Shown: positions 1 through 64,000 of the stretch, piece after piece
Layout: every line of letters starts with the position of its first letter
Position numbering within the stretch: position 1 is the stretch's first letter
DNA from: Wenyingzhuangia marina
Lineage (GTDB): Bacteria > Bacteroidota > Bacteroidia > Flavobacteriales > Flavobacteriaceae
Direction of reading: 5' to 3'
Length of the DNA: 64,000 nt
Assembly (NCBI RefSeq): GCF_900130035.1
Contig: NZ_FQXQ01000003.1
Location: 434,001-498,000 of the forward strand
Notes under the pieces: generated by a model
What the model saw: only the letters and a program-made list of their open reading frames with translations
Databases searched by the model: none
What the model was told of the DNA's origin: nothing
Made by a program: the position numbers and the translations under genes

Positions 1-1386
1 ATTGTAGATCCTAGAAGTGGACAAATATTAGAGTCTGATATTGTTTGGTGGCATAATTTAATGAAAGGCTTGCATTCTTGGATTCGTGTACAAACAGGAC
101 CAATAGATCCTAAAGCTAGAGCTAATAAGTTTTCGGATGAACATATGGGAGAAGCCATACGTTTTGTGTCTTCTCACGAAGTAGGTCACACTTTTGGGTT
201 AAAGCACAATATGGGGGCATCATTTAGTTATCCGGTTGATTCTTTAAGATCAAAAACTTTTACGGCTACTATGGGTGGAACCGCTCCATCTATTATGGAT
301 TATGCTCGTTTTAATTACGTAGCACAACCAGAAGATAGTGTTACAGAAATTACACCTAAAATTGGAGTATATGATAAATATGCCATTAATTGGGGATATA
401 GATGGATACAAAAGAAATCTGCTCATGAAGAAATTTCAGTATTAAATAACTGGATTAGGAAACATGAAAATGATCCTTTATATTTTTATGGTCCTCAACA
501 AAGTGATGTGATAGATCCAAGATCTCAAAGTGAAGATTTGGGAGATAATGCAGTTAAGGCAAGCGAATATGGTCTTAAAAATTTAAAAAGAATTATTCCT
601 AATATTTTAGATTGGACAGAAGAAGAAGGACAAGATTATTACAAAGCATCAAAATTATATAAAGCAGTTATAGATCAATGGGAGACATATAACAATCATG
701 TAATGGCAAATATTGGTGGTGTTTATGTAAATAATACTGTTTATGGAGATGGAAAAAACACTTTTGATCCTGTGTCTAATAAAATGCAAAAAGAAGCATT
801 AGATTATTTAATCAACAATGCTATTTTACCACAAAAATGGTTGTTTACTCCAGAAATTATAAACAAAGTTTTTGCTGTAAGAGATGCTCCAGATGGAGAA
901 CGTTATTACTCGCCAGTTTCTATGTTACGTATTTATCAAACCAACGTTATTTATGCTCTGTTAAAAACAGATAGATTGATGAGGATTACAGAAAATGAAG
1001 TGTTGGTAAAAGATGGAGAAGATGCTTTTACAGAAGAATATTTATTTGATGAGTTGTTTGATGCCATTTTTAAGAAAACCAAGAGAGGGAAATCGTTAGA
1101 TATGTTTGACCGTATTACTCAAAAAAACTATATAGATGTTTTAACAGTTGATAGAAACAAATTGTTAGAAAAAACCAAGGATAAAAAATTATCAGGTAAT
1201 TTTAACAACTTTAAAAACATCCACTTTTCTTACTTGCCAAGAGTAGCAGATATTGGAACTAATAAAAGAGCTGCTTTAGAAAATGCGTTGGTGCTTTTAA
1301 AGAAAAAGCAAAATAAAGGAGACAGAGCTACAAAGGCACATTATAGAGACTTGATTGCTAGAATAGAATATAATTTGAAAAATTAA
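1..1386 (+). CDS. Zinc-dependent metalloprotease (DUF5117/DUF4953-type), C-terminal part
   Basis: The reading frame is open through the left edge, so only the C-terminal ~460 residues are present and the start is outside the window. The motif HEVGHTFGLKHN (first His codon at 175) is an extended HExxHxxGxxH zinc site, and IMDYAR about 45 residues later fits the Met-turn of metzincins. Large secreted flavobacterial and Bacteroides proteins with DUF5117/DUF4953 domains carry this pattern. The gene is followed after 3 nt by a SusC/SusD pair, so it probably supplies peptides, or trims proteins, for that uptake system. Export cannot be checked because the N-terminus is missing. The metalloprotease call is firm; the substrate is unknown. 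Confidence 0.85.
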   Translation: MVDPRSGQILESDIVWWHNLMKGLHSWIRVQTGPIDPKARANKFSDEHMGEAIRFVSSHEVGHTFGLKHNMGASFSYPVDSLRSKTFTATMGGTAPSIMDYARFNYVAQPEDSVTEITPKIGVYDKYAINWGYRWIQKKSAHEEISVLNNWIRKHENDPLYFYGPQQSDVIDPRSQSEDLGDNAVKASEYGLKNLKRIIPNILDWTEEEGQDYYKASKLYKAVIDQWETYNNHVMANIGGVYVNNTVYGDGKNTFDPVSNKMQKEALDYLINNAILPQKWLFTPEIINKVFAVRDAPDGERYYSPVSMLRIYQTNVIYALLKTDRLMRITENEVLVKDGEDAFTEEYLFDELFDAIFKKTKRGKSLDMFDRITQKNYIDVLTVDRNKLLEKTKDKKLSGNFNNFKNIHFSYLPRVADIGTNKRAALENALVLLKKKQNKGDRATKAHYRDLIARIEYNLKN

Positions 1387-1389
1387 ATC

Positions 1390-4300
1390 ATGAAAAAATT
1401 AATATACATATTAATTTTTATTCCAACATTGTTACTTGCTCAAAAGCAAAAGGTAATTACCGGAAATGTTACGGATAAAACAAAAATGCCAATAATTGGT
1501 GCTTCTGTTTATGTTTCCTCTGCAATGATTGGAAATGAAACAAAAACAGAGGGAGTTATAGAAAGTTCTATGTTAGGAACTACTACAGATTTTGATGGAA
1601 ATTTTACTTTAAAAGTCTCAGACAACATCAAATCTATCCTGATTTCTTATATAGGTTACGAAACTGAAAAAGTTGATATTTCAACAAAAACTAAAAATAT
1701 ATTCATTGTATTAAAGCAAAGCTCACAAGCTTTAGAAGAAGTAGTGTTGACTGGGTATCAAAAAATTGAGAAACGGAAAATGACCTCTGCTTACGCAAAA
1801 GTAGAAATGTCAGACATCAATCAAGCAGGAGTCGCTAATGTTGATCAAATGTTGGCAGGTCAAATATCTGGAGTACTTGTTCAACCAACCAATGGAGCTC
1901 CAGGTGCACCATCAAAAATTTCTATCAGAGGAACAGCTACGTTAAATGGATCGTCAGACCCTTTATGGGTGCTAGATGGAATTCCCTTAGAAGGAAACGA
2001 AATTCCTAAAGATTTTAGAGATAAAGACAATATAGATAATTTACAGTCGTATCCAATTGCAGGTTTAAATCCAGATGATATAGAAAGTATTACAGTCCTA
2101 AAAGATGCATCTGCTACTTCCATTTACGGAGCAAGAGCTGCCAATGGAGTTATTGTGATTACCAGTAAAAAAGGTAAAAAAGGATCTATGCGAGTTAATG
2201 CCAATGCCAATGTTTTTATCACTCAAAAACCAGATTTTAGCAAGTTGAATTTAATGGATTCTTCTCAAAAAGTAGATTTTGAATTGTTACTAGCTAGTCG
2301 TTCAGATTTAAAATATAAACAAGATAGAGGAGATGTCGCTAGAATTTTAAATAATTATGGCGAGTATAATAATTTTAGAGATAATGGTTTTTCTAGTATT
2401 TCTACAGATGCTCAAAATGAAATCAATAATTTAAAAAACACTAATACCACTTGGGGAGACGAGTTGTATCAAATGGCATTAAACCAACAATACAGTGTAG
2501 GTATTTCAGGAGGAAGTGAGAATAATAATTACTATTTTTCTACAGGTATATTTGATGAAAAAGGAAGTACCAAGGGGACTGGTCAAAAAAGATACAATAT
2601 TACCTTAAAAGACAATATAAGTATAAATAACAAACTAAATGTAGGGATAGCATTATTTGGTAGTCAAAACAGAACTTCTTCTTATATTACTGGTGCAGAT
2701 TCTTATACCAATCCATCATACTATTCTAGAAATGCCAATCCATATTTAAAAATTAAAGATGAAAACGGAGCTTTTGTTTACGATCCTGATTTGTTAGAAA
2801 GAGATGGTTTAAATCTGAATTATAATATTTTAGAAGAAAGACAAAATACCAATTATGAGTTGGTATCAAACTCTTTAAAATCCATATTTGATGTTGATTA
2901 CAAACTAAATAAAGACATTTATTTTACCACACAGCTTGGTTTACAATTAGATTTTGATAATACTGAAAAATTTAGTGATGAACAAAGCTTTTATACCCGT
3001 AAATACGAACAGAAATCTCAGTATAGCACTTCTAATGGTTATGACTATTTTATGCCTAAAGGAGGAATTATTCAGAATTGGAATGCCGATGGTTTTCAAT
3101 ATAACTGGAAAACGATGGCTAATTATAATACTAAGTTTAATAGGGTTCATGAACTAGATATTATGTTAGGGACTGAATTTAGAAGAAATAAAAGAACTGA
3201 AATTCATACCAAAGGTTTTGGATTTAATCCTAATACATTAACAACTATTCTTATAGCTAACGAACTAGCATTAAAAAATCCTTTGTTTAATACCTACGGT
3301 AAAACATATAGTGAAAATGCGTATGCTTCTTTTTTTGGTACAGCATCTTATACCTACGATAAAAAATATACAGTATTTACAAGTTTAAGATATGATGGGT
3401 CTAACTTATTTGGAGTAAATCCTAAATATAGATATTTACCAATATGGTCTTTTGCAGGATCTTGGAACGTATACAATGAAGATTTTATGTTTGATGTGGA
3501 TGCTGTGAGTGATTTAAAATTAAGAGCCTCCTATGGTGTTCAGGGAAATATAGATAAGTCAACATCACCTTTTGTTTTGGGAACTTATGATACTGCAAGT
3601 ATTTTACCAGAAGTTAATGAAGAAGTAATTAGAGCTTTAAGCGCACCTAACGGTAATTTAAGATGGGAAAAAACAGTATCATCAAACGTTGGGGTAGATT
3701 TAGGATTGTTAAAAAATAGAATTTACATAACTGGAGATTATTATACTAGAAAAAGTACAGACTTAATAGGTTTAAGAGCAGTACCATTAGAAAGCGGTTA
3801 TAATTTTATCAATACAAACTGGGCTACCGTTACTAACAAAGGATTTGAATTGTCTGTTAATACAACAAATATCAACACACCAAATTTTAAATGGACAAGT
3901 GGTTTAAATATTTCTCATAATAAAAGTATTGTTAATGATATTGAAATTAGAGAAAACGACTTTAAACCATCATTAAAAGGATACAGCGTAAATGCCATTT
4001 TTGCCATTAAAACAGCTGGTTTAGATAGTAATGGTTTGCCTTTGTTTTGGAAAAATGGGAAAAAAGTATCAGCGGTAGATTTTTATAATTTAGAAGAAGG
4101 AACAGATGGAACTCAATTAACCAGACAAGAACATAGAAATCTATACTCTTATGTAGGTGATGGTACTCCAAAATTTAGTGGAGGATTTAGAAATAGCTTT
4201 AAATACAAACAATTTGATTTAAGAGTATTAACCAATTTTAACATCAAACAAACAGTTAAAAGTGCTCCAACTTATATGTTTACACAGGCACAACCAGGAA

Positions 4301-4680
4301 AAAATTATAATACAGATATTTTAAAAGCTGGAACAGGAAATTATCCTGCTTTAATAGGTTTTAATTCTCCAGGTTTTGATACAGATTTGGTGTACAATTG
4401 GTTTAATTCTTTTGATGATGGGAAAACCTATAATGACTTAGATATATGGGTAAAAGACATTTCTTACATCCGTGTAAGTAGCGTTAAACTTAGTTATGCT
4501 TTGCCTAAAAAACAATTAGAAAAATTACATCTATCAAGTTTAAATTTTAATATAGAAGGAAGAAATTTATTTGTTTTAGGAACTGATCATGATGGTTTTT
4601 TTGATCCAGAAACTTATGGAAGTTTATATGCTCAACCTATTCCTAGAATTATTTCTGCTGGATTTAATATTTCTTTCTAA
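1390..4680 (+). CDS. SusC/RagA-family TonB-dependent outer-membrane transporter
   Basis: 1096 residues. Residues 1-17 are a signal peptide ending in LLLAQ. A carboxypeptidase-regulatory-like domain follows (about 22-110), with an insertion before the conserved TDFDGNF segment. The plug domain (about 125-260) ends in the SusC hallmark ANGVIVITSKKG, and a long beta-barrel runs to a C-terminal Phe. SusC proteins form the barrel of an outer-membrane nutrient uptake complex powered by TonB, with SusD as the lid. The gene lies 3 nt after the metalloprotease and 11 nt before the SusD gene, so one operon is likely. The substrate is not readable from sequence; the protease neighbour favours peptides over glycans. 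Confidence 0.95.
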   Translation: MKKLIYILIFIPTLLLAQKQKVITGNVTDKTKMPIIGASVYVSSAMIGNETKTEGVIESSMLGTTTDFDGNFTLKVSDNIKSILISYIGYETEKVDISTKTKNIFIVLKQSSQALEEVVLTGYQKIEKRKMTSAYAKVEMSDINQAGVANVDQMLAGQISGVLVQPTNGAPGAPSKISIRGTATLNGSSDPLWVLDGIPLEGNEIPKDFRDKDNIDNLQSYPIAGLNPDDIESITVLKDASATSIYGARAANGVIVITSKKGKKGSMRVNANANVFITQKPDFSKLNLMDSSQKVDFELLLASRSDLKYKQDRGDVARILNNYGEYNNFRDNGFSSISTDAQNEINNLKNTNTTWGDELYQMALNQQYSVGISGGSENNNYYFSTGIFDEKGSTKGTGQKRYNITLKDNISINNKLNVGIALFGSQNRTSSYITGADSYTNPSYYSRNANPYLKIKDENGAFVYDPDLLERDGLNLNYNILEERQNTNYELVSNSLKSIFDVDYKLNKDIYFTTQLGLQLDFDNTEKFSDEQSFYTRKYEQKSQYSTSNGYDYFMPKGGIIQNWNADGFQYNWKTMANYNTKFNRVHELDIMLGTEFRRNKRTEIHTKGFGFNPNTLTTILIANELALKNPLFNTYGKTYSENAYASFFGTASYTYDKKYTVFTSLRYDGSNLFGVNPKYRYLPIWSFAGSWNVYNEDFMFDVDAVSDLKLRASYGVQGNIDKSTSPFVLGTYDTASILPEVNEEVIRALSAPNGNLRWEKTVSSNVGVDLGLLKNRIYITGDYYTRKSTDLIGLRAVPLESGYNFINTNWATVTNKGFELSVNTTNINTPNFKWTSGLNISHNKSIVNDIEIRENDFKPSLKGYSVNAIFAIKTAGLDSNGLPLFWKNGKKVSAVDFYNLEEGTDGTQLTRQEHRNLYSYVGDGTPKFSGGFRNSFKYKQFDLRVLTNFNIKQTVKSAPTYMFTQAQPGKNYNTDILKAGTGNYPALIGFNSPGFDTDLVYNWFNSFDDGKTYNDLDIWVKDISYIRVSSVKLSYALPKKQLEKLHLSSLNFNIEGRNLFVLGTDHDGFFDPETYGSLYAQPIPRIISAGFNISF

Positions 4681-4691
4681 ACCAAGAACTC

Positions 4692-6008
4692 ATGAAAAAT
4701 ATTATATATATCATCGTATTTAGTCTAAGTTTTATCTCTTGTGAAAATTACTTAGATGTAGAGCCTATAGGTCAGGTAATTCCAAAAACGGTAGAAGATT
4801 ATAGAAGTTTTTTAACCTCAGCATATTCAATTTCTAAAAGTCATAAATTGTTAACTACTTATAGAACTGATGAACTGTCTTTAAAAGCAAATACATCAGG
4901 AATAGAGCAGTATGAAGATATTTTTATCTGGAATGATTTAAACCCTGGTCCTTTAAGATTAGATTTTCCTTACGCGAGTATATACAATACTATTTTTTAC
5001 ACCAACCATGTAATCAATAGTCAAAGTACAATGGAAGGTAAGTTACTAGAAAAAGAACAATTGGTTGGAGAAGCTCATGCCTTAAGAGCCATGCAATATT
5101 TTGAGCTGATTAATTTATATGCAAAGCCTTATAATAAATTAACAGCAATTAATGATGCGGGTGTTCCCATAACTACTGAGTACGATTCAGAAAAGGAATA
5201 TCCTGTTAAAACTATTGAAGAGGTTTATACATTAATCTTAAGTGACCTTAATAAAGCAGAAGCTTTAATTAACATTAACCAACAAACTTTAGGGTATAAT
5301 TACAGATTTTCAATATTAGCAGTAAAAGCTTTTAAGGCAAGAGTGTATTTGTATCAACAAGAATGGCAAAAATCGATTGATGCAGCCAATGAAGCTTTAG
5401 CTATTAATAATCAATTACAGGATTTAAATTCTGATACATCTATCATGCCATCAGAATACAATTCAGTTGAATCTATTTTGGCTTTAGAAACAATTGCCAA
5501 TTTTGACTTGGTAAACAAAGCAACTATTTCCGATGATTTAATTGCTGCTTATAACCAAACAGAAGATTTACGTTTCTCACTTTACTTTAATCAAAATCCA
5601 AATGGAAGTTATCAATCTAAAAAAAGTGCAGAAAATAAATTTAAAGTTTCACTTAGAACTGCCGATTTGTATTTAACTATAGTAGAATGTTTGGCCAATT
5701 TAGATAAAGAAATTTTAGCCAAGGAAAAGTTAATAGAATTTACTAAAAATAGATATACCGCTACAGGTTGGAATGACTACAAAACAACCGTGAACACACT
5801 AAATTTAGCCGATTTAAAGCAAGAGATTTTAGAGGAGCGTAGAAGAGAGTTTGCTATTGAAGGACATAGATGGAACGACTTGAGAAGAACCACACAGCCT
5901 GAAATTACTAAAATATACAATGGAACTATCTACACTTTGCAAAAAAATGATGAAAGATATACAATTCTATTTCCGAATGATGCGAGGATAAATAATCCTA
6001 ATTTATAA
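4692..6008 (+). CDS. SusD/RagB-family surface lipoprotein
   Basis: 438 residues with a lipoprotein signal (SFISC, Cys 17) and the typical SusD beginning ENYLDVEPIGQV. The middle holds TPR-like helices such as GEAHALRAMQYFELINLYA. The C-terminal part has the family signature EERRREFAIEGHRWNDLRR. SusD proteins bind ligand at the cell surface and sit on the paired SusC barrel. It is somewhat shorter than many SusD proteins (often 500 or more residues). It is the third gene of the protease-SusC-SusD operon. Confidence 0.93.
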   Translation: MKNIIYIIVFSLSFISCENYLDVEPIGQVIPKTVEDYRSFLTSAYSISKSHKLLTTYRTDELSLKANTSGIEQYEDIFIWNDLNPGPLRLDFPYASIYNTIFYTNHVINSQSTMEGKLLEKEQLVGEAHALRAMQYFELINLYAKPYNKLTAINDAGVPITTEYDSEKEYPVKTIEEVYTLILSDLNKAEALININQQTLGYNYRFSILAVKAFKARVYLYQQEWQKSIDAANEALAINNQLQDLNSDTSIMPSEYNSVESILALETIANFDLVNKATISDDLIAAYNQTEDLRFSLYFNQNPNGSYQSKKSAENKFKVSLRTADLYLTIVECLANLDKEILAKEKLIEFTKNRYTATGWNDYKTTVNTLNLADLKQEILEERRREFAIEGHRWNDLRRTTQPEITKIYNGTIYTLQKNDERYTILFPNDARINNPNL

Positions 6009-6095
6009 AGACTAACCTGTTGTAATTCGTTGTTATCTTGCGGATTACGATTAAAAACAATAAGATAAAAACAAAACATTTTAAATATTTTAATT

Positions 6096-7127
6096 ATGAA
6101 GAAATTTTTTTCTATGCTAAGTATGTTTATAGCTGTTGCTATAACTACTATTTCGTGTTCAAGTGATGATGAAGTGATTCCACCATCAACCTTAGCAACA
6201 ATTACAGATTTTACCCTATCAATTGATGGTTTAAGTGCTGATGATATTGTTTATGATTTAGGAACTAATATTACTGTTGCTGTGCCTTATGGAACTAGCT
6301 TAATAGGAGTAGTGCCTAATATTACACTTTCAAACGGTGCCACTATTTCTCCTGCTTCTGGAGAAGAAATTACTTTTGTAGATGGTGAACCGACAACTTT
6401 TACAGTAACAGCAGAAGATGGAACAACTACTAAAGAATATACTGTAACAGTAAATGTTAGCAATGTTGATACTACATCTAGTGGTACAAAATTAAAAACA
6501 TATGAGATTGCAGATTTATATGGAGAAAACTCTATAACAACTTATATTTATAATGACTTTAATCTTGTAAGTGAATATACCAAAAAACAAGATGATTGGG
6601 GAGATATTACAACAACTGTTTACACCTTAGTTTATAACGATAATAATCAGGTAATTGAGAAAAAATCTACTACACAGAGTACCATTTATACCTATGAAAA
6701 TGATAAAATAATAAAAGCGGTATATAAAGTTGATGATGTTTTAACTTATACTTATGATTATAGTTATAATGAAGCAGGAGATTTAACCAAAGAAAAAAGA
6801 ACAGATCATACTGATGAAGACTCAGTTACTGAAGTGCTATTTACCTTAGTTGATGGAAACGTTACAGTAGAAAATAGATTTGGATCTGATTACACTGCTA
6901 GTTATGATGATAAAAACAATCCTTTTAAAGGAATGTATCCAGCTGCTTATGCTGCAATTAATGTAGGTATCCAATCTGTAAGCACAAACAATCCTGTGTC
7001 AGGAACTTTAGCTGATGATACAGTTACTTATGTATATAATTCAGATAGTTACCCTCTAGGAGCATCATACACTTATTTTGAAGGTGCAGCTACTGTTAAA
7101 AAAACATATACTTACTACGCAGAGTAA
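6096..7127 (+). CDS. Surface lipoprotein: Ig-like (DUF5018-type) domain plus YD-like repeats
   Basis: 343 residues with a lipobox TTISC (Cys 21). Residues about 35-120 resemble the DUF5018/bacterial Ig-like unit, with the sequence TFTVTAEDGTTTKEYTVTV. Residues about 130-343 contain repeated Tyr-rich strands (YTYENDKI, YDYSYNEAGDLTKEK) like YD-repeat or wall-associated sheets. It follows the SusD gene by 87 nt in the same direction and ends at a terminator, so it is probably the accessory surface lipoprotein of this SusCD locus. No catalytic motif is visible. Confidence 0.7.
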   Translation: MKKFFSMLSMFIAVAITTISCSSDDEVIPPSTLATITDFTLSIDGLSADDIVYDLGTNITVAVPYGTSLIGVVPNITLSNGATISPASGEEITFVDGEPTTFTVTAEDGTTTKEYTVTVNVSNVDTTSSGTKLKTYEIADLYGENSITTYIYNDFNLVSEYTKKQDDWGDITTTVYTLVYNDNNQVIEKKSTTQSTIYTYENDKIIKAVYKVDDVLTYTYDYSYNEAGDLTKEKRTDHTDEDSVTEVLFTLVDGNVTVENRFGSDYTASYDDKNNPFKGMYPAAYAAINVGIQSVSTNNPVSGTLADDTVTYVYNSDSYPLGASYTYFEGAATVKKTYTYYAE

Positions 7128-7155
7128 TTATATACTACCCTTGTTTTATTTATGC

Positions 7156-7187
7156 AAACACTCTTTACTAAAAGGGTGTTTGTTTTT
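7156..7187 (+). terminator. Intrinsic terminator after the first SusCD locus
   Basis: A 9-bp stem pairs 7156-7164 with 7173-7181 (one G-T pair) around an 8-nt loop, followed by GTTTTTT. It ends the SusCD operon and lies just before the next lipoprotein gene. Confidence 0.8.
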
Positions 7188-7204
7188 TAAAATTGTTACG
7201 AAAA

Positions 7205-7846
7205 ATGAAAAAATATGTATTGTTGGTTTTTACAGGACTAATGTTTGCTTGTCATTCAAGTAATTCAACTGATGAAAACAATGAACAAAAAGAGGATGTT
7301 GTTCTTACAAAAGAAGAAAAAATAATTAAATTATATCATGAATCTGTACTACCGATATTTAAAAATTATCAAGAAGCAGGAATTCCATCTGAATTTACCA
7401 TTGATAAAAAAGATTTAGGAATCGATGGAGGTGCAGCAGAAGGATATTTAGTCGTTAGTCAAGGTTTGGTAAATTTATCAAAAGAAAATATTCAACTATT
7501 TGCCTTGTCTCACGAAGTTGGTCATATTGTAACTATTAAGCAAGCAATATTATTTGGCTTAATAGGAGATATTTCAAGTGGAAATATGACCAATGATTAT
7601 AAAAAAGCAGAATATTTTGCAGATTTAATAGCCATACATTTGATAAAAACAAAATTACCTGAAAGTTTTATTTTATTAGCAGAAGATTTTCCATACTTAC
7701 AAAATTTGTTAGGCACTGCTGATAGTATGCATCCTTCAGGAAAAGATAGAATAGCTTCTATGAATACATATATTCAAAACAGTAAAGAAAATGGTGATGA
7801 AGAAGCATTTAAAAATAGGTTTATAGCTATTTGGAAAATGGATTAA
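7205..7846 (+). CDS. M48-like metallopeptidase lipoprotein
   Basis: I place the start at ATG 7205, which gives MKKYVLLVFTGLMFAC with Cys 16 as the lipid site; an upstream in-frame TTG at 7193 would add four residues. The HEVGH motif begins at residue 103. About 30 residues on, AEYFADLIAIHL supplies the downstream Glu of M48 peptidases (HExxH ... ExxAD). MHPSGKDRIASM near the C-terminus matches the usual HPs..RI tail of that family. At 213 residues it is a minimal catalytic domain. It is probably an envelope-anchored protease; the target is unknown. Confidence 0.75.
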   Translation: MKKYVLLVFTGLMFACHSSNSTDENNEQKEDVVLTKEEKIIKLYHESVLPIFKNYQEAGIPSEFTIDKKDLGIDGGAAEGYLVVSQGLVNLSKENIQLFALSHEVGHIVTIKQAILFGLIGDISSGNMTNDYKKAEYFADLIAIHLIKTKLPESFILLAEDFPYLQNLLGTADSMHPSGKDRIASMNTYIQNSKENGDEEAFKNRFIAIWKMD

Positions 7847-7862
7847 CAATCTCATGTATTCT

Positions 7863-7911
7863 AAAACACACAAAAGCCCGAAAATTTTAATTTCGGGCTT
7901 TTGTGTGTTTT
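7863..7911. terminator. Bidirectional terminator, perfect 21-bp stem
   Basis: 7863-7883 and 7891-7911 are exact inverted repeats with a 7-nt loop, A-rich on the left and T-rich on the right. It can end both the M48-like gene on the plus strand and the converging small gene on the minus strand. Confidence 0.9.
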
Positions 7912-7967
7912 AATGATTCTAGTTAATTGGTTTTGGAGGATATTCTAGCATCTTAGCAATTCTATTT

Positions 7968-8504
7968 TTAATGTCTCATTTTTAAATTAACAGCATTTTT
8001 AATTCTATTATTAGCTTCATCTGACACATCTGACCATATAATGTTTAGCATATAAGAGGATACGTCATCAATATTATTAGGTAAGTTATGTCTTAGCTTA
8101 TATTTGTTTACTATTGATTCATCAAATACATCTCTTTTAAGATTATTTATGTATAAACTTTCTTTGTGAGATGAAATATCTGGCATTTGATAATCAAAAA
8201 CATGAGCTAAAATAATATAAGCAGCTAAGTTTTTATCAGTAGTATTGAAATAAGGATAAATAGCTTCAGGATTTAGTTTTAAAAGTGTAGTTATTGATTC
8301 TAGCCAACTAGAACTCACATTTATTATTTTAATATTTCGATGAAATATAGGGACAGGCAAGAAGTAATTCTCTTCTATTGTTTGTTTAGAATACAACTCT
8401 GTGTGTTCTAATGCGTATTTGTTATCGAAATTAGTCATTAAACTATTTATATCTTTGGCATTCATTTGCATTACACAAAGTAATATTAGCATATATTTTT
8501 TCAT
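7968..8504 (-). CDS. Hypothetical secreted protein, probably with a frameshifted C-terminus
   Basis: 178 residues with a short signal-like N-terminus (MKKYMLILLCVMQMNA). I recognise no family. The frame stops at 7968, but another frame continues with no stop from 7972 to a stop at 7919 and reads IKNRIAKMLEYPPKPIN, which looks like a natural protein end. A one-base shift near 7973 would join the two, so the gene may be frameshifted and the intact product about 195 residues. It lies 34 nt downstream of the decayed gene at 8539-9003 on the same strand and may share its fate. Confidence 0.5.
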   Translation of the reverse strand: MKKYMLILLCVMQMNAKDINSLMTNFDNKYALEHTELYSKQTIEENYFLPVPIFHRNIKIINVSSSWLESITTLLKLNPEAIYPYFNTTDKNLAAYIILAHVFDYQMPDISSHKESLYINNLKRDVFDESIVNKYKLRHNLPNNIDDVSSYMLNIIWSDVSDEANNRIKNAVNLKMRH

Positions 8505-8538
8505 AACTATTTCTATTTATTACAATTATATAATTCTT

Positions 8539-9003
8539 TTATTTTATCGTCTGAAAGTTTATGCTCTTTTCTTTCATAAACAATACGATTTTGCCATAAG
8601 TCGTAATATTCTTTTCAACATATTTTTTACTACTGCTAGTAACCCAGCCACTAGCAAGTTGGTTCGCGTAATTATCTTGTCTTAATAAAGATTTAATTTC
8701 CTTTAAAAATTTATCTGAGTAATCATTATCTAAGGAAACGGAGTCAATATATGCTTTCTCTCAATCATTTAAAATTTTAGATTGTTCATTTATAATAATG
8801 TTTGATAATATAGCACCTTCAGCTTCAAATTTAGCTGATTCTAGCAAAAACTGATCTCTCGATAATGTAAATATTTGATTTCTCATTATATTTTTATATA
8901 AATTAATGTTTATAATGTGAGACAATTCAAATCCAATGGTTGAGTTTGCTACAATTATATTATTTTCTTTTCCTAAATGGATTTCTCAACAAATAACAAG
9001 CCA
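8539..9003 (-). pseudogene. Decayed gene remnant with two in-frame TGA codons
   Basis: Read on the minus strand in one frame from 9003 to TAA at 8541-8539, this gives about 150 sensible residues interrupted only by TGA at 8988-8986 and 8763-8761. Both TGAs sit before Glu where Trp would fit (ICxEIHLG and LNDxEKAYIDS); a normal TGG Trp occurs later in ASGWVTSSS. The 5' part is missing: the frame runs into the terminator at 9007-9043 with no start codon. The stretch GFELSHI followed by FLLESAKFEAEG resembles a metallopeptidase core without the first His, but that is weak. Best read as a 5'-truncated, nonsense-mutated remnant. Confidence 0.6.
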
Positions 9004-9006
9004 TAA

Positions 9007-9043
9007 AAAACGTCCACTTTCTACTATTGAAAGTGGACGTTTT
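9007..9043 (-). terminator. Terminator of the second SusCD operon
   Basis: A perfect 15-bp stem (9007-9021 with 9029-9043) and a 7-nt loop, followed on the minus strand by a T-run. It lies 26 nt after the stop of the lipid-binding lipoprotein gene. Confidence 0.88.
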
Positions 9044-9068
9044 AAATATAAACTTACTTAATCATTTT

Positions 9069-9740
9069 TTAGTGATCATCTTCTGCAAAACCGGTTTTTC
9101 GGTGACCAGAAATTACATAGATTTCATCCAGTGTGTTATCATAGGTAGCACTGTCGTAAATCCAGTCATATTCTGCTTTTTCAGGATCTGCTCTTAGTGC
9201 TTCAGGAACTTCGTAGCTAGTAAACTTAACTGTACCACTTAATAGTTTTATTTTAATGTAAATACTATCTACAGGATTTCCACTAACTGTTGTTCCTGCA
9301 TTTGGTAATATTTTACCATCTAGTACTAAATTTCTGATGTAATATCTATCTTCGGTTACCTCTTCATTTAATCCAGCAGGTTTAGTTGTTGGTGTTTCAA
9401 TTGCGATGATATCATTGTCTAAATTATCGAACTCTGTTTCATCGCTCATAAAAGACTCAGAAGTTCCAGTAAAAGAGAATTTACTTTTTAAAGGAAATAC
9501 ATGATCTGTATCTTCAATCCATACTTTATTAGGTACGTTTTCAGCAGTGTTGTAAATCCATAATTGAACATCATGATCATATCCAACATATTTAGCTGTC
9601 ATATCCTCATCATACAATTCCCAAAAGAAGCTTCCGGAATAATCTAAAGTTTCACTGTCCCAAACTTCAACATCTTCATTACATGAATTCATTGTAAATG
9701 CAATGATTAATAGCGATATATATCTTATACTTTTTTTCAT
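9069..9740 (-). CDS. Surface lipoprotein, BT_3044-like lipid-binding family
   Basis: 223 residues with a lipobox (FTMNSC, Cys 20). The Trp/Tyr-rich start (VEVWDSETLDYSGSFFWELY) and the strand-rich body fit the putative lipid-binding lipoprotein family (Pfam Lipid_bd) that often closes SusCD operons together with a DUF5011/DUF5012 protein, as here. It is the last of four minus-strand genes ending at the terminator at 9007-9043. The true ligand is unknown; the family name rests on structural resemblance. Confidence 0.65.
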   Translation of the reverse strand: MKKSIRYISLLIIAFTMNSCNEDVEVWDSETLDYSGSFFWELYDEDMTAKYVGYDHDVQLWIYNTAENVPNKVWIEDTDHVFPLKSKFSFTGTSESFMSDETEFDNLDNDIIAIETPTTKPAGLNEEVTEDRYYIRNLVLDGKILPNAGTTVSGNPVDSIYIKIKLLSGTVKFTSYEVPEALRADPEKAEYDWIYDSATYDNTLDEIYVISGHRKTGFAEDDH

Positions 9741-9757
9741 ATTATTCTATGTTTAAA

Positions 9758-10429
9758 TTATTGTTTTATCAATTTTACAGGAGTAGAAAAAGTTCCTTGT
9801 TTTAAATTATGAGAAAAAGTAGTTCCAGTTAATGTAGGACTTACCACTTCCCAAGGTCCCCAAGGAGAATCTGTTAACAAAGCTGCATAGCTTAATCCAT
9901 CACCTGTTACATAGAAATAAGCAGGAATCATATAAGCAGCCCCATAACCAGAACCAATTCTATATCTAGCTCCAATAAAATCATCAGCATAATACAATCC
10001 ATCGCCTAGGTGAGTAATAATCGTAGCATCTGGAAAAGTTCCATTAGAAACTTCACCTGTATAGGTACCTGCATAAACATCAGATTTAGATCTGTCTCCT
10101 GGAAGTACATATACATTTCTTGTAATGGTTTTACCAAAACCGTCTACATTCTCTATATAGTAACTTACAGGGTAATAACCAGGAGTGTTTACATCAATTG
10201 ATTCTTTAATAACTACTTGATCTGAAACATCAGTTTCTCCTTCGTAAGCCAAAGCTCCAGGTTCTGTATAGGCAGTACCTTGATCTACAATGTAATTTTC
10301 ATCTCCGACCAATTCTATTTCATTGTAAGTAGTTATTCTAGAAATTCCTTCTGTATCTAAATCTTGGGTACAAGACCAAAGAAGAGAGATGGCTATCACA
10401 GGAATTATTTTATATATAAATTTTTTCAT
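9758..10429 (-). CDS. Surface lipoprotein with DUF5011/DUF5012 Ig-like domain
   Basis: The start is set at ATG 10429, giving MKKFIYKIIPVIAISLLWSC with lipid-site Cys 20. An earlier ATG at 10453 overlaps the SusD stop as TAATG and would add eight residues; translation may be coupled there. Residues about 35-110 (YIVDQGTAYTEPGALAYEGETD and GYYPVSYYIENVDGFGKT) are an Ig-like DUF5011/DUF5012 domain. The C-terminal half is rich in Gly and Tyr. Proteins of this type are surface accessories of SusCD systems. Confidence 0.72.
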   Translation of the reverse strand: MKKFIYKIIPVIAISLLWSCTQDLDTEGISRITTYNEIELVGDENYIVDQGTAYTEPGALAYEGETDVSDQVVIKESIDVNTPGYYPVSYYIENVDGFGKTITRNVYVLPGDRSKSDVYAGTYTGEVSNGTFPDATIITHLGDGLYYADDFIGARYRIGSGYGAAYMIPAYFYVTGDGLSYAALLTDSPWGPWEVVSPTLTGTTFSHNLKQGTFSTPVKLIKQ

Positions 10430-10452
10430 GATTTTATGTTTTAATAAGTTCA

Positions 10453-11976
10453 TTATTTTCCTATTTTTTTATTCCACCAAACTTTTTGTAATAAATCAGG
10501 TTTTTGACTAGGAGCATTTGTGTTTTTTCCTAAAACATCTGCTGAATATACAGGTGATGCAGGTAGATTTCCGTTGGTTTTATCTCTACCAGCAACTGAA
10601 ATAGTAAGACTACCTACAGGGAAATTCATATCAGCATCATTTCTGTCTGCTTCGATGTCAATATCATTCACAGATGGATATTTGGTTCTATTTCTCTCTA
10701 AAAATGACTCTAAGTGTTGGTAGTTAGCATTGGCAACCCACTTTTGCATGGCTATTTGTTTGATGTTTTCTTCTGTAGTTCCATCTACCCAAGTAGCATA
10801 TCCTGTAGTAATAATATCTGTTGATGCAATTTTATTTTGAGATAATGAAGCTGTAACTCCTAAATCATAATACATTTTTGCGTTTACCAAGTCATTAGCT
10901 CTGGCATAAGCTTCTGCTAAAAAGAAGTTTACTTCCCAACTAGACATAATCATTAAATCTGCATCTTTAGCAAAGAATGCTTCGCTATAATCTTCATCTT
11001 CGTCATCAATTCCATCGTTGTCTGAATCTGTTTTTGAATCAAAATCTCCAAAGAAAGCACCTTCGTGACCATCATCAGGAGCTGTGAATAAAGCATCAAT
11101 TCTAGGATCTGTATTGTCTAATAAATAATCAATAAAACTCTTACATCCTATTACGTTACCAGATACATAGTTTGCACCAGCAGTTTCAAATTCACGCATT
11201 GGATGTTTTTTCCCTTCTTGACTATCGTCCCAAATACTACCAGATATTTTTGCAGATTCATCTAAGAAAGTAGCACTGTTGATAAAAGTGATAACATCAG
11301 CATTGCTATAACCAGTTGTTTCTGATTGACGCATCATTAATTTTAATTTTAATGAGTTGGCAAACTTTTCCCAGTTTGTGAAATCTCCGGCAAAAACAAA
11401 GTCAAAATCTTCATCAATTGCATTTAAAGTTGTGATGTCTATTTGTAATAGCGCATCAATTCTAGCTTCAAGATCAGCATAGATGTCTTCGTCGTTATCA
11501 AATACAGGAGAAGTAATACCTTCATTACCTTTTAAGGCTTCAGTGTAGGGAACATTACCCCACACATCTGTAGTTACTTGCCAGGTGAAAATAGACAAGG
11601 CTTCGGCAATGTAGTAATATCCGTTATTGCTCTCATCAGTAGATAATAACTTAATTCTTTTTGTATCGTTTAAAATTCCAGCTGTTAATTTTTCATAAGC
11701 ATCATCAAAGCTAGTTCCTTCGTATTGACAAAGTGTTTTGAATTGTGATGAAGTATATCCTTGAGTCCAGTATTGTGACCAAAATCCTCCTCCAAATCCA
11801 AAATCCCAACCCATTAGCGTGTTTGCTAATCCAACTTGAGCAGATGGTAAAAGTATTTTAGGTTCATCTGTATCTTCCAAAACAGTAGGGTCGTGGTTCA
11901 CGTCTAAATAATCATCACAGCTAATGGTGAAAATTAATAGGAATATGTATATAAATGGTATGGTATATTTTTTCAT
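10453..11976 (-). CDS. SusD-like surface lipoprotein (SusD_2 type)
   Basis: 507 residues with lipobox FTISC (Cys 20) followed by DDYLDVNHDPT. The sequence LLPSAQVGLANTLMGWDFGFGGGFWSQYWTQ and the later SWEVNFFLAEAYARANDL match the SusD-like_2 branch rather than classical SusD. The protein has a low-complexity acidic stretch (DSDNDGIDDEDEDY), which looks like a calcium-binding loop. It follows SusC by 12 nt and is the presumed lid of that transporter. Confidence 0.92.
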   Translation of the reverse strand: MKKYTIPFIYIFLLIFTISCDDYLDVNHDPTVLEDTDEPKILLPSAQVGLANTLMGWDFGFGGGFWSQYWTQGYTSSQFKTLCQYEGTSFDDAYEKLTAGILNDTKRIKLLSTDESNNGYYYIAEALSIFTWQVTTDVWGNVPYTEALKGNEGITSPVFDNDEDIYADLEARIDALLQIDITTLNAIDEDFDFVFAGDFTNWEKFANSLKLKLMMRQSETTGYSNADVITFINSATFLDESAKISGSIWDDSQEGKKHPMREFETAGANYVSGNVIGCKSFIDYLLDNTDPRIDALFTAPDDGHEGAFFGDFDSKTDSDNDGIDDEDEDYSEAFFAKDADLMIMSSWEVNFFLAEAYARANDLVNAKMYYDLGVTASLSQNKIASTDIITTGYATWVDGTTEENIKQIAMQKWVANANYQHLESFLERNRTKYPSVNDIDIEADRNDADMNFPVGSLTISVAGRDKTNGNLPASPVYSADVLGKNTNAPSQKPDLLQKVWWNKKIGK

Positions 11977-11988
11977 TGTCTTATCGTT

Positions 11989-14900
11989 TTATAGTTGAAT
12001 GTTTAATCCAAAAGTGAATACTTCATTTGTTGGATTAGCATTATATTCTCCAAACTTAGCATTGATGTTGTTTCCAAACGTAGTAGTTTCTGGATCTATA
12101 TATGGATTTTCTTTAGGTGTCCATAACAAGAAGTTACTAGCAGTAAAAGATAAATTAACAGCAGAAACCTTTATTTTTTCACAGTAAACTTTAGGAATGC
12201 TATAAGCTAAAGTCACATTTCTTAATTTTAAGTAAGATCTATCAATAACAGCGTATGAAGCTCCTTCCATTCCTCCTTCACTATAAAAAGTATGAAGTGC
12301 AGTTGGGTTTACAGGGATTGAGTTTTCAGAGTAAGTACCATCACCATTGTCTACGACAGAATTAGGAATTAAAAAAGCATTACGATCATTTAAAACACTC
12401 TCTGGAGAACTACCTGTCCAATGTAAATAATCTTTTGTTCCAGAATAAATATAACCTCCGTATCTAAAATCTAAAGTACCGGTTAGGCTTAACCCTTTAT
12501 AAATAAGAGTGTTGGTAAGTCCCATTCTATACTTTTCGTTTACATCTTTACCAAGTAGTTCCATGTCTGTAGTTTGTTGTGGATTTCCGTTACCATCAAC
12601 AACAATACTTTCTACACCATCTACTTCTACTGTTTTGGCCTTTGTAAATTTAAATTGACCTAATGGCATTCCCTCTAAAGCATAAAGACCTCCATTAGTA
12701 CCTCCAAAACCAGTTAGTTGAATTTCTCCAACATCTAAATGTTCAACCATGTTTTTATTTTTGGTATACGCCCAATTTACATCCCATCTAAAGTCTGTTG
12801 TTTTGATAGGTGTTAAGTTTACGTTTAATTCAATTCCACTATTCCTAATGTCTCCTAGATTGGCTGTAACAGTAGTATATCCTGTTGATGGATCTAAATC
12901 TAAATTTTCTATAACACCTTTAGTAAGTCGGTTGTAATAAGAAAGTTCAAAACCTACACGTTTTCCAAAAAACATATTTTCAAATCCAACCTCAAATTCA
13001 TCGGTAAGCTGAGGTTTTAACTTTTTATTACCTAGTTTATTAGAGGCAGTGTATGAGTTTACCCCTCCCAAAGGAAATGTTAAATTATCAATGTTAGGAT
13101 ATCCTGGATATTTAGATTGTCCACCAACATATCTATCATAAACATTATAAGAACCCGCATCATCACCAGTAGAACCGAAAGCAACTCTTATTTTAGAGTA
13201 ATCTAATGAATCTATATCAATATCTTTAGTTAATAAAAATTTACTAAGAATAAAACTTGCTGTTAGTCCACCATATAAAAAACTTTTGTTTTCAGGAGGT
13301 AAGGTTGATGACCAGTCGTTTCTTAAGGTTCCGTTCAAGAATAAATAATCGTTATAACCTATGTCTGCACTAATATAGGTACCAATTAATCTTCTTTTTG
13401 TTTGATCTTGTACTGAAGTAGAGGGACTTAAGCTATTTCCTAAGTAATAGAATCCAGGAACATCAATAGAGGTAATAGATCCAGAAAGTGAGCTGTAACT
13501 TCTTTCATTTGTATTTAAACCTATAATAGTACTAAAGTTTAAATCATCAGTAAAATCTTTCTGATAAGTTAACATCAAATCATTACTAAACTGTGCTCTT
13601 GATCTTTTGGTTTGAGTATAACTACCAGGATTTGCCGCTTGTGAACCCGCATTGAAAGAATCTTCTGGAAAAGCAAGAATTCCAATATGCTCGTCAATAG
13701 TAGCCGTTTCATAATCTCCAGAAAAACGATAGGTAAGTTTTAAATTATCTACGATATTATAATCAATTTCAAATTTACCGAAAAATTTATATTTACTTTG
13801 TTCCGCCCCATCATTATTTAAAATAAAGTAAGGGTTGACTCCATAAGGAGTAAAATAATTTTCGATAGTATTAAAAGGATTGTTTAAATCTCTAAAATCT
13901 ACAATTGATAATTCACTTGGAATTTCACGCAAAGATCTACTTAAAGAAGTTCCCTGTCCTGATGGAACAGATTTTGTTTTTTCTCTACTAAAATTAATAG
14001 CACTACCAAATTTGAATTTTTTAGAAGTATGAGTTGCTTTGGTAGATAAGGTATATCTCTTGTAAGAATCATTATCTGTTGGAATGACACCATCTACAGT
14101 ATTTTGTGAAGCAGATAAAAAGAAAGTATTTTTTTCATCACCACCAGAAACAGATAATGAGTTTTTAATGTTTTGTCCATAATCGTAGAAATCACGAATG
14201 TTATCTTTTAAAGCAATATATGGTTTTAACTGTTGAGTATTGTTTATTACATTACCCCAAACTCTGTCAACACCATCAAAGGCAGCACCCCAGTTACCGT
14301 TTTCTTCTAAAGCCCTGTCACCACTCCAACCTTGACCGAATTGGTTTTGGGTGTCAGCAAGAAAACCTACACGACTAATAGCTACAGAACTGTTAAAGTT
14401 TACTTTTAACTTTCCGTTTTTTCCACTTTTTGTGGTAATTAATACTACTCCGTTAGCAGCTCTAGAACCATAAAGTGCGGTTGCTGCAGCACCTTTTAAT
14501 ATGGTCATGTTTTCAATATCATCAGGGTTAACAGCATTGATACCAGAACCAAAATCTACTTGAGAGTTTAAGCTATCTCCTGATGGGTTTGCACGGGTTT
14601 CTCCAGTACGACTTTGTTCGTTTGTAATTACAATACCATCTACTATGTATAAAGGTTGTACATTTCCAAATGAAGAAGCTCCACGAATGATAACGTTTTG
14701 TGTACCTCCTGGAGATGGAGCCGAACTCACTTCTAAACCAGTTACTTTACCTTGTAAAGCTGTCATGGGGTTAATAGCCTGGGTTTTGGTTATTTCATCA
14801 CCTTTAATTTCGGTTATCGCATATCCAATAGTTTTTTTCTGTTTGGAAACTCCAAGAGCGGTTACCACTACTTCATCTAAAGCTTCAATATTACCTTTTA

Positions 14901-15180
14901 GCTTCGTGTCGATAGTATTGCTTGCTCCAACAATTTTTTCAACAGTTTCCATACCTACATAACTAAATTGTAGAATATCTCCTTCTTTGGCATTAATATT
15001 GTATAATCCATCAAAGTCAGTTAAGGTTCCTGTTGAAGATCCTTTTATCAGAACAGTTGCTCCTGGTAATGGTCCAGAATCATCGGAAACTGTTCCGCTA
15101 ATTATTTTCGTTTGCGCAAACGAAAACTGAGTTGTTAATGCTAATAAAAGCATTAAGATTTTTGGGGTTTTTAACTTCAT
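11989..15180 (-). CDS. SusC/RagA-family TonB-dependent transporter
   Basis: 1063 residues: signal peptide 1-22, carboxypeptidase-regulatory domain about 25-100 with TLTDFDGLYNI, then the SusC link ALDEVVVTALGVSKQKKTIGYA, a plug domain to about 260 (AANGVVLITTKSGK) and a barrel ending in FTFGLNIQL. It is the first gene of a four-gene minus-strand operon (SusC, SusD_2, DUF5011-type, lipid-binding type). No glycosidase, lyase or protease accompanies it, so the substrate cannot be guessed from neighbours. Confidence 0.95.
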   Translation of the reverse strand: MKLKTPKILMLLLALTTQFSFAQTKIISGTVSDDSGPLPGATVLIKGSSTGTLTDFDGLYNINAKEGDILQFSYVGMETVEKIVGASNTIDTKLKGNIEALDEVVVTALGVSKQKKTIGYAITEIKGDEITKTQAINPMTALQGKVTGLEVSSAPSPGGTQNVIIRGASSFGNVQPLYIVDGIVITNEQSRTGETRANPSGDSLNSQVDFGSGINAVNPDDIENMTILKGAAATALYGSRAANGVVLITTKSGKNGKLKVNFNSSVAISRVGFLADTQNQFGQGWSGDRALEENGNWGAAFDGVDRVWGNVINNTQQLKPYIALKDNIRDFYDYGQNIKNSLSVSGGDEKNTFFLSASQNTVDGVIPTDNDSYKRYTLSTKATHTSKKFKFGSAINFSREKTKSVPSGQGTSLSRSLREIPSELSIVDFRDLNNPFNTIENYFTPYGVNPYFILNNDGAEQSKYKFFGKFEIDYNIVDNLKLTYRFSGDYETATIDEHIGILAFPEDSFNAGSQAANPGSYTQTKRSRAQFSNDLMLTYQKDFTDDLNFSTIIGLNTNERSYSSLSGSITSIDVPGFYYLGNSLSPSTSVQDQTKRRLIGTYISADIGYNDYLFLNGTLRNDWSSTLPPENKSFLYGGLTASFILSKFLLTKDIDIDSLDYSKIRVAFGSTGDDAGSYNVYDRYVGGQSKYPGYPNIDNLTFPLGGVNSYTASNKLGNKKLKPQLTDEFEVGFENMFFGKRVGFELSYYNRLTKGVIENLDLDPSTGYTTVTANLGDIRNSGIELNVNLTPIKTTDFRWDVNWAYTKNKNMVEHLDVGEIQLTGFGGTNGGLYALEGMPLGQFKFTKAKTVEVDGVESIVVDGNGNPQQTTDMELLGKDVNEKYRMGLTNTLIYKGLSLTGTLDFRYGGYIYSGTKDYLHWTGSSPESVLNDRNAFLIPNSVVDNGDGTYSENSIPVNPTALHTFYSEGGMEGASYAVIDRSYLKLRNVTLAYSIPKVYCEKIKVSAVNLSFTASNFLLWTPKENPYIDPETTTFGNNINAKFGEYNANPTNEVFTFGLNIQL

Positions 15181-15867
15181 AGTTTATAGATATTTAATTA
15201 AGTTACTTTTTAAGTATCAAACACCAAACTTTATGGGTAAGGTGGAGATTATTTAATGCATATTCTTGTCATATCCCAAAGAAAGAGGAATATGTTGTGT
15301 ACGGTTTTATGATTTAACAGCTGACAAGATGATTTTTGATTTAAATATTTAGGGTAATTATCATATATAGTTATGATTTATGACAGTTATTTTTTAAGCA
15401 TAAAAATGTTTTTTAAAAAAAGAGAATAATAAACTATGAATCAATAGTTTATCTTTTTTTTATACAAATGTTAATCCTCTGTTTTTTATCTTCTGTATAA
15501 GAAAATGATTAGTTGTTTTTTTATAGATATTAATTAGTTTAATAATTCCTATTTGTTATTTAATGTATAGTAATTGTTGACTTAACAATTATTTAACACT
15601 ACCAGTCTACAGGTTAACATAGTTTTGTTTAATAATCATATGTTTATATTTTAATTTTTTAAGCATCTTTTGTTTGTTATGCATGAATAGTAATTTGGTG
15701 GATTTTTTTTAAAAAAAAGGGAAAAATAAGCGAGTAGGCCAGTATAACCAATCAAAAGTGGTCATAAATAAGACGGAGAATTAGGTTAGTATTTAAAAAC
15801 CTAAAAACGTCAGATCTATTAAAAATGTATTCTAAAATTGATTATATTTTTTAGAAATATGTAACAA
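15181..15867. other. Long AT-rich non-coding region upstream of SusC
   Basis: About 690 bases with no credible gene on either strand. It separates the SusC start from the hemN terminator, so it must hold the promoter and control sites of the second SusCD operon. An 8-bp inverted repeat (TAATTGTT at 15571-15578, AACAATTA at 15584-15591) and a plus-strand TAGTTTTG (15620-15627) are the only local signals I could pick out. A small RNA cannot be excluded. Confidence 0.4.
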
Positions 15868-15899
15868 AAAAAACGCTCTAAATAAATAGAGCGTTTTTT
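15868..15899 (-). terminator. Terminator of hemN
   Basis: A 13-bp stem (15868-15880 with 15887-15899) and a 6-nt loop, followed on the minus strand by a T-run. It lies directly after the hemN stop. Confidence 0.88.
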
Positions 15900-15904
15900 A
15901 TTTT

Positions 15905-17254
15905 TTAAACAGTTTTAGAAAACTGTAATTGAGAATTATTACCTAAGTATTGATCAATGGCCATACAGATGTTTCGTATGAAAGGTTTTCCTTTTTCTGT
16001 AACTATTATTTTACCTTTTTTAATAGTTACTAAACCATCATGAACTAAAGGGAACATTTTTAAGGGAGCTTTTTCAAGTATTTTATTTTCGATTGTCCAG
16101 GTGGTTTCATAATGACACATAAGATTGAGAATATGTTGTCTTATAATAAGATCTTCGTCAGAAGAAATATGTCCTTTTGCAATTGGAAATATCTGATTAT
16201 TGACCAAGTCTTGATATTCTTCAATGTTTTTTACATTTTGATAAAAACTATTCCAGCTATCTCCAATAGAAGAAACTCCTAGACCAATCATTAAATCTGT
16301 TTTTGCATGAGTATATCCCATAAAGTTTCTATGTAGAGTATGATTTATTAGGGCTTTATATAGAGAATCTGTAGGTAATGCAAAATGATCCATACCTATA
16401 TTATGATATCCAAAATCTTGTAGTAGTTTTTTACCTTCCTCATACATCATTAATTTTTCTTTTCCGTTAGGAAGGTTTTCTTCATTATAACCTCTTTGTC
16501 CGTTTCCTTTTAGCCAAGGTACATGTGCATAGCTATAAAAAGCAATTCTATCGGGACCTAGTTCTTTTGTTTTTTCTATGGTGTTGATAACATCATCTAT
16601 AGTTTGAAATGGTAATCCGTAAATAATATCATGTCCTATAGAAGTATAACCTATTAACCTAGCTAAATCGGTTACATGTTTTACTTTTTCAAAAGGTTGA
16701 ATTCTATGAATGGCTTTTTGAACAGTTTCATTATAATCTTGAACTCCAAAAGATACTCTTCTAAAACCTAAATCATATAAAGTTTGTAAATGCTCTCTTG
16801 TTGTGTTGTTAGGATGTCCTTCAAAGCTAAATTCGTAATTTTCTGCTAAACGTGATGTATTAATGATACAAGTAAGTAGATAATTTAAGTTTTCAGGATT
16901 AAAAAAAGTAGGAGTACCACCACCGATATGTAATTCTTTAATCACTGGTTTTTCATCAAACAAGTTTAAATACATAGACCATTCTTTTAACACCGCATTT
17001 ATATAAGGTGTTTCAACATCGTGTTTTTTTGTAATTCTTTTGTTACAACCACAAAAAGTACACATGCTTTCACAAAAAGGCAAATGGATATAAACACTAA
17101 TTCCTTCTGTTTTATTGGTTTTCGTAAAAGTGTCAATCATTTTACTTTTCCAAGTTTTTAGTCTAAAGTCTTGTACGTTCCAGTGTGGTACTGTTGGGTA
17201 ACTGGTATATCTTGGTCCAGGAACGTTGTATTTGTTAATTAGGTTTGTATCCAT
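15905..17254 (-). CDS. hemN: Oxygen-independent coproporphyrinogen III oxidase (radical SAM)
   Basis: 449 residues, normal for HemN. The cluster motif is C61-x3-C65-x2-C68-x-C70 (CESMCTFCGC), and the N-terminal PRYTSYPT and the segment LHIGGGTPTFFNPE are HemN signatures. The enzyme converts coproporphyrinogen III to protoporphyrinogen IX without oxygen, using SAM, in the cytoplasm. It lies 12 nt after the Cys-rich 591-residue gene and shares its promoter region, which carries an FNR-like palindrome. That fits induction at low oxygen, as is known for hemN in other bacteria. Confidence 0.95.
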   Translation of the reverse strand: MDTNLINKYNVPGPRYTSYPTVPHWNVQDFRLKTWKSKMIDTFTKTNKTEGISVYIHLPFCESMCTFCGCNKRITKKHDVETPYINAVLKEWSMYLNLFDEKPVIKELHIGGGTPTFFNPENLNYLLTCIINTSRLAENYEFSFEGHPNNTTREHLQTLYDLGFRRVSFGVQDYNETVQKAIHRIQPFEKVKHVTDLARLIGYTSIGHDIIYGLPFQTIDDVINTIEKTKELGPDRIAFYSYAHVPWLKGNGQRGYNEENLPNGKEKLMMYEEGKKLLQDFGYHNIGMDHFALPTDSLYKALINHTLHRNFMGYTHAKTDLMIGLGVSSIGDSWNSFYQNVKNIEEYQDLVNNQIFPIAKGHISSDEDLIIRQHILNLMCHYETTWTIENKILEKAPLKMFPLVHDGLVTIKKGKIIVTEKGKPFIRNICMAIDQYLGNNSQLQFSKTV

Positions 17255-17266
17255 GACTTTATGTTA

Positions 17267-19042
17267 TTAGGTTCTTTGTAACTGTAATTGTAGATCAATT
17301 ACTTTTTGATATTTATCTGATAAATTTTCTAAAGCTTGTTTGTTTTGTTCCACTATTGCACTATAATTGTTTTGAAACAATTCTTGATAATAATTAATCC
17401 CTTCCAATAAATTATTGGTAAACTTTATCAACGTTTTGTTTTGCTTAGGATTAAATTGTTCATTTATTTGAGTAGATAAATAAGTAACATACATATCTAA
17501 TTCTTTTATAAACATGTTAGGTCTATCATTACGTTTGATGATATTTATTTTTCCGTAAATATGATCTATCATATTAGTTAGACTTACTTTTTCGGTAAAA
17601 TAGGCTAGGTTAGGACCTGGACATACAGAAACACCTTTTCCTTCAGTTTTGGTTTCTATGTTATATGCTAACAATGCCGTGGTTCCTAAGCCCACGCAAA
17701 TACATGATTTTTCTGTTACTTTATCTATTTCTTTTTGTTGCTCAATCGGACTCAAAGTATCATCTGCTTTTAATTGTTTAATTTTTAGATATTGATATTC
17801 TCTAGAAGCTGTACACTGTCCTTCTTTTTTAAATTCTTGATTTAAGGCAACATGTTTTTTAGGACAGGCACTACCAGGTCTGTTTTTAGTAATGTATATT
17901 TGTTTTTGCTCATCTTTAGTATTTCCTCTTAAGTTGTTAAAAGGAATTCCTAAAGGAGATATGTTACTTAAATACAAATCTTTTTCTTGAGCATTGGCTA
18001 ATTTATCTATAGTATCAACATCAACAGTAGTGGCTTCTGGAACTAATAAAAATGGAGATCCCCAACCAATAGAATCTAATTCATAATGTTTTAATAAAAA
18101 CTGATGTTCTTCTGCAGTACCTACACCTCCTTGTGCAGATATTTTTAAATCAGGATAACAGAAAGAACGCTCTTTGTTTTTACTTTCTAAAGCATTTATA
18201 AACAAAGAATGAGTGATGTTGTATAATTCTTTTTTGTTTTTTTTAAATTCCTCTAATACAGGTCCTAATAAATATCCTTCTGTAGCAAAAGCATGACCAC
18301 CACAGTTTAAACCAGATTCTATTCTATATTCAGAAACCCATAAACCTTTTTTAGCTAAATATTTTCCTTGAATAAGTGCAGAACGATAATCACTTACTTT
18401 AAGAATGATTTTCTTTTTAATAAACCCGCTTGCATCAGGATAAAAATCTTCAAAGTTTTCTAAGTAATTGTATAATCTAGGATTCATTCCAGCGGAAAAA
18501 ACAATAGAAGAAGTGATGTTAGCATTTGCATAGCCTCTTAAAGCAGCATGCGCATCATTATATTCAACAGGTAAAGCTTCGTGATCTATATAATTTGTCT
18601 TGTCAATTTTGGTCATAATGTTTACATCAATACGACCAGGTCTTAAATTGTATTTAATAAGAGATCTTACTTCCTCAATATCTTCACTTTGTAACAAGCG
18701 TTTTTTTAATTCAGAATTGGTAGGTAAATGTTTAATGTAATCAATTAAAATATCTTCTTTTAAATTAGATATGTTTTTTAGTTTCTCAATTTTTGCTTCA
18801 ATTAAATCTTGCATCAAATTAAGATAAGCTGTAATTCTTAAAGCTCTATAATCAATGGTCTTATCACTAATTTCTATGTATTTCAGTTTGTTTATTTCTG
18901 AATAATATTTGCGTAGTTTTTCTAGTAGAATGTCATCTACTAATGATATTACTGAATTTATTCCATAAGCAGCCACCTTTAAAGGGCTGTCTGCAGTGTA
19001 ACCAATTCCCATTACAGGAATATGAAAGGTGTGTTTTTCCAT
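17267..19042 (-). CDS. Cys-rich protein of unknown function, possible flavin TIM barrel, paired with hemN
   Basis: 591 residues. I do not recognise an experimentally studied family. Residues about 120-345 look barrel-like, ending in SAQGGVGTAEEH (302-313) and GWGSPFLLVPEAT, which recall the phosphate-binding end of FMN-dependent TIM barrels. After this come Cys 393, 410, 447, 449 and 474 (the last near SVCPGPN), enough to hold an iron-sulfur cluster. The C-terminal 100 residues are helical. It is the first gene of a two-gene operon with hemN, so a role in anaerobic or microaerobic redox metabolism is plausible. The barrel and cluster are inference. Confidence 0.55.
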   Translation of the reverse strand: MEKHTFHIPVMGIGYTADSPLKVAAYGINSVISLVDDILLEKLRKYYSEINKLKYIEISDKTIDYRALRITAYLNLMQDLIEAKIEKLKNISNLKEDILIDYIKHLPTNSELKKRLLQSEDIEEVRSLIKYNLRPGRIDVNIMTKIDKTNYIDHEALPVEYNDAHAALRGYANANITSSIVFSAGMNPRLYNYLENFEDFYPDASGFIKKKIILKVSDYRSALIQGKYLAKKGLWVSEYRIESGLNCGGHAFATEGYLLGPVLEEFKKNKKELYNITHSLFINALESKNKERSFCYPDLKISAQGGVGTAEEHQFLLKHYELDSIGWGSPFLLVPEATTVDVDTIDKLANAQEKDLYLSNISPLGIPFNNLRGNTKDEQKQIYITKNRPGSACPKKHVALNQEFKKEGQCTASREYQYLKIKQLKADDTLSPIEQQKEIDKVTEKSCICVGLGTTALLAYNIETKTEGKGVSVCPGPNLAYFTEKVSLTNMIDHIYGKINIIKRNDRPNMFIKELDMYVTYLSTQINEQFNPKQNKTLIKFTNNLLEGINYYQELFQNNYSAIVEQNKQALENLSDKYQKVIDLQLQLQRT

Positions 19043-19096
19043 TACGTTTGTATTGGTAGTTATTGAGCAAATTTATAGAGATGATTATTTCATTAA

Positions 19097-19112
19097 AATG
19101 ATAATTATCATT
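19097..19112. promoter_or_regulatory. FNR/CRP-like operator between divergent genes
   Basis: AATGATAATTATCATT is a perfect 16-bp palindrome. Its core TGAT-N4-ATCA equals that of FNR sites (TTGAT-N4-ATCAA) apart from the outer T. It lies 54 bases before the 591-residue gene/hemN operon and 58 bases before the YkgJ-type gene. A Fur-like reading is possible because of the AT-rich dyad, but the spacing fits FNR/CRP better. Confidence 0.5.
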
Positions 19113-19158
19113 AGTACAGAATTATTACACAACCATACATTATTAAAAGTTGATTAAG

Positions 19159-19166
19159 TACTTTTG
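19159..19166 (+). promoter_or_regulatory. Candidate -7 element TACTTTTG
   Basis: Matches the Bacteroidota -7 consensus TAnnTTTG. Only 4 nt separate it from ATG 19171, so the transcript would be leaderless or nearly so. No good -33 TTG is present at the usual distance. Confidence 0.35.
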
Positions 19167-19170
19167 TGGC

Positions 19171-19704
19171 ATGAGTACATCTATGGAAGAATTTTTACAG
19201 GAACTACCTAAAAAAGCCCAAGCGGTTAAAAAAGAAAATGTTTCTTATTTTAAAAGGTTAAAGAAAAGAACTCCGAAAGATTTAGATTATGTAATGCAAG
19301 ATTTACATGATAAGGAGTTTGAACGTACAGATTGTTTAACCTGTGCCAATTGTTGTAAAACAACAAGTCCTATGTTTTTTGCTAAAGATATAGAACGTAT
19401 TGCAAAGCATTTACGTATGAAAGAGCAAAAGTTTATGGATACTTATTTGGAAAGAGATGAGGATGATTGTTATGTGTTAAAATCGGCTCCTTGTACTTTT
19501 TTAGATGAAAGTGATAATACTTGTCTTATTTATGATGTTCGCCCAAGAGCATGTGCAGAATACCCGCATACTAATAGAAAAAAGTTTATCCAGTTAACAG
19601 ATTTAACCATCACCAATTCCGAAATTTGTCCTGCTGCCTATAATATTGTAGAAGCTTTAAAAAAAGCTATTCCCTTAGATAGTACTCCTAAAAAACACAG
19701 ATAA
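19171..19704 (+). CDS. YkgJ-family cysteine-cluster protein
   Basis: Start at ATG 19171 (another ATG at 19183); 177 residues. It contains CLTCANCCK, the CxxCxxCC pattern of the YkgJ/Fe-S-oxidoreductase-like family (PF03692), followed by CTFLDESDNTCLIYDVRPRAC, which supplies the other conserved cysteines. The family is thought to bind zinc or an iron-sulfur cluster; its function is unknown. It is divergent from the hemN operon and shares the region with the FNR-like palindrome. Confidence 0.8.
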   Translation: MSTSMEEFLQELPKKAQAVKKENVSYFKRLKKRTPKDLDYVMQDLHDKEFERTDCLTCANCCKTTSPMFFAKDIERIAKHLRMKEQKFMDTYLERDEDDCYVLKSAPCTFLDESDNTCLIYDVRPRACAEYPHTNRKKFIQLTDLTITNSEICPAAYNIVEALKKAIPLDSTPKKHR

Positions 19705-19708
19705 ATAC

Positions 19709-20050
19709 ATGAGGATTCTTAGGACTTCTAAAGTTTTTGGATTTTGCTATGCTGATGAACTTCAAGAAAGTGAATTTTTTGCCAAGAATTTTAGTGTTTC
19801 TATTCAAGAAAATAATTTGATTTTTTCTTTTGATTTTATGAGAGGTTTAGATTTACAAAAAATTAAATCAAATATAAAAGACTATCGTTTTTTTGAAATA
19901 GAAGATGTTTATTTGAGAAATAAATTAATAGAGGTTGTTAAAGAAAACAATCATATAAAAAAAATGAAACTTACTATTGGGGAGTATAGTAGTTATATAA
20001 AAGAATTAAAATTTAATCATAAAGGTTTTGTTATAAAACTAATTGCATAA
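19709..20050 (+). CDS. Small hypothetical protein
   Basis: 113 residues beginning MRILRTSKVFGFCYADEL, starting 4 nt after the YkgJ-type stop and ending at a terminator, so probably co-transcribed with it. No signal peptide, membrane segment or known motif is visible. Composition is mixed helix and strand, rich in Lys and Phe. The tight spacing supports it as a real gene. Confidence 0.6.
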   Translation: MRILRTSKVFGFCYADELQESEFFAKNFSVSIQENNLIFSFDFMRGLDLQKIKSNIKDYRFFEIEDVYLRNKLIEVVKENNHIKKMKLTIGEYSSYIKELKFNHKGFVIKLIA

Positions 20051-20052
20051 AA

Positions 20053-20079
20053 AAAAGCCACACAATTTGTATGGCTTTT
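20053..20079. terminator. Bidirectional terminator
   Basis: An 11-bp stem with one mismatch (20053-20063 with 20069-20079) and a 5-nt loop, A-run on the left and T-run on the right. It serves the small plus-strand gene and the converging barrel gene. Confidence 0.78.
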
Positions 20080-20111
20080 AGTTTTCTTTAATAGGTTTTT
20101 ATGGGTAAGTA

Positions 20112-20699
20112 TTAAAAATCGTATCCTAAAGAAATTTGTAAAACTCTGTTTTTTTGATTTTCTTCATCATATACTTTTCCTAATCCAAAGTAATATCTGG
20201 CACCAATATTTATACCTGAATCAAATTTAAAACCAGTACCTATATTGGCTCCCCAATCAAAATCGTTTGGTGAAATATCATTAGTAACATCAAAAAAATC
20301 AAAATCAGCATCTATTTCTTCTTTATGAGAAACTGCAACTCCTATTTGTGGTCCAGCTTCAATGTAAAAATTATCCGTAAAATATCCCTTTAACGAAATA
20401 GGAAGATTTAAATAATCTATTTTTTGTGTAAAATCTCCGTTGTCAGTTTCAATTTTATATCCTTGTTGAGAATATAAAAGTTCAGTTTGTACAGAAAAAC
20501 GTTCTTTTAAAAATATTTCATTGTAAAAACCTACATGGAATCCATGTCTTTGATCTACGTTGGAGTCTCCATCAAACTGAGCGCTAGCCAAGTTGTAACC
20601 ACCTTTAATACCAACGCTAGATTTTTTGTACAAATCTTGTGCATGAGTAGTTATTGATATAATAGACATTACTATGGTTGATAAAATTAACTTTTTCAT
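20112..20699 (-). CDS. PorT-like outer-membrane beta-barrel protein
   Basis: 195 residues with signal peptide MKKLILSTIVMSIISITTHAQ. Alternating strands such as VGIKGGYNLASAQF, FSVQTELLYSQQGYKI, YLNLPISLKGYF and NFYIEAGPQIGV are typical of the OMP_b-brl_2/PorT family, an eight-stranded barrel ending in an aromatic residue (LGYDF). The role is structural or unknown. It lies 29 nt after a second barrel gene, so the two are likely co-transcribed. Confidence 0.82.
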   Translation of the reverse strand: MKKLILSTIVMSIISITTHAQDLYKKSSVGIKGGYNLASAQFDGDSNVDQRHGFHVGFYNEIFLKERFSVQTELLYSQQGYKIETDNGDFTQKIDYLNLPISLKGYFTDNFYIEAGPQIGVAVSHKEEIDADFDFFDVTNDISPNDFDWGANIGTGFKFDSGINIGARYYFGLGKVYDEENQKNRVLQISLGYDF

Positions 20700-20728
20700 G
20701 GTCTTTTAATTTTTTTAGGGGTTATTTA

Positions 20729-21232
20729 TTAAAATTGATATCTAATACCTAAAGCGGCATCTAAATCTAATCCATCAGAATAATCGTTGTTAAAACTTAC
20801 CTCTGGTCTTAAATCTAAAGAGATTAACAATGGAATTTTAAAATTGTACTCAATACCAATATCACCACTAGCTACTACAAAAACTTCATCATTAGCATTG
20901 ATATTATTGTTGTCAAAAAAACCAACTCCACCACCAGCACCTACATACCAGTTAAATCTGTTTTCAATAGGATATACCCACTGGTGTAAGGCTGTAAATT
21001 TCATAGCATCAAAATTTTCGGTATCTCTCCAACCCAAGTCTAACTCTAAACGTGTAGCGTTACCTAAAGCTCTTTGATATGAAATTTCAGAACCAAACCC
21101 ATCGTTGTCTCCAGCTCTAATACCAATAGCATTTTTAGAAATAATTTGTGCATTTGCTGTAAAAACTCCTAAACCTAGTAATAATAACAAGGTTGTGTAT
21201 TGTTTTTTTCTTTTTAAAGATACTTTCATCAT
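20729..21232 (-). CDS. Small outer-membrane beta-barrel protein
   Basis: 167 residues with a signal peptide (MMKVSLKRKKQYTTLLLLLGLGVFTANAQ); the second Met is equally possible as start. Strands such as YVGAGGGVGFF and DLDAALGIRYQF with a terminal Phe are those of a small porin-like barrel. The function is not readable. It precedes the PorT-like gene in the same direction. Confidence 0.75.
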   Translation of the reverse strand: MMKVSLKRKKQYTTLLLLLGLGVFTANAQIISKNAIGIRAGDNDGFGSEISYQRALGNATRLELDLGWRDTENFDAMKFTALHQWVYPIENRFNWYVGAGGGVGFFDNNNINANDEVFVVASGDIGIEYNFKIPLLISLDLRPEVSFNNDYSDGLDLDAALGIRYQF

Positions 21233-21360
21233 AATTGTTTTATTGTTTATACCTGCAAAGTTAATGGAGAAGCTAGATGTATTTGTTGATGAAGATTTGA
21301 CTAAAAATTGATCTTGGTCAATTTATGGATGTAAAGTGTAGTAATTACAAGGCTTATAGT

Positions 21361-21368
21361 TATATTTG
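21361..21368 (+). promoter_or_regulatory. Candidate -7 element TATATTTG
   Basis: A TAnnTTTG match 21 nt before ATG 21390 of the histidine kinase gene. It argues against using the TTG at 21366, which lies inside it, as the start codon. Confidence 0.4.
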
Positions 21369-21389
21369 AGAGTAGATATAAAAAATGTT

Positions 21390-22592
21390 ATGCCCAAAAA
21401 TCATGTTTATAGTGAAAAATTCACTTCTATATTAAACAACTTGTTTCACGGAGTAATACTTATTAATCAAAAAGGAGTTGTTATAGAATTTAATAAATCC
21501 AGTTTGGTGTTATTAGGAATATCAAGTAAAAAATTTGAAAATAAAAAGTTAAGTGATGTTTTACCCAAAGAATATAGAAGAGCGTTTGAAAAATATTTTA
21601 AAAACTGTTTTGATGTAGAAACTAGGAATTATGGTAAATACGAAGTTGCTTTAAAAAGAAAAAAAGAAATTAAAATTTTAGAGATAGATTGTAATCAAAA
21701 TTTTTATTCAGAGGAAGATCATGAGTTATATACTATTGGATTGATTAACGATGTTACCAAAAGAAAGAAATTAGAAAAAGAACTAGACAGGCAAACAAAG
21801 ACCAAAGATTTAATTATTGAAAAACTTGAAAGAGAGCAGGAGTTAAACGATATGAAATCTAGATTTATATCTATAGCTTCTCATGAGTTTAGAACTCCTT
21901 TGGCAGGAATATTATCATCAGTAGATTTAATAGAACGTTACTTAAAAAATGATGATCAACTGTGGCAAAAATTTATTCATCAAACAAAAGTGGACTCTCA
22001 TGTTGTAAAAATAAAAACATCTATAAAAACTTTAACAGCTACTTTAAATCAATTTTTATCATTAGGGCAATTAGAAGAGGGGAAAATAGAATATCAAGAA
22101 GAAGTTTTTGATTTAAAAGAAATGTTAGAAAATCACATAGATGAGTTTTCTACTTTAACCAAAGAGAATCAAATCATTCATTATAAGCACAAATGTAAAA
22201 AGACAATTGTTTGTTTAGATAGAAATATTTTAAGGCATGTAATGAACAACTTATTGTCTAATGCTGTAAAATATACTCCAAAAAATAAGAATGTATACAT
22301 TACCTCTAATATTCAAAAAAATAACATTTCTATTACTGTTAAAGATGAAGGAATGGGAATTCCTATAGAGGATCAGAAAAACTTATTCAGAAGATTTTTT
22401 AGAGCTAAAAATGTAACCAATTTACAAGGAACCGGTTTGGGATTAAATATTGTAAAAAAATATGTAGAGTTAATGAATGGTACCATATCATTTAAAAGTA
22501 AAGAAAATATAGGAACTACATTTACGTTGTCTTTTACAATAGATAAGCTTAATGAACACAATACCAATTTAAATATTTTATTAAAGGATTAG
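21390..22592 (+). CDS. PAS-domain sensor histidine kinase
   Basis: 400 residues from ATG 21390. Residues about 10-125 are a PAS domain (GVILINQKGVVIEFNKSSLVLLG). The phospho-acceptor His 165 lies in SIASHEFRTPLAGIL. The ATPase domain shows the N box (NLLSNAVKYTP), G1 (DEGMGIP), F box (LFRRFFRA) and G2 (GTGLGLNIVKKY). No signal peptide or membrane segment is seen, so it is a soluble kinase sensing a cytoplasmic signal. The response regulator gene starts 2 nt after its stop, so the two form a two-component pair. Confidence 0.93.
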   Translation: MPKNHVYSEKFTSILNNLFHGVILINQKGVVIEFNKSSLVLLGISSKKFENKKLSDVLPKEYRRAFEKYFKNCFDVETRNYGKYEVALKRKKEIKILEIDCNQNFYSEEDHELYTIGLINDVTKRKKLEKELDRQTKTKDLIIEKLEREQELNDMKSRFISIASHEFRTPLAGILSSVDLIERYLKNDDQLWQKFIHQTKVDSHVVKIKTSIKTLTATLNQFLSLGQLEEGKIEYQEEVFDLKEMLENHIDEFSTLTKENQIIHYKHKCKKTIVCLDRNILRHVMNNLLSNAVKYTPKNKNVYITSNIQKNNISITVKDEGMGIPIEDQKNLFRRFFRAKNVTNLQGTGLGLNIVKKYVELMNGTISFKSKENIGTTFTLSFTIDKLNEHNTNLNILLKD

Positions 22593-22594
22593 AT

Positions 22595-23632
22595 ATGAAA
22601 AAGATATTAATTATTGAGGATGATGTTATTATGAGAGAAAATATTTCAGAATTGGTTGCATTAACCGGTTATGAAGTTGAAACAGCTGAGAATGGTAAAG
22701 ATGGAATTGAAAAGGTTGCTAATTTTTTTCCAGATTTAATTGTTTGCGATGTAATGATGCCAGAATTAGATGGTTATGGAGTTTTATATATTTTAAGTCA
22801 GAAACCCGAAACAGCCTCTATCCCTTTTATTTTCTTAACAGCAAAATCTGAAAAAGAAGATTTTAGAAAAGGAATGGAACTAGGTGCTGATGATTATTTA
22901 TTTAAACCTTTTGAAAGTACTGAATTAATTAGAGCTATAGAAAGTAGGTTAAAAAAAATGGAGTTGTTAAAAGAGCAATACAATCCTAAAAGTATGCATG
23001 CTTTTTTAGAAACGGCTCAACAAGTAGTTTCTTTAAAAGATATTAAAGAGAAATCTAACATTTTTAAATACGCATCAAAAGAGAATATATATAAAGAAGG
23101 GGAGCATGTACATTATGTTTATTATATAGAAAAAGGAAAAATTAAAACCTATAGATATAATGATGACGGAAAAGAATACATAACAGCGGTGTATCAAGAA
23201 GGTGATTTTTTTGGATTTCAACCTGTTTTTGAAGAAAGAACCTATGATGAAATGGCCGATACTTTGGCCGATACTGAACTAACTAAAATATCTAAAGATG
23301 ATTTTTTAACGCTTATTTATGAAAATAGAGTCGTGGCCAAACAATTTATGATGTTAATCTCTAAAAATTTAAGTTCTAAAGAAGAAGATTTAATGTTAAT
23401 GGCATATAGTTCGGTAAGAAAAAGAGTTTCTAAAAAATTGCAAGAATTGTTAATAGAAAAAGATGAAATCACTTTACAAAGGTCTGATTTGGCTAAATTA
23501 ACGGGAACAACGAAAGAAAGTTTAACAAGAACATTAACAGAGTTTAAGAATAGTAATATTATCAAAACAGATGGTAAACGTATTATTTTACTAGATAGAA
23601 ATAAACTTCAACAAATGGACTTAATTTGGTAA
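22595..23632 (+). CDS. Response regulator fused to a CRP/FNR-type regulator
   Basis: 345 residues. Residues 1-122 are a receiver domain with acidic E8/D9/D10, phospho-acceptor Asp 52 (VCDVMMPE), Thr 82 and Lys 104. Residues about 150-255 are a cyclic-nucleotide-binding fold (YKEGEHVHYVYYIEKGKIKTYRY). Residues about 265-340 are a CRP-type HTH (LTLQRSDLAKLTGTTKESLTRTLTEF region). There are no FNR-type N-terminal cysteines. The kinase gene 2 nt upstream should phosphorylate it. An FNR/CRP-like palindrome lies 13 nt past its stop, before the next operon, and is a candidate target. Confidence 0.92.
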   Translation: MKKILIIEDDVIMRENISELVALTGYEVETAENGKDGIEKVANFFPDLIVCDVMMPELDGYGVLYILSQKPETASIPFIFLTAKSEKEDFRKGMELGADDYLFKPFESTELIRAIESRLKKMELLKEQYNPKSMHAFLETAQQVVSLKDIKEKSNIFKYASKENIYKEGEHVHYVYYIEKGKIKTYRYNDDGKEYITAVYQEGDFFGFQPVFEERTYDEMADTLADTELTKISKDDFLTLIYENRVVAKQFMMLISKNLSSKEEDLMLMAYSSVRKRVSKKLQELLIEKDEITLQRSDLAKLTGTTKESLTRTLTEFKNSNIIKTDGKRIILLDRNKLQQMDLIW

Positions 23633-23645
23633 GCGCTGTTAGAAA

Positions 23646-23661
23646 GTTGATGTAAATCAAC
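23646..23661. promoter_or_regulatory. FNR/CRP-like operator before the baeRF-MscS operon
   Basis: GTTGATGTAAATCAAC is a perfect dyad apart from its 4-nt centre and contains TTGAT-N4-ATCAA, the full FNR consensus. It lies 79 bases upstream of ATG 23741, a position suited to activation. Confidence 0.6.
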
Positions 23662-23740
23662 ATTAGTAATGACTAGAGTCAATCTATATACTTTTATTAG
23701 TGTTTAATTTTGTTATTAAACAATAGAAGCTAATAAAACA

Positions 23741-24454
23741 ATGTTAAGAACAAAAACTATTCTTTCTGAAAATGATTTTAGAATCCTAGCAGGAACTATA
23801 GATTTTAATTGTGTTTCTTTTTATTGTTCCTTGAGTAATAATATATCAAACACAAAAAATATTTTCTTAGAACTGTTAGAAAGATTAAAAGTAAAGTTAA
23901 AGGTTAAACGTGTTACGGGAGAATCTTATTACAACATTATTAAACCATTAGAACAGGTTTACCACGATGTTGCTTTTTGGGAACAAAAATTAGTGGCTAA
24001 TAATAAAATATTAGTCATTTTTTTAAATGAAAATAATATGACTTCTTTTTTATTAGAAAAAGAATTAAAATCTAGCGTACACTTAACTTCAAACTATTAT
24101 TTATTACCACTTTTTAAAAGCGTAACAAATCAACAATTACAACAAGATTCTTCAAGAATTAAAGAAGTATTATTTGATGAAGAAAAAACAACAAATAGAT
24201 TAGAAAAAATTATTCCATTAGCATACGATGGTAAAATAGAAACCTTGTATGTATCTTCTAAAAATGGTGTTTATGGTGTTTACGATGATGTAAATAAAAC
24301 CACCATGATAGATAATGAAAAAAATAGTGGAAACATGTCTCTAATTAATTTAGCAGCAATTACTACTTATTTGCATAGAGGCAAAGTCTTTTTGCTAGAT
24401 CCTATAGATATGCCAACAAGTGGAGTTTCTATTCAAGCAATTTTAAAATCATAA
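23741..24454 (+). CDS. baeRF-type protein (bacterial archaeo-eukaryotic release-factor family, probably baeRF3)
   Basis: 237 residues, no signal peptide. The layout of an N-terminal segment with VYHDVAFWEQKLVANNKILVIFLNENN, a central sheet and a C-terminal INLAAITTYLHRGKVFLLDPIDMP fits the bacterial eRF1-like (baeRF) families, which carry the Rossmann-like eRF1 domain 3 and are thought to act in ribosome stress. The family assignment is by pattern only. It begins an operon with MscS (2 nt on) and the AI-2E-type gene, behind an FNR-like site. Confidence 0.55.
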   Translation: MLRTKTILSENDFRILAGTIDFNCVSFYCSLSNNISNTKNIFLELLERLKVKLKVKRVTGESYYNIIKPLEQVYHDVAFWEQKLVANNKILVIFLNENNMTSFLLEKELKSSVHLTSNYYLLPLFKSVTNQQLQQDSSRIKEVLFDEEKTTNRLEKIIPLAYDGKIETLYVSSKNGVYGVYDDVNKTTMIDNEKNSGNMSLINLAAITTYLHRGKVFLLDPIDMPTSGVSIQAILKS

Positions 24455-24456
24455 AC

Positions 24457-25389
24457 ATGGACAATTTTAACTTAAACGAATCATATCATCTAATAGTTGA
24501 TAAACTAGTCTCTTGGTATAAAGTCCTTATAACCATGTTGCCAAACATGTTGTTAAGTATAATATTGTTAATTATTTTTTACTTTATATCAAAACTAGTT
24601 AGGTCTCTAGTTAAAAAAGGAGTACAAAGTTTTATACATAATTTGGCTTTGGTAAAATTAATAGGTACTCTATCTTTCTTTATCATTTTTAGTATCGGTA
24701 TTTTTATTAGTTTAAGTGTGTTAAAGTTAGACAAAGCTGTTACTTCTCTTTTAGCAGGTGCTGGGGTTGTTGGTTTGGCATTAAGTTTTGCTTTTCAAGA
24801 TTCTGCTACTAATTTTATTTCAGGAGTTTTTATGGCGGTAAGAAAACCATTTAAAATTGATGATGTAATAGAAACAGCTGATGAAATGGGAATTGTAAAA
24901 CATATCAATTTAAGAAATGTAATTATGTATTCTTTTAATGGGCAAGAAGTAATTATTCCCAATAAAGATGTTTATCAAAATAAAGTTAGAAACTATTCGG
25001 CATTAGCACATAGAAGAATAGAATTAAATTGTGGAGTTACTTATGATGCTGATTTAGAAAAAGTAATAAAAGTAGGAGAAGAGGCTATAAAAAGTTTAGA
25101 TTTTGTAAGTAAAAGCAAAGAAACTAACATTTTCTTTAATGAGTATGGAGGAAGTTCTATTAATTTTACTCTTTATTTTTGGATAGAAACCAATGATCAG
25201 CCAGGTTTTTTAAAAGCAAGAAACGATGCACTTATAGCACTTAAAAAAGCTTTTGATAAAAATGATATTGGAATTCCATTTCCTATTAGGACTCTTGAGT
25301 TTAAGCCCAATCAATTTAATAAAGCGCTTAAGAGTATTTCAATAGAAAATAGTAGTACTAAAGAAAACAATAATAACGATACCAAATAA
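24457..25389 (+). CDS. Small-conductance mechanosensitive channel, MscS family
   Basis: 310 residues. N-terminal membrane segments span about 25-50, 60-85 and 90-125. The pore helix region ALSFAFQDSATNFISGVFMAVRKPFKIDD is the MscS signature, followed by the beta domain (NGQEVIIPNKDVYQNKVRNYS) and the C-terminal alpha-beta domain. MscS channels release solutes on hypo-osmotic shock. Spacing of 2 nt from the baeRF gene and 11 nt to the next gene marks an operon. Confidence 0.93.
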   Translation: MDNFNLNESYHLIVDKLVSWYKVLITMLPNMLLSIILLIIFYFISKLVRSLVKKGVQSFIHNLALVKLIGTLSFFIIFSIGIFISLSVLKLDKAVTSLLAGAGVVGLALSFAFQDSATNFISGVFMAVRKPFKIDDVIETADEMGIVKHINLRNVIMYSFNGQEVIIPNKDVYQNKVRNYSALAHRRIELNCGVTYDADLEKVIKVGEEAIKSLDFVSKSKETNIFFNEYGGSSINFTLYFWIETNDQPGFLKARNDALIALKKAFDKNDIGIPFPIRTLEFKPNQFNKALKSISIENSSTKENNNNDTK

Positions 25390-25400
25390 AACCAAAATAA

Positions 25401-26450
25401 TTGAAACTATTAAAAATTAATTATATAAGATATGGAGCCTATTCAATTTTTTTATTGTTGGCCTGTGTATTTATTTTAAAAGAAGCTAAAATTGTATTAG
25501 CTCCTTTAGTTGTTTCAATTTTATTAAGTTTTGTTTTAAATCCTGCACTTGAAAAAATAAATCATTTTGTAAAAAACAGACTTGCCTCTACCATTATATT
25601 ATTATTGGTTTTATTTTCGCTTATAAGTGGTGTACTTTCCCTTTTAACAATACAAATATTAAGCTTTTACGAAGATTTCCCTGATATTAGTGAGCAAATG
25701 GTTATTGTAACCAAATCAGTAGAAGAATTATTAGAAGATAATTTAGGGATTAGAAATGTAAAAGTAAATGAAAAATTAGACAATGCTACAGAAACATTTT
25801 TAAATTCAGGAACTAATTTTTTTGGAACAGTATTAGATAATATTGGTGATTTTTTAGTTTATTTATCAATAGTACCTATTTATGTTTTTTTTCTGTTGTA
25901 TTACAAAACCAACATTATAAACTACGTTAAAAAGATTTTAACACCTTTAAAAATAAAAGCATCTCCGGTTATTAAAGAAGTTTCAATTATTATTCAGGAT
26001 TATTTGAAAGGAATGATGATTGTAATGTTAATATTAGCCGTTTTAAACTCCTTAAGCTTATTAATTTTAGGGGTTCCATACGCAATTGTTTTAGGAGTTA
26101 TAACAGCTCTATTTACCATTGTTCCATATATAGGAGTTATTGTAGGTGGTTTATTAGTGTTATCAGTTTCTTTATTTACACAAGGAGATCCAGAAACTTT
26201 GTATTATATATTGGTAATGTTTGGAGTTATTCAATTTATAGAAGGTAATTTTTTAACACCAAAAATAGTTGGAGATAAAATAAACATCAATCCAATGTTA
26301 GCTATTTTGGCTTTATTAATAGGAGAACAATTATGGGGTATTGTAGGAATGGTTATTGCACTTCCTATTACGGCAGTTATTTTGATAATAATTAAAAATA
26401 TTAATAAAGAAACTTTTTATCCTAAAGGAGAAGAATTGTTAAAATTATAA
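25401..26450 (+). CDS. AI-2E/PerM-family membrane protein
   Basis: 349 residues with about seven membrane segments, including the conserved central block YLSIVPIYVFFLLYY and the C-terminal IEGNFLTPKIVGDKININPMLAI, diagnostic of the AI-2E transporter/PerM family. The start is TTG 25401 (no ATG is suitably placed), 11 nt after the MscS stop. Members export small molecules or act as Na+/H+ antiporters; which applies here is unknown. The 3' end overlaps the converging namZ gene by 6 bp, so there is no room for a terminator. Confidence 0.88.
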   Translation: MKLLKINYIRYGAYSIFLLLACVFILKEAKIVLAPLVVSILLSFVLNPALEKINHFVKNRLASTIILLLVLFSLISGVLSLLTIQILSFYEDFPDISEQMVIVTKSVEELLEDNLGIRNVKVNEKLDNATETFLNSGTNFFGTVLDNIGDFLVYLSIVPIYVFFLLYYKTNIINYVKKILTPLKIKASPVIKEVSIIIQDYLKGMMIVMLILAVLNSLSLLILGVPYAIVLGVITALFTIVPYIGVIVGGLLVLSVSLFTQGDPETLYYILVMFGVIQFIEGNFLTPKIVGDKININPMLAILALLIGEQLWGIVGMVIALPITAVILIIIKNINKETFYPKGEELLKL

Positions 26451-27650
26451 AGGGTAGAGTAAATATTTAGTTCTAATTAGTTTGAATTTTTCAATTTCAG
26501 ATTGCCAGCTTTCCTCAATCTTCTTAGCCGTAAAACCTTTTTTTAATTGATGTTCTAAAATAGTATCTCCGGCATGAATGGTAAAAGTAGCTCCAAAGAA
26601 TTTTTCTTTATTTTGATATTTTTGATAAGCATCTACTAACCATTCTATATTTACTTTATTTAAATATAATGTGGTTTTTAAATCAACACCATAGCATAAC
26701 TTGTTTTCATCTTTAGGGTGTTTACTTCCCTCATTTGGATGAGGTGTGTAGCTAAAATCTGTTTTAGGAAACAAAGCACTTCCGTATTGTTGAAATTGAT
26801 ATTCCGTTCCTCTACCAGCATTAATAGGAGTTCCTTCAAAAAAACCAAGACTAGGGTATAAGTTTATTGCTTTATCGTTAGGCAAGTTAGGAGATGGTTT
26901 TATAGGAAGATGATACGTACTTTGATGCGTGTAATTTTCTAACTCAATGACTTTTAAATCACACTGAATACCATTCTTTAACCATTTTTCACCATTAATC
27001 ATTTTAGCATATTCCCCAATAGTCATTCCGTAAACCAATGGAACAGGATGTTTCCCTACAAAAGAACTATGTTTTGGATTTAACATTGGCCCATCAACAT
27101 AATGTCCGTTTGGATTAGGTCTATCAAAAACAATTAGCGGAATGTTATTTTCTGCACAAGCCTCCATTACATAATGTAAGGTTGATATGTATGTATAAAA
27201 TCTTACACCTACATCTTGAATGTCAAAAATCATCAATTCTAAATTTTGTAAATCCTCAGTGGTTGGTTTTTTGTGTTTTCCGTATAGAGATATAATAGGT
27301 AAACCAGTTTTAGAATCTAAACCGCTAGCTACATGTTCTGCTGCATCAGCTTTTCCTCTAAACCCGTGTTCTGGAGAAAAAACTTTGTTTATTTTTATGT
27401 TTAGTTTTAATAAAGAATCAATTAAATGAGTATGTCCATCTTTTTTAAAAATAACAGAAGTCTGATTGGCAACTACACCAATTTTAAACTTTTTAAGCAA
27501 TGGTAAATAGTTGTTTGTTCTGTTAGCGGCAACCAAAATTTCTTTATTAACAGATTTATTTTGTGCTTTACAAGAGGATAGTGTGGTAAAGCAGAAAAAG
27601 ACAAGAATTAAAAATGTATTTTTGAAAACCAATTTAAAAGGCATAAGCAT
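26445..27650 (-). CDS. namZ: NamZ-like exo-beta-N-acetylmuramidase (DUF1343)
   Basis: 401 residues; a lipobox-like TLSSC near residue 27 suggests a lipoprotein. ATG 27650 or 27644 may be the start. The DUF1343 signatures are GVVANQTSV, FSPEHGFRGKADAAEHV, LMIFDIQDVGVRFYTYISTL and DRPNPN. Characterised relatives remove terminal MurNAc from peptidoglycan fragments in the periplasm. Its start codon abuts the divergent permease start with no spacer. Confidence 0.87.
   Translation of the reverse strand: MLMPFKLVFKNTFLILVFFCFTTLSSCKAQNKSVNKEILVAANRTNNYLPLLKKFKIGVVANQTSVIFKKDGHTHLIDSLLKLNIKINKVFSPEHGFRGKADAAEHVASGLDSKTGLPIISLYGKHKKPTTEDLQNLELMIFDIQDVGVRFYTYISTLHYVMEACAENNIPLIVFDRPNPNGHYVDGPMLNPKHSSFVGKHPVPLVYGMTIGEYAKMINGEKWLKNGIQCDLKVIELENYTHQSTYHLPIKPSPNLPNDKAINLYPSLGFFEGTPINAGRGTEYQFQQYGSALFPKTDFSYTPHPNEGSKHPKDENKLCYGVDLKTTLYLNKVNIEWLVDAYQKYQNKEKFFGATFTIHAGDTILEHQLKKGFTAKKIEESWQSEIEKFKLIRTKYLLYPL
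27617..27624 (+). promoter_or_regulatory. Candidate -7 element TATTTTTG inside namZ
   Basis: A TAnnTTTG match 26 nt before TTG 27651. It lies within the signal-peptide codons of namZ, as it must if the permease has its own promoter. Confidence 0.35.
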
Positions 27651-28886
27651 TTGAATTTCGAATTATTTATAGCAAACAGACTTACAAGGTCTCAGGAATA
27701 TAAAAATAGTGTTTCATCTCCAATCATAAAAATAGCAATTATAGCTATAGCATTGGGTATGATGATGATGATAATTTCTATAGCTACAGGAATTGGATTA
27801 CAAAGAAAAATTAGAGATAAAGTAGCAGGGTTTAATGGTCATGTAGTAATTAGTAATTACGATAACAACCAATCTAAGACGACACAGAACCCCATAAGTA
27901 TTCATCAAAATTTTTATCCAAAGTTTACTACAGTTTCTGGTATTAAGCACGTTCAGGTTTTTGCTACACGAGCAGGAATCATTAGAACAGAAGACTCTTT
28001 TGAGGGGGTTGTTTTAAAAGGAGTTGATAAAGATTATGATTGGTCTTTTTTTAAAGAGTACTTGCAAGCGGGAAGATTACCTGTTTTTAGTGATAAAGCA
28101 TCAAAAGAAGTATTAGTCTCTAAAATAATTGCTGATAGAATGCAGTTTAAATTAGAGGATACTTTTGATACTTATTTTATCAAAGAAGATCCAAATACAA
28201 TGCCTAATAGAAGGGTATTTAAAATTGTAGGGATTTATGATACAGGTTTTGAGGAGTTTGATAAAAATATTATGATTGGTGATATCAATCAAATCAGAGG
28301 TTTAAATAAATGGAAAAATGATCAGGTAGGTGGTTTTGAAGTTTTTGTAAACGATTTTAATGAAATTGATAGCAAATCAAAAGAAATATATCAAGAAATT
28401 GATGTAACCTTAGATAGCCAAAGTTTGTTTGAACAATACCCACAAATTTTTGAATGGTTACAATTGTTTGATGGAAACATAGCTGTCATCATTATTATTA
28501 TGATAGTCGTTGCAGGAATTAATATGATTACAGCTTTACTTGTGTTAATTTTAGAAAGAACACAGGTAATTGGTGTTTTAAAAACGTTAGGAGCTAAGAG
28601 CTGGTCTATCCGTAAAATATTTTTGTATAACGCTTCTTATATTATTGGTAGGGGATTGTTGATAGGAAATATTACAGGATTGCTTGTTATTTATTTACAA
28701 TATCAGTTTAAGTTTATAGAATTAGATCCTCAAAATTATTATGTGCATGTAGCTCCCGTATATATTACATTTACTCAAATTGTAATTCTAAATCTAGGAA
28801 CGCTTATTTTGTGTGTATTAATGATGTTAATTCCGTCTTATATTATTACAAGAATTAGTCCAGCTAAATCTGTAAAATTCTCATAA
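27651..28886 (+). CDS. ABC transporter permease, LolC/E-FtsX type
   Basis: 411 residues starting at TTG 27651, giving the usual flavobacterial beginning MNFELFIANRLTRSQEYKNS. One membrane segment lies at about 25-48. A large periplasmic domain follows (about 50-270), then three C-terminal segments in an FtsX domain (about 280-405, with LLVLILERTQVIGVLKTLGA). Related proteins move lipoproteins from the inner membrane (Lol) or export other molecules. No ATPase gene is adjacent. Confidence 0.85.
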   Translation: MNFELFIANRLTRSQEYKNSVSSPIIKIAIIAIALGMMMMIISIATGIGLQRKIRDKVAGFNGHVVISNYDNNQSKTTQNPISIHQNFYPKFTTVSGIKHVQVFATRAGIIRTEDSFEGVVLKGVDKDYDWSFFKEYLQAGRLPVFSDKASKEVLVSKIIADRMQFKLEDTFDTYFIKEDPNTMPNRRVFKIVGIYDTGFEEFDKNIMIGDINQIRGLNKWKNDQVGGFEVFVNDFNEIDSKSKEIYQEIDVTLDSQSLFEQYPQIFEWLQLFDGNIAVIIIIMIVVAGINMITALLVLILERTQVIGVLKTLGAKSWSIRKIFLYNASYIIGRGLLIGNITGLLVIYLQYQFKFIELDPQNYYVHVAPVYITFTQIVILNLGTLILCVLMMLIPSYIITRISPAKSVKFS

Positions 28887-28960
28887 AAGCTTACATAAAC
28901 ACTGTGTTAAAATGTTTTTTGTCAGTTTTTAAATAATCATACTTTTTTAAATTGCAAAAA

Positions 28961-28989
28961 AAACTCCTCCATTGGGGATGGAGGAGTTT
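28961..28989 (+). terminator. First hairpin of the array, likely terminator of the permease gene
   Basis: An 11-bp stem (28961-28971 with 28979-28989) and a 7-nt loop, T-run after the right arm. It is the first hairpin after the LolC/E-type stop at 28886. Confidence 0.75.
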
Positions 28990-29602
28990 TCAAACTAACT
29001 AAAACTATCTAAACTATGAAAAACTATTTTGTTTTACATTGAATAGATATTCAATTAGTGTGCCAATAACTACTTTTTTGAATAAAATTAGTGAGGATTT
29101 TTACTTGAATTTTATGCATAAAAAAACCTCCATTGGGGGTGGAGGTTTTTTCAAACTAACTAAAACTATCTAAACTATGAAAAACTATTTTGTTTTACAT
29201 TAAATAGATATTCAATTAGCGTGCCAATAAGTATTTTTTGAATAAAATTAGTGGAGATTTTTACTTGATTTTTATGCATAAAAAAACCTCCATTGGGGGT
29301 GGAGGTTTTTTCAAACTAACTAAAACTATCTAAACTATGAAAAACTATTTTGTTTTACATTAAATAGATATTCAATTAGTGTGCCAGTAACTATTTTTTT
29401 GAATAAAATTAGTGAAGATTTTTACTTGAATTTTATGCATAAAAAAACCTCCATTGGGGGTGGAGGTTTTTTCAAACTAACTAAAACTATCTAAACTATG
29501 AAAAACTATTTTGTTTTACATTAAATAGATATCCAATTAGCGTGCCAATAAGTATTTTTTGAATAAAATTAGTGAGGGAATTTTACTTGATTATTATGCA
29601 TA

Positions 29603-29633
29603 AAAAAACCTCCATTGGGGGTGGAGGTTTTTT
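29603..29633 (-). terminator. Last hairpin of the array, likely terminator of lipA
   Basis: A 12-bp stem (29603-29614 with 29622-29633) and a 7-nt loop; on the minus strand it is followed by a T-run. It is the first hairpin met after the lipA stop at 29716. Confidence 0.72.
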
Positions 29634-29715
29634 CAAACTAACTAAAACTATTTAAACTATGAAAAAAACTAAGAAGTTTTCTTGTTAAGTGGTTTAACAA
29701 CTATCGTGCCAAAAG

Positions 29716-30639
29716 TTAGTTTACGTGTTTTTTTGCATGATAAGATGATCTTACCAAGGCAGAACTTTCTACGTGCTTAAATCCTAAAGATTTAGCGTAC
29801 ACTTCATATTCTTTAAATAATTCTGGTGTAATATATTCTTTTACAGGTAAATGCTTTTTACTTGGTTGTAAATATTGCCCTAAAGTAACAACATCAACAT
29901 TGGCATTTGCTAAATCTCTTAAGCTTTCAAAAACTTCTTCTTTTTTCTCACCTAAACCTAACATAATACCAGATTTAGTTCTACGTTGTCCTTGTGCTTT
30001 AATATATCTTAACACTTCTAGACTTCTGTCATATTGTGCTTGTATACGTACTTCACGGGTCAATCTACGAACTGTTTCAATATTGTGAGAAATTACTTCT
30101 GGAGCAGCAGCAATCAATCTGTCGATGTTTTTAGTATCTCCTTGGAAATCTGGAATCAAAGTTTCCATGGTTGTATTAGGATTGGCTCTACGGATGGCAG
30201 CAATGGTTTCTGCCCAAATAATTGATCCACCATCTTTTAAGTCATCTCTATCAACCGAAGTAATAACGGCATGTTCAATACTCATAATTTTAATAGAACG
30301 TGCTACTTTTTCGGGCTCATCCCATTCTACTGTTTCTGGTTTTCCGGTTTTTACACCACAAAAACCACAAGATCTGGTACAAATATTTCCTAAAATCATA
30401 AAGGTAGCAGTTCCATCTCCCCAACATTCTCCCATGTTAGGACAACTACCACTGGTACAAATAGTGTTTAGTTTATATTTATCTACCAATCCACGTAATT
30501 CAGTGTATTTTTTTCCAACAGGTAACTTAACTCTTAGCCAATCTGGTTTTTTATTTCCAACAGGAATAGTTCCAGGATTTGTAGTTGTTTGTGCTTTATT
30601 TGGTAATACAGATTTAAATGTAGTTGCTTCCGTACTCAT
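29716..30639 (-). CDS. lipA: Lipoyl synthase
   Basis: 307 residues. The LipA-specific auxiliary cluster cysteines are C61-x4-C66-x5-C72 (CTSGSCPNMGEC), and the radical-SAM motif is C87-x3-C91-x2-C94 (CTRSCGFC). The conserved serine near the C-terminus (VRSSYHA) is the third auxiliary ligand. The enzyme inserts sulfur into octanoyl-protein to make the lipoyl cofactor. It appears monocistronic, with the hairpin array downstream. Confidence 0.97.
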   Translation of the reverse strand: MSTEATTFKSVLPNKAQTTTNPGTIPVGNKKPDWLRVKLPVGKKYTELRGLVDKYKLNTICTSGSCPNMGECWGDGTATFMILGNICTRSCGFCGVKTGKPETVEWDEPEKVARSIKIMSIEHAVITSVDRDDLKDGGSIIWAETIAAIRRANPNTTMETLIPDFQGDTKNIDRLIAAAPEVISHNIETVRRLTREVRIQAQYDRSLEVLRYIKAQGQRRTKSGIMLGLGEKKEEVFESLRDLANANVDVVTLGQYLQPSKKHLPVKEYITPELFKEYEVYAKSLGFKHVESSALVRSSYHAKKHVN

Positions 30640-30712
30640 ATGTTTTTATTTGGGCTGTAAAGATACAAAAAGTGAATAGGATGAAGTAATAACTACAGGA
30701 ATAATGAAACTT

Positions 30713-31996
30713 CTAACGAGATTCTCTTTTTTTGTAAAAATATTCACCAACAAAGCATAAAGCAATAATAGAAAGTGCTACAATTACTCCTTCCATATTA
30801 TCTTTAAATTGTTGCACTAATAAAATGATAAAAGCTAAAAGACATAAAATAAAACCAATTAGTGGAATTGATTTTTTACTATTAGTGTTCATCGCTAATT
30901 TATATCCAGATAAATTAACCATGGCAAAAATTAATAAAAACCCAACGCTACCAGCTGTTGAAATACTTTCTAGCTTTAAAAAATTAGTAAGGACTAAGGT
31001 TAAAATAGAAGTAATTAACAATCCAATAGGTTGATTCCATAATTGTCCTGTTAACTCATGTGGCAATTCGTCATCTTCTGCAATTTCATAACTCACTCTA
31101 CTACCACCATATAAAGAAGCGTTAATGGCAGAAAAAGTTGAAATTAATGCTGCTATGGTAATAATAGTAAATCCAGTGTTTCCTAACATGGGTTTTGCAG
31201 CTTCTGCCAATACATAATCTTCGGCTGTTGCAATTTCATCAAAGGGCAAAGATCCAACAGTTACGCAGGCAATAATAATGTATAAAGCAATTACAAAAAG
31301 TACTGAGTATGAATAAGCTTTTGCGATGTTTTTTTTAGGATTTACAATATCAGGTGCAGCATTTGCTATCAATTCAAAACCTTCGTAAGCTACAAAAATG
31401 ACCATTCCACCAGCCAGTAAATAAATAGGGTTTTCCCAATTTTCTGGAGATAGTTGATGAAGATTAGAAGTGTCTACCACAGTCATTCCGTAAAATCCAA
31501 TGCCAATAAAAGCAATTAAAATAATAAGTTTAATAACGACTGCATAAGATTCAATTTTACTTACTACTTCAATGCTATAATAGTTAATAGCTGTGGCTAA
31601 TATGATGATAGCACTTGCGTAAATATGAAAATCAATATTTTTATTAGCTGTAATTTCCCATAAATTAGGGGCATAGGATCCGAATGCTGAAGCATAAAGA
31701 GATAACATGATGATATAACTAATCCAAAGTAAATTGTTAATACCACCACTAAAAACCCCTTTATTAAAAGCTTGGTTAATAAATTTTACCGTACCACCTT
31801 TATCAGGATAAACTACAGAAAGTTTAGCATAACTGTACGAAGTAATAAAAGCAATAATTCCTGCAAATAAAAAAGCTAGGGGAGTTCCTCCTTTAGCGAT
31901 TGAAACTGCCAATCCTAGAACGGCAAAAATTCCACCACCTACCATTCCTCCAATTCCAATAGAGATGGCTTCTTTAAGTCCGACTTTATTTTTCAT
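30713..31996 (-). CDS. APC-superfamily amino-acid permease
   Basis: 427 residues, about 12 membrane segments. The TM1 motif GIGGMVGGGIFAVLG and TM6 block FVAYEGFELIANAAPDIVNPKKNI mark the amino acid-polyamine-organocation family. The substrate is not readable. It is the last gene of a row of overlapping or close minus-strand genes (glycosyltransferase, sigma factor, Nramp-like, this one), 12 nt after the Nramp-like stop. Confidence 0.88.
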   Translation of the reverse strand: MKNKVGLKEAISIGIGGMVGGGIFAVLGLAVSIAKGGTPLAFLFAGIIAFITSYSYAKLSVVYPDKGGTVKFINQAFNKGVFSGGINNLLWISYIIMLSLYASAFGSYAPNLWEITANKNIDFHIYASAIIILATAINYYSIEVVSKIESYAVVIKLIILIAFIGIGFYGMTVVDTSNLHQLSPENWENPIYLLAGGMVIFVAYEGFELIANAAPDIVNPKKNIAKAYSYSVLFVIALYIIIACVTVGSLPFDEIATAEDYVLAEAAKPMLGNTGFTIITIAALISTFSAINASLYGGSRVSYEIAEDDELPHELTGQLWNQPIGLLITSILTLVLTNFLKLESISTAGSVGFLLIFAMVNLSGYKLAMNTNSKKSIPLIGFILCLLAFIILLVQQFKDNMEGVIVALSIIALCFVGEYFYKKRESR

Positions 31997-32008
31997 ATGT
32001 GTTTAAAT

Positions 32009-33235
32009 TTAGAATAACGTAGTTAAATACCATGCACTAAATCCGATTAAGAATAATATCCCTAACCAAGACATGATTTTTAAAAATAATTTAGGTTGAT
32101 ATGCTACGGGAGTATGTTTACTTGTTATTAATTTATAGTTTAAAATAGCAAAGAATGGAGCGGTTAAAAAACTTAAAATCGTGGCTATTTTAATTAAGTT
32201 TAACATCTGATCTGTAAAAAAAGAAATTAAAATAATAGTTCCGACTGATAAAAATAAAATCCACAGAGCATAAGCGTGTTTAGAGGTTTTATAATTTAAT
32301 AATTCTGCAGTAGTTTGCATGGCTCTTGGCGAGGCGTCTAAAGCAGTAATAGTTGTACTAAACATGGTGGTAAAAGCGGCAATAGCAATAAAAATAAAAG
32401 CGGTACCTCCAATGTTTTTGGTGTAGATTTCTATTAATTGTTTGCTAAAGCCTAAAGCTCCGTTAGAAAAAACTTCTCCGCTATTAAACATCACCAAAGC
32501 TCCCATTCCTAAAAAACAAGCACCGAGAATTAATGTTGAAATATATCCTACATTAAAATCCAATAAGGTTGTTTTTAAACTTCTTTTTTCTGTGGATTGA
32601 TTTTGTTTTGCTTGAGACCATAAGGATTGCCAAATGGAAACATCTAAAGGAGCGGGCATCCAGCCTAAAAAGGCAATTAAAAAAGCCATTTCTACGCTTT
32701 CAAAATGAAATTTCTGAGTCAAGTTAATAGGAGTTGTGTTTTTAGACGAAGCAATAAATAAAGCTCCAATAGTAGTAATGGTTAAAGTTAATACAATAAT
32801 TTTCATCACCTTGTCTAAAAATTGATAACGACCAATAAGTAAAATAATAGCACTAATTAAAGTGATGATAATACTTACCGTAGTAGCACTTCCTGTAAAA
32901 CCAAAAATATTCATGGCCAAGCCAGCGGTAACTAGAGTAACGGCTGCTTGAATAGTAAACATAGAACAAAAGTTAATGATATAATATGCGACCAAAGTTC
33001 CTTTGTGTAGTTTGCTGTATCCGCTTAATAAATTATCTCCAGTAGCATTGGCGTAACGAGCACCAAATTGAAAAAATGGATATTTAACAATGTGTACTGC
33101 CACCAAAGCCCACAATAAGCTAAAACCAAAATCTGCACCTGCTCTTGTGGATTGTACCAAATGCGATACACCAATGGCAGCTCCTGCAAACAATAATCCA
33201 GGACCAAAGGCTTGAATTTTCTCTTTAATTGTCAT
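32009..33235 (-). CDS. Nramp-related transporter with altered metal-site motifs
   Basis: 408 residues with about 11 membrane segments. The beginning FGPGLLFAGAAIGVSHLVQSTRAGA follows the Nramp TM1 pattern, and WMPAPLDVSIWQSLW that of TM6. The canonical DPGN (TM1) and MPH (TM6) metal ligands are replaced by IGVS and MPA, so ordinary Mn/Fe transport should not be assumed. The start overlaps the sigma-factor gene by 11 bp, implying co-translation. The family is well supported, the substrate unknown. Confidence 0.8.
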   Translation of the reverse strand: MTIKEKIQAFGPGLLFAGAAIGVSHLVQSTRAGADFGFSLLWALVAVHIVKYPFFQFGARYANATGDNLLSGYSKLHKGTLVAYYIINFCSMFTIQAAVTLVTAGLAMNIFGFTGSATTVSIIITLISAIILLIGRYQFLDKVMKIIVLTLTITTIGALFIASSKNTTPINLTQKFHFESVEMAFLIAFLGWMPAPLDVSIWQSLWSQAKQNQSTEKRSLKTTLLDFNVGYISTLILGACFLGMGALVMFNSGEVFSNGALGFSKQLIEIYTKNIGGTAFIFIAIAAFTTMFSTTITALDASPRAMQTTAELLNYKTSKHAYALWILFLSVGTIILISFFTDQMLNLIKIATILSFLTAPFFAILNYKLITSKHTPVAYQPKLFLKIMSWLGILFLIGFSAWYLTTLF

Positions 33236-33794
33236 TTTCTGAGTTGGTAATAATTTCTGCTAGTAATTTCTTAGCTCTTAAAAGTTTTACCTTCACATTA
33301 TTAATAGGTTCATCAAGGTGATTGGCAATTTCAATATAAGTCATGTCCTGAAAGTACCTTAGGTTAATGACTTTTTGATATTTAAGTTTTAATTTTTTAA
33401 TATTTCTTTTAAGTTCTGCTAAATTTTGTTCTATGATGATTTTATCTTCAGGAGATGGATTTGCATCAGACAAAGCATAAACCTCTCTGTTTTCATCTTG
33501 TAAAGAAATGGTTACATTTTTTTGTTTTCTTAACTCATCAATTAACAGATTTTTGGCAATGGTAAATAGCCAAGTTCTAAAACCATAATCATCATTATAA
33601 GAATCAATTTTATCAAAAGCTTTGGAAAAAGTAATAATAGTAATGTCTTCTGCATCAATAGAGTCATCACTTATTTTAGATTGTAGAAATGTAAAAACAT
33701 CGTTCCAATATAAATTTAAAAGATAATTATAAGCGGTTTGATCTCCCTTTTTAGCAGCTTTGATATGAGTAAATAAAATATCTTGTGAAATCAT
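33225..33794 (-). CDS. ECF-type RNA polymerase sigma factor
   Basis: 189 residues from ATG 33794, chosen because it forms an ATGA overlap with the glycosyltransferase stop; a GTG at 33800 is also in frame. Region 2 shows DAEDITIITFSKAFDKIDSY and FRTWLFTIAKNLLIDELRK. Region 4 shows LRYFQDMTYIEIANHLDEPINNVKVKLLRAKKLL. No anti-sigma gene is next to it; instead it sits inside an operon of membrane genes. How its activity is restrained is unclear. Confidence 0.93.
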   Translation of the reverse strand: MISQDILFTHIKAAKKGDQTAYNYLLNLYWNDVFTFLQSKISDDSIDAEDITIITFSKAFDKIDSYNDDYGFRTWLFTIAKNLLIDELRKQKNVTISLQDENREVYALSDANPSPEDKIIIEQNLAELKRNIKKLKLKYQKVINLRYFQDMTYIEIANHLDEPINNVKVKLLRAKKLLAEIITNSENDN

Positions 33795-34906
33795 GACCAC
33801 TTATGGGGTTTATTGATTTTGTTATAAAGAAAAATATATAATTGAAAAAATAACAAACAGATATCTAAAACAGGGATGAGTAAAATAAGCCCTTTTTCTT
33901 TTAATTTATTTGATGCAATTCCCACAACAATATATTCACTTATAAGTTTAATTGCAATTAATACAGTAATAATTAATTGATAATTAGTGTTTTCTATATA
34001 AATAAGGCTTGCAGGTAAAACCAACCAAAAAAGTAATCTATTAAAAGCATATAGTCCTAATAAAAATTGATGCATTGGTTTGTACAAACTAGCAGTACTT
34101 ATATGTCTTCTTTTTTGGGTAGCCCAACTTTTCCAATCCTTTTTTGGGGGAGATACAGTGTGTGAATTCTCGTTAAAACAAATAGCGGTGTTTTGTTTGT
34201 TGGCAATTTGGTTGATTAACAAATCATCATCTCCAGACATGACCCTAATATGTTGATGAAACCCTTTGTTTTTTAAAAAGACTGCTTTGCTGTACATTAA
34301 ATTTCTCCCTACGCCCATGTATGGTACACCTATTTTGGCAAAAGAAAAATATTGTAAAGCGGTCATTAAGGTTTCGTAACGGATTACCTTATTTAAAAAA
34401 CTGTTAGAAATATTTTGAAGAGCTCCATACCCTAGAACAATTTTAGTGTCTCCTGTAAATTGATTGGCCATTTCTTGAATCCAATAATCACTTTTTGGTT
34501 TACAATCGGCATCGGTAAAAAGTAAACAATCGTTAGTAGCAGCTTTAATTCCAAGAGTTAATGCATATTTTTTATTTCCATAAAAATAATCTGTTTCTTG
34601 AATGGTTACTACTTTTACAAAATCATATTTTGCTTCATATTCTTCAAAAATAATAGCAGTTTCATCGTAAGAACGATCATTAATCAACACCAACTCAAAA
34701 TCGTCATATTTTTGATTGACCAAAAAAGGTAAATAAGTTTTTAAGTTTACTTCTTCATTTTTGGCACAAACAATCACCGAAACAGGAATGTTATTTTTGA
34801 CTTTTTGTGGTGTTTTAGTAAAGTTAAAAAAGTTAAACACAAAGGTGTAGTAACCAAAATGTATAACAGTAATCAGTATACAAATTGATAAAAGGAAAAT
34901 GGTCAT
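33791..34906 (-). CDS. Membrane glycosyltransferase, family 2
   Basis: 371 residues. An N-terminal membrane helix (about 1-22) is followed by a GT2 domain: VSVIVCAKNEEVNLKTYLP, then LLFTDADCKP (DxD-type metal site), GDDDLL, and QKRRHI in the place of the QxxRW motif. Three or four membrane helices end the protein. It likely builds a cell-surface glycan or glycolipid from the cytoplasmic face. It heads the operon with the sigma factor (4-bp overlap). Confidence 0.88.
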   Translation of the reverse strand: MTIFLLSICILITVIHFGYYTFVFNFFNFTKTPQKVKNNIPVSVIVCAKNEEVNLKTYLPFLVNQKYDDFELVLINDRSYDETAIIFEEYEAKYDFVKVVTIQETDYFYGNKKYALTLGIKAATNDCLLFTDADCKPKSDYWIQEMANQFTGDTKIVLGYGALQNISNSFLNKVIRYETLMTALQYFSFAKIGVPYMGVGRNLMYSKAVFLKNKGFHQHIRVMSGDDDLLINQIANKQNTAICFNENSHTVSPPKKDWKSWATQKRRHISTASLYKPMHQFLLGLYAFNRLLFWLVLPASLIYIENTNYQLIITVLIAIKLISEYIVVGIASNKLKEKGLILLIPVLDICLLFFQLYIFLYNKINKPHKWS

Positions 34907-34931
34907 AAAGGCCTATGCTATGAAAATTAAA

Positions 34932-35117
34932 TTATTTATTCTCGCAATCTTCGGGCATTTTACCACAAAAACCACAAGGCTCACCAGAATCATTAAAATT
35001 AGCATTTTGACTAGCACAAGTTCCAGAGAACTTCCCGTCTTTTTTACCCCATATTTTAATAGCAATTCCTGCAAAAGCCAAGGCTAACAAACCAAATGAA
35101 ATTAAGAATATTTTCAT
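34932..35117 (-). CDS. Small Cys-rich membrane protein conserved in flavobacteria
   Basis: 61 residues from ATG 35117 (an upstream ATG at 35135 would add six). One membrane helix at the N-terminus (MKIFLISFGLLALAFAGIAI) is followed by KWG/KKDGKFSGTCASQ and PCGFCGKMPEDC, four cysteines in a conserved arrangement. I recall this pattern from many flavobacterial genomes, without known function; metal binding is plausible. It lies 25 nt upstream of the glycosyltransferase gene. Confidence 0.7.
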   Translation of the reverse strand: MKIFLISFGLLALAFAGIAIKIWGKKDGKFSGTCASQNANFNDSGEPCGFCGKMPEDCENK

Positions 35118-35474
35118 GAAAAATAATTTTAACAAATATACAATTTTTAAGCTTAATCTAAATTCATAAATATAGATTAAGCTGGTGTGTTTTTAGTAGG
35201 TGTTATTTGTGAAAAATTACATTATTGATAAAGACTTTTTTTAGGATTTTAATAAGGTTTAAATCCTAAAAAATGTTGATAAAACTGTTTTAATTAAGAG
35301 AATGTGCTTTTATATCAATAAAATTTAAAAAAGATATGTAAGTTAGAAATGTTGTGTTTTATGTTTTGAAAATGAGTATATTAGTGTTGTTTTTTGTAGC
35401 TTTAAAAGGACTGGTTTATGATTGATCAGTGTTAATTTTTTGTTACATCTCCCGTCTATACGGATGAGTTTTTG
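35118..35474. other. Intergenic region with two inverted repeats
   Basis: About 360 bases without a gene. An 11-bp inverted repeat (35150-35160 with 35173-35183) and a 9-bp one (TTAGGATTT at 35241-35249, AAATCCTAA at 35261-35269) can form hairpins, neither with a proper T-run. It separates divergent transcripts and should hold the promoter for the small membrane protein operon. Nothing else seen. Confidence 0.4.
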
Positions 35475-35482
35475 TAAATTTG
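35475..35482 (+). promoter_or_regulatory. Candidate -7 element TAAATTTG of proB
   Basis: A TAnnTTTG match 25 nt upstream of ATG 35508. No -33 TTG at optimum spacing. Confidence 0.35.
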
Positions 35483-35507
35483 TGTAAATTTTAACAAAAA
35501 ATATTTT

Positions 35508-36290
35508 ATGTACGATCAATTAATAGTTGTAAAAGTAGGAACCAATGTAATGAAAAACAAGAACAATAGAATTGTTCGCCCAGTGCTTCAAAACTTGGTG
35601 TCTCAAATTGCTGATTTATATGAGCGTAATATTATGACCATTTTAGTTTCTTCTGGATCTGCTATTGCAGGAAAAGAAGTATTAGGGCCTTCAATAATTA
35701 AAGACCCATCTATTAGAAGACAAGTTTATTCATCTATAGGACAACCTAGAATGATGCGTTTGTATTACAATATTTTTCATGATTTTGGAATTAATTGTGC
35801 GCAAGTGCTACCAACTAAAAGAGATTTTCAACCAGGAGTTCACCGTGATAATATGGTAAATTGTTATAAAGGGTTGTTAGAAGAGGGAGTAATTCCTGTG
35901 GCGAATGAAGATGATACAGTATCATTAACATCAACCATGTTTACAGATAACGACGAAATGGCAAGTTTAATTGCTGAGTTGGTAGAAGCTGATAAACTAA
36001 TTATTTTAACAGATATTGATGGCGTTTATACAGGAAACCCAAGTGATGAAGGAACTGAACTAATTGAAGAAGTTACTTCTACCGAAAATTTAGACAAATA
36101 CATTCAACCTAATAAAAAAGGTGAAGGTGAAGGTAGAGGAGGAATGAGATCTAAAATTAGTGTGGCTCAAAAATCTGCAAAAAATAACATTCCTACTTAT
36201 ATTGTAAATGGTAAAACAGAAAACATTATTTTAGATATCATCAATGATGAATATGTAGGAACAAGAATTTCTAATGATTTAGAAAAGTAA
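35508..36290 (+). CDS. proB: Glutamate 5-kinase, short form without PUA domain
   Basis: 260 residues: only the amino-acid-kinase domain, with VVKVGTNVM at the start, LVSSGSAIAGKEVLG, NEDDTVS, FTDNDEMASLIAELV and LTDIDGVYTGNP. It lacks the C-terminal PUA domain of the E. coli enzyme, as is usual in several phyla. It makes glutamyl phosphate, the first step of proline synthesis. proA is not next to it; proC lies 4 kb away on the other strand. Confidence 0.93.
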   Translation: MYDQLIVVKVGTNVMKNKNNRIVRPVLQNLVSQIADLYERNIMTILVSSGSAIAGKEVLGPSIIKDPSIRRQVYSSIGQPRMMRLYYNIFHDFGINCAQVLPTKRDFQPGVHRDNMVNCYKGLLEEGVIPVANEDDTVSLTSTMFTDNDEMASLIAELVEADKLIILTDIDGVYTGNPSDEGTELIEEVTSTENLDKYIQPNKKGEGEGRGGMRSKISVAQKSAKNNIPTYIVNGKTENIILDIINDEYVGTRISNDLEK

Positions 36291-36297
36291 TATTACT

Positions 36298-37299
36298 TTA
36301 AAAAACATTGACTTCAATTTCCAGAGGAATTTCAAATTCAGTTTTGATTTTTCTCTGGATTTTTTTTGCAATTTCGTAAACTTCTTTACCGGTAGCGTTT
36401 CCATAGTTAACCAATACCAAAGCTTGTTTACTATGTACTCCAGCTTCTCCAAAACGTTTCCCTTTAAACCCTGCTTTTTCAATTAACCAACCAGCTGGTA
36501 CTTTTACTTGTGTTTCAGAAACAGGATATGATGGTATTTCAGGATATTGTTCTTTAAGTTTTTGATATAGTGAAATATCAATCACAGGATTTTTAAAAAA
36601 ACTACCACTATTACCAATTTCTTTAGGATTTGGTAATTTGCTATTTCTAATGGCAATAACAGCATTGCTAATATCTTTTAAACTAGGATTTTTAATGCTT
36701 TTTAATTCTTCTTGAATGGCTCCGTAAGAAGTATTGGTTTGATGATCTTTGGTGGTAAGTTTAAAAGTAACATTAATAATAATATATCGGTCTTTTACTT
36801 CGTTTTTAAAAATAGAATTTCGGTATCCAAACTTACAATCAGCATTGGTAAAGGTTTTTATTTTTAAAGTTTTTTTATTCAAAGCTTCCAAAGAAACAAT
36901 CGTGTCTTTAACTTCAAAACCATAAGCTCCAATATTTTGAATTGGACAAGTTCCAACATTTCCTGGAATTAAAGATAAGTTTTCTAAACCTCCAAAACCT
37001 TGATCTATACACCACAAAACAAATTCATGCCAGTTTTCTCCTGCAGCAGCAGTTACTTCAACTGTGTTTTCATCCTGATTGTTTACAATTACACCACTAA
37101 GATCTATATGAACCACTGTTTTATCAATGTTTTTAGTAAGTAACATATTACTACCACCTCCTAGTAAAAAAACAGATTTGTTTTCTTGTAAAACATCTTT
37201 TAATTCTTGTAGTGTTTTAACAGAAATAAACTTTTTAGCTTTTACATCAATACCAAAAGTATTGTGTTTTTGTAGAGAGAAATTAGTGTGATATTGCAT
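36298..37299 (-). CDS. murB: UDP-N-acetylenolpyruvoylglucosamine reductase
   Basis: 333 residues. The FAD-binding start FSLQKHNTFGIDVKAK, the flavin loop LLGGGSNMLLTKN, the core LENLSLIPGNVGTCPIQNIGAYG, the catalytic serine in GNSGSFFKNPV and the segment PAGWLIEKAGFKGKRFGEAGVH are all MurB hallmarks. It reduces the enolpyruvyl group to make UDP-MurNAc for peptidoglycan. It converges on proB with 7 nt between stops. Confidence 0.96.
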   Translation of the reverse strand: MQYHTNFSLQKHNTFGIDVKAKKFISVKTLQELKDVLQENKSVFLLGGGSNMLLTKNIDKTVVHIDLSGVIVNNQDENTVEVTAAAGENWHEFVLWCIDQGFGGLENLSLIPGNVGTCPIQNIGAYGFEVKDTIVSLEALNKKTLKIKTFTNADCKFGYRNSIFKNEVKDRYIIINVTFKLTTKDHQTNTSYGAIQEELKSIKNPSLKDISNAVIAIRNSKLPNPKEIGNSGSFFKNPVIDISLYQKLKEQYPEIPSYPVSETQVKVPAGWLIEKAGFKGKRFGEAGVHSKQALVLVNYGNATGKEVYEIAKKIQRKIKTEFEIPLEIEVNVF

Positions 37300-37366
37300 A
37301 GGGTAAAGATGCTAAAATTTTAAGAATTATCAAGGTGAAAATAACGAGTAATCACAGGTTTTTATA

Positions 37367-37382
37367 ACTCTTAGCTAAGAGT
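37367..37382. promoter_or_regulatory. 16-bp perfect palindrome between murB and the PL11 gene
   Basis: ACTCTTAGCTAAGAGT is an exact palindrome 161 bases upstream of the rhamnogalacturonan lyase start and 67 bases upstream of murB. Either gene could use it as an operator; the regulator is unknown. Confidence 0.3.
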
Positions 37383-37484
37383 AAATATAAAAAAATCGCC
37401 CCAAAAGTATTTTTAATAAAATAGACTTTATGTTCATTGGTTGGTAACAAGATAGGACAGGATGCTTTTTAGAAAAGTAAAATA

Positions 37485-37492
37485 TAAATTTG
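37485..37492 (+). promoter_or_regulatory. Candidate -7 element TAAATTTG of the PL11 gene
   Basis: A TAnnTTTG match 51 nt before ATG 37544. Confidence 0.3.
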
Positions 37493-37543
37493 ATGATTAT
37501 CCGTGTCTGATGTTTAAACAGGCTAATTTTTAATCAAAAAAAC

Positions 37544-39436
37544 ATGAAGCTTCACTTATCTATTCTAGATCCTAAATCAATTTTTATAAAATATTGTCTT
37601 TTGTTTTTATTTACTACAACTGTTTTTGCTCAAAAACAAATGGAAAATTTAGATAGAGGTACAGTAGCTGTTCGTACCAATAATGATGAAGTTTTAGTTA
37701 GTTGGCGAATTTTAGGAACTGAGTTTGATAACACAACCTATAATGTTTATAGAGATAATAAACTGTTAAATAAAGAGCCTATCACAGGGGCGAGCAATCT
37801 TATAGATAAAACCACAGAAAATTATCATTATAGTATTGCTGCTATTGTTAACGGAAAAGAATTAGAAAAATCTCAACCCATAGAAGTTTGGAATAAAATT
37901 TATAAAAAAATTCCAATCACAGCTCCAGAAGGTGGTGTTTCTCCGGATGGTAGAGCATATAAATACACAGCAAATGATATTTCAGTCGCCGATTTAGATG
38001 GTGATGGAGCCTATGATCTTGTTTTAAAATGGACACCAACCAATGATCATGATAACTCTCACAGAGGATATACAGGAAAAACTTATTTACAAGGTTTAAA
38101 AATGGATGGAACTGTTTTTTGGACCATAGATTTAGGGATTAATATTCGTTCAGGGGCTCATTATACACAATTTATGGTATATGATTTAGATGGTGATGGT
38201 AAAGCAGAAGTTGCCTGTAAAACAGCTGATGGAACAGTTGACGGTACAGGTAGAGTGTTGGGAGATGCTTCAGCCGATTATAGAAATAGTACAGGATATA
38301 TACTAGAAGGTCCAGAATATTTAAGTCTTTTTAATGGAGAAACAGGGGCTTTTATTACCACTCAAGATTATATTCCTCAAAGAGGAAATGTAGCTAGTTG
38401 GGGAGATTCTTACGGAAACAGGGTAGATAGATTTTTGGCTTGTGTAGCTTATTTAGATGGACAAAGACCTAGTTTGGTTTTTTGTAGAGGATATTATACC
38501 AGAACAGTTATAGCTGCTTATGATTATAGAGACGGACAGTTGACCAATCGTTGGGTTTTTGATTCTAATGATAGAGGAAATCAGTATTATGCAGGACAAG
38601 GAGCGCATAGTGTTACAGTTGGCGATGTTGATGGAGATGGAAAAGATGAAATTCATTATGGTTCTTGCGCAATTGATGATAACGGAAAAGGATTATATAC
38701 AACACATTTTGGTCATGGAGATGCCATTCATTTAGGAGATTTTGATCCTGCAAGAGAAGGGTTAGAGTATTTTATGGTTCATGAAGAAGCTAATGATCCA
38801 AATGTTCCACAAGTGGATTATAGAGACCCAAAGACGGGAGAAGCTTTTTGGCTGACACCAGGAAAAGGAGATATTGGAAGAGGAGTAATTGCAGATATTG
38901 ATCCTAATTATTTGGGAGCAGAAATGTGGTCATCAAACGGAAAAGGTATTTTTAATATCAAAGGGGAGGTGATCTCTAAAGTTTATCCAAGAACATATAG
39001 AGGACCAAGTTGGAATATGTTTGGCTGGTGGGATGGAGATTTGTTAAGAGAAATGGTTGATAAAACAGTTATCGTTAAATGGAATCCTGAAAAACAAGAT
39101 ACAGATGTTTTATTAAGAGCTTACGATTATGATGGTATGAAATTAAGAAGTAATAATGGTACAAAGTCTAATCCTTGTATCATTGCAGATGTATTAGGAG
39201 ACTGGAGGGAAGAAGTTATTTGGAGAACTGAAGACAATACCTCTTTGGTTCTTTTTACGACTCCATATAGCACTAAAGAAAAAATCTTTACATTAATGCA
39301 TGATCCTTTATATAGAACAAGTATTGCATGGCAAAATGTAGCATATAATCAGCCAGCACATACAGGGTTTTATTTGGGGGTAGGAATGAAAACTCCTAAG
39401 TCCCCAAAAATTTATTTAGCTAAAAGCCCTGAGTAA
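37544..39436 (+). CDS. Rhamnogalacturonan lyase, polysaccharide lyase family 11
   Basis: 630 residues. The signal peptide is about 1-29 (ending TTTVFAQK); a longer N-terminal segment precedes the hydrophobic core. The start MENLDRGTVAVRT, a fibronectin-like domain, and an eight-bladed propeller with repeated calcium loops (VADLDGDGAYD, YDLDGDGKAE, GDVDGDGKDE) match PL11 enzymes that cleave the rhamnose-galacturonate backbone of pectin or related uronate polymers. It stands alone: no SusCD or other CAZyme is adjacent. Confidence 0.9.
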   Translation: MKLHLSILDPKSIFIKYCLLFLFTTTVFAQKQMENLDRGTVAVRTNNDEVLVSWRILGTEFDNTTYNVYRDNKLLNKEPITGASNLIDKTTENYHYSIAAIVNGKELEKSQPIEVWNKIYKKIPITAPEGGVSPDGRAYKYTANDISVADLDGDGAYDLVLKWTPTNDHDNSHRGYTGKTYLQGLKMDGTVFWTIDLGINIRSGAHYTQFMVYDLDGDGKAEVACKTADGTVDGTGRVLGDASADYRNSTGYILEGPEYLSLFNGETGAFITTQDYIPQRGNVASWGDSYGNRVDRFLACVAYLDGQRPSLVFCRGYYTRTVIAAYDYRDGQLTNRWVFDSNDRGNQYYAGQGAHSVTVGDVDGDGKDEIHYGSCAIDDNGKGLYTTHFGHGDAIHLGDFDPAREGLEYFMVHEEANDPNVPQVDYRDPKTGEAFWLTPGKGDIGRGVIADIDPNYLGAEMWSSNGKGIFNIKGEVISKVYPRTYRGPSWNMFGWWDGDLLREMVDKTVIVKWNPEKQDTDVLLRAYDYDGMKLRSNNGTKSNPCIIADVLGDWREEVIWRTEDNTSLVLFTTPYSTKEKIFTLMHDPLYRTSIAWQNVAYNQPAHTGFYLGVGMKTPKSPKIYLAKSPE

Positions 39437-39446
39437 TTTTAATAAA

Positions 39447-39494
39447 AAAAAAGAAATCTCCATGTGTTTTTTAATATATGGAGATTTCTTTTTT
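39447..39494. terminator. Bidirectional terminator
   Basis: A 17-bp stem (39447-39463 with 39478-39494), 14-nt loop, A/T runs at both ends. It ends the PL11 gene and the converging yitT-type gene. Confidence 0.85.
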
Positions 39495-39510
39495 GCTTAA
39501 TATCTATGTA

Positions 39511-40395
39511 TTAGTGTAAAGGTCTCCTTTTTACAATTCCTCCTTTTAAATCTTTAATACTATTCATTACAATAAAAGCTTTGGAGTCTACTTTTTCTAT
39601 TTCATTATTCAATCTACTTAACTCAAGTCTAGTAATTACAGTATAAAGAATATCAATTTTATTAGTATCTCCGGTTTTATCATATCCTCCTTGACCATTA
39701 TAAATAGTAACACCTCTACCTAGTTTATCAGTAATCATTTTTTTGATTTCGGTGTTTTTAGCAGAAATGATTGTGACACCTATATATTCCTCAATACCTT
39801 CAATAATAAAATCTAAAGTTTTAGAGGCAGATATATAAGTAATCATGGAGTATAAGGCAATTTCAATAGATAACAAATAAGCAGCAATCGAAAAGATCAA
39901 TACATTTATTAAGATGATGATATCGCCAATGGTAGTACCAAATTTTTTACTTAAATAAATAGCTAAAATTTCAGTCCCATCAATAACAGCTCCTCCACGA
40001 ACAGATAGTCCAATTCCTGCTCCTAGAAAAAAACCTCCAAAAATAGCAACTAATAAATCATCATTGGTTACATTAGGAAAAGGTACGGTTGCAACACAAA
40101 GAGCCAATCCTGTAATGGCCAGTGCTGTTTTAATAGCAAATTGTTTACCCATTGTTTTGTACCCCATAAAAACAAAAGGGAGGTTTACAACAATAATTAA
40201 TATATAAAGTGGAATTTCTGAAACTGCAGAAATCAATAAAGAGATTCCGGTAGCTCCACCATCAATAAAATCGTTGGTTAAAAGAAATCCTTTGAATCCA
40301 AATGAAGCGGAGAAAATACCAATAATAATTAAAAGACTATCTTTTAAAGAATTGATAAAACCTGTGTTTTTTTTATCGGTTAAGGTTGTACTCAT
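39511..40395 (-). CDS. YitT-family membrane protein
   Basis: 294 residues. Five to six membrane segments in the first 200 residues carry the YitT pattern (GFKGFLLTNDFIDGGATGISLLIS and GLSVRGGAVIDGTEILAIYLSKK), and the C-terminal DUF2179 domain starts at about 205 (VTIISAKNTEIKKMITDKLGRGVTIYNGQGGY). The function is uncertain in the whole family. It is a single gene between two terminators. Confidence 0.9.
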   Translation of the reverse strand: MSTTLTDKKNTGFINSLKDSLLIIIGIFSASFGFKGFLLTNDFIDGGATGISLLISAVSEIPLYILIIVVNLPFVFMGYKTMGKQFAIKTALAITGLALCVATVPFPNVTNDDLLVAIFGGFFLGAGIGLSVRGGAVIDGTEILAIYLSKKFGTTIGDIIILINVLIFSIAAYLLSIEIALYSMITYISASKTLDFIIEGIEEYIGVTIISAKNTEIKKMITDKLGRGVTIYNGQGGYDKTGDTNKIDILYTVITRLELSRLNNEIEKVDSKAFIVMNSIKDLKGGIVKRRPLH

Positions 40396-40435
40396 ATAGG
40401 GGTGATTATCATGTTAGATAATGTTTAAAAATACA

Positions 40436-40461
40436 AAACCCTTTGCAATAGCAAAGGGTTT
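40436..40461 (-). terminator. Terminator of proC
   Basis: A perfect 11-bp stem (40436-40446 with 40451-40461), 4-nt loop, T-rich on the minus-strand exit side. Confidence 0.8.
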
Positions 40462-40487
40462 AAAGAATGATTCTATAAATATTTTTA

Positions 40488-41285
40488 TTACTTATCAGCA
40501 GCCAATTCTTTAGCTCTATTTACACAAGCAATAGTACCTTCTTTTATTAAGTTGTGTACATTGTTGTCGTCAAAATTATTTAAGGCTGCACGAGTAGTAC
40601 CTCCTTTAGAAGCTACACGGTTCATCCACTCTTCTAAAGAAATATCGTTTTGTTTGTATAACTCAACAGCTCCTTCAAAAGTCTGAGCAGTTAAAGTTTT
40701 AGCTTCTTCTCTAGAGAATCCAAAATCTTCAGCAGCTTCAGCCAAAGCATTCATAAAGTAAAAAATATAAGCAGATCCACTACCAGAAATACCAGTTGTG
40801 TTATCAATCATATCTTCTGTTTCCACTTCAAAAGCTTTTCCTGTAGATTTTAAAATAGTCCCTACTAAGTCTAAGTTTTCTTTAGCGACTTCTTTAGAAC
40901 CAACATAAGTAGTCATTCCTAGTTGAATAGAAGCAGGTAAATTAGGCATACATCTAATTACTTTGTCAATTCCTAATCCTTGTTGAATGGTTTCAATCGT
41001 CATTCCTGCCATGACAGAAACAAATAATTGATCTTTGTTTACAATAGATTTGATATCAGCAAATACCAACGGAGCAATTTGTGGTTTTACTGCTAAGAAA
41101 ATAATGTCTGCATCTTTTAAAGCATCATAGCTAGTTGTTGCTTTCATTTTATTCATTCTATTGATTTCTGCAATTCTATCATCAGACTTGTCAATAATTT
41201 CAATATTTGCAATTTTTGCATTGTAAATTCCTTCTGCGTAGGTGAAACCCATGTTTCCACCACCAATAACAACTATTTTTTTCAT
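40488..41285 (-). CDS. proC: Pyrroline-5-carboxylate reductase
   Basis: 265 residues with the NAD(P) motif VIGGGNMGFTYAEG, the middle RCMPNLPASIQLGMTTYVG and the C-terminal signature NTTGISGSGSAYIFYFMNALAEAA plus VASKGGTTRAALNNF. It completes proline synthesis. It follows the aminotransferase gene by 24 nt, so the two are probably co-transcribed. Confidence 0.95.
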   Translation of the reverse strand: MKKIVVIGGGNMGFTYAEGIYNAKIANIEIIDKSDDRIAEINRMNKMKATTSYDALKDADIIFLAVKPQIAPLVFADIKSIVNKDQLFVSVMAGMTIETIQQGLGIDKVIRCMPNLPASIQLGMTTYVGSKEVAKENLDLVGTILKSTGKAFEVETEDMIDNTTGISGSGSAYIFYFMNALAEAAEDFGFSREEAKTLTAQTFEGAVELYKQNDISLEEWMNRVASKGGTTRAALNNFDDNNVHNLIKEGTIACVNRAKELAADK

Positions 41286-41309
41286 AAAATTGTGTTTAGG
41301 TTTTTAAGA

Positions 41310-42503
41310 TTATTGTGCGTTGTACTTCTCAATAGCGTCTTTAAGAATGGCAACCGCACGAATTAATTTTTCTTTTTTTAGCACGTAAGCAATTCTTACT
41401 TGGCTAAGCGCAATGTTTGGAGTGGAATAAAAACCACTTCCCGGAGCAACCATTACAGTTTGTCCGTTGTTACTATAACTTTCTAGCAACCATTTTGCGA
41501 ATTTATCGGCATTGTCTACAGGTAAATCTGCCAAACAATAAAAAGCACCATTCGGTTTTACTACTTGAACTCCTTCTATTTTTCGCAATTCTTCTACCAG
41601 AATGTTTCTACGTTCTATGTATTCCTCACGAACTTCGTCAAAATAACTTTGAGGTGTTTCCAAAGCAGCCTCGGCAGCAATTTGTGCAATGGTAGGAGGG
41701 CACAATCTTGATTGGGCCATTTTCATTACCGTACTAATCAATTCTGGATTACGAGATACTACACAACCTACTCTTGCTCCACACATACTGTATCGTTTAG
41801 AGGTAGAATCAATCATAATGGCGTTCATATCCATTCCTTTTTCCTCCATAATAGAGTAGTGGCCTTCATCAGTATAGACAAATTCACGATACACTTCATC
41901 TGCAATTAAGAACAAATTATACTTAACAACTAATTTTTTTAATTGTTTAATTTCTTCCTTGCTATATAAAGTCCCTGTAGGATTTCCTGGGTTACAAATT
42001 AAAATAGCACGAGTTCTAGGGGTAATTAAAGCTTCAAACTCATCTACTTTAGGCAAAGCAAAACCATTGTCAATGCTTGTATTGATAGGTACCACATGCA
42101 CCCCAGCAGCAATAGAAAAACTAGTGTAGTTAGCGTAAAATGGCTCAGGAATAATAATTTCATCCTGAGGATCAGTAATACTCGCAATGGTAAAATATAA
42201 AGCCTCTGAACCTCCTGTAGTTACTAATATTTCATCGTTTTTAAGATTGATATTGTGTTTTTTGTAATAATCAACCAATTTGTTTCTGTATTGTTCAGAA
42301 CCATTTGAGGTAGAGTATTCTAAAACTTCCATATCAATATTTCTAACAGCATCTAAAGCTACTTTAGGTGTTTTAATATCGGGTTGGCCAATATTTAAAT
42401 GAAATATTTCAATACCACGTTTCTTGGCGGCTTCTGCATAAGGAACCAATTTACGTATTGGAGACTCAGGAATAGCACGACCTTTGTTAGAAACTCTAAG
42501 CAT
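41310..42503 (-). CDS. Class I/II aminotransferase (aspartate-type)
   Basis: 397 residues. PLP-binding lysine in DSTSKRYSMCGARVG; substrate and cofactor residues in LNIGQPDIKTP, TTGGSEALYF, CNPGNPTGTLYS and DEVYREFVY; C-terminal Arg in SQVRIAYV. This is the fold I aspartate-aminotransferase subgroup. The amino-acid partner is not fixed by sequence. It is the first gene before proC. Confidence 0.9.
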   Translation of the reverse strand: MLRVSNKGRAIPESPIRKLVPYAEAAKKRGIEIFHLNIGQPDIKTPKVALDAVRNIDMEVLEYSTSNGSEQYRNKLVDYYKKHNINLKNDEILVTTGGSEALYFTIASITDPQDEIIIPEPFYANYTSFSIAAGVHVVPINTSIDNGFALPKVDEFEALITPRTRAILICNPGNPTGTLYSKEEIKQLKKLVVKYNLFLIADEVYREFVYTDEGHYSIMEEKGMDMNAIMIDSTSKRYSMCGARVGCVVSRNPELISTVMKMAQSRLCPPTIAQIAAEAALETPQSYFDEVREEYIERRNILVEELRKIEGVQVVKPNGAFYCLADLPVDNADKFAKWLLESYSNNGQTVMVAPGSGFYSTPNIALSQVRIAYVLKKEKLIRAVAILKDAIEKYNAQ

Positions 42504-42614
42504 TTATATTTTGTGTTTTAAAATTAGGCCAACAAAAGTACAAATTTCTAATCTTCTTAAAGAATACTAGCCATTTATTATGCTTTTGTTGTGGTTTAGA
42601 TTTGTTAAATAAAA

Positions 42615-42643
42615 AAAACTGCTTATTAAAAATAAGCAGTTTT
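42615..42643 (-). terminator. Terminator of the DUF1573 gene
   Basis: A perfect 13-bp stem (42615-42627 with 42631-42643), 3-nt loop, T-run on the minus-strand exit side. Confidence 0.85.
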
Positions 42644-42667
42644 GAGTTTTATAAGGAATAGATTAAA

Positions 42668-43069
42668 TTAATCTTTTAATACTTCCCCTATTACTCTAAC
42701 AACTTTTGGCTTTTCAGTAGCGTTAGAAATAATTGTAATCGATCTTGAAATTCTACCCACTCTGTCAGTAGCATAACTTATTTTAATTTGTCCAGATTTT
42801 CCTGGCATGATAGGTTCCTCAGGTTTGGTTGGTACTGTACATCCACAACTACCTTTAACACTTTCTATAATTAAAGGAGCACTCCCAATATTTTTAATAT
42901 TTAGGTAGCGAATTTTGTCAGAATTTCGAGCAATAGTTCCATAATCAATTACTTCTTTTTCAAATTGCATAACTGGTTTTAAAGTATTGTCTGTTTTAGC
43001 AGTTGCTTGTTGTGCAAAAGACAACATTGGAGCCAAGGCCATACAGATAATAAAAGCTAATTTCTTCAT
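42668..43069 (-). CDS. DUF1573 periplasmic protein
   Basis: 133 residues with signal peptide MKKLAFIICMALAPMLSFAQ. The single Ig-like (ASH-type) domain has the DUF1573 signatures VIDYGTIARNSDKIRYLNIKN, GSCGCTVP and PGKSGQIKISYAT. The family is abundant in Bacteroidota; its function is unknown. The gene is monocistronic. Confidence 0.93.
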   Translation of the reverse strand: MKKLAFIICMALAPMLSFAQQATAKTDNTLKPVMQFEKEVIDYGTIARNSDKIRYLNIKNIGSAPLIIESVKGSCGCTVPTKPEEPIMPGKSGQIKISYATDRVGRISRSITIISNATEKPKVVRVIGEVLKD

Positions 43070-43156
43070 GTCTATATAAATTTTAAGTAAAAATAAATTT
43101 TATATTCAAACTTTCAATAACTATACCGTTATTTTTTTTAGTAGTGTAGATATTTG

Positions 43157-43164
43157 TATTTTTG
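43157..43164 (+). promoter_or_regulatory. Candidate -7 element TATTTTTG of valS
   Basis: A TAnnTTTG match 28 nt upstream of ATG 43193. I saw no T-box or other leader structure. Confidence 0.35.
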
Positions 43165-43192
43165 GCCACCTGTTATTTAACGAAAATAAAGA

Positions 43193-45826
43193 ATGAGTAT
43201 TCCTAATACATACAATGCTACTGCGGTAGAAGAAAAATGGTACGACTACTGGATGAAAAACAATTACTTTCATTCAACACCTAACGATAAAAAACCCTAT
43301 ACAATTGTAATTCCACCACCAAACGTGACTGGAGTTTTACACATGGGACACATGCTTAACAATACCATTCAAGATGTATTGATTCGTAGAGCTCGTTTAA
43401 GAGGTTACAATGCTTGTTGGGTTCCTGGAACCGATCATGCTTCTATTGCTACAGAAGCAAAAGTAGTTGCCAAGTTAAAATCTGAAGGAATTAACAAGGA
43501 TGATTTAACTCGTGATGAGTTTTTAAAACATGCTTGGGAATGGACAGATAAACACGGAGGAATTATTTTAGATCAGTTAAAAAAATTGGGTGCTTCTTGC
43601 GATTGGGAACGTACCAAGTTTACCATGGATGCTGATTTAAGTGAGGCAGTAACTAAGGTTTTTGTTGATTTATACAAAAAAGGAGATATCTACAGAGGAT
43701 ATCGAATGGTAAACTGGGATCCTGAAGCAAAAACAACTTTGTCTGATGAAGAAGTTATTTTTGAAGAAAAACAAGGAAATTTTTATCACATCAATTATAA
43801 AATTGAAGGAACTGATGAAGTGGTGACCATTGCGACTACTCGTCCAGAAACTTTATTAGGAGATACTGCTATTTGTATCAACCCAAATGATGAAAGATAT
43901 GCTCATTTAAAAGGGAAAAACGCTATTGTACCTATTGCGAATAGAGTAATTCCTATTATAGAAGATGAATATGTAGATATTGAGTTTGGAACAGGTTGTT
44001 TAAAAATCACTCCTGCTCATGATCAAAATGATAAAGTTTTAGGAGAAAAGCACAATTTAGAAGTTATAGATATTTTAAATGATGATGCTACCTTAAACGA
44101 TAACGGATTACATTACAAAGGAAAAGATCGTTTTGTGGTTCGTAAAGAAATTACCAAAGAGCTTGAAGAAATTGGAGCTTTGGTAAAAGTAGAACAACAT
44201 TTACATAAAGTAGGAACCTCAGAAAGAACAAAGGCAGTTATTGAGCCTAAGATTTCTGCACAGTGGTTTTTACGTATGGAAGAAATAGTAAAGCCTGCTT
44301 TAGATGCGGTTTTAAAAGATGAAGAAATTAAATTATATCCAAAGCGTTATAACAATACTTATCGTCATTGGTTAGAAAATATTCGTGATTGGAACATTTC
44401 TCGTCAATTGTGGTGGGGACATCAAATTCCAGCTTTTTTCTATGGAGAAGGAGTTGAAGATTTTGTAGTAGCTACTTCTGTTGAAGAAGCATTACCATTA
44501 GCAATTGAAAAAACAGGAAATAATTCACTGTCAGTGTCCGACTTAAAACAAGATGAAGATGCTTTAGATACTTGGTTCTCTTCTTGGTTATGGCCAATTT
44601 CTGTATTCAACGGAATTAATGAGCCGGACAACGAAGAAATCAATTATTACTACCCAACCAACGATTTGGTTACAGGACCAGATATTATTTTCTTTTGGGT
44701 GGCTAGAATGGTGTTTGCTGGGTACGAGTTTAGACAAGAAAAACCGTTTAGCAATGTTTATTTTACAGGAATTGTACGTGATAAACAAAGACGTAAAATG
44801 TCTAAATCTTTAGGGAATTCTCCAGATCCTATTGAGTTGATGCAACAATATGGTGCTGATGGAGTTCGTGTAGGATTGTTATTGTCTGCAGCAGCGGGGA
44901 ACGATTTAATGTTTGATGAAGATTTATGTGCACAAGGGCGTAATTTTGCAAATAAAATATGGAACTCTTTTAAGTTGATTAAAGGATGGGAAGTTTCCGA
45001 AACAGAAGCACAACCAGAAGCTTCTAAAATTGCGATTGAATGGTACAAAGCGAAGTTCCAAAAAACGTTGGCAGAAATTGATGCTAATTTTGAAGTATAT
45101 CGTTTGAGTGATTCTTTAATGAGTATTTACAAATTGGTTTGGGATGATTTTTCATCTTGGTTCCTAGAAATGGTTAAGCCTGCTTTTGGATCTCCAATGG
45201 ATGCCGTTACGTTTAAAGAAATCATAGGATTGTTAGAAGATAATTTAAAAATCTTACATCCATTTATGCCTCACTTAACAGAGGAGGTTTGGCAGTTGAT
45301 TACAGATAGAAGTCCAGAAGAAGCTTTAATTATTGCAGAATATCCTAAAGCGACTTCTTATAACGAAGAAATCATTGCTAATTTTGAAATGGCCTCAGAA
45401 GTAATTTCAGGAATTAGAACCATTAGAAAAGATAAAAACATTTCTTTTAAAGAAACCATTGATTTATTGGTGTTTAACAATGACAATACATCAAAAGACT
45501 TTGATACTGTGATAGCCAAAATGGGGAATATAGCAGCATTATCTTATGTAGATACTGCTGTGGATGGAGCGTTGAGTTTCCGTGTAAAATCTAACGAATA
45601 CTTTGTGCCAATGGCAGGAGCTATTGATGTGGAGGCTGAAGTAGCGAAGTTAAATGAGGAATTAAAGTATACAGAAGGTTTCTTAAAATCTGTTCAAAAG
45701 AAGTTGTCTAACGAACGTTTTGTAAGCAATGCACCAGAGCAGGTAATTGCAAGTGAGCGTAAGAAAGAAGCAGATGCTTTGGCAAAAATTGAAACGATAA
45801 AAGCAAGTTTGTCATCACTTGTATAA
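43193..45826 (+). CDS. valS: Valyl-tRNA synthetase
   Basis: 877 residues, normal for ValRS. HIGH-type motif PPPNVTGVLHMGHML near residue 45, KMSKS as RRKMSKSLGNSPDP near 535, the editing domain with TTRPETLLGDTA, anticodon-binding domain about 620-760, and the C-terminal coiled-coil arm (VEAEVAKLNEELKYTEGFLKSV). It charges tRNA-Val in the cytoplasm. Single gene with its own terminator. Confidence 0.98.
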   Translation: MSIPNTYNATAVEEKWYDYWMKNNYFHSTPNDKKPYTIVIPPPNVTGVLHMGHMLNNTIQDVLIRRARLRGYNACWVPGTDHASIATEAKVVAKLKSEGINKDDLTRDEFLKHAWEWTDKHGGIILDQLKKLGASCDWERTKFTMDADLSEAVTKVFVDLYKKGDIYRGYRMVNWDPEAKTTLSDEEVIFEEKQGNFYHINYKIEGTDEVVTIATTRPETLLGDTAICINPNDERYAHLKGKNAIVPIANRVIPIIEDEYVDIEFGTGCLKITPAHDQNDKVLGEKHNLEVIDILNDDATLNDNGLHYKGKDRFVVRKEITKELEEIGALVKVEQHLHKVGTSERTKAVIEPKISAQWFLRMEEIVKPALDAVLKDEEIKLYPKRYNNTYRHWLENIRDWNISRQLWWGHQIPAFFYGEGVEDFVVATSVEEALPLAIEKTGNNSLSVSDLKQDEDALDTWFSSWLWPISVFNGINEPDNEEINYYYPTNDLVTGPDIIFFWVARMVFAGYEFRQEKPFSNVYFTGIVRDKQRRKMSKSLGNSPDPIELMQQYGADGVRVGLLLSAAAGNDLMFDEDLCAQGRNFANKIWNSFKLIKGWEVSETEAQPEASKIAIEWYKAKFQKTLAEIDANFEVYRLSDSLMSIYKLVWDDFSSWFLEMVKPAFGSPMDAVTFKEIIGLLEDNLKILHPFMPHLTEEVWQLITDRSPEEALIIAEYPKATSYNEEIIANFEMASEVISGIRTIRKDKNISFKETIDLLVFNNDNTSKDFDTVIAKMGNIAALSYVDTAVDGALSFRVKSNEYFVPMAGAIDVEAEVAKLNEELKYTEGFLKSVQKKLSNERFVSNAPEQVIASERKKEADALAKIETIKASLSSLV

Positions 45827-45845
45827 TTACAAAATAAATAAGTTT

Positions 45846-45876
45846 AAAAATCCCATCATTTTATGATGGGATTTTT
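45846..45876 (+). terminator. Terminator of valS
   Basis: A perfect 14-bp stem (45846-45859 with 45863-45876), 3-nt loop, then T-run. Confidence 0.9.
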
Positions 45877-45973
45877 TTTGATAACTTTTTAATAAAACAG
45901 GGTTGTGTAGTGTGAATTGTTAATAGAAAATATATATTTTTAGGTTTTTACTAATTAAACTTAACTTTTAATA

Positions 45974-47419
45974 ATGGATCATAAAACCTATAAGGAAAAA
46001 AGGAAAAAATCATCAGAATTTAAAAACAGAAAAGAATATCTAGAACACGAACTGTCTATTTTAAATTTTAGAAAGTGGAAAATCAATTTACCTTTTAGGG
46101 ATTATTCTATAGAAATAGAAGATATTGCTCCAGGATTGGCTGCGACTATTGGAAAAGTGGTAATGGTAACAGCTGTAGTGGCAGCTTTTGCTGCTCAATT
46201 TGGTTTGTCAGCAGAATTTATCGCAGAAAATGTTAGATATGAATTGTTAATTGCTGGAGGGATTTTTGTGATTATTTTCTCTGCAATTTTAAATCCTAAT
46301 GCAAATTTATCAGGGACACACGGACCAATGCTTCCTTTAATTCCAATTATTGCTGCTGCAGGAGGACATCCTTTAGCACTTGGAATATTAATTGGTGTTT
46401 TTGGAATTATATTAAGCGTTACCAAAGGAGGATCTAAATTGATGAATTTGACAGGAATTGGTGTGCGTGGTGGTTTGTTAATTTATTTAGGAGCTATGGG
46501 TTTGCTTAGTCAAATAGATAAGTTAGAAGGTTGGGCATCGTCATCAGGACAAAGCACTATATCATTTGTAATTATTGGAATGACCATATTAATTTATGCA
46601 TATTTGGCTAGAGTAGGAAAAAGATGGATTGCGATTCCTTTATGTTCTACTTTAGCGGGGTTAGTAGCTTATTTTATGGGAGCTCATTTTGAGTTTTCAA
46701 CAGCACCTGGTTTACCACATATGAATCCAATGTGGTGGTGGGGAGAAAATACAGGTTGGCAAATGGGATGGCCAACAGTAGAAAATTATATTGCTGTAAT
46801 TCCTTTTGCTATTTTAGCTGTGGCTATGTGGTCTCCAGACTTTTTAGGACATAGAGTTTTTCAAGAAATTAATTATCCAAAAGGATCAGAAAAAGCATTA
46901 ATGGATGTTGATGATACTATGTCTATCGCTTCTGTAAGACAAATTATAGGTTCATTTTTAGGAGGAGGAAATATTACTTCTTCTTGGGGAACTTATATGA
47001 TTCCTGCAGCCATAGCAAAAAGACCTATTCCGGGGGGAGCTGTATTAACCGCTCTTTTTTGTGTATTAGCCTCTGTTTTTGGTTACCCAATGGATTTGGC
47101 CATGTGGCAACCTGTATTAAGAGTAGCATTAATTGTAGGGGTATTTTTACCTTTATTAGAAGCGGGAATGCAAATGGTAAAAAAGGAAAAAGATTCTGTA
47201 AGTGCTGGAACTTGTATTTTTGCTTGTGCCTTTGTAAATCCGGTGTTTGGATGGGCTTTAACCATGTTGTTAGATAACATGGGATTGATTGGTGATAGAG
47301 AAAGAGCCAAAGGAATGTCTTGGAAAGAAAAATTAGTTATTCCAGGAGTGATGTTTGTGGTTTGTGTGGTTTCTTTAGCCTTAGCAGGTCAATTACCAGG
47401 GATTCCTAGATTGCTTTAA
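45974..47419 (+). CDS. DUF3360 family permease-like membrane protein
   Basis: 481 residues with about 12 membrane segments after a charged 70-residue N-terminus (KEKRKKSSEFKNRKEYLEHE). The block NLSGTHGPMLPLIPIIAAAGGHP and the later GNITSSWGTYMIPAAIAKRPIPGG recall the anion/nucleobase permease (UraA/SulP-like) fold and match the DUF3360 family as I recall it. The substrate is unknown. It lies alone between two terminators. Confidence 0.75.
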   Translation: MDHKTYKEKRKKSSEFKNRKEYLEHELSILNFRKWKINLPFRDYSIEIEDIAPGLAATIGKVVMVTAVVAAFAAQFGLSAEFIAENVRYELLIAGGIFVIIFSAILNPNANLSGTHGPMLPLIPIIAAAGGHPLALGILIGVFGIILSVTKGGSKLMNLTGIGVRGGLLIYLGAMGLLSQIDKLEGWASSSGQSTISFVIIGMTILIYAYLARVGKRWIAIPLCSTLAGLVAYFMGAHFEFSTAPGLPHMNPMWWWGENTGWQMGWPTVENYIAVIPFAILAVAMWSPDFLGHRVFQEINYPKGSEKALMDVDDTMSIASVRQIIGSFLGGGNITSSWGTYMIPAAIAKRPIPGGAVLTALFCVLASVFGYPMDLAMWQPVLRVALIVGVFLPLLEAGMQMVKKEKDSVSAGTCIFACAFVNPVFGWALTMLLDNMGLIGDRERAKGMSWKEKLVIPGVMFVVCVVSLALAGQLPGIPRLL

Positions 47420-47440
47420 ATCATATAATGATAATAAATT

Positions 47441-47473
47441 AAAAAAGTCTCAATTTTTATTGAGGCTTTTTTT
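47441..47473. terminator. Bidirectional terminator
   Basis: A 14-bp stem with one G-T pair (47441-47454 with 47459-47472) and a 4-nt loop, between the converging DUF3360 and aldo/keto reductase genes; it touches the latter's stop codon. Confidence 0.8.
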
Positions 47474-48398
47474 AACTCCAAATCAAAGACTTTCTTGCTT
47501 TCCAGTAATGACTTGATTCTTTTTTTATTCTTGTTAATTTTTGAATTTCTTTATTTGTAAGTTTAAAATCTAAGGCTTTTAAATTATCTTTTAATTGTTT
47601 TTTAGAAAATGCTCCACTTAAAACTACTGATGGATTTAGCCTGTCAATAATAAAACGCAAAGCAATTGCATCAATTCCGACATTATATTTTGTAGCCAAT
47701 TCATTTAAAATAGAAGGAGTGTAGTTAAATATTCTTCCATTGGCAACGCCTTCTTTAATAATAACTTTTTTTTCATTTTTGATGAGTTCAACTAAAATGT
47801 TATAGGTGCTTTGTTCAAAAACATTGTAAGTAACCTGAAAAACATCAAACAAAAATTGACCGTTAACTTTTATTTGCATAGCTTCATTTAGAACTTCACT
47901 TTGTTGCGTTCCACTAGTGGTTAGTCCAATTGATAATCCTGTATTTCTTTTAATATCTGCTAGTTTTTTTAAGACCTTGTCATTTTCCAAAACACCACTT
48001 TCTATGGTTGCTGAATGTATTTGATACACTTTTAAATGTGGTAACATTTTTTTAGAAACTTCCCATTGCTCTATCAATTTTTCTATACTGTGTTCTTTTA
48101 CTTCATGATCTCCTTTAAACCCCAATTGCCAGTTGGCAACATAAGTATATCCCCATTTGGTAGCGAGTGTAGTGTCGTGATGATTTTGAGTAGTTTGCCA
48201 TTCATGTAAAAAATGTTCACCTTTACCATACGAAGGAGCAGTATCAAAGTACCTAATTCCTAATTGATAAGCTGTTTCTAACATTTCATAAGCATTGTTT
48301 TTAAATGCTTCTTCACTTTTATCTATTTTGTTATTATCTCTAATATTTATGTATTCTGGTCTTCCTAATGCAGCCAGTCCAAGTCCGATTTTTGTCAT
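47472..48398 (-). CDS. Aldo/keto reductase family protein
   Basis: 308 residues. TIM-barrel AKR features are present: GIRYFDTAPSYGKGEHFLHEW (catalytic Asp and Tyr), the Lys in LATKWGYT, and the His in KVYQIHS. The C-terminal segment ALRFIIDRLNPSVVLSGAFSKKQLKDNL binds NADP(H) in relatives. The substrate is unknown. Single gene. Confidence 0.88.
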   Translation of the reverse strand: MTKIGLGLAALGRPEYINIRDNNKIDKSEEAFKNNAYEMLETAYQLGIRYFDTAPSYGKGEHFLHEWQTTQNHHDTTLATKWGYTYVANWQLGFKGDHEVKEHSIEKLIEQWEVSKKMLPHLKVYQIHSATIESGVLENDKVLKKLADIKRNTGLSIGLTTSGTQQSEVLNEAMQIKVNGQFLFDVFQVTYNVFEQSTYNILVELIKNEKKVIIKEGVANGRIFNYTPSILNELATKYNVGIDAIALRFIIDRLNPSVVLSGAFSKKQLKDNLKALDFKLTNKEIQKLTRIKKESSHYWKARKSLIWS

Positions 48399-48531
48399 TT
48401 TTATTGCAATTTCTTGTAAAATCTAATCCAACAATTTAACCACTTTCAATATAGTATAAATTACAGTTTTTACGTATTTATTTAAGTGTGATTTTTAATT
48501 TTTAATTGAAATAATGTATTGTTAGTGATCA

Positions 48532-48562
48532 TTGCACAAGATGAAAACTATACTTAGTTTTG
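48532..48562 (+). promoter_or_regulatory. Promoter of the nitroreductase gene
   Basis: TTG at 48532-48534 and TAGTTTTG at 48555-48562 are 20 nt apart, close to the Bacteroidota sigma-ABfr optimum (TTG-N17-20-TAnnTTTG). ATG 48585 follows by 22 nt. Confidence 0.55.
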
Positions 48563-48584
48563 AACTCAAATTAAAAGTAGAAAT

Positions 48585-49184
48585 ATGAGTTTTATAAAAG
48601 CGATGCAACAACGTTATACAACAAAAGTATACGATGCATCAAAGAAACTACCGATAGAAAAGATAGAGGAGTTGAAAGAAATTTTAAGAATGAGTCCTTC
48701 TTCTATTAATAGTCAGCCTTGGAAATTTACTTTTGTAAGAGATGCAAAAACGAAACAAAAGCTTTCGGAAGTCTCTTTAACAAATCATCAAAAAGTAACA
48801 GATTGTGATACTTTAATAGTATTTAGTAAAATTGATAATATTGAATTGTTTGAAAAGCAAATTAATGAAAACTTAACAGAAAGAGCTGTTGGTTATTATG
48901 TCAACTTTGTAAAATCTAAAGGAGAGGCAAATATTAGAAATTGGTTTGATAAACAAGTATATTTGTCTTTAGGAGTGTTTTTAAGTGCTTGTGCCGATAT
49001 GCAGATTGACTCCACACCTATGGAAGGAATTGATACAGAAAAGTTTGATGAAGTGTTAGGGCTTACAGATTATAAAACTGTGGTAGCTGTTGCTATAGGA
49101 GGTAGAGATGTTGAAGATTTTAATCAGTTAGAGAAAAAGCCAAAAAGTAGAAAACCTTTAGAGGAAGTGGTAAAGAGTATATGA
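48585..49184 (+). CDS. NAD(P)H-dependent nitroreductase-family flavoprotein
   Basis: 199 residues. The beginning QRYTTKVYDASKKLP and RMSPSSINSQPWKFTFVRD give the FMN-binding arginine/serine pattern of NfsB-type enzymes; the C-terminal GLTDYKTVVAVAIGGRD completes it. Such dimeric flavoproteins reduce quinones, nitro compounds or similar. It is a single gene with a clear promoter and terminator. Confidence 0.88.
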   Translation: MSFIKAMQQRYTTKVYDASKKLPIEKIEELKEILRMSPSSINSQPWKFTFVRDAKTKQKLSEVSLTNHQKVTDCDTLIVFSKIDNIELFEKQINENLTERAVGYYVNFVKSKGEANIRNWFDKQVYLSLGVFLSACADMQIDSTPMEGIDTEKFDEVLGLTDYKTVVAVAIGGRDVEDFNQLEKKPKSRKPLEEVVKSI

Positions 49185-49187
49185 TAA

Positions 49188-49222
49188 AAAAAAGGGCTTG
49201 ATAATTTATCAAGCCCTTTTTT
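49188..49222. terminator. Bidirectional terminator
   Basis: A perfect 16-bp stem (49188-49203 with 49207-49222), 3-nt loop, between the converging nitroreductase and selO genes. Confidence 0.9.
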
Positions 49223-49230
49223 AATTTATG

Positions 49231-50772
49231 TTAGGAACTACAACTCAACATAGAACATCCTACTTTAGATTTTGCCCAATCGGGTCTCTTGGCAAACCAT
49301 TTTTGATATTCAGGCTGCTCATCATAAGGTTTTTGAATTAATTGATATAGTTCATCAATCAAACTATAATCTCCTTGTTCGGCAGCTTCTATGGCTAGTT
49401 GAGACATGTAATTACGCAATACATATTTTGGGTTTACAGCATTCATTTTTAGAATTCTATTTTCTTTAGAAATCTTTTCAATTTCTAATCTTGTATGATA
49501 TTGACCAAACCAAGCTTGCCACTCTGTTAACACTTCTCCTGCTAATTGTTCGGGAATGTAAAAAGCATCCATGCAATCTTCAATTTTATTGGCGGTTGCT
49601 AACAATCTGAAGAAAATTGTCATGTCTGTTTCTATCAATTTTAAGTTGGTTTCTAATGCTTGTATTAAAATATAATCCTGTTTATTTGGATTTTGAATTC
49701 CAATTTTAGCACACATCATTTGTAGATTTTGTTCTTCAAAATGAGTTTTATAACTATTCAAAGCTTCTTCTAAAGACTTTGCATCTTCTGTCAAAGTATA
49801 AAATGTATTGGCTAGTTGATACAAATTCCACAAACCAATATTGGGTTGTTGTCCATATCTGTATCTTCTATTTTGTCTGTCTGTTGTATTAGGAGTCCAA
49901 TCAGGATCATAATTGTCTAACCAACCATAAGGTCCGTAATCTATAGTTAAACCTAAAACTGACATGTTATCAGTATTCATAACTCCGTGTACAAAACCAA
50001 CACGTTGCCAGTGCACAATCATTTTTACAGTAGCATTTACTATTTCTTGAAAAAGTTTAGCATAATCATCTTTATTGTTTTCTTCTAAATGAGGAAAGTG
50101 ATGACGAATAGTATAATTCATCAAAGCAGCTAAGATCGTTTTATCATTTCTAGAGGCAAATATTTGAAAACTACCAAAACGGATAAAACTTTCTGCAACT
50201 CTACAAACAATGGCTCCAGGTTCATAAGCAGGATTTCCGTTGTATAAAACATCTCTTAAAACTTCATCCCCAGAAAGTGCTAAAGACAATGATCTTGTAG
50301 TGGGAACTCCTAAATGATACATAGCCTCTGCACATAAATATTCACGAATAGAAGAACGCAACACAGCCAAACCATCTGCGGTTCTAGAATAAGGAGTTTT
50401 TCCTGCACCTTTTAGTTGTAGCGTATAAGATTTATTTGTTTTTACCTGAAATAAATTAATAGCTCTACCATCACCCAATTGACCTGCCCAATTTCCAAAT
50501 TGATGACCTCCATAACACATGGCATAAGGTTCTGTATTTGGATAGACATAGTTTCCTGTAATTAAATTTTCAAATTCCTTACTAGTGATATCATCTTTAG
50601 AAAAACCTAAATTATTTGCTACTTCTTTGTTTACATGCAACAATTTTGAAGCTTTTGTTGCAATGGGATTTGCCAATGAATAACAAGCATTTTCTACCTG
50701 ACGAGTATAATTCTCAGGATTGCTATCCGCAGGTAATTCACTAGTAAAGGTATTTTCTATATTTAATTTCAT
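49231..50772 (-). CDS. selO: Protein adenylyltransferase SelO
   Basis: 513 residues from ATG 50772; a longer frame reaches back to 50823 but would overlap the GNAT gene. SelO signatures: GGHQFGNWAGQLGDGRAI, LQLKGAGKTPYSRTADG, RSSIREYLCAEAM, GVMNTDNMSVLGLTIDYGPYGWLD (pseudokinase active site). It ends in SMLSCSS, where animal SelO has selenocysteine and bacterial forms a redox cysteine. Known members AMPylate proteins, with activity tied to a disulfide. It is the last gene after msrB, msrA and the GNAT gene. Confidence 0.95.
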   Translation of the reverse strand: MKLNIENTFTSELPADSNPENYTRQVENACYSLANPIATKASKLLHVNKEVANNLGFSKDDITSKEFENLITGNYVYPNTEPYAMCYGGHQFGNWAGQLGDGRAINLFQVKTNKSYTLQLKGAGKTPYSRTADGLAVLRSSIREYLCAEAMYHLGVPTTRSLSLALSGDEVLRDVLYNGNPAYEPGAIVCRVAESFIRFGSFQIFASRNDKTILAALMNYTIRHHFPHLEENNKDDYAKLFQEIVNATVKMIVHWQRVGFVHGVMNTDNMSVLGLTIDYGPYGWLDNYDPDWTPNTTDRQNRRYRYGQQPNIGLWNLYQLANTFYTLTEDAKSLEEALNSYKTHFEEQNLQMMCAKIGIQNPNKQDYILIQALETNLKLIETDMTIFFRLLATANKIEDCMDAFYIPEQLAGEVLTEWQAWFGQYHTRLEIEKISKENRILKMNAVNPKYVLRNYMSQLAIEAAEQGDYSLIDELYQLIQKPYDEQPEYQKWFAKRPDWAKSKVGCSMLSCSS

Positions 50773-50782
50773 GTACTTTTTT

Positions 50783-51052
50783 TTAGGAAATAATGTCTTT
50801 CCATTTGTTACTTCTTTCTGCAATTAATTTTACATAACTACAAATGGCTACAGCTTTATAACCTTCTTTGGTTAGCTGTTCAAAAGTTTTTTCTACCAAT
50901 ATTTTTCCAATACCTTGTCCTCTTAAATTACTTGGAACTTCAGAATAAGTAAGATACATTATCTCATTTTTGATGTTGTATTCTACTATGGCAATATCTC
51001 CATCAACGTTTAAAACAAATCTGTTTTTTTCTTTCTGATGTTCTATTTCCAT
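50783..51052 (-). CDS. GNAT-like N-acetyltransferase, short YjdJ type
   Basis: 89 residues. The core EVPSNLRGQGIGKILVEKTFEQLTKEGYKAVAICSYVK matches the minimal GNAT fold with acetyl-CoA loop RGQGIG and the Cys-Ser-Tyr found in this small subfamily. The substrate is unknown. It lies 3 nt after msrA and 10 nt before selO in the same direction. Confidence 0.85.
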   Translation of the reverse strand: MEIEHQKEKNRFVLNVDGDIAIVEYNIKNEIMYLTYSEVPSNLRGQGIGKILVEKTFEQLTKEGYKAVAICSYVKLIAERSNKWKDIIS

Positions 51053-51055
51053 AAA

Positions 51056-51595
51056 CTAAAAATCTTTTAATTTATCTGCATGTAGTTTTCTTAACTTGTT
51101 TAGTTTTGGTCCTATAACCATGGCACAATATCCTTCATTAGGGTTTTGTTTGTAATAATTCTGATGATAATCTTCAGCATCAAAATAGTTGATTAGCGGA
51201 CTAATTTCTGTGACAATAGGATCTTCAAAATATTGCTGAACCTCTTTCGTTACTTTTTCGGCAATGATTTTTTGTTCCTCATGATGATAAAAAATTACGG
51301 AACGATATTGAGTACCAACATCTGCACCTTGTCTGTTTAAAGTAGTCGGGTTGTGTGCTGTAAAAAATAGATATAAAATATCTTCATAAGAAATGATATC
51401 AGCATCAAATTCAACTCTAACCACTTCAGCATGTCCAGTTAAACCTGAACAAACTTCTTTGTATGTAGGAGTTCCAGGAACAGACCCACCACTATAGCCT
51501 GAAATTGCTTTGATGACTCCTTTAACTTCGTTAAAAAAAGATTCCACACACCAAAAACATCCTGCTCCTAAGGTTGCTTGTTCTATGTTTGCCAT
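51056..51595 (-). CDS. msrA: Peptide-methionine (S)-S-oxide reductase
   Basis: 179 residues with the catalytic motif GAGCFWCVESFF, YSGGSVPGTPTYKEVCSGLTGHAEVV and GADVGTQYRSVIF. It reduces the S form of methionine sulfoxide in proteins, with thioredoxin as reductant. It abuts msrB directly, without a gap, so the two are co-translated. Confidence 0.96.
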   Translation of the reverse strand: MANIEQATLGAGCFWCVESFFNEVKGVIKAISGYSGGSVPGTPTYKEVCSGLTGHAEVVRVEFDADIISYEDILYLFFTAHNPTTLNRQGADVGTQYRSVIFYHHEEQKIIAEKVTKEVQQYFEDPIVTEISPLINYFDAEDYHQNYYKQNPNEGYCAMVIGPKLNKLRKLHADKLKDF

Positions 51596-52036
51596 TTATT
51601 TTTTGATTAAAGATTCTGAATTTACACAATAACGTAATCCACTTGGTTCTGGACCATCAGGAAAAACATGTCCTAAATGACTATCGCAATTGTTACACTG
51701 TATTTCAACTCTATCTCTTCCTCCAGATAAGTCTTTTAAATACTTAATAGCATTGATTTTTATAGGTTGTGTAAAACTTGGCCACCCTGTACCTGAATCA
51801 AATTTAATGGTAGAGTCAAATAACTCATTACCACAACAAACACAATTATAAATTCCAGCATCATAACTAGTACAAAAAGCACCAGTATGTGGGATTTCTG
51901 TACCAGACATACGAGTAATTTTAAATTGATCTGGTGTTAATTCTTTTTTCCATTCTTCGTCTGTTTTTTCTACTCTTTTTTCAGGAGATGGATTTCCGTT
52001 TACAGTAAAATTGACAATATCTTTCCAAGTAAGCAT
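51596..52036 (-). CDS. msrB: Peptide-methionine (R)-S-oxide reductase
   Basis: 146 residues. Zinc cysteines in CVCCGNELF and CNNCDSHLGHVF, substrate pocket FDSGTGWPSF, and catalytic Cys in GLRYCVNSESL. It reduces the R form of methionine sulfoxide. There is no signal peptide, so cytoplasmic. First gene of msrB-msrA-GNAT-selO. Confidence 0.96.
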   Translation of the reverse strand: MLTWKDIVNFTVNGNPSPEKRVEKTDEEWKKELTPDQFKITRMSGTEIPHTGAFCTSYDAGIYNCVCCGNELFDSTIKFDSGTGWPSFTQPIKINAIKYLKDLSGGRDRVEIQCNNCDSHLGHVFPDGPEPSGLRYCVNSESLIKK

Positions 52037-52167
52037 AAGGTTTTTTAATTTTTAATTATGAGTAGTAAAACTAAGTAAAAACTTACGAGGATAAAATAGT
52101 AATGGTTTAAAGTTGATGTATAGATATTTAAATTATTCATAATATTGTATATTTAATTTAAAAACGA

Positions 52168-53259
52168 ATGGTTTTACTGTTTTTGTATCTTTTTTTGGCA
52201 CTATTTGTATCATTTGTGTGCTCAATTCTTGAATCTGTATTGCTTTCTATTCCACAATCTTTTTTAATTGTAAAACAAGACAAAGGAGCTAGTTGGGCTG
52301 CTACTTTTATGGAGTATAAAAATAATATAGACAAGCCTTTATCGGCAATTTTATCTATGAACACAGTCGCTCATACTATTGGAGCTGCTGGTGTTGGGGC
52401 ACAGGCAGTAAAAATTTATGGAGAAGCCTCTTTTGGTATTATATCAGCAATACTAACCATTCTAATTCTAATTTTTACTGAAATTATTCCAAAAACTTTA
52501 GGAGCTAAATATTGGAGACAATTGGCTGTGATTTCTTTACATACCATGTCCGGAATGGTTTTTTTAACATATCCCTTGGTATTGATGTCTGCAGTAATCA
52601 CAAAATTATTTTCATCTGATAAAAAAGAACAAACAACAAGTAGAGAAGAGATTGCAGCACTTGCTAGTATTGGAGCTGATGAAGGTGTTTTTTCTGAAAA
52701 AGAACATAAAATCATTCACAATATTTTAAGGTTAAAAAATGTAAAAGTGATTGAAATTATGACACCAAGAGTGGTGGCTGTGGTGGCAGATGAAAATTTA
52801 TCGCTAAATGATTTTTTAAAGAGTAAAGATTATTTAAAGTTTTCTAGAATTCCTGTGTATTCAGAAAACGAGGAAAATATTACAGGTTATGTTTTTAGAC
52901 AAGAGGTTTTTGAAAAGTTAGCCGAAAACAAATATGAGTTAAAACTAAGAGATATTAAAAGAGATATTTATGTGGTTTCTAATGATATTGTCTTGTTTTC
53001 TCTTTGGGAAAATTTGTTAGATAAGAAAGAACATATTGCTTTAATAGTGGATCAATATGGTGGTTTAGATGGAATTGTAACCATGGAAGATGTGATTGAA
53101 ACACTTTTAGGTTTAGAAATAATGGATGAAAAAGACACTATTACAGACATGCAAAAATTTGCAAGAGAACGATGGAAAACTCGTCAAGCTAAATACAAGC
53201 TTCTATATAAATTGAATAAAGAAATTTCTTCTGATGATGCAGATAAAAATGATGTTTAA
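52168..53259 (+). CDS. CNNM-domain/CBS-pair membrane protein (HlyC/CorC-like)
   Basis: 363 residues. Residues 1-170 are the DUF21/CNNM domain with three to four membrane segments (AHTIGAAGVGAQAVKIYG, FTEIIPKTLGAKYWR). Two CBS domains span about 195-320 (KVIEIMTPRVVAVVADE and LIVDQYGGLDGIVTMEDVIETLLG). The C-terminal CorC/HlyC domain of longer relatives is absent. Related proteins are linked to Mg2+ or Na+ movement. Single gene. Confidence 0.92.
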   Translation: MVLLFLYLFLALFVSFVCSILESVLLSIPQSFLIVKQDKGASWAATFMEYKNNIDKPLSAILSMNTVAHTIGAAGVGAQAVKIYGEASFGIISAILTILILIFTEIIPKTLGAKYWRQLAVISLHTMSGMVFLTYPLVLMSAVITKLFSSDKKEQTTSREEIAALASIGADEGVFSEKEHKIIHNILRLKNVKVIEIMTPRVVAVVADENLSLNDFLKSKDYLKFSRIPVYSENEENITGYVFRQEVFEKLAENKYELKLRDIKRDIYVVSNDIVLFSLWENLLDKKEHIALIVDQYGGLDGIVTMEDVIETLLGLEIMDEKDTITDMQKFARERWKTRQAKYKLLYKLNKEISSDDADKNDV

Positions 53260-53296
53260 CTTTTTGTGAAATAGTAAAATATAACATATCATATAG

Positions 53297-53304
53297 TATA
53301 TTTG
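53297..53304 (+). promoter_or_regulatory. Candidate -7 element TATATTTG
   Basis: A TAnnTTTG match 21 nt before ATG 53326 of the SDR gene. Confidence 0.35.
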
Positions 53305-53325
53305 CATCTTATTTTTATAGTTAAA

Positions 53326-54873
53326 ATGTCAGAAGATTCTAAACAAAATTCAATAAACGATAAAGAAGTAAAACAATGTATCCATACATTGGAATCTTTG
53401 TTGAATGATACCAATCAACTTTTTGAAATGCCTGAAGAGCAACGTGTAACTTTAATGAAAGTTGCAGGTTTGTTAAGTAGACCTACCAAAGAAGAGCAGG
53501 ATAGGAGAAGGAAAGATGCAAAAAAAGCAGCCAAACGTAAACAACGCGAAAGAGAAAAACACGCACGTAAAGAAACGGGAATTCGTTCTGCAAGAGAAGC
53601 AGCGGTATTTGAAGCTCCAAAAATGTTGACTTTTACAGAGGTTAAAAAAGATGATATTCCTGAATTAGAGTCGCCAAGAAACTGTTATGTCTGTAAGACT
53701 TTGTACACCAAATTGCATCATTTTTATGATAGCATGTGTACAGAATGTGGTGATTTTAACTATGCTAAACGTTTTCAAGAAGCAGACTTAACTGGTCAAG
53801 TTGCAATTATGACTGGTTCTCGTTTAAAAATAGGATATCATATTACCTTAATGATGTTACGATCTGGAGCTACTGTAATTGCTACTACTCGTTTCCCTGC
53901 AGATTCAGCCATTCGTTTTGCTAAGGAAGCAGATTTTCACGAATGGGGACATCGTCTAAAAATTCACGGTTTAGATTTAAGACATATTCCAAGTGTAGAA
54001 ATTTTCTGTAATTACATAGAACAAAAATACGATCGATTAGATATTTTAATTAACAATGCTGCGCAAACGGTACGTAGACCTGCTGGTTTTTATACTCATA
54101 TGATGGAGAATGAAGAAAAGCCTTTGTCTGCTTTACCAGTGAATGCTCAAGAATTGTTGAGTGATCACTACAGTTGTTTAGAAGAATTGAATTTGTTAAG
54201 TAGTAGTGTGGTAGCAACCAATAAGAATGCTCCTGTAAGTTGGCATGGAGAACAACCTGGGATTGGGTTAAGGGCTTCAGCTAAATTATCTCAAATACCC
54301 TATAGTTTTGATAATTCATTAACTACAAGTGAGGTTTTTCCAGAAGGAGAACTAGATGCAGATTTACAACAAGTAGATTTAAGAAAAACTAACAGTTGGC
54401 GATTAAAAATTGGAGAGATAGAAACCACTGAAATGGTAGAAGTTCAGTTGGTGAATTCTGTGGCTCCTTTTGTATTGATCAACCGTTTGGGAGAATTTAT
54501 GAAAAAAGAAAATACGGGTAAAAAACATATCATCAACGTGTCTGCTATGGAAGGGAAATTTTATCGATTTAAAAAAGAAGACAGACATCCGCACACCAAT
54601 ATGGCAAAGGCTGCTTTAAATATGTTAACACATACTTCTGCTTCTACATTTGCCAAACATGGAATTTATATGAATGCAGTAGATACAGGTTGGGTAACTG
54701 ATGAAGATCCTGTAGAATTGTCTAAAAAGAAAGAAGAGCTACATGATTTTCAGCCTCCATTAGATATAGTAGATGGTGCTGCCAGAGTGATAGATCCGTT
54801 ATTTGATGGAATTAATACAGGAAAACATTGGTGTGGAAAATTCTTAAAAGATTATAAACCTATTGACTGGTAG
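53326..54873 (+). CDS. SDR-family protein with N-terminal zinc ribbon and altered active site
   Basis: 515 residues from ATG 53326. A Lys/Arg-rich helix (about 60-95) precedes a zinc-ribbon-like pair C120-x2-C123 and C138-x2-C141. The Rossmann domain begins at about 160 with TGSRLKIG, followed by [15 protein letters not shown] and serine 406 in NVSAMEG. The usual YxxxK is T424-N-M-A-K428, so the catalytic Tyr is missing. An insertion lies between the NNAA and NVSA motifs. Such proteins occur in Bacteroidota and some eukaryotes without known function as far as I recall. Confidence 0.8.
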
Positions 54874-54900
54874 GATATTCAATACGAACAAAAAAGGCTA

Positions 54901-55314
54901 CTAATTTAGTTGCTCTTTTTTGTTTGCTGGTTTATTTCTATTGATGACAATATTTTGAATATGTGCAATACTGTATGCTGCCATTTGGGCTCTAGTAGCC
55001 AAATCACCTTCGTATAAGTTATCAATAGTTTTTTTCCAGATACTTAACCAGTGATCAAAATGTTTTTGAGTAATCATATGATTAAAGGCAGCATCGGTCA
55101 ACAAATGTTTTTGGGTAGGGTTGCCTTTAAATTTAGCAACTCCAAATAAATTTGTTTCCCAAAAGTCAGTCAATTTTTCTAAGTGTGCTGGCCAATCTTC
55201 ATTCGGAATCATTTTGTTGAAAATAGGACCTAAAAGATCATCTTTCCTAATCTCATCGTAAAAAGAACAAACCAATATGTTAACATCTTTTCTATTTTGG
55301 ATATCTGTTTTCAT
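54901..55314 (-). CDS. Truncated haemoglobin, group III
   Basis: 137 residues. The helix pattern VCSFYDEIRKDDLLGPIFNKMI, WPAHLEKLTDFWETNLFG and the distal/proximal region NPTQKHLLTDAAFNHMITQKHFDHWLSIW matches group III (trHbP) globins. Such proteins bind O2 or NO and may protect against nitrosative stress. It is downstream of the two surface-protein genes but has a 30-nt gap and may have its own promoter. Confidence 0.88.
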   Translation of the reverse strand: MKTDIQNRKDVNILVCSFYDEIRKDDLLGPIFNKMIPNEDWPAHLEKLTDFWETNLFGVAKFKGNPTQKHLLTDAAFNHMITQKHFDHWLSIWKKTIDNLYEGDLATRAQMAAYSIAHIQNIVINRNKPANKKEQLN

Positions 55315-55344
55315 ACGATAAAGATATACTATTAGATTAATTAT

Positions 55345-55731
55345 CTAAGGATTGATAAATGTAATATTAGTTCCATAAACTTTATAATCATTAGTAATAA
55401 CAAAAGATCTTACATTGTATTTTTTAGCTTTTTTAAGTTCTTCAGGTATTTTTGCACTAAACGTAATATTTTTAATATTTCCAGTATAATTGATTACGCT
55501 GTCTGTTTCTGTAATTGGATTTTCTTTTGTACCCCATACAAAACCATAATTAGTTATTTCACTATCTCCCCTTGTTAAGAAATCAGCATTAAAATAGTAT
55601 TCACCTGAACTCTCACTAATAGACAAGGTTCTTACTCTTGGGTACTCTCTAACAAAAACTTCTTCCTTGGTACACTTAATAGATATAATAAAAGCAAATA
55701 ATAAAGCTATGGATTTTAATATTTTTATCAT
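55345..55731 (-). CDS. Small lipoprotein with fibronectin-like domain
   Basis: 128 residues with lipobox ISIKC (Cys 20). The strands YYFNADFLTRGDSEITNYGFVWG and KKYNVRSFVITNDYKVYGTNITF resemble the fibronectin type III-like repeats of Bacteroidota surface proteins. Its ATG overlaps the stop of the barrel gene upstream (ATGA), so the two are co-translated. Function unknown. Confidence 0.72.
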   Translation of the reverse strand: MIKILKSIALLFAFIISIKCTKEEVFVREYPRVRTLSISESSGEYYFNADFLTRGDSEITNYGFVWGTKENPITETDSVINYTGNIKNITFSAKIPEELKKAKKYNVRSFVITNDYKVYGTNITFINP

Positions 55732-56924
55732 TTTTTTAATAGAATTAAGTTAATTGAAAAGCTGTTTTTTTGACCTCTAAATTTTTTTGGAGTCTCTAAG
55801 TTGTTAAGTTGATGAATATAACGAAGAGAAATCTCTGCATTAAAGTTATTAAAGCTCTTGTGAAATCCTAGTCCAGCTAAAAGGCCTATTTGAATTTTAT
55901 TAATTTCAAAATCATTATTATTGTTCATACTGTAAACAATATTATTATTGTTTACAGTATCTTCATAATTAACTACGTTGTATTTAATATGATAATCAAT
56001 ATTTGAACCTCCTTGAAAATATAAACTAGAAGGTCTTTTTGAAAAAGCATATTTAAAAGATATTGGTATTGATAAAGTTGTTAAATCTATATAAGAATCA
56101 TAGTTTTTAAGATTTCCATATTTATAATCTGTATTGTTTGATGAATAACTAGATTTTGAAAAAAGTAATTCTCCTTGATATGACATTTTTTGAGAAATTC
56201 TAGGAGATTTAATAGATATTAATAATCCAAAAGTTGGGGATATTGAATTGTCTTTAATATATGAATACTTACTGGATTTATTACGTGCTTTGATATATGA
56301 TTTTTTGATTCCAACGATAGCTCCATACTCAATAATATTCCATTTTAAATTAGATTTAAACTCTTTGTAATTACTTCCTTTACATTTATTGTACTGAATA
56401 ATTAAATTAGTTAAATCTTTTTCGTTGTATTTTAAATTTACAATTATTTCACTAGCATTGGTTAAGCAATCACTAATGAAATAGGAAACAATTCCTTTCC
56501 ATCGGTTGTTTCGAACACTAACTTTTCCAATCAAACGATTTACTTCAACATTCATTATTTCTGATTTTAAATCAAAAATTTCATCATTTTTTTGTAAGTG
56601 AAACATTTCTCTTGATTTGTAAAGGCTAGTGTGTCCCTTGACTAAATATTCTGCAAATTCACCAACAGCAATTCTAGATCGATAGGCTTTATAGTTGTTA
56701 TATCCAAATTCATATATTTCATTAGGGAAATATTCTTTAGTATCATTTCCTTTTTTGAATAAACAGGAAACATAATTTTTCGAATCTGGACGATACTTTA
56801 CTTTACCATAAATAGTATCCTTTTTAAGGGTGATAATGTACCCGTCTTTGAAAGATTTTTGACCAAATGATTTTACACATAAGAGCATAACCATTGTCAA
56901 AGTAATCATAAGTTTTTTTTTCAT
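55728..56924 (-). CDS. Outer-membrane protein with C-terminal PorT-like barrel
   Basis: 398 residues from ATG 56924, chosen because it starts a clean signal peptide (MKKKLMITLTMVMLLCVKSFGQ); a longer frame to 56999 is less likely. Residues about 25-130 hold a repeated strand unit (GYIITLKKDTIYGKVKYR) common in flavobacterial secreted proteins. The last 200 residues are barrel strands (YGAIVGIKKSYIK to FSINLILLKK). Function unknown. Confidence 0.7.
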   Translation of the reverse strand: MKKKLMITLTMVMLLCVKSFGQKSFKDGYIITLKKDTIYGKVKYRPDSKNYVSCLFKKGNDTKEYFPNEIYEFGYNNYKAYRSRIAVGEFAEYLVKGHTSLYKSREMFHLQKNDEIFDLKSEIMNVEVNRLIGKVSVRNNRWKGIVSYFISDCLTNASEIIVNLKYNEKDLTNLIIQYNKCKGSNYKEFKSNLKWNIIEYGAIVGIKKSYIKARNKSSKYSYIKDNSISPTFGLLISIKSPRISQKMSYQGELLFSKSSYSSNNTDYKYGNLKNYDSYIDLTTLSIPISFKYAFSKRPSSLYFQGGSNIDYHIKYNVVNYEDTVNNNNIVYSMNNNNDFEINKIQIGLLAGLGFHKSFNNFNAEISLRYIHQLNNLETPKKFRGQKNSFSINLILLKK

Positions 56925-57071
56925 AGCATATGTTAAAATAGTCAAACTATTATCTAAGTCTCTAATTCTGTTTAAATTTTCAGAAAAAGAATAAAACAAC
57001 TCAAAAGTGTAGTTTTAACATTTTTATATAAAAGTAAAAAAAATGCTTTAAAAAAGCGATTCAATAGTTTT

Positions 57072-57773
57072 TTAATATAAAGCAACAGCCATTCCTAATA
57101 AAATGGCAATAAATTTAGGGTAACTAAATTTATGATTTTCGGAACTTTCAAAAAGAATTACAGTAGAAATATGTAAGAAAATACCTATGATTAATGCGGT
57201 GATTTGATGTTGGTAATCTTGAAAAAAAAGAATTTTAGAAGCTAAAAAACTTCCTAAAGGACTCATTAAAGCAAAGGTAGTCATGAAGAAAACAACCTTT
57301 TTTAAATCGTACTCATGTTTTAAAAAGAATGAAGTCAATACAATTCCTACAGGAACTTTATGAATTACAATGGCCCATAAAAAAGACTGATTATTAGCAT
57401 ATCCTAAGGGAATTCCTTCGGAGAATGCATGAAGACACAAACTTATAAACAACATCCAAGGAAATTGTTTTTTAGCATCGTGAATATGTACGTGCCCGTG
57501 TTCTGCTCCTTTAGAAAAAGATTCTAAAACTAGTTGAATGATAATTCCAATCAGAATAAAAACTCCTATCATTTTAGAGTTTATGGTTTCTGAATGTCCA
57601 TGGTCATGATCTAAAATACCAAAAGCTTCAGGTAACAAATGGCTGATAGTCATAGATAGTAAATACGCACCACTAAAAGATAGTAGTAACTGGATAAACT
57701 TTTTATTTGGGTGACTAATGCTTACAAATAATACACTTACTAATACAGAAGCAATTAAATAAACGTAGATCAT
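57072..57773 (-). CDS. ZIP-family metal transporter
   Basis: 233 residues, seven to eight membrane segments. A His-rich loop (HDHGHSE and HGHVHIHD) and the conserved LHAFSEGIPLGYA and VIHKVPVGIVLTSFF in TM4/TM5 give the ZIP metal site. It likely imports zinc or a similar divalent metal. Its ATG overlaps the stop of the methyltransferase gene (ATGA). Confidence 0.92.
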   Translation of the reverse strand: MIYVYLIASVLVSVLFVSISHPNKKFIQLLLSFSGAYLLSMTISHLLPEAFGILDHDHGHSETINSKMIGVFILIGIIIQLVLESFSKGAEHGHVHIHDAKKQFPWMLFISLCLHAFSEGIPLGYANNQSFLWAIVIHKVPVGIVLTSFFLKHEYDLKKVVFFMTTFALMSPLGSFLASKILFFQDYQHQITALIIGIFLHISTVILFESSENHKFSYPKFIAILLGMAVALY

Positions 57774-58501
57774 TTTGTTAAAATAAGTATAAGTCTATCA
57801 GAATTTTCGATATCAAATTCTGATAATTGATAGTCTCCAAAGATATGTTTAATTTTTAAATTGGCTTGCTTAGAATAGTGTTTGAATTTGTCTAAATCAA
57901 TAGCTTTTACACGTTCTTGAAAATAGAGTTCTTCACCGTCTTCAGTCAAATTTATTTCTTTGGTAATAAAACCATCAGTTAGGTGTCTTTTAATACGAAA
58001 CTCAATGTCATCACGTTCAATTACTTCAGCATTTACAAGGTTTTTAATTACTTTTTTTACATTCATATAATCAATAACTGCAACACCATCTTTGTTTAAA
58101 CAAGTTTCAATATTCTGCAAAACTTTAATATCGTCATTGTCGTCATCAAAATAACCAAAACTGGTAAACATATTAAAAACTGCATCTACCTTTATAGAAA
58201 AAGGTTTACGCATGTCTTGAACAATAAATTTTAAGGTACTATTGGCAAACTGATTGGCGTAATCAATACTATTTTCCGATAAATCTGCACCGATAACAGG
58301 ATAACCAAGTGTGTTTAAAAAGATTGAATGTCTTCCTTTTCCACAAGCTAAATCTAAAATTGAATTGTTTTTAGGGAGTTTTAAAAATGAAACCAAGTTT
58401 TGCATAAATACTTTGGCTTCATCGTTGTTTCTGTTTTTATATAAAATATGATAATAGCGAGTGTTAAACCATTCGCTAAACCAAGTTTTAGTGTTTTCCA
58501 T
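57770..58501 (-). CDS. Class I SAM-dependent methyltransferase
   Basis: 243 residues with motif I ILDLACGKGRHSIFLNTLG, motif II-like VIGADLSENSIDYA and motif IV FNMFTSFGYFDDD. The fold is clear; the substrate is not. It overlaps the ZIP transporter gene by 4 bp. A minus-strand TAAATTTG lies at 58529-58522 upstream of the start. Confidence 0.88.
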   Translation of the reverse strand: MENTKTWFSEWFNTRYYHILYKNRNNDEAKVFMQNLVSFLKLPKNNSILDLACGKGRHSIFLNTLGYPVIGADLSENSIDYANQFANSTLKFIVQDMRKPFSIKVDAVFNMFTSFGYFDDDNDDIKVLQNIETCLNKDGVAVIDYMNVKKVIKNLVNAEVIERDDIEFRIKRHLTDGFITKEINLTEDGEELYFQERVKAIDLDKFKHYSKQANLKIKHIFGDYQLSEFDIENSDRLILILTK

Positions 58502-58576
58502 GTACTTTTTTAATTGAACCTCAAATTTAGTTAATTTATTCTTTAGTAGTTTTATTCAAAAGACATTACAAACAAT

Positions 58577-58584
58577 TACTTTTG
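58577..58584 (+). promoter_or_regulatory. Candidate -7 element TACTTTTG
   Basis: A TAnnTTTG match 22 nt before ATG 58607. Confidence 0.35.
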
Positions 58585-58606
58585 TAGTCTAAAAATATAT
58601 AAGTAC

Positions 58607-59776
58607 ATGGGAGTTAATTTTAAAATGGTAGCCATTACCTTACAAGGTCTAGAAGAAGTTTTAAGCAATGAGTTAAAGCAATTGGGAGCTCAGGATGTAA
58701 AAGCTGGAGTTAGAATGGTAGAGTTTGTTGGTGATGAGGGATTTATGTACAAAGCAAATTTGTATTTAAGAACGGCCATTAGAATTTTAAAACCTATTAT
58801 TAAGTTTAAAGTAAAGAACGAAGACGATTTATATAAGAATTTATTAAAAATTCGTTGGGAAAAATATTTAGATGTTCATGGAACTTTTGCTACCAAAGGA
58901 ACCAATCAGTATAGTGGAATTACTAGTAATACTCATTATTTGGCTTTAAAAACCAAAGATGCCATTGCTGATTATTTTATGGCAAAACATGATGCAAGAC
59001 CTGATGTTGACATCAAACATCCAGATTTAAAGGTAAATGTACATATTGATAGATATGGATTTTGTACGGTTTCTTTAGATAGTTCTGGAGATTCTTTACA
59101 CAAAAGAGGGTATAGAATGAACACCAACTTGGCTCCAATAAACGAAGTGTTGGCTGCAGGTTTGGTTTTGTTGTCTGGATATGATGGAGAAGAAAATTTT
59201 ATAGATCCTATGTGTGGTTCTGCTACTATTTTAATAGAGGCAGCTATGGTTGCTTGTAACATTCCGGCAAACATTAATAGAAAAGAATTTGCTTTTGAAA
59301 AATGGAAAGATTATGATGAAAATTTGTTTTTTGCCATTCAAGATTCTTTAATCAAAAAAATTAGAGATCCTAAATGTAAAATTATGGGATTTGACAAAGC
59401 CCCATCAGCAGTAAGAAAAGCGAATGAAAACATTGCTAGTGCCAATTTAGAAGAGTTTATAGGAGTACATCATATTAACTTTTTTAATTCTAAAAAAGAA
59501 GTATTTGGACCCACTACTATTTTGTTTAACCCACCTTACGGGGAGCGTTTAAAGTTAGATAATATTGAAGGTTTCTACAAAAGCATAGGAGATACTTTAA
59601 AGCATCATTATCATAATTCTAGTGCTTGGTTTATTACTTCAGATATTGAAGCATTAAAACATGTAGGATTAAAAACAAGTAGAAGGATTGCTATTAAAAA
59701 CAGTGATTTAGACTGTAAGTTTGTGAAATACGAAATTTACGAAGGAAGTAAAAAAGCGAAAAAGAACGATTATTAG
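58607..59776 (+). CDS. THUMP-domain rRNA methyltransferase (RlmL/YpsC-like)
   Basis: 389 residues. A ferredoxin-like and THUMP part (about 1-160) is followed by a Rossmann methyltransferase with ENFIDPMCGSATILIEAAMVACNIP and the N6/N2-type motif FNPPYGERL. This fits the RlmL N-terminal half/YpsC group, which methylates guanine in 23S rRNA. ATG 58625 is an alternative start. Single gene with its own terminator. Confidence 0.92.
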   Translation: MGVNFKMVAITLQGLEEVLSNELKQLGAQDVKAGVRMVEFVGDEGFMYKANLYLRTAIRILKPIIKFKVKNEDDLYKNLLKIRWEKYLDVHGTFATKGTNQYSGITSNTHYLALKTKDAIADYFMAKHDARPDVDIKHPDLKVNVHIDRYGFCTVSLDSSGDSLHKRGYRMNTNLAPINEVLAAGLVLLSGYDGEENFIDPMCGSATILIEAAMVACNIPANINRKEFAFEKWKDYDENLFFAIQDSLIKKIRDPKCKIMGFDKAPSAVRKANENIASANLEEFIGVHHINFFNSKKEVFGPTTILFNPPYGERLKLDNIEGFYKSIGDTLKHHYHNSSAWFITSDIEALKHVGLKTSRRIAIKNSDLDCKFVKYEIYEGSKKAKKNDY

Positions 59777-59795
59777 GGGTTAAAATCTACTACAA

Positions 59796-59835
59796 AAAAA
59801 AGAGCTTTCTGTGAATTTTCAGAAAGCTCTTTTTT
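59796..59835. terminator. Bidirectional terminator
   Basis: A perfect 16-bp stem (59796-59811 with 59820-59835), 8-nt loop, T-runs both sides. It ends the THUMP methyltransferase gene and the capsule export operon. Confidence 0.9.
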
Positions 59836-60128
59836 TAATCTATGGTATCGTATTCAATTAGATATAAATACTCATCGTCTTTTTTGTAATGATATTTTTC
59901 ACGTGCATAATTATTAATGTTTTTTTGCACAGCATGTTCTTCTATTGTTTTTCTATTCTTTTTAATTTCTGATTTATAAAAATCGATAGATTTTTCTAAT
60001 TTGTTAATTTCTCTGTTATATTCTAGTTGATACAAATAAGAGTTTGAGTCAAAAAATAGCATCCAAATAATAAAAGTGATAATAACAATTGGTCCAATTA
60101 TTTTTTTGTTTTTTAAATTAAGCTTCAT
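59835..60128 (-). CDS. DivIC/FtsB-like septum formation protein
   Basis: 97 residues: a membrane helix (about 10-27), then a coiled coil (about 32-70) and a C-terminal NNYAREKYHYKKDDEYLYLIE segment typical of the DivIC/FtsB family, which links divisome proteins in the periplasm. Its ATG overlaps the Wzc stop as TAATG, so translation is coupled to the capsule kinase gene. That is an unusual neighbour for a division gene. Confidence 0.85.
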   Translation of the reverse strand: MKLNLKNKKIIGPIVIITFIIWMLFFDSNSYLYQLEYNREINKLEKSIDFYKSEIKKNRKTIEEHAVQKNINNYAREKYHYKKDDEYLYLIEYDTID

Positions 60129-62602
60129 TATATCCCCTTTTTAGGTTTGATAATATTTTTAATACGGGTTCTTAATGACATGCTGTCATCGGTATGATGT
60201 CCATATGAGTAAGATCCATATCCATAACCATATCCATAACCATACCTGTATCCATATTTAGAGGTTTGAGCAAAATCATTAATAATAAAAGCAATGTTCT
60301 GTACTTCATTGTTTGTATATTTTTGATCAATCATTTTCATCATTCCTTTCTTAGTGTATCCTTGTCTGGTTACGTAAATATTTGCATCTGCAAAATCCAT
60401 TAAATCTAAAGCATCGGATACCAAACCAATAGGAGGCGTGTCTATAATAATATAATCATATTTCCTTTTTAATATTTCGAATAAATCTTTAGTTGCATCA
60501 CTTAAAATTAATTCAGATGGGTTAGGAGGAATGGTTCCTGTGGCAATTATCTCAAGATTTTCTATCTCGGTTTTTTGTGTTACTAGCTCTAAAGATTGTT
60601 GCCCAATTATATAATCTACCAATCCATAGTCATTTTCTAAATGGAAGTCTTTGTGGATTTTAGGTTTTCTTAAATCAAATCCTAAAAGAATGGTTTTTTT
60701 ACCACTCATTGCAAAAGAACATGCAATGTTCATGGAGGTCACAGTTTTTCCTTCACCACTTATGGAAGAAGTACATAAAATGGTTTTGTTAGGTTTTTTT
60801 AAATCTTCTTTGTGAAATAAATATGGAATATTAGATCTTAAAGCTCTATATGATTCAGAGACTGCTGATTTGGGGTTGTTAAACAATACTAAGTTAGAAT
60901 TATCATTATTTTTACCTATAACTCCCAGAACAGGAATATGGTATAATCGTTCTAATTGGTCTACTGTGTATATGTTATCGTCTAGCGCTTCTATAATCGT
61001 AATAAAAATTAATGGTAATATAATGGCTAATAAAATAGCAACAACATAATTAAATGATGATTTTTTAGCCAATGGTCCTTGGCCAATATCTTTTGCGTTG
61101 TCAATAATTTTAATACTTGATGAGTTTGCAGCAATGGCTGCTCCAGCATCGTAACTTTTTTGTTTTAAAAGACTGTAGTTGCTTTCAGAAACAGTATAAT
61201 TTTTTTCTAACTGAATTAACTGATATTCTTTAAGAGGTAAATCTTTAATAGAAGTTTTAATATTGTCTAATTCTTCGGTTACTTTACGAGCTTTAAAAGC
61301 ATTGTATTCAATCAAAGCATCAATTCTACTTTTTATATTTTGTTTAGAGAGTTTAATTTTATTTTCTAATTCAATAAACTCAGGATGTGTAGGATATATA
61401 TGGTTAGATAATAGTTTTTGTTTTAATAATAAGAAGTTAATTAACTCTGTAATATTGGTTTGTAATCCCACATCTCCTAATTCTGCTAAAGGAATATTTT
61501 TAATATCAACATCGTTTGTAAGTTCATTGTTTTTAAGTCTTAACAATAACTCAGTGTTGTTTTTTATTTCTTTTTGTTGATTGGTATAATTTAAAATTTC
61601 TTGATAAGCTTGTTCTCCTTCATTAGATAAATTTACAGCATTTCTAGATTTAAAATTAATCAATTGATTTTCTAGTTCTTTTAATTTATCTGATTCTACA
61701 TAAAATAAAGAATCAATAAATTTTTTGGTTTTTACTGCATATTCAATTTTTGTTTCTTTTTCAGCTTTTTCAAGAACGTATATAGTTTTATTAATGTAAT
61801 CAATCAAACGTTTTTTGTTTGCTCCTTGTAAGCTTAAATTAAGTAATGATGTTCCCATTACAGCTGTGCTGATGTCAATATTTTTATAATTGGCAACAGT
61901 TGCATTAAAAGAACCAAAACTAATATAATATGGGGTGTTTAATGTTGGTTTATCAACCAAATGGAGATCAAATTCACAAAAAGGAGTGATAATACTTTTT
62001 GTAATATCAAAAGATTTAGTGAAATTTTCAGTATTTAAATCAATAGATTTAGAAGTGTGATCTGTATAGTTGTATAAATTAAGACTAGTTTCCTGATCCT
62101 TTAAGTCTAAAGAAATCTCTACCGTTTTTTCATCGGTAAAAACCAATTGAATTTTATTTCCTTGAACTTGATAGCTTTTAGGATTATTTATTTTAATTAC
62201 AAAAGGAGTGTATCCATAAACATCCTTATATCTTGTTTCTAAAAGTATCTTTTCTTTTTTTAAGTAATTAATGTAAAACTGTAATTCAGAAACAACTTTT
62301 TCGTTATGGGTTCTAGATTTAAAATCTGCTTTTACAGATTCTACCATATTACTTGCTCCACCCCAATTAAAAGAAATATTGGTGCTGCTAGATAGCATTG
62401 GGTTCGATTTTTCATCAATAGTAATTAAACTATTAATTTTGTAAGTATCTGTACCCATCATATTTTTGTACTTAGCAAATGCTAATGATATCACAACAGA
62501 TAAAACAAACAGTTTCCAATAACTAAAAACTTTAAGTAAATAACTTTTGATATCAATGGATCCAAATTCCTTGGTAAGATCTTTTATGTTCTTTGTAGAC
62601 AT
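60128..62602 (-). CDS. Wzc-like polysaccharide chain-length regulator with tyrosine kinase domain
   Basis: 824 residues. Wzz domain about 15-120 with a first membrane helix at about 30-45, long coiled coil about 290-490, GNVR-type region, second helix about 525-545 (NYVVAILLAIILPLIFI). BY-kinase domain: Walker A SGEGKT near 613-618, Walker A' LLGFDLRKPK, Walker B YIIIDTPP. The tail has nine Tyr within 20 residues (about 786-806), the autophosphorylation cluster. With Wza it forms a capsule or exopolysaccharide export system across the envelope. Confidence 0.94.
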   Translation of the reverse strand: MSTKNIKDLTKEFGSIDIKSYLLKVFSYWKLFVLSVVISLAFAKYKNMMGTDTYKINSLITIDEKSNPMLSSSTNISFNWGGASNMVESVKADFKSRTHNEKVVSELQFYINYLKKEKILLETRYKDVYGYTPFVIKINNPKSYQVQGNKIQLVFTDEKTVEISLDLKDQETSLNLYNYTDHTSKSIDLNTENFTKSFDITKSIITPFCEFDLHLVDKPTLNTPYYISFGSFNATVANYKNIDISTAVMGTSLLNLSLQGANKKRLIDYINKTIYVLEKAEKETKIEYAVKTKKFIDSLFYVESDKLKELENQLINFKSRNAVNLSNEGEQAYQEILNYTNQQKEIKNNTELLLRLKNNELTNDVDIKNIPLAELGDVGLQTNITELINFLLLKQKLLSNHIYPTHPEFIELENKIKLSKQNIKSRIDALIEYNAFKARKVTEELDNIKTSIKDLPLKEYQLIQLEKNYTVSESNYSLLKQKSYDAGAAIAANSSSIKIIDNAKDIGQGPLAKKSSFNYVVAILLAIILPLIFITIIEALDDNIYTVDQLERLYHIPVLGVIGKNNDNSNLVLFNNPKSAVSESYRALRSNIPYLFHKEDLKKPNKTILCTSSISGEGKTVTSMNIACSFAMSGKKTILLGFDLRKPKIHKDFHLENDYGLVDYIIGQQSLELVTQKTEIENLEIIATGTIPPNPSELILSDATKDLFEILKRKYDYIIIDTPPIGLVSDALDLMDFADANIYVTRQGYTKKGMMKMIDQKYTNNEVQNIAFIINDFAQTSKYGYRYGYGYGYGYGSYSYGHHTDDSMSLRTRIKNIIKPKKGI

Positions 62603-62611
62603 TAACTTGTT

Positions 62612-63391
62612 TTATAATGAATTAATGAATAAAAATGTAGTTACTGCCACTGTAAATGTAGACAAAATAGTATTGAATACACTTAAACCAGTAGTCCCCA
62701 CGCCAATAGGTTTTTGTTTAATAGGTTTAACATTGATAATATCATTGTTTTTAATTAAAAAAACTTCAGAATTAAAAGTGTTGATATCAGTAAGATCAAT
62801 TTCATATTTTTTTAATCCACCTTCTTCTTGTCTAATAACTTCTACATTGGTTCTGTTCCCGTATTCTGTAATGTCTCCAGAATTTGCTATGGCATCAATA
62901 ATATTGGCTTCGTATTGCATTAAATAATTGGTTCCAGGTTTTCCTATTTGTCCTAGAATAGTATATTTAATTCCAGCATATTTTACTTCAACAAAAAAAC
63001 TATTTGTGTTTTGAATATATTTAGCCAATTCTTTTTCAATATTAACTCTAATTTCATCAATTGAGAATCCAAGAACATTCATTTCTCCAATATAGGGAAG
63101 TCTTATGTTTCCATGCGAATCTATTCTATAACCAGATAAATAAGGATTTATATTAATCCCTCCATTAGTTTGTTGTCCGCTATTGGCTAAAGAATTAAAA
63201 AAAGCTGTTAATTCTTGATTCTCAGAAGATACTTTAATAATAAGGATATCATTTACTTGAGTTTTAAAAGTTTTGTGTTGCAAGTTGTAAATTTCATCAG
63301 AAGTACTTCCTTGTAAATAGGTTGTTCTTTTGTTACTAACACAAGAAATTAAAAAACTTAAAGATAAAAAGGCAATAAGGAGTTTTTTCAT
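62612..63391 (-). CDS. Wza-like polysaccharide export lipoprotein
   Basis: 259 residues with lipobox FLISC (Cys 17). The Poly_export domain (about 40-125, with SGYRIDSHGNIRLPYIGEMNVLG) and a SLBB-type domain (about 135-200, with VKYAGIKYTILGQIGKPG) are followed by a C-terminal hydrophobic stretch (NTILSTFTVAVTTFLFI). It is the outer-membrane exit of the polysaccharide export system; Wzc starts 10 nt downstream. Confidence 0.94.
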   Translation of the reverse strand: MKKLLIAFLSLSFLISCVSNKRTTYLQGSTSDEIYNLQHKTFKTQVNDILIIKVSSENQELTAFFNSLANSGQQTNGGININPYLSGYRIDSHGNIRLPYIGEMNVLGFSIDEIRVNIEKELAKYIQNTNSFFVEVKYAGIKYTILGQIGKPGTNYLMQYEANIIDAIANSGDITEYGNRTNVEVIRQEEGGLKKYEIDLTDINTFNSEVFLIKNNDIINVKPIKQKPIGVGTTGLSVFNTILSTFTVAVTTFLFINSL

Positions 63392-63488
63392 TTAACTAAA
63401 ATAATGGCTCTAACCACAAATATAAAACTATAAATTTGAGTATCTAATTTTAATTTGCTTTACTTTTACGCCTGTTTTATTGCGATAT

Positions 63489-64000
63489 ATGATTAAAAAA
63501 TACATAAAATTTTTATTAAAAGCAACCAATCAACATGGAGTACATTCTCCTTTTATTTATAGTTTGGTTACTCAGTGCATTTACAAAAAATCTTCTTTTT
63601 CAATTTTAAATGAATTTGAGTACTATAAAAAAGTACTTGAAAATAACCATACAGAAATCACTATAACCGATTTTGGTGCTGGTTCTAAGGTTTTTAAAGA
63701 CAATAAAAGAAAAGTATCCGATTTGGTTAGCAAGGTAAGTGTTTCAAAAAAATATGCATTGTTATTAAATAGACTTGTTCATCATCTAAATATAAATTAT
63801 GCACTAGAACTTGGTACTTCTGTAGGTTTGGGAACGGCTTCTTTATGTTTTAATAATATAAATATTAAGGTTGATACTATTGAAGGTTGTGATAAAATTT
63901 TAGAGATAGCTCAAAAACAATTCAAAAATTACAAACTTCAAGATCAAATTACTACTTATTGTGGTGACTTTTCAGATGTGTTACCCTTGTTATCGGTTAA
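63489..64000 (+). CDS. Class I SAM-dependent methyltransferase, N-terminal part
   Basis: Open from ATG 63489 to the right edge, about 170 residues visible. The beginning ATNQHGVHSPFIYSLVTQ and the SAM loop NYALELGTSVGLGTASL (about 120-136) are typical of a flavobacterial O-methyltransferase-like family. An extra GAGSKVF segment lies at about 63. The end is outside the window, so length and substrate cannot be judged. It is divergent from the wza gene. Confidence 0.8.
   Translation, partial: MIKKYIKFLLKATNQHGVHSPFIYSLVTQCIYKKSSFSILNEFEYYKKVLENNHTEITITDFGAGSKVFKDNKRKVSDLVSKVSVSKKYALLLNRLVHHLNINYALELGTSVGLGTASLCFNNINIKVDTIEGCDKILEIAQKQFKNYKLQDQITTYCGDFSDVLPLLSV

Follow-up and report, generated by a model that had tools for sequence, protein, structure and literature searches.

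Five tandem units beside lipA in Wenyingzhuangia marina: putative sigma54-type small RNA genes with complementarity to SusC start regions

In the stretch of 64,000 nt analysed here (the window), the lipA gene and a permease gene that converges on it are separated by five terminator-like hairpins, one every 160-161 bp. The initial annotation had described both the hairpins and their position between the two genes, and this description is borne out. The locus raises the question of what such a series of copies does. The answer towards which the evidence points, and which we regard as quite probable, is that the units are five tandemly arranged genes, each preceded by a sigma54-type promoter, which encode one trans-acting small RNA (sRNA), and that this RNA would repress SusC synthesis.

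Organization of the array

The array extends from 28956 to 29714 and is made up of five units. All of them align on the minus strand, which is also the strand of lipA, and the array end adjoins the lipA stop codon at 29716. The units and their neighbours are listed below; the transcript limits are predictions.

27651..28886, plus strand: FtsX/MacB-type permease gene (LolC/E-like; PF02687, PF12704), converging on the array
28956..29068, minus strand: putative sRNA unit farthest from lipA (element 29052-29068, predicted transcript ~28956-29039, seed 28991-29023, terminator 28960-28990)
29120..29229, minus strand: putative sRNA unit (element 29213-29229, predicted transcript ~29120-29200, seed 29152-29184, terminator 29121-29151)
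29280..29389, minus strand: putative sRNA unit (element 29373-29389, predicted transcript ~29280-29360, seed 29312-29344, terminator 29281-29311)
29441..29550, minus strand: putative sRNA unit (element 29534-29550, predicted transcript ~29441-29521, seed 29473-29505, terminator 29442-29472)
29602..29714, minus strand: putative sRNA unit nearest lipA (element 29698-29714, predicted transcript ~29602-29685, seed 29634-29666, terminator 29603-29633)
29716..30639, minus strand: lipA, radical SAM lipoyl synthase (PF04055, E = 2.2e-20; PF16881, LIAS_N, below its cut-off)

Tandem Repeats Finder delimits the repeat at 28953-29666, with a period of 161, 4.4 copies and 94% matches. The two-unit period of 321 bp obtains a higher score (1314) than the one-unit period (1252), which supports the A-B-A-B pattern previously proposed; likewise, ACACTAAT (minus strand) is common to units 1 and 3 and ACGCTAAT to units 2 and 4. 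The tandem array of the initial annotation is therefore real, but its end lies at 29714 and not at 29705, because a fifth, diverged unit sits there. The upstream half of this unit, which adjoins lipA, has strongly diverged, yet it retains TTGGCACG-N4-TTG, and over its 3' 66 nt it shares 98% identity with the unit at 29119-29278. What is conserved in a unit is therefore its promoter-like element together with the seed and the terminator.

Read on the minus strand, the units successively comprise TGGCAC[AG]-N4-TTG, a weak hairpin, the seed and a terminator hairpin with a U-run. The terminator hairpin and its T-run are present in all five units. The seed is UUUUUCAUAGUUUAGAUAGUUUUAGUUAGUUUG in the four similar units and is mostly unpaired in the predicted single-sequence folds. 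A transcript starting 13 nt past the last G of the element would be ~81-84 nt long. Compared with the other hairpins, hairpin 1 (28960-28990) carries changes on both arms that keep the pairing. The initial annotation had seen covarying stems in this; the compensated changes are there, but they concern one unit only, and RNAalifold predicts no pairs on a MAFFT alignment of 27 units. Formal covariation support is thus missing, and the hairpins rest on single-sequence folds. Stronger evidence than the stem changes is the maintenance of the promoter-like element and the seed beside terminators that differ between species. The terminator stems correspond to 30 distinct strings, some only slightly different, among 44 units (46 unit sequences were extracted, from which the false L093_2 and L094_1 were dropped; the extractor missed L117, L230 and L233, the last of which was added by hand to one comparison).

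Units and promoter-like elements in related genomes

Counted in related genomes, as the initial annotation had suggested, the units recur within the genus. In a similarity search of 149 relatives, five of the six congeners were matched (G001, G002, G003, G004 and G006) and G005 (85% complete) was not. In each of the five matching congeners, lipA is followed on its own strand by three or more tandem units. Inspection by eye indicates that the permease gene follows the array in G001, G002, G003 and G006; the G004 contig ends within the array. The similarity matches outside the genus were weak and are not relied on. A pattern combining the element and the core was found at 19 places in 10 of 397 genomes of the family, own genome included, versus one place for the reversed control (an earlier, stricter pattern, which proved too strict, recovered 5 of the 397 genomes). 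Among eleven loci checked, seven have lipA upstream, on the same strand and within ~315 nt (L199, L228, L229 and L231-L234); upstream lipA is absent at L230, at L151 and at the second arrays L171 and L201.

The lipA loci themselves were also surveyed, 80 of 588 being kept, with a profile built from 27 units. The profile matches 13 of the 80 loci at E < 0.01, always on the lipA strand; nine of these belong to the training set and four do not (L083, L096, L108 and L117). Twelve of the 13 have a copy at most ~200 nt from lipA, and the L083 copy is ~1 kb away. The other 67 loci, including all 24 titled Flavobacterium, have no profile match at E < 0.01. A relaxed element pattern, applied to the 600 nt after lipA, gave 13 hits on the lipA strand, spread over 12 loci, and 0 on the opposite strand, with ~2.9 expected per strand. 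One relaxed-pattern hit, in L039, was discarded as due to chance; this locus has no profile match.

Several related sequences were observed away from lipA. The own genome contains a second array of two shorter, diverged units of the same RNA type (L171, G000:C1:709828-710038), and a second array of the congener G002 (L201, G002:C1:985775-985988) lies before the same downstream gene, read as putative rhodanese-like. In another genus, L230 (G320) carries a similar element-plus-hairpin unit at ~1498-1790 of the reversed locus, with no lipA in 3 kb, and a second TTTTTTGGCACGTAGTTTG element ~280 nt further on. At L151 (G000:C1:15818, minus strand), a seed-like TTTAGTTAGTTT precedes a terminator-like hairpin, with no clear sigma54-type element within 150 nt; it is possibly a further sRNA.

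TGGCAC-N5-TTG is found with fixed spacing in all five units of the array, and TGGCA[CT]-N5-TTG in every unit read in the five matching congeners, whose units were detected by plain similarity. In the sigma54 consensus, a C follows the -12 TTG. The corresponding base varies among the units (A, T, G or C), so the element is only partly canonical, and the first copies of L094 and L096 have no -24 element. TTGGCAC-N5-TTG with at most one mismatch occurs 184 times in the own genome versus 99 times for its reverse, and rpoN was found in all 21 genomes searched. A study of Flavobacterium psychrophilum reports a -24/-12 motif at mapped start sites, the role of which was confirmed by mutation in one operon, and places it before genes for chaperones, proteases, Skp and gliding (PMC9723704). 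TonB enrichment in Flavobacteriia emerges from a survey of sigma54 regulons, whose main text does not contain the terms sRNA and small RNA (PMC12316311).

Complementarity to SusC start regions

SusC-type transporters are the main gates for glycans and other large nutrients in Bacteroidota. Simple pattern counts do not reveal targets: the 24-nt antisense, with up to three mismatches, has no place outside the array in the own genome, and for 13-nt seed antisense patterns the counts fall below those of the reversed controls (25 vs 31 and 24 vs 60). It is with the SusC genes pooled as a class that the signal emerges. In the own genome (G000), 44 genes carry a Plug domain, and Plug frames of 950 to 2000 aa were considered as SusC-type. 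Going by the listed frame lengths, the sets included all such genes in G000 (24), G006 (22), G378 (18) and G196 (3), and four of the five in G374. The start regions (-50 to +20) were compared with those of ordinary genes for pairing with the sRNA of the same genome, control genes of at least 900 aa being excluded; for the SusC genes a signal-peptide heuristic set the start codon, and for the controls the first ATG was taken.

In G000, the 24 SusC regions are predicted to pair better than 81 controls by energy (p = 1.9e-5) and by longest Watson-Crick run (p = 2.1e-5), with runs of at least 9 in 12/24 versus 12/81. Significant differences were also obtained in G006 (22 vs 30; p = 2.5e-5 for energy, 0.0023 for run; runs of at least 9 in 7/22 vs 4/30), G378 (18 vs 30; p = 1.1e-4 and 1.1e-5; 12/18 vs 1/30) and G196 (3 vs 25; p = 0.003 and 0.0038; 2/3 vs 1/25). 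The comparison was not significant in G374 (4 vs 35; p = 0.086 and 0.17; 1/4 vs 2/35). In 70-nt windows from the five genomes, the mean energy is best where the window covers the start codon and approaches background values at -190 to -85; some pairing excess persists downstream of the start codon in G196 and G378. For the shorter TonB receptors, pairing is weaker (means of -14.1 to -15.1 kcal/mol). The longest unbroken run between the sRNA and a SusC leader of the own genome is 12 nt. Two SusC mRNAs of G196 are predicted to pair almost unbroken from -24 to +15 (-39.4 and -37.7 kcal/mol), and one SusC gene of G374 reaches -36.1 kcal/mol with the RNA. One predicted target lies within the window:

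15175..15210, minus strand: start region (-30 to +6) of a TonB-dependent transporter gene (11989-15180, 1063 aa), predicted duplex of -19.2 kcal/mol

The complementary sequences differ among lineages. In the own genus, the RNA reads TAGTTTTAGTTAG or similar and the SusC leaders AACTAAAACTA or AACTAACTAAACTAT; in G378, the RNA reads GAGTTAG and many SusC leaders TTAACTCAAAT; in G196, the RNA reads GAATTAG and two of the three SusC leaders TTAATTCAAATAA. Two clades were defined, A (G000 and G006) and B (G378, G196 and G374). Compared with the mean of the other-clade RNAs, the own RNA pairs better for 37/46 leaders of clade A (p = 1.8e-6) and 18/25 of clade B (p = 0.006), on z-scores scaled on the same ordinary genes, so that the controls centre on zero by construction. 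For that reason, the comparison between own- and other-clade RNAs was repeated with raw energies, setting the SusC leaders against both ordinary genes (p = 2.8e-5 for A and 0.0073 for B) and their own dinucleotide-shuffled versions (p = 0.0002 and 0.0011). The pairing is specific to the RNA of the own clade, which suggests that the seed and the leaders changed together. This specificity resides at the clade level: the G000 and G006 RNAs are interchangeable, the longest runs of the G006 leaders being slightly longer with the G000 RNA (8.14) than with their own (7.91), and the G374 leaders pair equally well with the G378 RNA. A prediction set beforehand for G006 and G374 held in G006 by energy, not by run, and in one of the four G374 leaders.

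A group of leaders was observed in front of SusC genes that belong to different genera and have a nearly identical N-terminus, MKTKFNGILTLLLA (MKTKFSG in L313): L286 and L300 from G196, L337 from G374, and L313 and L314 from G378. They are approximately full antisense sequences of the sRNA, with the first codons included in L286, L300 and L337.

Alternative explanations and proposed role

Several scenarios may explain these units. One is that they represent a bidirectional terminator between converging genes, tandemly duplicated and devoid of any further role, as the position of the hairpins and the A and T runs that flank them on both sides could suggest. Nevertheless, the element and the seed are retained where the rest of the unit diverges, a related RNA with different terminator stems stands beside lipA in other genera, a second array exists elsewhere in the genome and the seed matches SusC starts in a clade-specific manner, all of which make this scenario very unlikely. 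A plus-strand peptide array or a flavo-1-type RNA, the two candidates of the initial annotation, are hardly credible. The MKNYFVLH frame is indeed present in four spacers, it recurs in several units of G002 and in an altered form in G003, and a frame MKKTKKFSC follows the fifth hairpin. Yet MKNYFVLH is the reverse complement of the seed region, and its likeness to a gene start follows from the complementarity of the seed to such starts; moreover, neither G001 nor G006 yielded the frame, and both keep the RNA. Concerning flavo-1, which is included in Rfam, no family reached its gathering score across the window, and flavo-1 is absent from the 65 sub-threshold matches over the array (E up to 10), none of which was kept. 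Neither were any of the 15 sub-threshold matches over one unit (E up to 3) or the single chance match in five other lipA loci. The more general idea of a multicopy small RNA family under selection is supported, with its conserved parts read on the minus strand.

Other scenarios accept the RNA and differ on its promoter or its effect. The RNA could be driven by the housekeeping sigma factor and a PhoB/OmpR-type activator instead of sigma54. In several other genera, a TTAAC-N6-TTAAC direct repeat, which resembles an OmpR/PhoB-type box, starts 28-30 nt before the site string in 7 of 17 lipA-downstream units (L063, L080, L093, L107, L229, L233 and L234), with a background over the lipA loci of 0.0027 per 130 nt; it can also be read in L083 and L108, and in L094 and L096 it precedes the first copy. 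In L109, L112, L117 and L232, the sequence TAnnTTTG, given as the flavobacterial housekeeping box (PMC9723704), overlaps the element. Nevertheless, the repeat was not seen upstream of the own-genus units, and the -24/-12 element persists in every unit read in the matching congeners, so this promoter assignment seems unlikely. It is likewise improbable that the RNA pairs with SusC mRNAs to activate or protect them, or to act as a sponge: the sign of the effect is not given by sequence alone, but the pairing covers the start codon, where FopS-10 of Bacteroides has been reported to block susC translation in vitro (PMC11697453).

In the reading favored here, that of tandem sRNA genes repressing SusC synthesis, each copy would be transcribed on the minus strand, away from lipA, from its own sigma54-type promoter, which would require RpoN and an ATP-driven activator. 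The RNA would begin with a weak hairpin at its 5' end, continue with ~33 nt of unpaired seed and end in a Rho-independent terminator. Its seed would pair with the translation start region of many SusC-type mRNAs, most likely blocking ribosome entry. The trigger for sigma54 activation would probably be envelope or protein-folding stress; activated sigma54 would then result in less synthesis of abundant, hard-to-fold outer-membrane proteins, and the tandem copies would provide a higher dose of sRNA. Since the predicted pairing lies over the start codon, as in FopS-10, and sigma54 is linked to envelope stress, a stress-induced brake on SusC is the most economical reading. We also lean, if only slightly, towards a broader hypothesis for the Flavobacteriaceae, in which a lipA-linked, sigma54-driven sRNA would be a class-wide SusC off-switch, the seed and dozens of leaders would have drifted jointly into lineage-specific codes, and tandem amplification would set the dose. 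If true, part of the Flavobacteriaceae would gain an outer-membrane-protein shut-off similar to that of enterobacteria but run by another sigma factor. Across genera, the concerted change of seed and leaders would offer a test case for the coevolution of one regulator with many targets, and the leader motif would predict which SusC genes fall under control.

The multicopy sRNAs that silence outer-membrane proteins are a known kind of regulator; what appears to be new is the family, along with the sigma54-type elements, the tandem arrangement and the linkage to lipA. A search of the open-access literature turned up no paper describing this RNA, which is not proof of absence. Among the closest systems is FopS of Bacteroides (RF04319), also composed of multicopy, paralogous short sRNAs that pair with the susC start region in Bacteroidota, a pairing that is predicted in the present case. 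Its 14 genes comprise nine intergenic, four antisense and one 3'-UTR-derived (PMC11697453), with canonical sigma-ABfr promoters and a seed at the 5' end, whereas the array described here is tandem and linked to lipA, with a sigma54-type element and a seed in the middle. The FopS model gives 20.8-24.3 bits (E = 0.44-2.1) on the five units, versus a gathering score of 56, and the likeness is one of way of working, not of descent. Flavo-1 is described as a computed RNA motif widespread in Flavobacteriaceae (PMC9723704). The enterobacterial RybB and MicA are sRNAs under an alternative sigma factor that shut down outer-membrane protein mRNAs in envelope stress (PMC1804206). They depend on sigma-E, in contrast to the sigma54 proposed here, and the similarity is of logic alone, with no sequence relation shown. 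The Qrr sRNAs of Vibrio, described as sigma54-dependent quorum-sensing regulators with several copies per genome, have no Rfam match here. They are encoded at separate loci and have other targets.

For the 3.24 Mb of the own genome, 13 exact copies of TTGGCAC-N5-TTG are listed, four of them in this array and one in the second array. Among the other eight, L168, L169, L178 and L180 overlap open frames, and L170, L172, L173 and L179 lie 49-80 nt ahead of an ATG and in no frame longer than 120 codons. L170, L172 and L173 precede a TonB-like gene (just under the Pfam cut-off), a ResB-like gene and a DegP-like gene (trypsin and PDZ), which suggests a putative envelope-linked sigma54 regulon in this genome.
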